A DNA stretch of 26,432 nucleotides, taken from IMG/VR virus record IMGVR_UViG_3300027573_000101, positions 1 to 26,432 of that record, one strand, 5' to 3'. This document shows, in pieces, positions 1-26,432 of this stretch. The notes beneath the pieces are model-generated. The model was not told the origin of the DNA, searched no databases, and saw nothing but the letters and a program-made list of their open reading frames with translations. Numbering within the stretch: the stretch's first letter is position 1; every line of letters starts with the position of its first letter. The DNA comes from a virus. Position numbers and translations under genes: made by a program.

Positions 1-10
1 CAAATACTAC

Positions 11-56
11 AGGAAAAGAAAAACTTAGCCGACCTCATACTGACGAAGGCTAAGTT
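11..56 (-). terminator. Rho-independent terminator ending the late operon
   Basis: Read on the minus strand, AACTTAGCC pairs perfectly with GGCTAAGTT (plus 48-56 and 22-30; 9 bp, 17-nt loop) and is followed by a T-rich run (TTTTTCTTTTCCT, plus 11-23). It lies about 25 bases after the stop of the last gene, so it plausibly ends the whole leftward operon. A weaker hairpin (AGTTTT/AAAACT, 61-80) sits directly at that stop codon. Confidence 0.8.
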
Positions 57-79
57 GATTAGTTTTATAACTGGAAAAC

Positions 80-250
80 TTAGTGGAGTGGAGCCCCAAA
101 CGTCTGCCAGCCTAGCAGCAAAAACAGGATGAACTGCAATAGAGTTCCACCCAATAGATAATGATTTCCTGGTGCTACGGCAAAACCATAATAGAGTCCG
201 CCGACTAACCAGATTAACATAAGTATCCAGAATGCTAAACCAAATCCCAT
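80..250 (-). CDS. Small two-helix membrane protein (56 aa)
   Basis: This 56-residue ORF starts with ATG at 250, six bases after a strong GAGGAG ribosome site that lies inside the end of the upstream gene. The protein is almost entirely hydrophobic: one membrane span at about residues 3-25, a short GNH turn, and a second at about 32-49. It is the last gene before the operon terminator, next to the DNA-ejection genes. Two short helices with little soluble sequence would fit a second holin or antiholin, a small inner-membrane protein or a minor virion membrane component. I do not recognise a family. The coding call rests on the ribosome site, the operon spacing and the coherent membrane profile. 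Confidence 0.75.
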   Translation of the reverse strand: MGFGLAFWILMLIWLVGGLYYGFAVAPGNHYLLGGTLLQFILFLLLGWQTFGAPLH

Positions 251-253
251 AGT

Positions 254-1672
254 CTACTCCTCTTCTCCTGCTTGTGTAAGCCCAAAAATACCGAGTAAAG
301 TTGCTCGTTGTCCAGGAGGCAATCCCTGGATACGCTTAATTCGTTCTATTTTAGATAACCCATTTAACTCTCGAACCAGATTAGTCATATCCCTAGTTAC
401 CTGACTAGTAGCTTTTGCTCTTTTCAAAGCCCTATGAGCAGCAGGACCAGCTATACCTAACGAAGCTCCTATAGCCGCTCCAGGCCCTCCACCTAGTCCC
501 CAGCCTATCGCACCAGCTACACCAGATCCTGAGGTTATTGCAGCAGCCAATCCAGCCAACCCCCCGCCTCTAGTATCAGGAGTTTTCTGAACAATATCAG
601 TTAATTTTTCAGTAGTAGCAGGACCATAGTTCAATGCTGTCTCAGATTTAGGGTCTATTTCTCGAGCAATTCTCTTAGTGGTTTCGATGGGTACATTCGT
701 TCGTATATTGCCCCAGAGACTACCTCCAGTCATCATATCAACAATACCTTCAGTTTCTTTAAATTTTACATTAGCCTGATTAGCCTTATTTAGAGCAGTT
801 GCAGCATCTGGATGAGTTTTAGCTAATGCTTCATCAAAAGCGTCTTTAGCTGCTCCTATCAAACCATCTTCTTTAGGGCCTTTATGATAGTCACCCCTAT
901 CCTGAAGATATTGCCGCATATTGCGAATAGTGGGTAAGTCAGCAGTTTCATTTTCATTTTTAATAACTCTCTGTAGCCCAGGATAGTCACGCTCAATATC
1001 TATTTGTGCATCTCTAGTCATACCTTTACGTTCATCTATAGCATCTTGTACTGCCTTGACAACCGGAGCAATAGGTATCTCTTTATCAGGAAATAGGTCT
1101 ATCTTTCTATTAAGATCATCTTTAAGTACTCGTGCTTCTCTAACAATAGTGGATGGTTTAATTTCAGGAGCAGCTTTCGTAGGTAACTTGCCTTTCACAC
1201 CCATTAGGGAAGCTAAATCAAAGGTTGTACCCGCAGGATCATTAGCAAAAGTAATAGCAGGATTAGCTACTTTATTCACTATCGCCTTACCAGATTCAGC
1301 TGCTGCCTGACCTCGTGGTGACAGAGGCGGGGGAGTGTCGCCCATGAGCCCCCGCATCCCATGACCTGCTGACTCAAGGGCACCAACTCCATAGCCCAAT
1401 ACATCACTGATAGGTCCAAGAGGACCACGTTTATCGGTGATAGTATCATAAGCTCCTTGGAAACCTTTTTTCATCAAGTTATTAAACGATGGAAAAAGGT
1501 TAGATAAAGCCGCTCCACCTGTCTCGCCCCATGTACTATCTTCTGTAATGGGAGTTTGACCAGGATATTCTGGTTCAGCTGTAGATTCAGTAGGAGTTTT
1601 AGCTTTTTCAGCTTCTGCTCTACGCCTACGCGCCGCTGCATTCGCGTTTATAGCGCTCCAACTGTCGGCCAT
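254..1672 (-). CDS. Putative internal virion / DNA-ejection protein (472 aa)
   Basis: A 472-residue protein that I cannot assign to a named family. The N-terminus is short, basic and Ala/Arg-rich (residues 10-22), then low-complexity. The middle (about 170-310) looks helical and charged. A Gly/Ala-rich hydrophobic stretch (about 370-415) has glycine-zipper-like spacing and could insert in a membrane. The C-terminus is basic and helical. Such glycine-rich hydrophobic segments are known in podovirus ejection proteins that cross the cell envelope. Its place as the last large gene, three bases after a transglycosylase-bearing protein, supports an ejected internal virion role by inference. ATG start. 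Confidence 0.6.
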   Translation of the reverse strand: MADSWSAINANAAARRRRAEAEKAKTPTESTAEPEYPGQTPITEDSTWGETGGAALSNLFPSFNNLMKKGFQGAYDTITDKRGPLGPISDVLGYGVGALESAGHGMRGLMGDTPPPLSPRGQAAAESGKAIVNKVANPAITFANDPAGTTFDLASLMGVKGKLPTKAAPEIKPSTIVREARVLKDDLNRKIDLFPDKEIPIAPVVKAVQDAIDERKGMTRDAQIDIERDYPGLQRVIKNENETADLPTIRNMRQYLQDRGDYHKGPKEDGLIGAAKDAFDEALAKTHPDAATALNKANQANVKFKETEGIVDMMTGGSLWGNIRTNVPIETTKRIAREIDPKSETALNYGPATTEKLTDIVQKTPDTRGGGLAGLAAAITSGSGVAGAIGWGLGGGPGAAIGASLGIAGPAAHRALKRAKATSQVTRDMTNLVRELNGLSKIERIKRIQGLPPGQRATLLGIFGLTQAGEEE

Positions 1673-1675
1673 AAT

Positions 1676-3865
1676 TTATTGTCCTCTTATCGCTTTCCAG
1701 TCGTCTGGAGTTAGATAGTCTACATTTTCAGAATCGACACCCTTACTTATAGCTAAACTTCGATCTTCAGAAGATACATTAGAATCTCCTTCAGCAGCAA
1801 TAGCTCCCATATTATCTTTAATAACTCTCTTGATATCATCCGGTATACTCTCTGCGTCTTTACTATCCAAGAAACTACGTTTATTAAGTTCGTCTAGTTT
1901 TTCTTGAGCTTGTGTGAAGGTTAATTTCTTAGCATCATATTGACTAACAATAGATGCTCTTTCTCTATCTACAGCTCTCTTAGCTTCTATTAGTGAAATT
2001 ATGGCTAGATTACCATCTTTTGTATTAAGAATCTTTGGAAGAGCAGCAAGGAGACCCTTATACTCAAGATCAGATTGAGCACCGGTTCCCTGTACATAAT
2101 TCTGCGGAGCCATTCTATAGATAATAGATTTTAGTGTATCCGCTTTATTAGAATAACCTGGTAGATAATCTGCTATAAGAGAATCTAATGACATACCTTG
2201 TGGTACACCATTTTCAAGCAGTTGGCGCATTGTCGCCATATCTGTTTCAGATGAGGCTATTTTACGACCAGTTTCAGCTATCGCAGGGAAGGTTTTACCA
2301 ACAATTTCTTCAGCACGCTTCATATAAATTAAATCTTCAGCTGGAGTCGCTCCAGACTTACCTTTTATCATTTCCATATAGGCGTCATAAGCCTTTGGAT
2401 TAGTATCTTTAGCCCCTGCAAGCCACATAGCAGTTCTAGCTTCAGCAGGTACTTGTTCTTCTGACTCTAGAACTACTGATGCTTCTTTAGTGGGATCACC
2501 TGGATAAAGTTTAACTAGTCGGCCACCAACTGTCATATATTCAGGAGGCTTTGGCCCCGTATCTCCTACTATTTTTCCAGTAGGATCTGTAAGAAGTTTT
2601 CCAGGTTCTGTTGCAGATACTTTAGATTTTTCGAATCCAAATTGAGCAGTAGCCAAATCTTCAGCCTTAATTTTAGCTATTTCAGCATTAAGTTTTTCAG
2701 GACCTCCTGTATTAGCTCTTATAATTCGCTGAGCTTGTGCGTCATCTAAAGTAGGCATATCGAGTTGTTTTCTAAGAGTAACTGTGGCTGCATCGACTTT
2801 CGGTATAGTAGTCCCACCCATAGCTCCAGGCATAGGTACAGGTACTTCTCCTGTTGGAGGTGTACCTTCACCCCCAAACCAAGTCTTCATCTGTCCTGTA
2901 GCCAAATCTTGATTTCTTTTATCTTCTATATACGCTTGACTATTCTCACGTTTAATTCTTTCTTCTTCAGGCAATGCTGCTAATTTTGCTTCTTGCTGCC
3001 TATCATATTCTGCGGCATCGGCAATACGTTTTTTCTCAGCAACATCAGCGGCATTCGCCCACCCAGCTTCAGTAGATTTCTTATCAGTAATAATTTTAAC
3101 TGCATCCCCAATATCTCCACCACCCATAACAGTAGCAAGAACTTCTGGATTGTTTGATTTTAATGCATATTTCAAATTAAGTTCTTTTTGCTTCTTTTCT
3201 AATGCCAGCTTTCTTTGATGTTCTTGATATTTAGGAATCATAGCCATCATGTCAGGATCTACAGGTTGTCCTGTTCCAGCAGCTATCAAACCCGCCCCAA
3301 GACCTTGAAGTCTCATACCAAAAGGAACACCTCCATAATTCATAAAATCCAGAATACCTTTAGGCTTATTTGGATCTTCAGGTTTTTCACCTGTTAATTC
3401 CGCCAAAAGAGCATTAAATTGTTCTTGTTCAATATCTTTAGACGAAGGAGTGGGCATGGGGGATGTATCCGAAGCTGGAGTAATCTGTACGTCAGAAGCG
3501 GGGGAACCTTTGATACCGGTCCAAGGATCTGTGATACCTACTCGTTTAGCGCCGTACCACGGACCCCATCCACCTTCTTTAGCTTTATCTAAGGCAAATG
3601 GAACTTGAGCAAAGGCGGTTTCAGGGTTACTTGGATCTAAACCAGTTTTCTGTTGAAATTCATTACCTAAACCGCCACCCATAAAGAGCTGAAATGGGCC
3701 ATAGGACTCTTCTTGCTTACCATCTTTCATAAAGGTAGATTGCCAAGTCCCCGGCTGTAAGCCCTCAGACTTGGCTACCTTTACCGCAATCTCTGGATCC
3801 ATACCGCGGAGCTTCGCCTGCTCCCGGATATAGGCTTCCATTTTAGCAAGATCATAAGCAGCCAT
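1676..3865 (-). CDS. Internal virion protein with N-terminal lytic transglycosylase-like domain (729 aa)
   Basis: The first ~120 residues resemble a soluble lytic transglycosylase fold. Glu34 in AKSEG is the likely catalytic acid, followed by the SYGPFQL motif (54-60) and GGWGPWYGA (98-106), as in SLT/lysozyme-like domains that cut peptidoglycan glycan strands. The other ~600 residues are charged and mostly helical, with Lys/Glu/Gln-rich stretches and no motif I recognise. In podoviruses this layout (muralytic N-terminus on a long helical body) is typical of ejected core proteins that open the cell wall for DNA entry. The start is ATG at 3865, with AAGG seven bases upstream. It lies between two other putative ejection proteins. 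Confidence 0.75.
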   Translation of the reverse strand: MAAYDLAKMEAYIREQAKLRGMDPEIAVKVAKSEGLQPGTWQSTFMKDGKQEESYGPFQLFMGGGLGNEFQQKTGLDPSNPETAFAQVPFALDKAKEGGWGPWYGAKRVGITDPWTGIKGSPASDVQITPASDTSPMPTPSSKDIEQEQFNALLAELTGEKPEDPNKPKGILDFMNYGGVPFGMRLQGLGAGLIAAGTGQPVDPDMMAMIPKYQEHQRKLALEKKQKELNLKYALKSNNPEVLATVMGGGDIGDAVKIITDKKSTEAGWANAADVAEKKRIADAAEYDRQQEAKLAALPEEERIKRENSQAYIEDKRNQDLATGQMKTWFGGEGTPPTGEVPVPMPGAMGGTTIPKVDAATVTLRKQLDMPTLDDAQAQRIIRANTGGPEKLNAEIAKIKAEDLATAQFGFEKSKVSATEPGKLLTDPTGKIVGDTGPKPPEYMTVGGRLVKLYPGDPTKEASVVLESEEQVPAEARTAMWLAGAKDTNPKAYDAYMEMIKGKSGATPAEDLIYMKRAEEIVGKTFPAIAETGRKIASSETDMATMRQLLENGVPQGMSLDSLIADYLPGYSNKADTLKSIIYRMAPQNYVQGTGAQSDLEYKGLLAALPKILNTKDGNLAIISLIEAKRAVDRERASIVSQYDAKKLTFTQAQEKLDELNKRSFLDSKDAESIPDDIKRVIKDNMGAIAAEGDSNVSSEDRSLAISKGVDSENVDYLTPDDWKAIRGQ

Positions 3866-3874
3866 CTGAGTACC

Positions 3875-4786
3875 TTATGGAGTCGGACCGGGTATCATAG
3901 ATCCAGCGCCTTGCAGAAGTCCACCAGTCGCAGTCATATAGTCTGTAAGACCAGGAGTAGTAGTCCCAGTCTTAGTACCATAGCCTGCTGTATTCTGGAT
4001 GGAAGCAAGATAGTTCTGCAGAGCGTTCTGTGGAGCGCCAGTATAACCACCATACTGTGCTCTAATAGCATCCAATATCATCTGATTTTGGTTCTGTTGC
4101 ATTAGACCAGCAGTAAGTTGGTTCTTTTGCAATGTGTCTCCAAAGCCAAATCCCATATTGGCAAGATCACCAAGATTACTGATACCAAACTTGGTAAGAT
4201 CGCCACCACTACGAGCAAATAGATCAGCAAGAGCTCCTAATCCCTGAGCACCCGTCTGAGACATACCTGCGCGCCTATCAGCATTACCTGTATCTGCAGT
4301 CAATCTATTGCCGATATCTCCCATACCCATAGTCTGAGCATTAAGGAAATTCTTAGAATATAGATCAGCAATAGTATTCTTACGCAAGTTATTGAAATTA
4401 TTATTCATAGCGGCTTTCTGGATATACATCCGATCGCCACCGAAGGCTTTTTGTCCCAGCGCAGCATCATCAACGCCTTGCTGAGATATATCTTCTTGTT
4501 TCCTTAATTCACCCATTGTAGAATCTATAACATTCTGAGTAAATGGGTTCATATAAGGAGACAGATCAGTGCTAGAAAGCTGACCTGCTGTCACATCTGA
4601 GGGGGTCATCCCGCCCATAGCTCCATAGAGCCCAGCAGCTTGACTACCAAGTTGATCAGCAGTTCCTAACGCTCCGGCTGCTGCTCCCGGTAGTGCACCA
4701 GATTGGCCAAGTGCTGTCGTATAGGCACCCTGCACATTCTGAGCTAGAGGTTGACCCGCATAGGGGTTAGTTGCTGGAGCGCCCAT
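3875..4786 (-). CDS. Virion structural / ejection-type protein (303 aa)
   Basis: A 303-residue protein rich in Gly, Ala, Gln and Asn. Its N-terminal half is Ala/Gly-rich, then comes SPYMNPFTQNVID (about residues 75-88) and a helical central part with KAFGGDRMYIQKA. I recall this YMNP-x-QNV motif followed by a FGG-(D/S)-R segment from uncharacterised virion proteins of podoviruses, so the family call is from memory. It is probably an internal or tail-associated virion protein ejected with the DNA. AGGAG lies six bases before the ATG. It sits directly upstream of the transglycosylase-bearing protein in the same transcript. Confidence 0.65.
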   Translation of the reverse strand: MGAPATNPYAGQPLAQNVQGAYTTALGQSGALPGAAAGALGTADQLGSQAAGLYGAMGGMTPSDVTAGQLSSTDLSPYMNPFTQNVIDSTMGELRKQEDISQQGVDDAALGQKAFGGDRMYIQKAAMNNNFNNLRKNTIADLYSKNFLNAQTMGMGDIGNRLTADTGNADRRAGMSQTGAQGLGALADLFARSGGDLTKFGISNLGDLANMGFGFGDTLQKNQLTAGLMQQNQNQMILDAIRAQYGGYTGAPQNALQNYLASIQNTAGYGTKTGTTTPGLTDYMTATGGLLQGAGSMIPGPTP

Positions 4787-4795
4787 TGTATTCTC

Positions 4796-5290
4796 CTAAA
4801 TAGAACGTGTGGTGGGAAGTCCACCTGCTCGGATGGTGTACCCAGATTTATCTCTATCTTTCATAGCTTTCGTACCGCGTACCTTAGTATCCCAAAAACT
4901 GCTCAACTGTCCAGTTTCTGGGTTCATAAACATAGATTTTAGATAAGCTGCCATACCTGGATACATTTGATCCAATTTAGCCAATTCTGCTTCAAGTCCA
5001 GTAATGCTACGAGTTCCTTTAATTCCTGTTACAGGATCTACTTCATAGTTTGGCTGTGAAATTGCGGGGGCAGCCTGACCTGGGGTATTGAATGCTGCAC
5101 TCCAATTATTAGACTGATTCCAAGCATCAACCAACTGATCAGGAGGTGCTGCTGTATCCATACCCGTATAAGGAATATACGGAATTTGATTAACACCAGC
5201 CGCTAACCTCAAAGCATTTTCTCCAGCCGCTGCTGTGACAGGCACTTGCTGGTTATCTTCTTTCTTCTTACCACTCATAGATTTACCCAT
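4796..5290 (-). CDS. Small hypothetical structural protein (164 aa)
   Basis: I start this gene at ATG 5290, not at the longer possibility at 5356. AAGGAG lies seven bases before this ATG, and the start overlaps the upstream stop by eight bases (ATGGGTAA), a spacing used repeatedly in this operon. The 164-residue product has a basic, disordered-looking N-terminus (MGKSMSGKKK), a middle rich in Pro, Asn and aromatic residues, and TGLEAELAKLDQMYPGMAAY towards the C-terminal half. I recognise no domain. The position between a small GNAT-like candidate and the ejection-type proteins suggests a minor virion or virion-assembly role. Confidence 0.6.
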   Translation of the reverse strand: MGKSMSGKKKEDNQQVPVTAAAGENALRLAAGVNQIPYIPYTGMDTAAPPDQLVDAWNQSNNWSAAFNTPGQAAPAISQPNYEVDPVTGIKGTRSITGLEAELAKLDQMYPGMAAYLKSMFMNPETGQLSSFWDTKVRGTKAMKDRDKSGYTIRAGGLPTTRSI

Positions 5291-5669
5291 AGGTAATCTC
5301 CTTTTCCATGTATACAGAGGGCATCTTCCAGCCTTGGCTACGAAGCACCCTCGCAAGCCCCCGCCTTCCGATGAAAGTGAACTTAGAAGCGTTAATTTCT
5401 CGTCCGAAATTCGCTACTGTTTTCTCTAGTTTAAACAGCCCAGCGAAGCTCCCACCAGCTAACATGATATGAAGATGTGTTTCATTAACATTATGAATAA
5501 CATCAATTACGGCAAAGGCATCAGGATTATCAAAGAATAATAGACTAAGAGCCATACAACGATTATACACATCATCCACAGTAGTATAATCGCCTTCCTC
5601 ATGGAGTATCACCGCCATGCAAGGACGCCAACGGTTGAATCTAATAGTTACTATATCTGCTATGTTCAT
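5283..5669 (-). CDS. Small phage protein, possible GNAT-like fold (128 aa)
   Basis: A 128-residue protein with alternating predicted strands and helices. It contains DAFAVIDVIHNVNETHLHIM in the middle and GRRGLARVLRSQGWK near the C-terminus. The helix-rich GRR-xx-A-x-LR-x-QGW ending resembles small acetyltransferase-like proteins in podovirus tail/ejection regions (T7 gp13 occupies a comparable place). That is a guess from pattern and position, not a firm assignment. The start ATG overlaps the upstream stop as ATGA, and its own end overlaps the next start by eight bases, so the three genes are probably translationally coupled. Confidence 0.55.
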   Translation of the reverse strand: MNIADIVTIRFNRWRPCMAVILHEEGDYTTVDDVYNRCMALSLLFFDNPDAFAVIDVIHNVNETHLHIMLAGGSFAGLFKLEKTVANFGREINASKFTFIGRRGLARVLRSQGWKMPSVYMEKEITYG

Positions 5670-6253
5670 ACTCGTGTCCTATCCTTATATGTAGGATTAG
5701 GGGTCATTTGTTCTAACATCATTCTAGAAAATGTTAAGTTAAACGCCACATTTGCAGTCTCTGTGTGTTGAACTCTAACATCTACGATATCATTTGCAGC
5801 TAGTGTAGCAATGAAAGTTCCTTCTGTATTCCATACCTGATCTAATTCTCTTTGCACCGTATTACGTAGAACCTCAGTACCATTCTTGAATACACAAGCG
5901 GCTATGTCTACTTTCTTAACAGCACCACCACCATTATGGAATAGATGAACGTATAGTCTATAAGTGCCTCCATAAACTACTTTAAAAGAGTTAACTGCAC
6001 CAGATACATTAAATGAATGCGGTGAACTATTCGTAATAACTGTATCAAATGGAGCTTTAGTCGGCGTGGCACCAGTTGGAGCATTCCAAGCAGTATTGGT
6101 TCCACTTACCAACATTAGAGGAACACCTGGATATTGAGGTAATTCTGATTTACCCAATGATCCTTCTATTCCACGCCTTGCTAGATCGCGAAACACTTGT
6201 TCTTCATCTTGCCTATACTGGATAGGCGCGCGTGGAAGTACTAACGAAGTCAT
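5666..6253 (-). CDS. Beta-rich virion-associated protein (195 aa)
   Basis: A 195-residue protein. Residues 1-45 are an extended, proline-containing N-terminus that may anchor it to the virion. From about 50 to 180 it looks like a jelly-roll or C1q/TNF-like beta-sandwich, with alternating strands such as YRLYVHLFHNGGG, a NGTEVLRN turn and IVDVRVQHT. Such domains are common in trimeric receptor-binding or decoration proteins. It lies between the putative tail hub and the ejection genes, coupled to both by ATGA overlaps. A role as tail accessory or adhesion protein is inferred from fold and context, since I recognise no specific family. Confidence 0.6.
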   Translation of the reverse strand: MTSLVLPRAPIQYRQDEEQVFRDLARRGIEGSLGKSELPQYPGVPLMLVSGTNTAWNAPTGATPTKAPFDTVITNSSPHSFNVSGAVNSFKVVYGGTYRLYVHLFHNGGGAVKKVDIAACVFKNGTEVLRNTVQRELDQVWNTEGTFIATLAANDIVDVRVQHTETANVAFNLTFSRMMLEQMTPNPTYKDRTRV

Positions 6254-7797
6254 CGTTTTTCTTTCATTCTTACTCTAAGACGTAGTTTACCTAGTTTCCA
6301 AAAATTATCCTTTGTTTGGATAATTTTCATATAGAACTGTCTAGCTCTAAATCTCACAGTTACAAAGCCTTTAGGATTAGTTAGAGCAATAGGGCCTACT
6401 TCTCGCTTTCTAGCATTTGGAGCCTGCTGTAGAGTAAATAGTAATCGAATAGCATCTGGATCACCTTCTTCACCTGGACCTTCAGCACCTACGTCTGGGT
6501 AAATTCTATCTACTTTAGTATTAACATCTCCTTCATTAAACTCAATAGCACCTGTTTCTATAAAAATATCATTCTTTCTACTAACCCCATCCGCTAACAT
6601 GCCTATTTCATGCTCATACATATCAATTCCATTGCAAGCTAATGGGCGAGTTTGCCATACCGGATTCAACCACGCAGTTCTCGGAATACTGCCAATCGCC
6701 CAATAAGGCGTTTCATCATAAGACATAGCTGCATATCGGTTAGGAGTAGAACTTCCTTTTTCAGGATACATCATCCATAGTTCTTGAGCATATTCATTAA
6801 CTCCTAGATGAGTGTTTTCAGGTACAGTCATATCTGAATTTTCAAAAATTTCAGTATGAACAGTGCAGGGAAGTTTTGCAACCGCTCCACCTACATAAGT
6901 CCAGGCATTTGATTGACTAACCCAGATAGCTCCACCTAGAATAGGTGAAATAGCATATTTTCCAACAATACCTCCTTCTTCACTAATTTTACGACGACCG
7001 TAATAGTTAGGAGGACCTACATATTCAATCAAATGCACATCAGCATCAGTTAAAACAAGAATACCACCTTGAACCTTACAAGCTGTGATAATAGCTCCAT
7101 TAGATTTAAGATCAAAACCCCCAGCAGAATTACTTTCAGTAGGAATCCAATCACCAATAAGGCGTCGTGAACACCATTTAACTCGACGAGGATTATTTAA
7201 TCCTCCCATTACCATAAGATGTTCTTCTTCAGTAGCAATAACAAGAGTATTATCAATTGGAGCAACTCCTGGAGCTACAGGAGCAGCAACAGTTGCGGGG
7301 GTGGCTGGATCCCAGGATACCAGACGACCATCCTGCGAATGAACTGCGGTCAATAGTTTACCGAAGTTATCCATGAACCAAGAGCCAGTGATATCCGGTG
7401 GTACAGATACTGCATCTTGACCAAAGAAACCTGAACCAAAGAAATCACGACCAAACCCTAGAAGACTTCCAGGATTTGTACCTAGTCCAGCAGGAGTTAT
7501 ATCATAATTTGTGTAAGTACCCAGAACATTATTATAGGATGCTCCAAAAAGTTTAGTAGAAGATCCGGCTGCAAGCCACGGAGCCTTTAAGTCATCACGC
7601 CAAGAGAACATTCTCTGTATAGCTGTAGTAGCTGCTGAAAATGTAAGTCTCTTAATCCAACCTCCAATAGGGACAGTGATGGTGTTAATCCACCTCACTT
7701 GGTTTCCATTAAACCATTTCATCCCTGTAGCATACCGTGTCGTATTACGGAATATGCCCGGAGGTATATCTAAAAGACTTATATTTTTACCACTCAT
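6250..7797 (-). CDS. Tail hub / tubular or DNA-stabilisation-like protein (515 aa)
   Basis: A 515-residue beta-rich protein. It has repeated short strands with Trp and Gly turns (MKWFNGNQVRW near 26-36, GGWIKRL, WSRDDL-like blade edges) and several repeats of a hydrophobic strand plus aromatic turn, as in a beta-propeller. The start, roughly xxFNGNQVRWxN-x-P-GGW, is like podovirus tail proteins below the adaptor (P22 gp10-type stabilisation proteins, T7 gp12-type nozzle proteins). The C-terminus is basic (MKEKR). Size, composition and gene order fit a tail nozzle or hub. The exact family would need a profile search. The ribosome site is weak (CGGAT). Confidence 0.6.
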   Translation of the reverse strand: MSGKNISLLDIPPGIFRNTTRYATGMKWFNGNQVRWINTITVPIGGWIKRLTFSAATTAIQRMFSWRDDLKAPWLAAGSSTKLFGASYNNVLGTYTNYDITPAGLGTNPGSLLGFGRDFFGSGFFGQDAVSVPPDITGSWFMDNFGKLLTAVHSQDGRLVSWDPATPATVAAPVAPGVAPIDNTLVIATEEEHLMVMGGLNNPRRVKWCSRRLIGDWIPTESNSAGGFDLKSNGAIITACKVQGGILVLTDADVHLIEYVGPPNYYGRRKISEEGGIVGKYAISPILGGAIWVSQSNAWTYVGGAVAKLPCTVHTEIFENSDMTVPENTHLGVNEYAQELWMMYPEKGSSTPNRYAAMSYDETPYWAIGSIPRTAWLNPVWQTRPLACNGIDMYEHEIGMLADGVSRKNDIFIETGAIEFNEGDVNTKVDRIYPDVGAEGPGEEGDPDAIRLLFTLQQAPNARKREVGPIALTNPKGFVTVRFRARQFYMKIIQTKDNFWKLGKLRLRVRMKEKR

Positions 7798-7800
7798 GGT

Positions 7801-8478
7801 TTATCCGTAGATCGCTAGAGCGTTAGCAGTTCTATAGTGAGCAGAAGATGTCCAGTTACTATCAAACCCATAGGTCTGAGCTCCTGGTGGATCGTCGTTG
7901 TTATAGGCTGTAGCATATCCGTGTGAAGGACCAGTATCTTGAGCCTGATGTTCTAAAGTTAAATTCGTTAAACTATATGTAGGAGGATTTGTTCCAGCAT
8001 CATAAATTTGTGAAAAAAGACCTAGTACAAGAGCTTTTCTAGCCAAAGTTAACGCCAAACTAAGTGATGAACCAGAAGAAGCTGATGCTATACTACTATC
8101 AGGCCCTATAGTGCCTCTATCTAAACAAATAGCTCGCATATAACTAGATGACCAGTCATTACCTCCGGTTATAGCCATATTAAGATTAAATGTACCGATA
8201 GGAGGATTTAACATATAGTAGATAGCAGATGAAGGTCTTTGCTGGATAGTTTCTAATGGTGATCCAGCAGTCATTGCCACGCCATTAAAAGTAGGAGTAC
8301 TGAAGGTACTGCCTTGATTCTGCATTCTAAAACTTAATAGAGCTATTAAAAGTTTCGTAGCAGCGGGTAGAGCTACAGATAAATTTCGTGTATTAGCAGG
8401 AGAACTAGACACACTCCCACTAGCCTGCAATATCTGAGGTATTCCGCCTTGCTCTATTATACCAATATTCTGGAGCAT
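7801..8478 (-). CDS. Beta-sandwich tail-associated protein (225 aa)
   Basis: I place the start at ATG 8478, which forms a TAATG overlap with the upstream fibre gene. A longer start at 8505 would overlap it by 28 bases. The 225-residue protein has the pattern TPTFNGVAMT, then YYMLNPPIGTFNLNM (about 87-101), then a Ser-rich stretch and ALVLGLFSQ. I know this order (FNG-xx-(M/L), YxLxPP-x-GT) from beta-sandwich modules in phage tail proteins and bacterial surface proteins of unknown function. A second receptor-contact or fibre-accessory protein is a reasonable inference. No catalytic motif is visible. Confidence 0.65.
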   Translation of the reverse strand: MLQNIGIIEQGGIPQILQASGSVSSSPANTRNLSVALPAATKLLIALLSFRMQNQGSTFSTPTFNGVAMTAGSPLETIQQRPSSAIYYMLNPPIGTFNLNMAITGGNDWSSSYMRAICLDRGTIGPDSSIASASSGSSLSLALTLARKALVLGLFSQIYDAGTNPPTYSLTNLTLEHQAQDTGPSHGYATAYNNDDPPGAQTYGFDSNWTSSAHYRTANALAIYG

Positions 8479-9461
8479 TAGACAAGATCTCCAAATACCC
8501 ACCACTCATCAGTAGCACGCTTCATTATGGACCATCCTGAATATTGGGAAGCTGCTCCAAGACGAGCACCAGCAGCACGTAGAGTGACCCCAGCTCCAGC
8601 AACAATAGTAGTTTTGCCCGCACCGTACTGAGCACCATCGACTCTAGTATTAAGAGGGAAAGGCACGCTGCTATTAGGAGGAACCGTCCAGTTGTTAGCA
8701 GAGGCATTATTGATTGCCACAAGTTTTCCAGCATCAGCGGCCACCAAGGTATAACTAACTGATTGAAGATTTTCTAGTTGAGTTAATTTCTCTTGTTGAA
8801 CAAATGCAGTAGTAGCAAGTTGAGTAGTATTCGTATTCGCTGCCGCTGTAGGAGCGGTAGGTGTACCTGTAAAGACAGGAGAAGCTTTAGGAGCGAGTAG
8901 AGCTAGATCAGCAGTTAAGTTAGTTATGTCTGATTGAGCATGAGTATGACCTACAATAGAAAAAGTGACCGAAGTTCCATTGATGCGAGCAAAAAGCCCC
9001 GCTGTCGTGGACCAAATATCACCATTCACCGGGGAGGACGGTGCGGTTCCATGAGGCACACTCAAGCCAGCAAATCCGGCCACAGTTGCAGGAGTTAGAA
9101 CTTTAACAAGAAAATTAGCATAGTTATCGGTAATGATATTCTGGCTAATACCATTCAATCTTACTAGAAAATTAGCAGCAGTTTTCCAAAAATCACCTTC
9201 AACAGGTGAAGAAGGAGCTACACCTGTAGGTATTCTCATAGAAGCTGCGGCTATACCAGTCGCGGTAGACGCTGGATGAACCAGCCGACCAGTCATCGTA
9301 TCGCCAGCTCTAATCACCGCAGCATCCGCAGTAGTCTGGCGAGCTTTAATAGCTGAATCTATAGATACCAATGAGGCATTGTAGATAGGACCCCAAACAT
9401 CCTTCTCCGTACCCGGAGTTATCTGGGAGAATCCATAATTGGCAGTTGGGGTCGTGGTCAT
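8478..9461 (-). CDS. Tail fibre protein (327 aa)
   Basis: The order of parts is typical of a tail fibre. The N-terminal attachment-like segment includes NYGFSQITPGTEKDVWGPIYN (9-29). The IRAGDTMTGRL fibre motif is at 50-60, and two copies of a ~28-residue module (79-106 and 138-165) share APSSPVxGDxW and (V/A)R(L/I)NG. GHTHAQSDITNL (171-182) leads to a SPVFTGTPTAP / TQLATTAFV shaft repeat (194-221). A beta-rich C-terminal tip (240-327) ends in an aromatic DEWWVFGDLV. It probably trimerises and contacts the host surface. The start overlaps the holin-candidate stop as ATGA, so fibre and lysis genes are co-translated. Confidence 0.85.
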   Translation of the reverse strand: MTTTPTANYGFSQITPGTEKDVWGPIYNASLVSIDSAIKARQTTADAAVIRAGDTMTGRLVHPASTATGIAAASMRIPTGVAPSSPVEGDFWKTAANFLVRLNGISQNIITDNYANFLVKVLTPATVAGFAGLSVPHGTAPSSPVNGDIWSTTAGLFARINGTSVTFSIVGHTHAQSDITNLTADLALLAPKASPVFTGTPTAPTAAANTNTTQLATTAFVQQEKLTQLENLQSVSYTLVAADAGKLVAINNASANNWTVPPNSSVPFPLNTRVDGAQYGAGKTTIVAGAGVTLRAAGARLGAASQYSGWSIMKRATDEWWVFGDLV

Positions 9462-9718
9462 AGTATCTTGTCCTTATCCGGTAACTTGGGTAGAGGTGTT
9501 TGTGGAGCAGTCATTCTACCACCAGCAAAGGCTATCGCAGCCGTAAAACTCATTTGAAATATTTCTATAACTGGTTGAGTCACGTCTTTACAAGTCCCTA
9601 TTGGTACTGCACCGCTCAATACTCCACCAAGACATCCTATGGCTATTCCAGCAGCTATAAACATCTGAGTACCGATTATTATAGCTACTAGCCAAAATGA
9701 TCCCTTTGCTGTATCCAT
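9458..9718 (-). CDS. Candidate holin (86 aa, two membrane segments)
   Basis: An 86-residue protein with two hydrophobic segments (about 8-38 and 52-66), a short loop with TCKDVTQP between them, and a polar, charged C-terminus (LPDKDKIL). Small size, this topology and immediate adjacency to the endolysin gene are the usual marks of a holin, which forms membrane holes and releases the endolysin at lysis. I do not recognise a specific holin family, so the call is by structure and context. Its ATG comes immediately after the endolysin TGA. Confidence 0.75.
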   Translation of the reverse strand: MDTAKGSFWLVAIIIGTQMFIAAGIAIGCLGGVLSGAVPIGTCKDVTQPVIEIFQMSFTAAIAFAGGRMTAPQTPLPKLPDKDKIL

Positions 9719-10297
9719 TCACGTTATGGATGCCTCCAAAGCACTTTCAAAGTCTTCCGCATAACCCGCAATCATAGACGCCTTATCAGTACCATTAATT
9801 ACTCTACGACAGTTGTGGTAGTCTTTTTCATCATCGTTCAGATAGTCACTGAATTTTTTACCAGTAAACCAACCTTCCAAGCACCCAAGACGCATGATTT
9901 GGCGAGCAACTTCTGGCTCACACGCCTTTTCAGGATGGTTTATTAGATCAACTTTAAGTTTATCACCAGCTTTTTTATAATTAGCTCTACCAGTGATCAT
10001 CACATACCCACGACCACGATATTTATATCCATCACCTGCCTGAGTATTGCCAAGATCTTTACCAATCTTAGTCCCAGGTTCATACTTATTGAAATATGAT
10101 TTATTACCATATTCAGTTATAGGTCGCATCGTTTGAGCAGTTTCATGGAAAGTGGTAGCCAATGCATACGCCATCCATGGAATGGAAATATCATCTGGAT
10201 ATGTATCAAATAACCAGTTAAATGCATCTACCTGTTCTTGATTTAATTTGCCGAACATAGGGCGAATTATATCATAAAACCTGTCACGATCAATCAT
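9719..10297 (-). CDS. Endolysin, GH19 chitinase/lysozyme-like (192 aa)
   Basis: This enzyme should cut peptidoglycan at lysis. Near the N-terminus ALATTFHETAQTM carries the GH19-type HET glutamate (residue 52 from this start), followed by PITEYGNKSYFNKYE. Then come YRGRGYVMITGRANY (about 94-108), the substrate-groove signature of phage GH19 endolysins, and CRRVINGTD near the end. The size is typical and no signal peptide is visible, so it should need the adjacent holin. I prefer ATG 10297 (AGGAGG seven bases upstream, TGATG overlap with the glycosyltransferase) over the GTG one codon earlier, which lies only four bases from the ribosome site. Confidence 0.9.
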   Translation of the reverse strand: MIDRDRFYDIIRPMFGKLNQEQVDAFNWLFDTYPDDISIPWMAYALATTFHETAQTMRPITEYGNKSYFNKYEPGTKIGKDLGNTQAGDGYKYRGRGYVMITGRANYKKAGDKLKVDLINHPEKACEPEVARQIMRLGCLEGWFTGKKFSDYLNDDEKDYHNCRRVINGTDKASMIAGYAEDFESALEASIT

Positions 10298-11388
10298 CAC
10301 GCAGCCTCCTCTAACCTTGGTTCTTTAACATCATACCAGCCCTTACCCCAAAGAGTTAGAAGTCTCTCAAAGTACTCTTGATATCTTAGACCAATTACAT
10401 CCATAGAATAGTTTTCTTCTGCCCAATGGCGAATTACTTTACAATCAAGAGTCTTAACTTTTTCTGTAGCATCAATAAACTGTTGGAATGTGCGGCATCG
10501 ATATCCTGTCATACCCTGCACAACAGTCTCAGTAAACGCACCCCAATCAGTGCAGATCACAGGAGTACCACAGGCTTGAGCCTCTACTGCTACATTACCA
10601 AAAGGTTCTATATAGATAGAGGGTACAAATAACGCCTGTGCTTTTCTTAACAATTCACCACGTTGTTCAGGCCCTACAACTCCTACAAATTCTCCATAGG
10701 TAGGCTCATCACCCACCCCCGCAATAATAAGTCTTTTACCAAGATATTTACATACCTCTTCAGCTATTTTCCACCCCTTACGATCGATAAGTCGACCAAG
10801 ATACATATAGTAATCACCACGTTCCTCACGTGGACCAAACGGAAAGCGTTCCATTTCCAAATAACCTGGAATTACTTCGTCAAACCATATACCATCTGCA
10901 CGATATGCATCATGATTTTGAGCTTGAGCACCATACACTAGATGCATCCAAGCATAGCTCTCCCAGACACGATATTTGGCGAATGTTCCAGTATAACCAA
11001 TACCAAATTCAACACAAGTAATATGAGGGAATGCTGCAGAAATCATTTGGTGGCATATTCCACCAATAACACACAGAAAATCTTCCTTCTGAAGGCGGGG
11101 GACCATAGCTTTGATCACATTGCTATTAAATACGATCCAATGAGGCAATTGGGGATCAAATGGAGCAGAGGTATAGTGATCTTTACACGATGCCGCCCGT
11201 TCTGCTTCTGTAATGCATGAAATATGCTCTGTGCAGTGAGCTTCATTAGTCTCACCAGCATACAGAAATACCTCATGCCCCAATTTGAACATCATATTAC
11301 AGAATTTACGCACTTTCTCCGTGTATGCACAACCACAGAAAGCATCTGTGGTATTTGTATGAGGCAAACTAACAACATGAAAACGCAT
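10297..11388 (-). CDS. GT4-type glycosyltransferase (363 aa)
   Basis: A GT-B fold glycosyltransferase transferring a sugar from a nucleotide-sugar donor. The N-terminal acceptor half begins MRFHVVSLPHTNTTDAFCGC. The C-terminal donor half has YLGRLIDRKGW (196-206) and VPSIYIEPFGNVAVEAQACG (255-274), containing the EX7E pair (Glu261, Glu269) of family 4. No membrane segment is visible. It lies between a tail-fibre gene and the endolysin, coupled by TGATG to the latter, so it is made late with the virion proteins. Possible targets are a virion protein, phage DNA or the host surface polysaccharide, and the sequence does not decide. I recall this PHTxTTxxFxxCAYT N-terminus in other phage-borne glycosyltransferases. 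Confidence 0.88.
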   Translation of the reverse strand: MRFHVVSLPHTNTTDAFCGCAYTEKVRKFCNMMFKLGHEVFLYAGETNEAHCTEHISCITEAERAASCKDHYTSAPFDPQLPHWIVFNSNVIKAMVPRLQKEDFLCVIGGICHQMISAAFPHITCVEFGIGYTGTFAKYRVWESYAWMHLVYGAQAQNHDAYRADGIWFDEVIPGYLEMERFPFGPREERGDYYMYLGRLIDRKGWKIAEEVCKYLGKRLIIAGVGDEPTYGEFVGVVGPEQRGELLRKAQALFVPSIYIEPFGNVAVEAQACGTPVICTDWGAFTETVVQGMTGYRCRTFQQFIDATEKVKTLDCKVIRHWAEENYSMDVIGLRYQEYFERLLTLWGKGWYDVKEPRLEEAA

Positions 11389-11391
11389 CTT

Positions 11392-12570
11392 CTACCCCAT
11401 CATCATTACTTGTGAACGAGCTTTAGCTATTGCACCTTCTTTTACAGTGATACCAAAATGTGACTCAGTTGCTGACGTACCTGTTGTGCTATTCCAATGT
11501 AAACAAAAATCATCGGTAACATCAAAAGTATCCTCATTTGTAGTATCCTCAAACCATCCAGTAGTGCTTGCACCTATAGATAAAAGCCCATTACCATTTG
11601 CCCCATTTTTTCTTACCCTAATTTCTGAAGCCCCAAGAGTATTATTTGGTATTCTAACTCGTAAATTAGTTACTTTCTTTGGTACTAAAAATCTATTAGA
11701 ACTAGCTGCTTCATCATTATTGCCAGTAGTTCTACTTAAATTATAGTAAAGGCTCTCACTGCTAGTTTTAGTGCTTAAAGGATATTCCAAATCATAGCTA
11801 TCTTCTGTCATTACAAAAGTAGAACTTATAGCCGTGGCAGAACTACTATCTGTTGCACTATCCTGTAAATAATTTATTAAATCATCAATAGCTAAACTAT
11901 CAGTATGCGTAGTATCCGTAAATCTGCCAGTTAATCCTGCTCCAATCGTAACTACTTGTGTGCCATTCGCTCCATTCTTTCTACTTCTATACGTATTAGC
12001 TACAGTAGCAGAAGAATTACGACCAAGACTAAGCCCTCGCCAAGTACATGCAATTTTAACTTTACATTGAGCCGTTGTATCACTTGCTTCATTAAAACCT
12101 GATCCATTAGATCTAATTGAAAAATATCTAGCTGATCCAGTAACGGCTCCTATTGAATGGGTCACAGTAAAATTGGCAAAATCAGAACTCGCTGTAAATA
12201 ACATGGTTATACTATTTGGCGTATAAGTGATAGCGCCACTACGAGCGCCACTGACACTCACTTTTTTATTAGCAGTGATTGTATCTGTATTCACCCCATC
12301 TGTAAACCAACCAGTTAACCCCGCACCTATAGTCAATACTTGATTACCATTAGCACCATCAAATAAAGGTCGTATTATTTCAGATACAACAGTAGGATTA
12401 GTAGTCATATATACCGTAAATTTGCTAAATACTCCGGCTACTGCAACTAATTCCATATTATCTTCAACTGTTGGTAAACTGCCAGAACCAGTAGTACCTA
12501 TTCCCGCAGCATGACAATTGCGTGGATTAGAATTTATTTGCTGAGTGCCACCAAAAGAACAAAAAGGCAT
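11392..12570 (-). CDS. Three-module tail fibre / appendage protein (392 aa)
   Basis: I see a three-fold internal repeat. Residues 72-97, 200-225 and 323-348 share a core with GANG, (L/V)xIGA, TG(W/R)F and a D-x(2-3)-(N/H)-x-D ending, spaced 128 and 123 residues apart. Each repeat looks like a ~125-residue beta-sandwich rich in Thr, Ser, Asn and Gly. The protein ends in a helical, basic tail (KARSQVMMMG). Tandem beta-sandwich modules are usual in fibres, spikes and decoration proteins. Its neighbours, the collagen-like fibre and the glycosyltransferase, support an adsorption role. I do not recognise a named family, and no enzymatic motif is visible. Confidence 0.75.
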   Translation of the reverse strand: MPFCSFGGTQQINSNPRNCHAAGIGTTGSGSLPTVEDNMELVAVAGVFSKFTVYMTTNPTVVSEIIRPLFDGANGNQVLTIGAGLTGWFTDGVNTDTITANKKVSVSGARSGAITYTPNSITMLFTASSDFANFTVTHSIGAVTGSARYFSIRSNGSGFNEASDTTAQCKVKIACTWRGLSLGRNSSATVANTYRSRKNGANGTQVVTIGAGLTGRFTDTTHTDSLAIDDLINYLQDSATDSSSATAISSTFVMTEDSYDLEYPLSTKTSSESLYYNLSRTTGNNDEAASSNRFLVPKKVTNLRVRIPNNTLGASEIRVRKNGANGNGLLSIGASTTGWFEDTTNEDTFDVTDDFCLHWNSTTGTSATESHFGITVKEGAIAKARSQVMMMG

Positions 12571-12960
12571 CTAACTACCTATGTGCTTATATTTATCACC
12601 TAGTTTTTCAACAAGTACGGTATTTATAGCATCTATAACCTCTTTCTTTACGCTAGTAGCAGCTATTTTTATTTTTCTAGTACCTTTTTCTATAGTCAAA
12701 ACAGTTAACCCTTGTTCAAGAAAAGGCTTCAATCTATCAACTTGTTCTGCATCCTTAAGAAAAATAACTTCATCTTCACCAGTATGCTTAACTATCTCAT
12801 TTTTAGCCATATTTTTCATACGATTTTCATTAATAACAGAATATGGATCTTGTCCTATATGTTCAGAACAAAGGATACTTTTAGTAATAATCATTTCCTC
12901 TCCATTCATCTCATAATCGATCACACAATCACAAGTATCAGGAGCCCATCTAGTAGCCAT
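12571..12960 (-). CDS. Conserved small phage protein with CxC...CxxH motif (129 aa)
   Basis: A 129-residue protein beginning MATRWAPDTCDCVIDYE. It has Cys10 and Cys12 and, about 20 residues later, Cys31 with His34 (ILCSEHIG), a plausible metal-binding or structural set. The rest is charged and helical, with a segment resembling an alternating beta-alpha unit (TVLTIEKGTRKIKIAA). I recall a phage family starting (R)WxPDTCxCVI followed by CxxH near tail genes, but its role is not known to me. AAGGA lies eight bases upstream of the ATG. It sits between two fibre genes. Confidence 0.7.
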   Translation of the reverse strand: MATRWAPDTCDCVIDYEMNGEEMIITKSILCSEHIGQDPYSVINENRMKNMAKNEIVKHTGEDEVIFLKDAEQVDRLKPFLEQGLTVLTIEKGTRKIKIAATSVKKEVIDAINTVLVEKLGDKYKHIGS

Positions 12961-12961
12961 A

Positions 12962-14311
12962 TTATAAGTCCTTTAGAATGTCAAGGTTAAACACTACCCT
13001 TTGGAAAGTACTGACGCTATCCACATTAATACCAAAGCTATCCTTTGCAGTTACAGTCTTAGACCATCCTGTAAGGGTTACATCTTCCGCTTGGTCACCT
13101 GAGGATATAGTTGGTTTAGCAGAAGCTGTAATAGTATTAGCTACTGTCGGTGGATGACTTGCATAAGCTACTTTCCAAACATCCAATACAATAGAACCTG
13201 TTAAGCCATCTGCACTAAGAAGTCTATGTCCTACAATCTGTCCCGCAAATCCTGGAGAAAAATTACCTTTAAATCCAGTAGTGATAACTGCTCCACCTCC
13301 ATCAATCATAAATGGAACAGTTATAATCCTAACATTAGTACTCGGATCTGGACCTGTTGCTCCTGTTGGACCTGCTACACCAGTTGCTCCAGTATTCCCT
13401 ACTGTACCTTGAGGTCCAGTAGCTCCTGTTGCGCCTACTCCACCAGTTGTACCTGCTGTTCCTGTTGCACCAGTGACACCCACAACTCCTTGAGGACCCG
13501 TAGCTCCAGTTACACCAGTAACTCCTTGAGCTCCTGTAGCACCAGTTACACCAGTAACTCCTTGAGGTCCAGTTGGACCTATCGCTCCCGCAGCTATAAG
13601 ACTCCAATTAGTCGCCCAACTACCTCCAACTCCAGGCTGAGTGCTGGCGCCAGAAGTATGGCCTAAGATACAAATATAGCTAGATTGAGTAGCTGAATTA
13701 TAGACACCATCATTAGCAGCATAAGAAGTCGCAGTCAACCACTGACCACGCCAATTCATAGATCCACCGGCTGTACCCTGAGGACCAGTCGCACCTGTCG
13801 CTCCAGCGGGTCCAGTCGCACCTGATACGCCAATATTACCCTGAGGACCAGTTGCTCCTGTAAGACTTGCTCCTGTCGCTCCAGTTACACCTATATTTCC
13901 TTGAGGACCTGTTGCTCCAGTAACCCCCGCTCCAGTCGCTCCTTGGATACCTTGTGTACCCGTCGCACCCTGAACTCCCTGTATGCCTTGAGGCCCTGTA
14001 GCTCCTGTTACACCAATAGGACCAGTAGCACCTTGACTTCCAGTCGCTCCAGTTGCTCCAGTTACCCCCGCACCTGTAGCTCCAGTCACACCTGTTGGAC
14101 CACCAGCCGGACCCTGAGGGCCAGTTGGACCAGTTGCTCCAGAAGAACCAGCTACACCCGCAGTACCTGAAGGTCCAGTTGGACCAGTTGGACCTCCAGA
14201 GGGTCCAGAAGGACCTGTAGCTCCAGACGCGCCTGGAGGGCCCTGAACACCGAGTTGTACTTCTACAACCTCAACAGGGGCGGGGACAGTGACGGTGACG
14301 ACATCAACCAC
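12962..14311 (-). CDS. Collagen-like tail fibre with embedded carbohydrate-binding-like domain (449 aa)
   Basis: I start at GTG 14311: GGGAG lies nine bases upstream and the start overlaps the preceding stop by eight bases, whereas the longer GTG at 14365 has no ribosome site. Two collagen-like Gly-X-Y regions rich in GATGPQG (residues ~24-182 and ~243-321) flank a globular insert (~184-242). The insert has [23 protein letters not shown] and P-x(3)-GGSW, a spacing like CBM5/12 chitin-binding-type modules. The C-terminal beta domain (~325-449) resembles trimerising heads of phage collagen-like proteins. The whole is probably a long triple-helical fibre binding a host glycan. Confidence 0.85.
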
Positions 14312-14657
14312 TTTCGATATCTCCCTCGCCCACCAAGTCACCGTAGACAATTGTAGTCTCAACACCAGTGCTAGAAATAATCTTTAATTTATACTTCATA
14401 CTACTTCCACGAGGTATGAGTAAAGTATCATCGGGAGATAAAGTTAAATCAATAGTACCATTCGTAGGAGTAGATATAAGTAAATCAGTAGGTGTTTCTT
14501 TTCTAATTTCAATATCACCAGATACAGCGATCCAAATAGCGGTATATCCGGTTAAATTAATAGGAGTTCCAGCAGAGTTTTGACAAACATACTGACGAGC
14601 AAACGTATCTCCTCGTTGAGCAGTTTCTCTACGATATCCGGGGCCAGTATCGGGCAT
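14304..14657 (-). CDS. Fibre-base / baseplate-type beta protein (117 aa)
   Basis: A 117-residue protein. After a basic N-terminus it has [20 protein letters not shown], then [10 protein letters not shown], and SPDDTLLIP / [19 protein letters not shown] towards the end. This order (GDTxxxxYxxxxxxGxPxxLTG, then a polar Ig-like sheet and a YGDLxGEG ending) is one I know from small phage proteins related to the N-terminal domain of BppU-like baseplate/fibre proteins. It probably links the fibre encoded next to the tail. GAGGG lies seven bases upstream. The start overlaps the adaptor stop (TAATG), and its stop overlaps the collagen-like gene by eight bases. Confidence 0.65.
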
Positions 14658-15310
14658 TAGGCAACCCTCACGATACGTTTTAAAGGAGTAGAGCCTAGTT
14701 TAATTTGATCACTTTCATCATTAGCTGTACTAATGGCGACTAGATATTTATTTTCCCATACTGGGATACGTTCATCTTCATCCATATAGGGAACAGCTTC
14801 TAGGCAAGCTGCATGAAGTAAAGCATCTGGGTATTCTATTGAAAATACATTAGATTCAACTACACCCTCTTTAAGCAGAGGCTGTTTAGCATAGAAATAT
14901 ATTTCTACTATGGCATTTTCACCAGGAAATGGATACATATAGAGCTTACCTGCATCAATGGCATAGCTCTTAGGCTCACCACCTTTATCGCAATCCTCGG
15001 CTTGGAGTTTTTTCATCTCATTAATGCTGACAACATTCAAAGGTCCAATTCTAGAACCTTGGATATTAACAAGACGAATCTTCTTAAATGTAGGTATTTT
15101 AGTTACAATATCAAGATTGATAGCAGTTACGTCTGCTGCGTTAATAGTAATAGGAGTCATGCTTTCCATACCATAGGAAAACATTTCTCTATTCAGACGA
15201 TTTTGTGCTAAATCTAGAAAAGTACCAATTTGGGCGTCAGAATACTCGTCAGTTTGGATGAAATCCCTAACGTATTCTACCCAACCATTTGCTTTCGTCG
15301 GAAAAGCCAT
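14657..15310 (-). CDS. Head-tail adaptor protein (217 aa)
   Basis: A 217-residue protein with the layout of podovirus adaptors that sit below the portal and receive the tail. An N-terminal helical part has YSDAQIGTFLDLAQNRLNRE (23-42). A beta insertion includes KLYMYPFPGENAIVEIYFYA. A C-terminal helical bundle has SIEYPDALLHAACLEAVPYM and a WENKY helix. These helix signatures (D-A-Q-x(4)-F-x(2)-LAQ-x-RLNRE; YPD-x-L-x(2)-A) are characteristic of the phage adaptor family. The ATG at 15310 has only a weak GAAG close upstream, unlike its neighbours. Confidence 0.8.
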   Translation of the reverse strand: MAFPTKANGWVEYVRDFIQTDEYSDAQIGTFLDLAQNRLNREMFSYGMESMTPITINAADVTAINLDIVTKIPTFKKIRLVNIQGSRIGPLNVVSINEMKKLQAEDCDKGGEPKSYAIDAGKLYMYPFPGENAIVEIYFYAKQPLLKEGVVESNVFSIEYPDALLHAACLEAVPYMDEDERIPVWENKYLVAISTANDESDQIKLGSTPLKRIVRVA

Positions 15311-15366
15311 CTTCGTGAACTTTCATGATAGATGGCCCTGCCGAAGCGTCGCGCCAGAAGAATAAT

Positions 15367-15418
15367 TTACTTAAAGAGTCCGGGCTTTGTAGAAGGTTTT
15401 GGCTTGGGTCTCTTAGGG
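15367..15418 (-). other. Possible +1 frameshift site (CCC-UAA) and alternative C-terminal tail
   Basis: The Gp49-like gene ends ACC CCC TAA. If the ribosome slips +1 on CCC at the stop codon, reading continues in frame CCT AAG AGA and adds 15 residues (KRPKPKPSTKPGLFK) before a TAA at 15367. The added tail is basic and Pro/Lys-rich, uses the otherwise empty bases before the next gene and looks like a real phage C-terminus. CCC followed by a stop codon is a known +1 slippery context in some phage structural genes. A one-base insertion in the C run, natural or from sequencing, would look the same. Confidence 0.45.
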
Positions 15419-15778
15419 GGTTTTGACATTGACATCGGAACTCTCCGCTTTTGCATTATCCAAACTTTCACCAGAATCATGCAACTTCTGGCGCAACAAG
15501 TATCCTTCTAGCACCCAGAGTTGCTTGAAGGCATTCTCATACGCATAGCTCTTACCAACGTCAGCATCATAATTTCTAGTGTCAGCCGGTGCAGATTGAC
15601 CGTTAACCATGAATCCATTCTGCATTGTGATGACACAGATAGTAAGATGGCCATGTTCGTAATAATCAATTGTCTTGATCTTGTCTTCGATAGATTGTTT
15701 TGTAACTCGTGGAAATTTGGCGATTTCAGCAACCTTCGCCTCAGCCTCTGACTGGGTATACGGTGCATTCTTTGTCAC
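15413..15778 (-). CDS. Phage Gp49-like family protein (121 aa)
   Basis: Matches the pattern of the Gp49/66-like phage family (Pfam Phage_gp49_66). A helical N-terminus with PRVTKQSIEDKI is followed by YYEHGHLTICVITMQNGFMV (40-59), QSAPADTRNYDADVGKSYAY and QLWVLEGYLLRQKL (86-99). Family members lie in structural regions of many tailed phages, and their function is not established. The start is GTG at 15778, overlapping the previous stop (TAGTG), with AGGAG six bases upstream. The annotated end may not be the only one, because a +1 frame continues past the stop for 15 residues. Confidence 0.85.
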   Translation of the reverse strand: MTKNAPYTQSEAEAKVAEIAKFPRVTKQSIEDKIKTIDYYEHGHLTICVITMQNGFMVNGQSAPADTRNYDADVGKSYAYENAFKQLWVLEGYLLRQKLHDSGESLDNAKAESSDVNVKTP

Positions 15779-16101
15779 TAGACTCTCCTATCTACGGTTC
15801 TAAACTTCGTATTGTTATTCAAGAACTTCTTGATGTACTTTTCTGCTTCCGGTGAACCATCAAGTATATTCACACCGTGTTCTCGTAGTATCTTTTCTAC
15901 TACTATATTAGGAATTGAACCTATTTTACGCCATACTCTTGACTTACTATAGCCATCTGTATCATTTTTAATGATATTATTAAAGTCAAGAATAGGTTCT
16001 ACATCCACAGTACGGCGGATATAGAATTTCCCTGTAGTATGATCAAAGAATTCCTCTACATGAGGTTCTTCAAAATACTTTTTATAGGGATCTTTATTCA
16101 A
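15778..16101 (-). CDS. Conserved small head-region protein (107 aa)
   Basis: I start at TTG 16101: GGAGG lies five bases upstream and the codon overlaps the previous stop as TTGA, the same coupling seen elsewhere with ATGA. The longer start at 16146 lacks a ribosome site. The protein runs LNKDPYKKYFEEP, then FYIRRTVDVEPILDFN (about 26-41), RVWRKIGSIPNIVVEKIL and KFLNNNTKFRT at the end. I recognise this pattern (roughly QDVxPILxxNK, IPxxVVxKW, FLNDPxxxxFRT) as a small conserved phage family near capsid genes with no known function to me. Confidence 0.75.
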   Translation of the reverse strand: MNKDPYKKYFEEPHVEEFFDHTTGKFYIRRTVDVEPILDFNNIIKNDTDGYSKSRVWRKIGSIPNIVVEKILREHGVNILDGSPEAEKYIKKFLNNNTKFRTVDRRV

Positions 16102-16547
16102 TGTTTCCTCCGCGAAGCATCTGCCATAGCTCCAGCGACAATACAAGCATTGCTACTCAGAACAGTTACTTCTCCATCTTCATTTCTAGCTGTAACTGCA
16201 CAAGTAAGAGTTTTACCTTGATCACCAACTGTAACCGTATGCTGAGCAGTTACAGCACTTGGAATATCAACACCATCAGCTTTCCATTTATATAGATACT
16301 GATCTACAGTACCAGTCCAAATTCCTTGACTACACTGTACAACATCAGTAAGTACAGCAGCTTCCACATTAAGCACAGGTAGAGTAGTATTTACAGGAGG
16401 AGTTGGATATCTACCATCATTCATACCAACAATATACTCAGCCCTAGTTGGTTCTATATCTGCAATAGATCTAGAAGGCCATAGCTGACTTACAAGATCA
16501 CTAGCTCTTTCTGCAAGAGTTTCAAGATACAGCTTTACTAAGACCAC
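16098..16547 (-). CDS. Ig-like-domain head/decoration protein (149 aa)
   Basis: A 149-residue protein. The N-terminal ~55 residues are helical and contain WPSRSIADIEPTRAEYIVG. From about 62 to 140 comes a clear Ig-like domain with WTGTVDQYLYKWKADGVDIP, then TVTVGDQGKTLTCAVTARNE, the C...W...L-x-C-x-V pattern of Ig-like folds common on phage capsids and fibres. Near the capsid gene it may be a head decoration or neck protein. The start is GTG 16547, five bases after AGGAGG, overlapping the previous gene by 26 bases. Confidence 0.7.
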   Translation of the reverse strand: MVLVKLYLETLAERASDLVSQLWPSRSIADIEPTRAEYIVGMNDGRYPTPPVNTTLPVLNVEAAVLTDVVQCSQGIWTGTVDQYLYKWKADGVDIPSAVTAQHTVTVGDQGKTLTCAVTARNEDGEVTVLSSNACIVAGAMADASRRKH

Positions 16548-16857
16548 TGGAGCCTCCTGTTATTGTCTTCGCAGCTTCAGCTTTAGATTTTTCAGCTTCA
16601 GCTTTAACAATTTCAGCATGAGCAGTTATAGTAGCTCTAACAATATCACGGATAGGCATTCCATGTTCATCACGGGGGGCCATAGTATACTGCTCAAACG
16701 GAGTAATCTTTGCATCAGGATCAGTACAGTGTTTAACGTCGCGCATACCTTCGAGATATGTAAACAATCTTTCATCCAACATAACAATAGAACCAGCCGG
16801 ATAATTGCAGCCATGAACCAAAAGAGGCTTTAACAATTCAACTTTAACTTGTTGCAT
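16522..16857 (-). CDS. Small hypothetical head-region protein (111 aa)
   Basis: A 111-residue protein with AGGAG six bases before the ATG. Its N-terminal half is compact, with VELLKPLLVHGCNYPAGSIV resembling a small SH3-like barrel, similar to short phage proteins following the capsid gene. Its C-terminus is an Ala/Lys/Glu helix (about 78-98), then a Gly/Ser-rich end. Expression probably depends on reading past the hairpin that follows the capsid gene. I cannot name a function. Confidence 0.6.
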   Translation of the reverse strand: MQQVKVELLKPLLVHGCNYPAGSIVMLDERLFTYLEGMRDVKHCTDPDAKITPFEQYTMAPRDEHGMPIRDIVRATITAHAEIVKAEAEKSKAEAAKTITGGSSGLSKAVS

Positions 16858-16870
16858 ATTACTCTCCTAA

Positions 16871-16899
16871 AAGGGCGGGGGGAACGGCAATCCCCCCGC
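16871..16899 (-). terminator. Strong GC hairpin after the capsid gene, attenuator-like
   Basis: On the minus strand GCGGGGGGA pairs perfectly with TCCCCCCGC (plus 16891-16899 and 16875-16883; 9 bp, 7-nt loop), followed by CCTTTT and then the AGGAG of the next gene. The short T run suggests partial termination or transcript stabilisation, which would raise capsid mRNA relative to downstream genes. It is the strongest hairpin between late genes outside the terminase region. Confidence 0.6.
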
Positions 16900-16916
16900 T
16901 TAACTCGCCTCAACTC

Positions 16917-17888
16917 TTAGCCCAAAGTATCAGCGACCAATCCATGAGCTTTTTCGTTACCCACTTCCAGGGTAAACTCATTCTGGATCAACCGGGATTC
17001 ACCATGGCCTGTACGAGCCAAAGGAATCTGACGCGTCGGCTGTAGATTACCGATAGCCACGAATTCAGGATCGATAATGTATACAGCAGACCCAAATGTA
17101 AAGCGATCAGCAATAAACTTAACCTGACCGAAATCAGATTCGTAGATGTCAACCGCAGAGATAAGTTTACGATCATCAGCATCCTTGTACTTGGTAGCAT
17201 TAGCAAGGAAGGTTGTAGAAACGAGGCGCTTGTTGATCGCACTTACAATAGCGTATTTAGGATTACCACCAGAGGTCCAAACTGCGGACATCACGGTATT
17301 GAACAACGTCTCAGTAAAAGTACGATTCGTTGCACCTGCTGCTCCAATATTACCAATTGGATACCCAGCCGTGCCCCCAGATAGGGTAGGTGGAGTGCTA
17401 CCAGCTCTATCTACGTTTGTAATAAGAAAGGCGTAGAAACTAGCACTCCTACGAGGAGTACCAGAAGGACCTGCAACAGCAATAGTTCTTTGCAGGAACA
17501 TAGTCTCTTTATCACGCTTCAACTCACGGAGCTTATACGTGATTTGCTTAGAAATATCTTCGATATTTGCAGCAGCATCTACCTTTTGCGAGGTATCTGA
17601 TACTGAAACTACCTTATCTGAAATCTGGCAGTAGTTTGAACGCCTGCTAGATACAACCGGGGCGTCAATGGTTGGAGCATTTTCACCTTCCATCACCCAG
17701 TTTGAAGCGTCAACTGCGCCAAGTTCAGTCAAAGGCCATTCATGAAGAATGTGCTTAACCTTTGTAGTTCCAGCAATCATAGACTGGAACGGTGTTTCTG
17801 TCGGAGTAATCATATTCTCCGCTTCAACTAGATCCTCACGGATCGTAGTCATATCGTAGGTTTCGAGTGTTGCAGCCGCGACGGCCAT
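16917..17888 (-). CDS. Major capsid protein, SU10/DUF5309-like (323 aa)
   Basis: Matches the SU10-type major head protein pattern (DUF5309/SU10_MHP). Near the N-terminus TIREDLVEAENMITPTETPF and QSMIAGTTKV are the usual family start, followed by EWPLTELGAVDASNWVMEGE. A long alpha-helical spine follows (ISKQITYKLRELKRDKETMF, about 111-130). The mid and C-terminal regions are mixed beta with VKFIADRF and GHGESRLIQNEFTLE. The size fits an HK97-fold capsid protein. The gene follows the scaffold and has an unusually long leader. TAGGAG lies eight bases before the ATG. It is probably the most expressed gene here. Confidence 0.88.
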   Translation of the reverse strand: MAVAAATLETYDMTTIREDLVEAENMITPTETPFQSMIAGTTKVKHILHEWPLTELGAVDASNWVMEGENAPTIDAPVVSSRRSNYCQISDKVVSVSDTSQKVDAAANIEDISKQITYKLRELKRDKETMFLQRTIAVAGPSGTPRRSASFYAFLITNVDRAGSTPPTLSGGTAGYPIGNIGAAGATNRTFTETLFNTVMSAVWTSGGNPKYAIVSAINKRLVSTTFLANATKYKDADDRKLISAVDIYESDFGQVKFIADRFTFGSAVYIIDPEFVAIGNLQPTRQIPLARTGHGESRLIQNEFTLEVGNEKAHGLVADTLG

Positions 17889-18027
17889 GTGAATGTCTCC
17901 TAGGACTATGATTTATTTGCATTGTGATAGTCCATCTTCCTAGTTTGACACTGTCGCGAAGAGGATGCCTACTTTTGCTATTCTACGGCTTAGCTTCTTT
18001 CGAACCCTCGAGAATAGCCTGCTTTAT
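17889..18027 (-). promoter_or_regulatory. Structured leader of the capsid gene
   Basis: This 139-base gap is long for the operon and holds two inverted repeats. GGACTAT/ATAGTCC (17903-17909 and 17927-17933) ends immediately before the TAGGAG ribosome site. GCTATTCT/AGAATAGC (17977-17984 and 18011-18018) lies farther upstream with a 26-base loop. They may affect capsid mRNA stability or translation. I find no convincing sigma-70-type promoter in the gap, but a phage-specific promoter cannot be excluded. Confidence 0.45.
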
Positions 18028-19020
18028 TTAGCGCCTACCCCGAACTAGGAGTGTTGCCGCTACATCTTCAACTTTGCCAGTCTCTTTCGCTTTCGCTCTG
18101 GCCAAATCTTGAAGACGCTTTAAAGAGCTTGCTGGTGATTTAGTAGCCTTACCAGCTTTGAGAAGAGGTTTCACCGTCACCTCTTTATCCATAACTTTCT
18201 TCTGACTTGCCTCATGGTCAAGCCATTTGCCCGCAGCTTCCAAGACCAAGAAAACACGATGATCCAGAGCTGAAGCTACTTCATGTGGAGTATAACCAAA
18301 TACTTTCGCTGTATCCGCAGCCTTAGACATAAAGACTTTAGATTTTTCAACATCACGAAGCTCTGGAATCTTCTTAGCCAGTGCTAGAGATTCATTTCTA
18401 ATATGTTCTTGACGAGCCTGCTCAGCAAGTTTTTCTTGTTCCGCAGTAATTCGACGATCTTCTTCTGCTACTACTCGCCGTTTGTCCTGAATTTCACGAA
18501 ATTTTTCACGTTCAAGTAGATACCGACCTGGGTCCTTCTGACGTAGAGTATCCCAATCAATATCAGGCTGTTGAGCTCCTTCTAGGATAGCGTCTAGAGC
18601 CGCTAATTTCTGCTTTTGAGTCTCATACCCCTTATAAAGTTCTTGCCCACGAGCATCGAGTTGAGCACGGAGTTCTGTAGCTTCCTGAAGTCGCTTATCA
18701 ATAGCGCCTTCTGCAGAGTATTTATTCTTTAAATCTTTAATTTTAGCTTTTTTGTTTTCACCGTCAACAAGAACATCCAGTTCTATCTCATCGATATCAA
18801 TATCTTCTTCCCCTTCTTCGCCAGTAGGCTCTTCAAGAGGAGGTTTTTCTTCCGTCTCAGGTTCTTCTACAGGAGGTTTTGGTTCCGCCTTAGCAACCGG
18901 AGGTTGTGTTCCATTAGGTTTTGCAGTCGCAGGTTTTTCCTCTGAACCTGGAGCAGGCATAATCAGAGACTTAGCAACCTCATCTAGCGAGCCATCATCA
19001 AAATCGTTATCAGGCGACAT
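18028..19020 (-). CDS. Capsid scaffolding / assembly protein (330 aa)
   Basis: A very charged, probably mostly helical 330-residue protein between portal and capsid genes, the usual place for a scaffold. Residues 1-75 are acidic and Pro/Glu-rich (EEPETEEKPP, GEEGEEDIDIDEIELDVLVD). Then YSAEGAIDKRLQEATELRAQ begins long coiled-coil-like helices to about 220. The C-terminus is basic (SSLKRLQDLARAKAKETGK), as expected for the capsid-binding end of a scaffold. AAGGA lies six bases upstream of the ATG, which overlaps the previous gene by 11 bases. No protease signature is visible. Confidence 0.75.
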   Translation of the reverse strand: MSPDNDFDDGSLDEVAKSLIMPAPGSEEKPATAKPNGTQPPVAKAEPKPPVEEPETEEKPPLEEPTGEEGEEDIDIDEIELDVLVDGENKKAKIKDLKNKYSAEGAIDKRLQEATELRAQLDARGQELYKGYETQKQKLAALDAILEGAQQPDIDWDTLRQKDPGRYLLEREKFREIQDKRRVVAEEDRRITAEQEKLAEQARQEHIRNESLALAKKIPELRDVEKSKVFMSKAADTAKVFGYTPHEVASALDHRVFLVLEAAGKWLDHEASQKKVMDKEVTVKPLLKAGKATKSPASSLKRLQDLARAKAKETGKVEDVAATLLVRGRR

Positions 19021-19237
19021 TTAGCATCCTTATTTCATTAGCTATTCTTGTCAATTGTTCTACAAATTTATCAACGACTTTAGCTTGATAAAACAAATTA
19101 TCTCTTTCAACAATATCTTCTGCCAAAAGCATAGCCGAGGCATATTCTTGTTTCATATCACGAATTATATCATCAAATAAAGGGTTATCAACTATTTCCT
19201 TTATCAGTTGTTTCCGACGGAATTCCAAATCGTTCAT
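19010..19237 (-). CDS. Small helical protein between portal and scaffold (75 aa)
   Basis: A 75-residue, probably all-helical protein: MNDLEFRRKQLIKEIVDNPL, a second charged helix around YASAMLLAEDIVERDNLFYQ and a third around KVVDKFVEQLTRIANEIRM. Its ATG overlaps the portal stop (ATGA) and its end overlaps the scaffold start by 11 bases, so it is coupled to both. Small helical ORFs are common at this spot in phages with P22-type portals. I know of no demonstrated function. Confidence 0.7.
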   Translation of the reverse strand: MNDLEFRRKQLIKEIVDNPLFDDIIRDMKQEYASAMLLAEDIVERDNLFYQAKVVDKFVEQLTRIANEIRMLNVA

Positions 19238-21378
19238 TGGACCGTTCCATTCGTTCTCTGAGCAGCAACCTTCGCTTCCGTTGCTTTAATTTTTTCTTCC
19301 TCAAGGCCGACTTTAGCGACATCAACCGCAAAGTCCATGTCTGCCTTATCCCGTTCACGATCATCCTGCATATAAATTTCTGCAGTCCTTAACTTATTAT
19401 CAGAAATAAGTTTTGCTATCTGCGCCTTTAGCTGACCTATATCATTCTGACTCTTCTGTTGCAACTTCTGTAAATCACTGTCGTGCTTGAGTTGCGCCTT
19501 CTGAGCCTCAACTTTAACAAGGTCCAGCATAGCTTGATTTTGAGCCTGCTGAGCCTGTTGCATCTGTTTTTGGTTCTCACTAGCAGCCTGTTTCTGCTGT
19601 TGATCAAATTGTTGAATAATTTCAGGTGGAACATACGGAAAATAGTCTTGATTGGTATGAATACCACTCAATCTATTTAAATCTTTTAGAGTAGTACGAA
19701 CATTATCCCAACTACAGAGTGGATTAGCAAGACCAAACTGCTGAATAATCAACTGTTGAGCAGACAGAGTCTGCATCAAAGCCATTTTCTTTTCATCAAT
19801 ACGGCCTGAACCAAGCCCAACATTAACCCGAACAGATACTTGATCGTGCCACCAACTAGGCTTAACAGTCATATATCCAGAGGATGTCTTGATAGACTGC
19901 TCTTGCTTTACATGACTGATAGCTGTACGTAGAATACATAGAAAAAGTTCTTTAATCCCAGATTCACCAATATTCCGGGCCATCATTTCAATTCGTGCAT
20001 CTGATCCAGCGACAGCCGCCGCAGCAGCCACTTTCGTTGTAGATTGTAGAGCGTCAGCATCCAAACCCTGTGATAATGGGGTAATTCCAGAGCGTTTTTG
20101 AGATACTTCGTCAAGATACTGTAAAACCGGAAGAGTGGCACCAGCTACAAATGGAGTAACAAGTTCATTAATTTGCCCCATTTGCCGAACACGGATAATA
20201 GCTCCTATTTCACCATTCTTAACATCCTCTAAATTAACTACTTTCTCGTTAACTTCTGTTCTTGGGTTATTGACAAGAGCAGTATTATCTACAATAGAAC
20301 GTAAAAGAGCAGTCTGTGCATCTTGATCTTGTACTAGATCTTCGGCCAAACATATTGGATGAAATACATGAGGTTGGAATTCTGACCTGACAACGGCGTA
20401 ATTGGCGTAGTTAATAGGCTCATCAGACAAGAGTTTATAGTCTTCTCCGACAAGACCAAGTCGTCTGAGTTCTGCGATTCCATCTCCATCTGCATCTATC
20501 CGTATCAAGGCTTCCGTAAACAAGAGTTCACGCGAAGTAGGATCTATAGTAGGTGAAGCTCCACCCTCTTCCTTAACTGTATAAACTCGTCTACGCTCTT
20601 GATCTTCAGTAGAACTTTCACTGTAAGTTGGAATATCTTTTAAATCTTCAAACTTATAGCCCATTTCAATAAGAGCAGAAACTTTTTCAGCTCTACGATG
20701 CCCTACAAGGAAAGCTCCTTCGACATCAGTAGCTTCACCATCTACAATGAATTCTTCAGGTGGAACACACGCCAAAGTCCATATATATTTTGACCGAAGA
20801 CCTGTAAAAACAGACTCTGTTGTACTCTGCTCAGTCATTTTCATCTGAGTTCGTTGAGTAATAGCCTCAACTTCTTCAGGAGCAGCAGTTTCGTAGGTCT
20901 TATGATAAGGAATTTCTTTCTTTTGAACGGTGATCTTAATCACACCGACTCTAGCTTTGAGCGAATCAATGCAAGACTCAATAAAAGCCCGATAACCCCC
21001 CGCCTTCCAAAAGACTGAGTTACAATAGATTGTAGCATCCTCACACATCTTCTCGTCCTCCTCATCATCTGAGTAGAACTGAGCAACTGTATCAGTTTGT
21101 GTGAAAATACGAGCAATAGAAGGAATTACAGACTTAACACCATCCCGAACCTTAGTAACGATTACTTTTGACCGCCCTTCAACCGTCTTAAGACCCACTT
21201 GGCCCTGATAATACTTATCGACAGTGTGGCGTATGCCCTCCAGGTTCGAACCAATGAAATCAACCGCTGACTCAACGGCGGTTTTAGCGATTTTTTCAAT
21301 TTCTTCATGAATTAACGGCTTAATGATCGTAGGATCATTGTCCTTATCGTTCTTAGAACTACTCTCGAATAATGCCAT
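19234..21378 (-). CDS. Portal protein, P22-type (714 aa)
   Basis: The ring at the capsid vertex through which DNA enters and leaves, and to which the adaptor binds. At 714 residues it matches large P22-type portals. Recognisable parts are DKYYQGQVGLKTVEGRSKVI with VIPSIARIF, the VPPEEFIVDGEATDVEGAFL segment (about 210-229), a wing region, and ISHVKQEQ preceding the stem/barrel part. Residues 585-714 form a Gln/Lys-rich coiled coil like the P22 portal barrel. The ribosome site is weak (GGGGA, 11 bases upstream). The 78 bases before it (21379-21456) hold only AT-rich DNA and a 12-codon ORF. Confidence 0.88.
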   Translation of the reverse strand: MALFESSSKNDKDNDPTIIKPLIHEEIEKIAKTAVESAVDFIGSNLEGIRHTVDKYYQGQVGLKTVEGRSKVIVTKVRDGVKSVIPSIARIFTQTDTVAQFYSDDEEDEKMCEDATIYCNSVFWKAGGYRAFIESCIDSLKARVGVIKITVQKKEIPYHKTYETAAPEEVEAITQRTQMKMTEQSTTESVFTGLRSKYIWTLACVPPEEFIVDGEATDVEGAFLVGHRRAEKVSALIEMGYKFEDLKDIPTYSESSTEDQERRRVYTVKEEGGASPTIDPTSRELLFTEALIRIDADGDGIAELRRLGLVGEDYKLLSDEPINYANYAVVRSEFQPHVFHPICLAEDLVQDQDAQTALLRSIVDNTALVNNPRTEVNEKVVNLEDVKNGEIGAIIRVRQMGQINELVTPFVAGATLPVLQYLDEVSQKRSGITPLSQGLDADALQSTTKVAAAAAVAGSDARIEMMARNIGESGIKELFLCILRTAISHVKQEQSIKTSSGYMTVKPSWWHDQVSVRVNVGLGSGRIDEKKMALMQTLSAQQLIIQQFGLANPLCSWDNVRTTLKDLNRLSGIHTNQDYFPYVPPEIIQQFDQQQKQAASENQKQMQQAQQAQNQAMLDLVKVEAQKAQLKHDSDLQKLQQKSQNDIGQLKAQIAKLISDNKLRTAEIYMQDDRERDKADMDFAVDVAKVGLEEEKIKATEAKVAAQRTNGTVQ

Positions 21379-21456
21379 TAGTTAAAATTTCCCCGAATAC
21401 TATAGACTACACCAAAATTATGGCTTTTTTATGGCACTCACCCATATTTTTAACAT

Positions 21457-22035
21457 TTATTTTATATTCTTATTATAAAACACCAACCCACTTCTGGCAA
21501 GATGCTCCGCACCCTCTGATCCAGCTATAATTCGCACTCTTTGAGTATCTATATCTAATAAAGAAAACCAATGCTCTTCCATTACTTTAATCCAATACTT
21601 CTCAGATTGGCAATTTACATGATGAAAGCCACCTTGACCAGGAAAAGCATGAGATAATATTACAAATTTCCCACATTCTAAAGATGCTAGTATATTAGGA
21701 AGATATCTTGCTTCTACATGTTCTACAGTTTCTATACAAATTACTAAATCTACACGAGTAACAACAGCATGACGCGTCAAATCATGATGAATTGTAGGAT
21801 AAACTGCTCTTCTAGCATTAGCATAAAGACCATCAACAGCAAGGGCGGGGACGCCCAGGGAGTGGAAGTAACTCGCGGCATACCCCATCCCAGAACCGAG
21901 ATCCATCATAGATTTAATAGCGAATCTATCTACCAAATAATCCCAGACCTTAGGACTATGAGTACAAGGGTCTCCTACGAAGATATTCCCACCTACATGG
22001 GGCTGAGTAGGATCTTCAGCATAATCATAATTCAT
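21457..22035 (-). CDS. Class I SAM-dependent methyltransferase (192 aa)
   Basis: I prefer ATG 22035, which overlaps the terminase stop as ATGA, over a TTG at 22071. The protein has the Rossmann-type order of class I methyltransferases: MMDLGSGMGYAASYF (motif I, Asp45 to Gly51), an acidic AVDG at the end of strand 2, DLVICIETVEHV (96-107, motif IV) and a later HAFPGQGGFHHVN loop. There is no NPPY or PC motif of typical DNA base methyltransferases, so a small-molecule, sugar or protein substrate is more likely. Its place between terminase and portal is unusual. Its surroundings are more AT-rich than the terminase gene, which suggests insertion. Confidence 0.82.
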   Translation of the reverse strand: MNYDYAEDPTQPHVGGNIFVGDPCTHSPKVWDYLVDRFAIKSMMDLGSGMGYAASYFHSLGVPALAVDGLYANARRAVYPTIHHDLTRHAVVTRVDLVICIETVEHVEARYLPNILASLECGKFVILSHAFPGQGGFHHVNCQSEKYWIKVMEEHWFSLLDIDTQRVRIIAGSEGAEHLARSGLVFYNKNIK

Positions 22036-23297
22036 GCTACGGATCCAGCACGGCTTATCGGTGTCTTCCAATCAGACTTATTAGGTCCTCCAAGAAGGAG
22101 TCCTCCTTCCGCTGCATATCTAAACGCGTCGGCACCATGCGAGGCCCAGTCGTGTAAAGGTTCTGTTTTTTGCACTTGCATCTTTTCAACCCATTCTGCT
22201 CTATACATCCGCAGACATTCAAGTCCACGCTCGCAACCATCCACATCGAAGAAGCACATAGGTAATATACCACGAACGGCTGATATCCCATCATCCTTAG
22301 CTTCCTTGGTCAATAGAAAGCATTTATTATTTCGCTTTTCTAGAAATTCTACTCGTGTCAGCCCAGTCTGGAGCTCATGTGCTCCTGCATCGTGTGGTAA
22401 GATATGAAGGTCTATCTTATATGGAAGTGAACTAATCCAATCGCAATAGTGTCCAAGATCTTTATTTTTATCTTCATAATACTTAATGAAATGCCACTCT
22501 AGCCCCACCATCTGGAAAACCCAGATCGAGAGCATATCCCCGAACGCCAAATCCCAGGCAGCAAATGTTTGGGCTGATCGGTCGTGAGCGACATACGTGA
22601 TTCTTCCAGAAGCTTCAGCTTCGCTAATATGCTTGCCGTAATAGGATCCCGTGGTGAGGATTTCATATCCACCAGCCCAAGTATGCTCCGCCATAGCCGG
22701 GTCGGTTGCGTAGTCATGAAGCATCTCCTCATATAACACATCAGGAAAGAAGGGGTTATCCTGCCAGTTCGCCTTTACCACAACCGTATTTGGCGGCTTG
22801 ATAGGCTGGCGGAAGAAAAGATCGACAGCGTCAGTCTTGAAGCGAGGATTCCACGAAGCCCAGATCTCTGAGTCGGGTTTTCGTATCGTAGGACGAAGTA
22901 GACGCCAGGAAGCGTGAGAAATATTCTGTGCCTCTTCACACCATGCGATGTCGTAACCTTCCAAACTCTTAATATTCCCAGCATTATAAGACTGAAGTCC
23001 CTTAAAGATCATCAGGGCGCTATTGACGCCCCGAATCTCCTGATCTAATATCTCGAAATGTGATTGAAGATTCATATCTTCAATCTTATCTATCACAAGC
23101 TGCCTCACCGACTCCCTAATCGATGACTGCACCTCACGCAGACACACTATCCTCTTGGGCTTTTCATACATTTTGAGGACAGATTGCTCGGCAAAGAAAT
23201 GACTCTTGCCGCTACCCCGTCCTCCATGAGCTCCCTTATAGCGGGCATCCGCTAAGAGGGGAACGAATACCGCAGGAACTGCTCTATTTAGTTCCAT
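22032..23297 (-). CDS. terL: Terminase large subunit (421 aa)
   Basis: The DNA-packaging ATPase/nuclease. Walker A is GGRGSGKS (25-32), Walker B IAWCEEA (117-123) with the catalytic glutamate, and the coupling motif ASWNP is at 147-151. The C-terminal nuclease has Asp249 (WDLAFGD), Asp303 (LPHDAGAH) and HDWASHGADAFRY (382-394, with Asp383 and Asp390). The pattern is closest to the Terminase_3/PBSX-XtmB type. Length is normal. Translation of this ATG is probably coupled to the small upstream ORF it overlaps by 14 bases, since its own ribosome site (CAGGG) is poor. Confidence 0.93.
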   Translation of the reverse strand: MELNRAVPAVFVPLLADARYKGAHGGRGSGKSHFFAEQSVLKMYEKPKRIVCLREVQSSIRESVRQLVIDKIEDMNLQSHFEILDQEIRGVNSALMIFKGLQSYNAGNIKSLEGYDIAWCEEAQNISHASWRLLRPTIRKPDSEIWASWNPRFKTDAVDLFFRQPIKPPNTVVVKANWQDNPFFPDVLYEEMLHDYATDPAMAEHTWAGGYEILTTGSYYGKHISEAEASGRITYVAHDRSAQTFAAWDLAFGDMLSIWVFQMVGLEWHFIKYYEDKNKDLGHYCDWISSLPYKIDLHILPHDAGAHELQTGLTRVEFLEKRNNKCFLLTKEAKDDGISAVRGILPMCFFDVDGCERGLECLRMYRAEWVEKMQVQKTEPLHDWASHGADAFRYAAEGGLLLGGPNKSDWKTPISRAGSVA

Positions 23298-23409
23298 TAC
23301 CCTGCGCTATCTTAATTATATTATCCATCCATACCGCGGTATTAGGAAAATCTTCCTTCACGCCCAGGCAATACACTATTACCGCCCTTAATCGCTCATT
23401 AGATGACAT
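23284..23409 (-). CDS. 41-residue ORF upstream of the large terminase
   Basis: ATG 23409 follows a near-perfect AAGGAGG (23415-23421) by five bases and opens a 41-codon frame that ends 14 bases inside terL. The product begins MSSNERLRAVIVYCLGVKED and ends WMDNIIKIAQGNGTK, a plausible small amphipathic two-helix protein. The strong ribosome site and overlap suggest it is real or acts as a translational coupler for terL. Part of the ribosome site (23418-23421) lies inside the outer stem of the adjacent structured element, so translation could depend on RNA folding. I recognise no family. Confidence 0.7.
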   Translation of the reverse strand: MSSNERLRAVIVYCLGVKEDFPNTAVWMDNIIKIAQGNGTK

Positions 23410-23417
23410 CAGCACCT

Positions 23418-23665
23418 CCTTATTTGAAGGATACTAGGCGACGTGTACTTTGTCTTTGGGGATCTGTCGAGTGTTACCTGCTCGAGCAATCTAACACCCT
23501 CATCCTTGCTTCCTAGTATCCATCAAATAAGGGAAACTCTAGAGGGTAGAGGCAAGACCGGGGGTCGCGCGTTCCCTCTAGAGTCCCATACAGCACAGGG
23601 GCGAACCCTTTGCTGGATCGTTACCCGGAGAAGGTTTGGGCGATGCTCTCCCGTCTCCTCCGGGT
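23418..23665 (-). ncRNA. Chain of hairpins before the terminase: candidate packaging site or structured RNA
   Basis: Consecutive inverted repeats fill the gene-free gap: 23418-23438 with 23512-23532 (21 bp, one mismatch), enclosing GTGTTA/TAACAC (23471-23476, 23492-23497) around palindrome TGCTCGAGCA; ACTCTAGAGGG with CCCTCTAGAGT (23536-23546, 23574-23584) enclosing GACC/GGTC; CAGCA.AGGG with CCCT.TGCTG (23591-23600, 23606-23615), with a UUCGC loop on the minus strand; ACCCGGAG with CTCCGGGT (23623-23630, 23658-23665). The string suggests a folded RNA in the late transcript or a terminase recognition site. Known roles near terminase genes include cos/pac sites and, in phi29, packaging RNA. 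I cannot choose between them. Confidence 0.5.
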
Positions 23666-23687
23666 CGCTAAGCAGGCGGACGGTGAA

Positions 23688-24014
23688 TCAACCCGCTAAG
23701 TTCAAACCTTTGATGCGTGGATCTTCGAACAACTTGTCAATCACAGCCTGCACAGCCTCGCGCTCAGCAGTCAAGTGACGTATTGCCATGACCCACGCAT
23801 CCCAGGATCCGGAGTGCTCCGAATGCCTAGTCTTATTCCCCTCTGCCCCCGCAATCATCTGCATAAGCGTATCACGATACTCCTGAGTATACGACAAGAT
23901 AGCTCTAAGAGCCACAGTCTCCTGCCTCTTTATCTCAGCTTCTGTGAGCTCATGCGCCTGCGAGGGTGATTCTACCTTCGGTAATACCTTCGACAGATCC
24001 GACAGATCCAACAT
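23688..24014 (-). CDS. Small hypothetical protein in the terminase region (108 aa)
   Basis: A 108-residue, mostly helical charged protein. It contains ELTEAEIKRQETVALRAILS, then a basic/polar stretch with NKTRHSEHSG, and HLTAEREAVQAVIDKLFEDP near the end. AGGGGG lies six bases before the ATG. It sits between the small and large terminase genes and right before the structured element, so an accessory packaging or DNA-binding role is possible, but I see no defining motif and do not recognise a family. Confidence 0.65.
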   Translation of the reverse strand: MLDLSDLSKVLPKVESPSQAHELTEAEIKRQETVALRAILSYTQEYRDTLMQMIAGAEGNKTRHSEHSGSWDAWVMAIRHLTAEREAVQAVIDKLFEDPRIKGLNLAG

Positions 24015-24041
24015 ACCCTACCCCCTGATATAGAACTCTAA

Positions 24042-24371
24042 CTACGCTACCTTCTTAACTTCAGGCTTCGGAGGTTCTGCCTTCTTAACTATCTCGAAAT
24101 CTGCCACAGATAGAGCTCCCCCAACTCCCGCTGGGCCATCCACTAGCTTCAGAGAACCACTGGAATGAACAATTCCTACCTTGAAATCTCCTTCCCACGT
24201 CTTATCCTCTGCCTTCTTCCGCCTCACCGTATCCCCGGCCTCGATGGTCTTAGCCTTGAGCTCTGCTTTGGCCTTCTCAGCCTTAGCCTGATCTTCCTTA
24301 GCCTTCGCTTCCGCAACTTTCGCTTCTTCTGCGGCCTTCGCTTCTGCTACTTTGTCCATCTTAATCTCCAT
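24042..24371 (-). CDS. Ala/Lys/Glu-rich protein with small C-terminal domain (109 aa)
   Basis: Residues ~5-42 are an Ala/Lys/Glu-only coiled coil (heptad-like AEAKAKEDQAKAEKAKAELK). After it comes a compact beta-like part with AGDTVRRKK, GIVHSSGSLKLVDGP and ADFEIVKKAEPPKPEVKKVA, reminiscent of a small barrel. ATG 24371 overlaps the small-terminase stop (TAATG). An alternative ATG at 24359 has GGAG six bases upstream and may be the main start. No family recognised. The coil resembles the Ala/Lys/Glu tail of the gene at 16522-16857. Confidence 0.65.
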   Translation of the reverse strand: MEIKMDKVAEAKAAEEAKVAEAKAKEDQAKAEKAKAELKAKTIEAGDTVRRKKAEDKTWEGDFKVGIVHSSGSLKLVDGPAGVGGALSVADFEIVKKAEPPKPEVKKVA

Positions 24372-24832
24372 TAGTTAACTCGTTCACTACTCGGCGCATT
24401 CGCCGGTATATCCTCATTCTGCCTGGATAAAGAGGCGGGGAGCTGCCGGGGAATCGGTTCAATCACGGTCATAGTTATCATCTGAGGCATAGTCCGTGCA
24501 TCCGGAGGAGTTTCCTTCGGGTCAGCCCACACCTCAGGAGCCGCCCGCCTCAGAGCCTGCATGAGTACCTTAGACCTGACTGGATCTTCTGTGGTTAGCA
24601 CATCAGCCTCAAGCCGATACACCCGCTGAGCCATCGCGAGTTCGACATCATAGCCAAATGTGGGATGGTTATCGACCCATTGGGCCGCGACCCTATATGG
24701 GATTCCTGCTTTGCCAGCAGAGGCTCTTAGACTGAAGCCATCTTTGACTGTGTCCAAGACTATCTGGGCGATGTCCGCATTGTAGATGGCGGAGGTGCCT
24801 ACCCACTCGAGTTCGTTGCGCCGGTCCTGCAT
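24371..24832 (-). CDS. terS: Terminase small subunit-like protein (153 aa)
   Basis: I start at ATG 24832, which forms TAATG with the preceding stop. The N-terminal third has a helix-turn-helix, IVLDTVKDGFSLRASAGKAG followed by IPYRVAAQWVDNHPTFGYDV, the pattern of small terminase DNA-recognition domains. A helical oligomerisation part follows (YRLEADVLTTEDPVRSKVLM). The C-terminus is Pro-rich and disordered-looking. Small terminases bind the packaging site and hand the DNA to the large subunit. Position upstream of terL in the late operon agrees. Confidence 0.8.
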   Translation of the reverse strand: MQDRRNELEWVGTSAIYNADIAQIVLDTVKDGFSLRASAGKAGIPYRVAAQWVDNHPTFGYDVELAMAQRVYRLEADVLTTEDPVRSKVLMQALRRAAPEVWADPKETPPDARTMPQMITMTVIEPIPRQLPASLSRQNEDIPANAPSSERVN

Positions 24833-25161
24833 TATACCCCGTGAGTCCCTGACCAATAATCTATACAACTCCTTGGGCTGTGTCGAGTATTTTCCGCTGG
24901 AGTTGTATCACACAAGTTATCAATCCAATTATGAGTCTTATCTCTATCTATATGACCTATTACTTTAGGCCAGTACCCATGAACGAAAAACCAAGCTAGT
25001 CTATGTTCATAAATATTTCCAACTCGTCGATACCCATCTACATCTACATAGCCTGCTCGTTTACCTGCGCGATAACCAGTTTTATAGATAAATATTCCCT
25101 TTGTGGGATTATAGGAAAACCTTTGTTTAAGATCACCGTCCATAATATTACAGTATGGCAC
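24832..25161 (-). CDS. HNH endonuclease, apparently truncated at the C-terminus (109 aa)
   Basis: Resembles free-standing HNH homing-type nucleases (HNH_3-like). An N-terminal beta part has FSYNPTKGIFIYKTGYRAG and GYVDVDGYRRV. HRLAWFFVHGYWP contributes the first His, and VIGHIDRDKTHNWIDNLCDT the second His and Asn, with a Gly where Asp is usual before the second His. PAENTRH and SGTHGV end the protein. Relatives usually continue after SG-x-x-GV with another ~25-40 residues, so the tail is missing. The TAATG joint to terS and the position suit a nuclease that invaded the packaging cassette, or a packaging-associated HNH. Ribosome site weak. Confidence 0.7.
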   Translation of the reverse strand: MPYCNIMDGDLKQRFSYNPTKGIFIYKTGYRAGKRAGYVDVDGYRRVGNIYEHRLAWFFVHGYWPKVIGHIDRDKTHNWIDNLCDTTPAENTRHSPRSCIDYWSGTHGV

Positions 25162-25272
25162 ACTTTGGACCTGGTGACAAGGGGTGGGGGTTGTGGCAAA
25201 TTGCCGCAGACTGTCATTACGTAGCGTAAGTCTAATTTCGAGGGGCGCACGGTGGGTGTGATGAGAAGAGGC

Positions 25273-25294
25273 AGGAAAAGGAGGAGGAGGGGGG
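25273..25294. repeat. Polypurine tract (22 nt)
   Basis: The plus strand has 22 consecutive purines (25273-25294), rich in GGA/GAGG, just left of the GA-free island. The opposite strand would be a pyrimidine stretch in the late transcript. It could form triplex or other non-B structure or mark a boundary. I have no functional evidence. The remaining bases of 25162-25313 contain only a short palindrome, TTACG-TAG-CGTAA (25217-25229), and no convincing promoter. Confidence 0.5.
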
Positions 25295-25331
25295 CCTTAC
25301 GAAGTTACTTTTCTACTAGGTAGGCAACGCC

Positions 25332-25433
25332 GCCTAGCCTAGGCAACTTTACCTATATGTGCTACTAAGCCTAGGTTAGGTATACTTACCTATATAAACA
25401 AATATACCTAGCATAGGGTTAATATGCTAGGTA
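25332..25433. repeat. Array of CCTAG/TAGGTA palindromes and hairpins
   Basis: The non-coding part of the island is built of related motifs: GCCTAG-C-CTAGGC (25332-25344), the repeats TAGGCAAC (25321-25328, 25340-25347) and TTACCTATAT (25349-25358, 25386-25395), TAGGTA-TACT-TACCTA (25377-25392), and the perfect 11-bp inverted repeat TACCTAGCATA/TATGCTAGGTA (25405-25415, 25423-25433). They could be operators, iterons or RNA hairpins. No gene of plausible length lies in 25162-25487. Confidence 0.6.
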
Positions 25434-25445
25434 CAAACAGGCAAC

Positions 25446-25477
25446 AAAAATGGCCTAGGTATTGCTACCTAGGCCAT
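25446..25477 (-). terminator. Rho-independent terminator after the gene at 25488-25853
   Basis: A perfect 12-bp stem, ATGGCCTAGGTA/TACCTAGGCCAT (25450-25461 and 25466-25477), with a 4-base loop and TTTTT on its 3' side when read on the minus strand. It lies 10 bases after the stop codon, so it should separate the small upstream transcript from the late operon, which then needs its own promoter between 25162 and 25446. Confidence 0.85.
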
Positions 25478-25487
25478 GCTTTAGTTG

Positions 25488-25853
25488 CTAGGCTGCCTTG
25501 CCAGCCCGTTTAGGGGCTGCTACAGGGGCAGGCGCAGGCGCAGTAGGTAAGCTAGCTACATGCGCCGCAATGGCCTGTACGGTACCGCTAACTGGCGCAG
25601 GCGCGGGCTTGGCAGCAGGGCCAATGGTAATAAAACCATGCTTAGTGTCCCATGCCAAATCTTGCGCAGCGTAGCCTTTACCGGCAAATGCCGCATTGGC
25701 CGGGTCTAGGCATAAAGCCCTATACTGGCCCACTGTAATGCCTTGGTAATACAGGTTAAAACGCCTGTAAGCCTTATTAGGCTGCCCCTTAGCATTAAAT
25801 GGCTGCTTTGGGTTATGGCCAATGTTTACTTTTATTACTAGGTTGTTATCCAT
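25488..25853 (-). CDS. Basic, Glu-free protein in the GA-free island (121 aa)
   Basis: A 121-residue protein with ATG at 25853 and only a distant AGGGG (13 bases upstream). A normal GGAG site would contain GA, which is absent here. Residues 1-78 look like a compact mixed fold (LVIKVNIGHNPKQPF, YRRFNLYYQGITVGQYRALC). Residues 79-121 are an Ala/Pro-rich linker ending in a basic KRAGKAA. There is no Glu and there are just four Asp, giving a strongly basic protein. All Phe are TTT, Ser AGC, Gly never GGA and Arg never CGA/AGA. A terminator follows. A nucleic-acid-binding role would suit the charge but is a guess. Confidence 0.7.
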   Translation of the reverse strand: MDNNLVIKVNIGHNPKQPFNAKGQPNKAYRRFNLYYQGITVGQYRALCLDPANAAFAGKGYAAQDLAWDTKHGFITIGPAAKPAPAPVSGTVQAIAAHVASLPTAPAPAPVAAPKRAGKAA

Positions 25854-26166
25854 GGTAGGTATTTACCCCTAAATGCCAGTTGCCGTAATGGCCCCTGCGC
25901 AATGCCACAATGGCCAGGAAATGTGGCCAAAATAAGGCACACCGCTCATCTGGCCAAATTATTTTTTGTTCCTTCTTTGTTTCATGCCGCAGCGTCAGGT
26001 TCCTGCGGAACGCAGATGCCGGAGGCGGACGCGAGCGAATCAGTTCAAGGCCGTACGGATTCTTTCTACGAAGAATGGACTTGATTCTGTCTACAGATTC
26101 TGTCCGGTCTATCAGGTCCTTCGAGATTTTTTCTGCTCTTCTGATTCTGTCTGTTCTATTGATCAC
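25846..26166 (-). CDS. Doubtful basic ORF (106 aa)
   Basis: A 106-codon frame starting with GTG 26166 and overlapping the next ATG by eight bases, the coupling style of the late operon. The product is very basic and its N-terminal part is a repetitive DRI/DRTESVDRIKS pattern. That part coincides with the repeated GATTCTGTC motifs, and its C-terminal part enters the GA-poor island. No ribosome site at a proper distance (GAGG abuts the start) and no recognised domain. It may be a chance reading of repeats. Confidence 0.3.
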   Translation of the reverse strand: MINRTDRIRRAEKISKDLIDRTESVDRIKSILRRKNPYGLELIRSRPPPASAFRRNLTLRHETKKEQKIIWPDERCALFWPHFLAIVALRRGHYGNWHLGVNTYHG

Positions 26167-26263
26167 CTCGTGTGGATTACGAAGATTGACTCTATCTAAA
26201 TGACTGATATTAGGTCCGCTCGTGTGGTTTACGAAGAATCCAACAGGGGGAAATGACCGAATC
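26037..26263. other. Cluster of eight GANTC sites
   Basis: GANTC occurs at 26037, 26058, 26083, 26096, 26143, 26188, 26236 and 26259: eight in 227 bases, where roughly one is expected by chance. Three are part of a repeated GATTCTGTC (26083, 26096, 26143). Four consecutive sites are 45-48 bases apart. GANTC is the recognition sequence of CcrM-type adenine methyltransferases of Alphaproteobacteria, so the cluster may sense methylation or reflect repeat structure alone. Confidence 0.75.
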
Positions 26264-26290
26264 GGCCCCCTGGATCATGGCTTACGAAGG
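26167..26290. repeat. Imperfect ~53-bp tandem repeats with TTACGAAG
   Basis: CTCGTGTGG-N-TTACGAAGA occurs at 26167 and 26219. AAATGAC-Y-GA follows at 26198 and 26251. TTACGAAG recurs at 26177, 26229 and 26282 (spacing 52 and 53). A related CTACGAAG lies at 26066, about two units upstream, and a further TTACGAAG at 25297. An inverted repeat CAGGGGG/CCCCCTG (26244-26250, 26266-26272) encloses CCGA-A-TCGG in the second unit. These could be binding sites for a regulator or replication initiator. Tiny ATG frames occur in the units, but none is convincing. Confidence 0.65.
26186..26213 (+). promoter_or_regulatory. Weak rightward sigma-70-like promoter candidate
   Basis: TTGACT (26186-26191), a 16-base spacer and TATTAG (26208-26213), preceded by TG one base upstream as in extended -10 promoters. 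Five of six and four of six consensus bases match. It lies inside the repeats and would read out of the window to the right. Sequence match only. Confidence 0.2.
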
Positions 26291-26294
26291 TTGA

Positions 26295-26323
26295 TTGACC
26301 CAGGAAATATTTAAACCTATCCT
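26295..26323 (+). promoter_or_regulatory. Second weak rightward promoter candidate
   Basis: TTGACC (26295-26300), a 17-base spacer and TATCCT (26318-26323). It points to the right, away from all genes here, so a divergent transcript may begin at this edge. The rest of 26324-26432 holds several CCTAG motifs, a tandem ACTATTT pair (26401-26414) and no gene I can support. Confidence 0.2.
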
Positions 26324-26432
26324 AGTCATTCAGACCTAGACGGGGACGGAAAATAGGTATATCAGCCTAGAATGACCCCAAACTTTACGTACCGTCACTT
26401 ACTATTTACTATTTACCATGGCGTTTTGTACT

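Follow-up and report, generated by a model that had tools for sequence, protein, structure and literature searches.

A run of hairpins between ORF108 and the ORF41-terL pair of an uncultured phage: a candidate structured mRNA leader or processing element

The window, the whole stretch of DNA analyzed here, is a viral record of 26,432 bases from an uncultured phage and is classed as linear. The genes of interest lie on its minus strand in the order HNH endonuclease, probable small terminase subunit (TerS), ORF109, ORF108, the hairpin element, ORF41, large terminase subunit (TerL), a methyltransferase-like protein, portal, and major capsid protein (Table 1). The portal and major capsid proteins are both of the SU10 type. 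Gene junctions around the element are tight or overlapping, and the element, about 0.7 kb beyond terS, fills most of a noncoding gap of approximately 270 bases between the ORF108 stop and the ATG at 23409. The coding strand of the element contains no sizeable ORF, and a plus-strand ORF at 23443-23778 was regarded as chance. Protein comparison found no relatives of ORF108, the 3' part of which adjoins the element and contains another inverted repeat (17 nt, 82%; window 23707-23806). A protein similar to the HNH endonuclease is absent near nearly all of the terL loci that we fetched.

Between the element and terL lies ORF41, which has 41 codons from its ATG and is listed as 43 amino acids from a GTG at 23415 that overlaps its Shine-Dalgarno sequence. 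The last 14 nt of ORF41 overlap the start of terL. Since ORF41 has no relative in Pfam or PHROGs, we treat it as a putative gene only. The earlier note on this DNA had placed the hairpins directly before the large terminase gene; this was off by about 120 nt, with ORF41 intervening.

Table 1. Coordinates of the hairpins and of the surrounding genes and signals in the window.
Feature	Position	Strand	Remarks
HNH endonuclease ORF	24832-25161	-	Overlaps start of terS ORF
Probable small terminase subunit (TerS)	24371-24868	-	Weak PHROGs/Sf6-type match
ORF109, low-complexity protein	24042-24371	-	PHROGs match weak and confined to charged stretch
ORF108, gene preceding the element	23688-24014	-	Stop at 23688
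Hairpin A	23623-23665	-	11 pairs, one G-U (A-C on plus strand)
Hairpin B	23591-23615	-	9 pairs, one A-G mismatch
Hairpin C	23533-23587	-	14 pairs; core of 11 perfect pairs (ACTCTAGAGGG/CCCTCTAGAGT); small inner hairpin
Hairpin D	23418-23532	-	21-bp stem, one U-U mismatch (minus strand), 73-nt interior
Nested hairpin within D	~23460-23505	-	From fold
Shine-Dalgarno sequence of ORF41 (AAGGAGG)	23415-23421	-	AAGG in stem of D
ORF41/43, small ORF	23284-23415	-	ATG at 23409; stop at 23284
Large terminase subunit (TerL), Terminase_3	22032-23297	-	Start at 23297

Consecutive and nested inverted repeats had been described in this gap, the largest of 21 bp with one mismatch around a 73-base interior, and both a repeat search and folding bore this out. 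The largest repeat is 23418-23438/23512-23532 (95% identity), followed by 23536-23546/23574-23584 (11 nt, 100%) and 23623-23633/23655-23665 (11 nt, 91%). The minus-strand RNA of 23418-23665 folds into four hairpins in a row, with one more nested in the largest. Folding this strand had been proposed as a check; over 281 nt its energy is -120.8 kcal/mol (z = -6.6), and none of 200 dinucleotide shuffles was as stable. When no more than one mismatch was allowed, inverted repeats reached 21 nt in the window but never exceeded 15 nt in 60 windows simulated with a first-order Markov model. Given these two comparisons, we concluded that the hairpin structure is real and is no product of base composition. 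The plus strand of the 281-nt stretch gave a z of -4.0, and when the stretch was trimmed to 260 nt, the values were -6.6 for the minus strand and -5.4 for the plus strand. With composition allowed for, the difference between strands favors the minus strand modestly (4.7% of shuffles were as extreme). Folding also goes far beyond chance on the plus strand, so that the strand comparison is weak evidence and the element may have a role at the DNA level.

The element does not correspond to any known RNA family that we searched. At the gathering score, Rfam gave no match in the window, and with E values up to 10, it gave only one unrelated, chance-level match in 23200-23800 (E 4.5); there was no match to a packaging-RNA covariance model. 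An intron reading was dropped for want of an Rfam match. ARAGORN called no tRNA or tmRNA for the element. We found no promoter-like site in the element and no intrinsic terminator (a G+C-rich hairpin plus a U run) on either strand within 23410-23690, so transcription should run through it.

These results bear on the idea that the hairpins form a stable noncoding RNA that either serves in packaging or is sensed, as a hairpin RNA, by host CBASS cyclases. cabRNAs are structured RNAs that come from the terS-terL region of staphylococcal phages and are recognized by a CBASS cyclase (PMC10686824). The hairpin content of the element is like that of the approximately 400-nt cabRNA of phi80alpha-vir and phiNM1gamma6, and both structures come from the terS-terL region (PMC10686824). 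However, the cabRNAs arise by transcription of the terS and terL genes proper and were found by cyclase binding (PMC10686824), whereas the structure described here is predicted from sequence and lies in a gap between genes. The element is also framed by no promoter or terminator and has neither an Rfam match nor conservation, and we consider a stable RNA of this kind very unlikely.

The phi29 packaging RNA (pRNA) had been suggested as a positional analog. Like the pRNA, the element would be a structured phage RNA for which a link to packaging is conceivable. The positional analogy fails, since the phi29 pRNA gene lies at the left genome end rather than immediately ahead of the packaging ATPase gene. 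The likeness itself did not hold up either: there is no pRNA or other Rfam match, the hairpins are separate and stand in a row, and TerL is of the Terminase_3 type. That the element is a new structured phage RNA of approximately 250 nt, cut from the terminase message and acting in DNA packaging or in TerL regulation, seems to us a far-fetched possibility.

No relative carrying the element was found. Exact-stem DNA scans of viral contigs and blastn of the element against phages and plasmids returned nothing beyond chance in collections that may omit records very near the window. When TerL, portal, ORF108, and alignments of TerL and of TerS were used as queries, many terL relatives were recovered, none with the element; the ORF108 and TerS queries gained no additional relative. 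For comparison, we assembled related terL loci that extend 500 nt or more upstream, 230 in all. The preceding ORF usually overlaps terL in these loci (median distance, -13 nt); the distance exceeds 100 nt in 7/230 and 200 nt in 2/230. We found an equivalent of the element in none of the 230, and the four loci that we inspected among the seven with gaps of more than 100 nt hold none. Inspection of L177, L204, L069, L070, L023, L205, L195, and L252 likewise revealed no equivalent. Gaps in L143-L145, L038, L216, L222, L253, L112, and L114 were rejected as not comparable; they lie over or beside ORFs that reach or overlap terL.

The closest relative with upstream sequence is L096, with 60% identity in TerL and 43% identity between the probable TerS and the ORF in the TerS position. 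In L096, the terS stop lies 5 nt before the terL start. Compared with L096, the window phage thus has approximately 1.07 kb of additional sequence separating terS from terL, made up of ORF109, ORF108, the element, and ORF41. A hairpin-rich region upstream of terS in L096 was rejected as a counterpart because it has no evident likeness to the element; it resembles terminator hairpins and CCTAGGTA/CTTAGGTA-type repeats.

The comparison weighs on the proposal that the element is a DNA packaging site (cos or pac), with the inverted repeats as DNA motifs that terminase recognizes or cuts. A location between terS and terL, the strong symmetry of both strands, and an HNH endonuclease gene adjoining terS would all suit such a site, and the contig of L001, which is among the nearest terL relatives, ends about 40 nt before its terL. 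However, a lone contig end proves nothing, and the element contains no iterons of the type bound by TerS, only short, chance-like direct repeats. Each relative must have a packaging start, yet the 230 related loci show nothing comparable at the same place, where a cos or pac site would be expected. We therefore regard a packaging site as improbable.

Absence from relatives is what would be expected if one or several small, MITE- or REP-like hairpin mobile elements had left the element behind as a remnant, and the stretch from ORF109 to ORF41 sits just where terS adjoins terL directly in L096. Hairpin D would then be a 115-bp unit, and its near-perfect 21-nt arms have the form of MITE-like terminal inverted repeats. 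No target-site duplication flanks D, however, and we found no second copy of the element in the window or in the viral contigs, phages, and plasmids searched. It would also be a coincidence that the stem fits the Shine-Dalgarno sequence of ORF41. A mobile-element origin, with D as such a unit, thus appears rather unlikely.

Other structured stretches were seen in the window and in related loci. For its composition, window 25306-25585 has the strongest folding of the window, stronger than that of the element; its CCTAGGTA-type palindromes include two tandem terminator-like hairpins that follow ORF121 on the minus strand (25403-25435 and 25450-25477). TAGGTA/TACCTA/CCTAGG motifs are abundant in window 25310-25480 and upstream of terS in L096 (L096:480-1860) and are possibly binding sites or a shared noncoding repeat. 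In L066, L068, L069, L070, and L074, an intergenic stretch approximately 500 to 700 nt upstream of terL consists of repeated TTCTACACG and inverted copies. It forms a long hairpin that the five loci share with some sequence changes, making it a possible place to test covariation. L177 has a 20-bp inverted repeat of GGTCCCCTT units approximately 1141 to 1048 nt upstream of terL, overlapping an ORF end.

The last four bases of the 3' arm of hairpin D are also the first four of the ORF41 Shine-Dalgarno sequence. Since this sequence begins inside the arm, the folded leader should hide it. Consistently with this, an accessibility model found that in the full leader the Shine-Dalgarno sequence is nearly all paired (unpaired probability, 0.00 to 0.19) and that opening it together with the start codon costs 11.4 kcal/mol. 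The modeled cost falls to 3.3 kcal/mol for a 5' end positioned 5 nt ahead of the Shine-Dalgarno sequence and is 7.5 to 8.7 kcal/mol for 5' ends 10 to 22 nt ahead of it, so that most modeled cut positions free the sequence only in part. The Shine-Dalgarno sequence of terL itself is weak (GCGCAGGGTAATG), which is consistent with translational coupling to ORF41.

We propose, with moderate confidence, that the element is most likely a phage-specific structured mRNA leader or processing element that gates expression of ORF41 and terL. According to this model, it would separate ORF108 from the ORF41-terL pair as an untranslated part of one polycistronic mRNA, and its hairpins would fold as the RNA emerges. 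The hairpins would restrain ribosome entry at ORF41, and through translational coupling, terminase expression may be kept low or delayed relative to that of other late genes. The stem of D, at 21 bp with one mismatch, forms a duplex of approximately two helical turns and so would be long enough to serve as an RNase III substrate. A cut in the 3' arm of D would yield an upstream message (HNH-terS-109-108) and a downstream message (ORF41-terL-portal) and would at least partly free the Shine-Dalgarno sequence, while the remaining hairpins could protect the upstream fragment.

There is precedent in T7, where RNase III sites such as R1.1 mature and protect phage mRNAs (PMC8708148). In both cases, a long irregular hairpin lies in a phage polycistronic message (PMC8708148). 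The element differs from R1.1 in having multiple consecutive hairpins, of which the last extends into a Shine-Dalgarno sequence, and RNase III cleavage is putative here. The tandem arrangement of hairpins in an intra-operon gap and the long RNase III-type duplex of D would also suit a role in mRNA stability or processing only, in which the hairpins determine how long the upstream and downstream messages last and leave translation initiation unaffected. This would leave the overlap with the Shine-Dalgarno sequence as a coincidence, and we think it unlikely.

The earlier note had offered three interpretations: a packaging site, a regulatory RNA, and a packaging-associated RNA analogous to that of phi29. 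A regulatory RNA is the best supported of the three, because the ORF41 Shine-Dalgarno sequence lies partly within the largest stem and because the coding strand folds no less extremely than the other. What counts against a leader that gates ORF41 and terL is that related terL loci do without the element and that none of the relatives found carries it. The strong folding of the plus strand, the incomplete freeing of the Shine-Dalgarno sequence by most modeled cuts, and the lack of relatives of ORF41 also speak against it. As a singleton without conservation, the element is a lead and not a result.

Taken together, these data suggest that the element is most likely a regulatory or processing element of an ordinary kind within the mRNA. 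A structured gap beside a terminase gene is by itself no evidence for a packaging RNA. If the gating model is true, this phage would set its terminase dosage by using RNA structure to block a short ORF that lies upstream of terL and is coupled to it, which would be a simple way of keeping a packaging motor subunit scarce.

What the first reader, a model, noticed from the sequence alone, without database searches (positions are those of the whole stretch)
25314..25917. A 604-bp island with no GA dinucleotide
Counted base by base: zero GA and four TC on the plus strand, where about 38 of each are expected, and all four TC are unavoidable Asp codons. Non-coding hairpins and synonymous sites obey the rule as well, and the edges are abrupt. 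Ordinary codon bias cannot do this. One hypothesis is that the phage (or a partner) modifies or cuts DNA at GA, so that this stretch must stay free of it. Deazaguanine insertion by DpdA enzymes is known to favour GA contexts in phage CAjan. Other ideas are escape from a GA-cutting nuclease acting on DNA or RNA, or transfer from a genome with this property. No dpdA-type gene is in this window.
Basis: partly seen in the sequence, partly recalled or inferred. Interest (0 to 1): 0.92.

Follow-up and report, generated by a model that had tools for sequence, protein, structure and literature searches.

The report
GA-free gene cassette in a phage
A 600-base stretch of an uncultured phage holds one unknown gene and its terminators, and contains no GA or TC dinucleotide except in four unavoidable aspartate codons, which suggests that it evolved in a genome where something strongly punishes that two-base word on both DNA strands.

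Summary
Window 25314-25917 has 0 GA and 4 TC, where base composition predicts about 38 of each. All four TC are the first two bases of Asp codons of a 121-aa minus-strand gene (25488-25853). The GA gap is 617 nt; the next longest in the window is 171. In 20,000 codon-preserving simulations of the gene the lowest GA+TC count was 17 (mean 29); the real count is 4. In 3.4 Mb of other phage and bacterial DNA the emptiest 600-nt window still holds 16. The gene also lacks Glu.

Avoidance is equal on both strands, in coding and non-coding DNA, so it is a DNA-level constraint, not codon bias or mRNA-only attack. There is no TT/AA excess, so it is not recent TC deamination. The unit is self-contained (leader, gene, tandem terminator hairpins), an orphan, and differs from the phage in composition.

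Some Bacteroidota genomes avoid GA/TC genome-wide (about 45% of avoidable coding sites remain). One of them (MAG SZAS-55) matches the island's other statistics best, but none approaches 0%.

Best reading: a cassette acquired from an unseen replicon under near-total GA exclusion. The agent is unknown. DpdA-type modification is not supported.

The parts
25313..25946 (.). GA/TC-depleted island (maximum-scoring segment; core 25314-25917 has 0 GA and 4 TC)
25488..25853 (-). Orphan ORF, 121 aa, basic, 0 Glu, 4 Asp, 2 Ser (both AGC); Ala/Pro-rich C-terminal tail ending PKRAGKAA. No hit in PHROGs, Pfam, NCBIfam, PDB sequences, phages, plasmids, viral or genome contigs; single-sequence AlphaFold model unreliable (pLDDT 45)
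25450..25477 (-). Perfect 12-bp terminator-type hairpin ATGGCCTAGGTA-GCAA-TACCTAGGCCAT followed by a T run on the minus strand, just after the stop codon (it reads as a terminator on both strands)
25403..25435 (-). Second terminator-type hairpin, 13 bp, GA- and TC-free
25314..25402 (.). Further CTAGG-rich hairpin sequence completing the GA/TC-free non-coding tail (25300-25490 folds at -76 kcal/mol, z -5.0)
25854..25946 (-). Upstream leader of the gene: GA/TC-free to 25917, then fading; GGCCA/GCCRYAATGGCC repeats; no GA-containing Shine-Dalgarno (TTTAGGGG instead); only a weak promoter-like match (ATGAAA-16-AATAAT, 25985-25958)
25846..26166 (-). Possible upstream ORF (106 aa, GTG start) whose stop overlaps the start codon of the island gene; GA-normal outside the island; may be spurious
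24832..25161 (-). HNH endonuclease gene (PF13392, phrog_99) downstream of the island; outside the GA-free zone
24371..24868 (-). Probable terminase small subunit (phrog_1482, weak)
25201..25304 (.). GA-dense, purine-rich left flank ending TTACGAAG; the same 8-mer recurs at 26177, 26229 and 26282 in the right flank

Best explanation
The island is a self-contained, moron-like transcription unit (leader, one orphan gene, tandem terminators) that entered this podovirus-type phage, next to its packaging genes, from another replicon. In that replicon the GA/TC dinucleotide pair was purged for a long time from double-stranded DNA, coding and non-coding alike, by a process that sees both strands. Shown: the complete and strand-symmetric avoidance, its extension to amino-acid choice, the fit of its limits to one gene unit, the compositional mismatch with the phage, and the existence of bacterial genomes with a milder form of the same avoidance. 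Inferred: that the unit was imported, that the donor is more extreme than any genome seen here, and that the pressure is a sequence-specific attack on or modification of GA:TC in DNA rather than a mutational bias.
For: 0 avoidable GA/TC in gene and in non-coding DNA. Rest of the phage is normal (avoidable ratios 0.9-1.35 per gene). Amino-acid level effect: 0 Glu (P 8e-4) and 4 Asp+Glu of 121 against 11.5% in the phage (P 1e-3). The unit ends with its own strong terminators. Codon choice is unlike the phage: log-likelihood -149 under phage usage against -131 under the Bacteroidota MAG G047; -133 against -123 when GA/TC-containing codons are left out. An order-2 Markov comparison that ignores GA/TC also ranks G047 first of 31 training sets (-733 against -743 for the phage). 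Genome-wide GA/TC avoidance exists: G047, G087, G171, G195 and G254 have rho(GA) of about 0.53-0.65; avoidable GA+TC is 0.45-0.54 in coding and 0.53-0.66 in non-ORF DNA. G047 shares the island's excess of GC and TA and of CCTAGG (CCTAGGTA 176 against 13 for its reversed control; only G511, 19 against 1, had a higher ratio among genomes with more than a handful of hits).
Against: No homologue of the gene was found anywhere, so no donor is identified. The most GA-poor gene of 103 in G047 still keeps 23% of its avoidable GA/TC, so G047-type genomes fall far short of zero. The Ala/Pro-rich tail is not typical of Bacteroidota (own knowledge). G047 was found through a hairpin pattern taken from the island, so its CCTAGG richness is partly selected for. 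No related phage lacking the island at this place could be found, so insertion itself is unproven. The order-2 Markov margin over the phage, GA/TC aside, is only about 10 log units.
Confidence: 0.5

Rival explanations
1. Local constraint: this segment of the phage itself must stay free of GA, for example because the phage or a companion element encodes a GA-specific nuclease, modification or ssDNA-targeting enzyme that acts here, and the unit must remain unmodified or uncut.
For: The phage's non-structural part is missing from the window, so such an enzyme could exist. The unit lies next to the packaging genes and an HNH endonuclease gene, with TTACGAAG repeats on both sides.
Against: The same genome has normal GA everywhere else, including the adjacent flanks. 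79 terL-related contigs have no such island. CAjan and 9g, which carry deazaguanine-modification genes, have none.
Confidence: 0.2
2. Assembly chimera: the contig joins phage DNA to a fragment of a GA-avoiding organism.
For: Metagenome contig; island near the contig end; no second record confirms either junction.
Against: Both flanks carry the TTACGAAG repeat, and the right flank continues for 500 nt as GA-normal DNA, so two chimeric joins would be needed. The limits match one gene unit. The GA-free DNA would still need explaining.
Confidence: 0.12
3. Phage DNA modification of DpdA type at GA: the island is a segment that must remain unmodified.
Against: CAjan and the first 50 kb of 9g have no GA-free 600-nt window. 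GA-avoiding bacteria have no more than one TGT-family gene. No modification gene among the 30 window ORFs scanned.
Confidence: 0.07
4. Escape from an mRNA-directed GA attack such as CmdT, which ADP-ribosylates adenine in GA of single-stranded RNA.
For: CmdT specificity is exactly GA, and its authors note that Shine-Dalgarno sequences nearly always contain GA (PMC11618068). The island's leader has no GA-containing Shine-Dalgarno.
Against: The mRNA also lacks UC completely (0), which an mRNA attack would not select, and the four GA that remain are in the mRNA. A related enzyme attacking ssDNA of both strands would be compatible; CmdT itself modifies ssDNA only weakly.
Confidence: 0.05
5. Recent hypermutation by a TC-specific DNA cytosine deaminase (DddA-like), turning TC into TT.
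For: DddA targets TC in dsDNA (PMC10442228, abstract); such action would empty TC/GA symmetrically.
Against: TT/AA is not in excess: 81, against 89 expected when GA=TC=0. The reading frame is intact and Ser, Phe and Ile codons look re-chosen rather than mutated.
Confidence: 0.03

Closest known systems
Genome-wide GA/TC avoidance in some Bacteroidota (e.g. MAG SZAS-55, JAFDYM01 = G047; also G087, G171, G195), measured here
   Same: Strand-symmetric depletion of GA/TC in coding and non-coding DNA; excess of GC (G047 also of TA and CCTAGG); closest codon choice
   Different: About half of the avoidable sites remain, against none in the island; no homologue of the gene
Restriction-site avoidance in phages
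   Same: Counter-selection of a short DNA word on both strands (own knowledge)
   Different: The word is 2 bp, the avoidance is complete, and it is confined to one gene unit
Phage morons (imported single-gene transcription units)
   Same: Own terminators, foreign composition, lies between phage genes
   Different: Composition unlike any donor found; no convincing promoter identified
DpdA/7-deazaguanine phages (CAjan, 9g)
   Different: Those genomes have no GA-free islands
CmdTAC mRNA ADP-ribosyltransferase (PMC11618068)
   Same: Recognises GA dinucleotides, an anti-phage defence
   Different: Acts on ssRNA, hence not strand-symmetric; the island also lacks UC

Membership tests
Moron / imported single-gene cassette | Own transcription terminator | tested here: met
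   Perfect 12-bp hairpin followed by a T run at 25450-25477 (-) and a second hairpin
Moron / imported single-gene cassette | Own promoter | tested here: inconclusive
   One weak match (9 of 12) at 25985-25958 (-), no more than shuffles give
Moron / imported single-gene cassette | Composition foreign to the host phage | tested here: met
   GA/TC, GC/TA excess and codon choice
Moron / imported single-gene cassette | Absent from the same site in related phages | not testable with these tools
   No related contig with the terS-side region was found
DpdA-type GA modification | dpdA and preQ0 genes in the genome | tested here: inconclusive
   None among the 30 ORFs scanned, but the phage record is partial
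DpdA-type GA modification | GA-free islands in phages that carry the system | tested here: not met
   CAjan and 9g minima are 33 and 44 GA+TC per 600 nt
Escape from mRNA-level GA attack (CmdT) | GA missing from the mRNA strand only | tested here: not met
   mRNA strand has 4 GA and 0 UC
TC-deaminase hypermutation | Excess of TT/AA where TC/GA is missing | tested here: not met
   TT+AA ratio 0.91 of the constrained expectation
DNA of G047-type GA-avoiding Bacteroidota | Similar non-GA statistics and codon choice | tested here: met
   Top or joint top of the sets compared
DNA of G047-type GA-avoiding Bacteroidota | Avoidable GA/TC as low as in the island | tested here: not met
   Lowest of 103 G047 genes 0.23; island 0
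DNA of G047-type GA-avoiding Bacteroidota | Homologous gene in that clade | tested here: not met
   No convincing match in 398 genomes of the order

The most novel reading that the evidence does not exclude
There is a lineage of replicons (phage, plasmid or bacterium) whose DNA is held almost completely free of the GA/TC dinucleotide by an unknown two-base-specific process acting on both strands, and the island is a transplanted piece of it; the partial GA/TC avoidance of some Bacteroidota genomes is a weaker trace of the same process.
Probability: 0.3. Interest if true: 0.9.

Novelty: new variant of a known kind. Interest (0 to 1): 0.68.

Why it matters
Avoidance of DNA words is normally partial and concerns sites of 4-6 bp. 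Complete loss of a 2-bp word, strong enough to strip glutamate from a protein, would need an agent that sees every GA in a genome: a two-base nuclease, a base modifier, or an ADP-ribosyltransferase on single-stranded DNA. Finding the donor would point straight to that agent. The measured GA/TC avoidance of some Bacteroidota genomes makes the question testable in bacteria.

Tried and rejected
Rejected: codon bias; low complexity or repeats (in three unrelated contigs, L094, L173 and L210, GA-poor 300-nt stretches are tandem repeats or repetitive coding; the island is not); mRNA-only GA attack (strand symmetry); recent TC deamination (no TT excess); DpdA; DarT ADP-ribosyltransferase as the cause in GA-avoiding bacteria (PF14487 absent from all six GA-poor genomes tested). 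Led nowhere: searches for the protein, for the flanking repeat (chance hits), for relatives of the small terminase and HNH genes, hairpin patterns in viral contigs, Rfam, the single-sequence AlphaFold model, CTAG-rich Pseudomonadota genomes (mostly normal GA), and paper searches for GA-depleted genomes. Loci L296 and L315 were mostly N and were left out.

Full report
Observation. The GA gap is 617 nt, the second longest in the window 171 nt. The four TC are the antisense of Asp codons 2, 50, 65 and 69 of the minus-strand ORF 25488-25853. Of the ten complementary dinucleotide pairs only GA/TC is emptied in any 600-nt window (minimum 4 against a mean of 74). The best-scoring GA/TC-poor segment is 25313-25946 (score 65; best elsewhere about 5). 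The left edge is sharp; the right edge fades over some 50 nt.

More than chance. Keeping the protein and drawing synonymous codons at the phage's own frequencies gave 17 or more GA+TC in each of 20,000 simulations (mean 29; real 4, all forced). Other phage genes have avoidable GA and TC at 0.9-1.35 of expectation, the island gene at 0. In 3.4 Mb of other loci (351 loci) the emptiest 600-nt window has 16. The non-coding 240 nt obey the rule too.

Anatomy. All recognised genes run on the minus strand: an SU10-type portal, large terminase, head and tail genes, glycosyltransferase, endolysin. The island lies upstream of a probable small terminase and an HNH endonuclease gene. It holds one gene of 121 aa, then two strong terminator-type hairpins, preceded by a leader without a GA-containing Shine-Dalgarno. 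The protein has no Glu (P 8e-4), 4 Asp+Glu in all (P 1e-3), an Ala/Pro-rich basic tail, and no relative in any library or collection searched. Its fold could not be predicted (pLDDT 45).

Nature of the constraint. The coding strand has 4 GA (forced) and 0 TC, and the non-coding tail has neither, so both strands are treated alike. This excludes an mRNA-only cause, including the known GA-specific mRNA ADP-ribosyltransferase CmdT (PMC11618068). With GA and TC set to zero, maximum-entropy expectation already gives most of the GC and TA excess; TT/AA is not raised (0.91), so this is not a recent conversion of TC to TT as by DddA-like deaminases. The picture is one of long equilibrium under exclusion, reaching amino-acid choice.

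Relatives. No other copy exists in the collections scanned. 79 contigs with related large terminases have no such island; none covers the homologous region closely, and no relative of the small terminase was found. CAjan (whole) and 9g (first 50 kb), which carry deazaguanine-modification genes, have no GA-free island.

A parallel in bacteria. A scan of bacterial genomes with a hairpin pattern from the island returned 47 loci, one of which, JAFDYM010000066.1 (MAG Bacteroidetes SZAS-55), has rho(GA) 0.62 with excess GC and TA. Pattern counts over its family, order and phylum and sampled DNA show genome-wide GA/TC avoidance in several genomes of that order (rho 0.53-0.65), coding (0.45-0.54 of avoidable sites) and non-ORF (0.53-0.66), while relatives such as G050 are normal. 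Among 31 training sets the SZAS-55 genome fits the island best even when GA/TC is ignored, and it and three family members fit its codon choice best. But its most GA-poor gene keeps 23% of avoidable sites, so it is at most a model, not the donor. It was also found through an island-derived pattern, which biases the CTAGG comparison; the GA/TC depletion itself was not selected for directly, although a GA-free pattern favours GA-poor genomes. In the GA-avoiding genomes neither extra TGT/DpdA genes nor DarT explain the bias.

Conclusion. I judge an imported unit from an unseen replicon under near-total GA/TC exclusion most likely (0.5), a local constraint next (0.2), then a chimeric contig (0.12). 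The agent remains unknown; a two-base-specific attack on or modification of DNA is inferred, not shown.

Noticed in passing
G047 (L241, L264, L304-L320), G087 (L284), G171 (L291), G195 (L292), G254 (L299), G049 (L266): Genome-wide GA/TC avoidance in one order of Bacteroidota (rho GA 0.53-0.65), while family members such as G050 are normal; I found no description of it in the papers searched.
   Followed up: partly
L091 (IMGVR_UViG_3300020045_005441): Phage contig with GA/TC at 0.77 of expectation, coding-strand TC at about 0.6: a phage with mild GA/TC avoidance.
   Followed up: partly
window 25297, 26177, 26229, 26282: TTACGAAG repeat on both sides of the island, three right-hand copies spaced 52-53 nt within longer repeats (CTCGTGTGGNTTACGAAGA); possibly regulatory or packaging-related.
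   Followed up: partly
window 26083-26151: GATTCTGTC repeated three times in 70 nt, in a pyrimidine-rich stretch upstream of the island.
   Followed up: no
window 26322-26370: Three CTAG sites within 50 nt and a TAGGTATATCAGCCTA copy resembling the island's hairpins, but with normal GA/TC.
   Followed up: no
L094 1932-2240: GA-poor non-coding stretch with TAAGCA tandem repeats and an inverted repeat, possibly a replication origin; unrelated to the island.
   Followed up: partly
L222, L224, L226, L230, L231, L246, L256, L260, L262: Nine of 47 genome hits to GCCTAGGTA-N-TACCTAGGC are Desulfosporosinus, suggesting a repeated hairpin element in that genus.
   Followed up: no
window 24832-25161: HNH endonuclease gene overlapping the start of the probable small terminase gene, possibly a free-standing homing endonuclease.
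   Followed up: no
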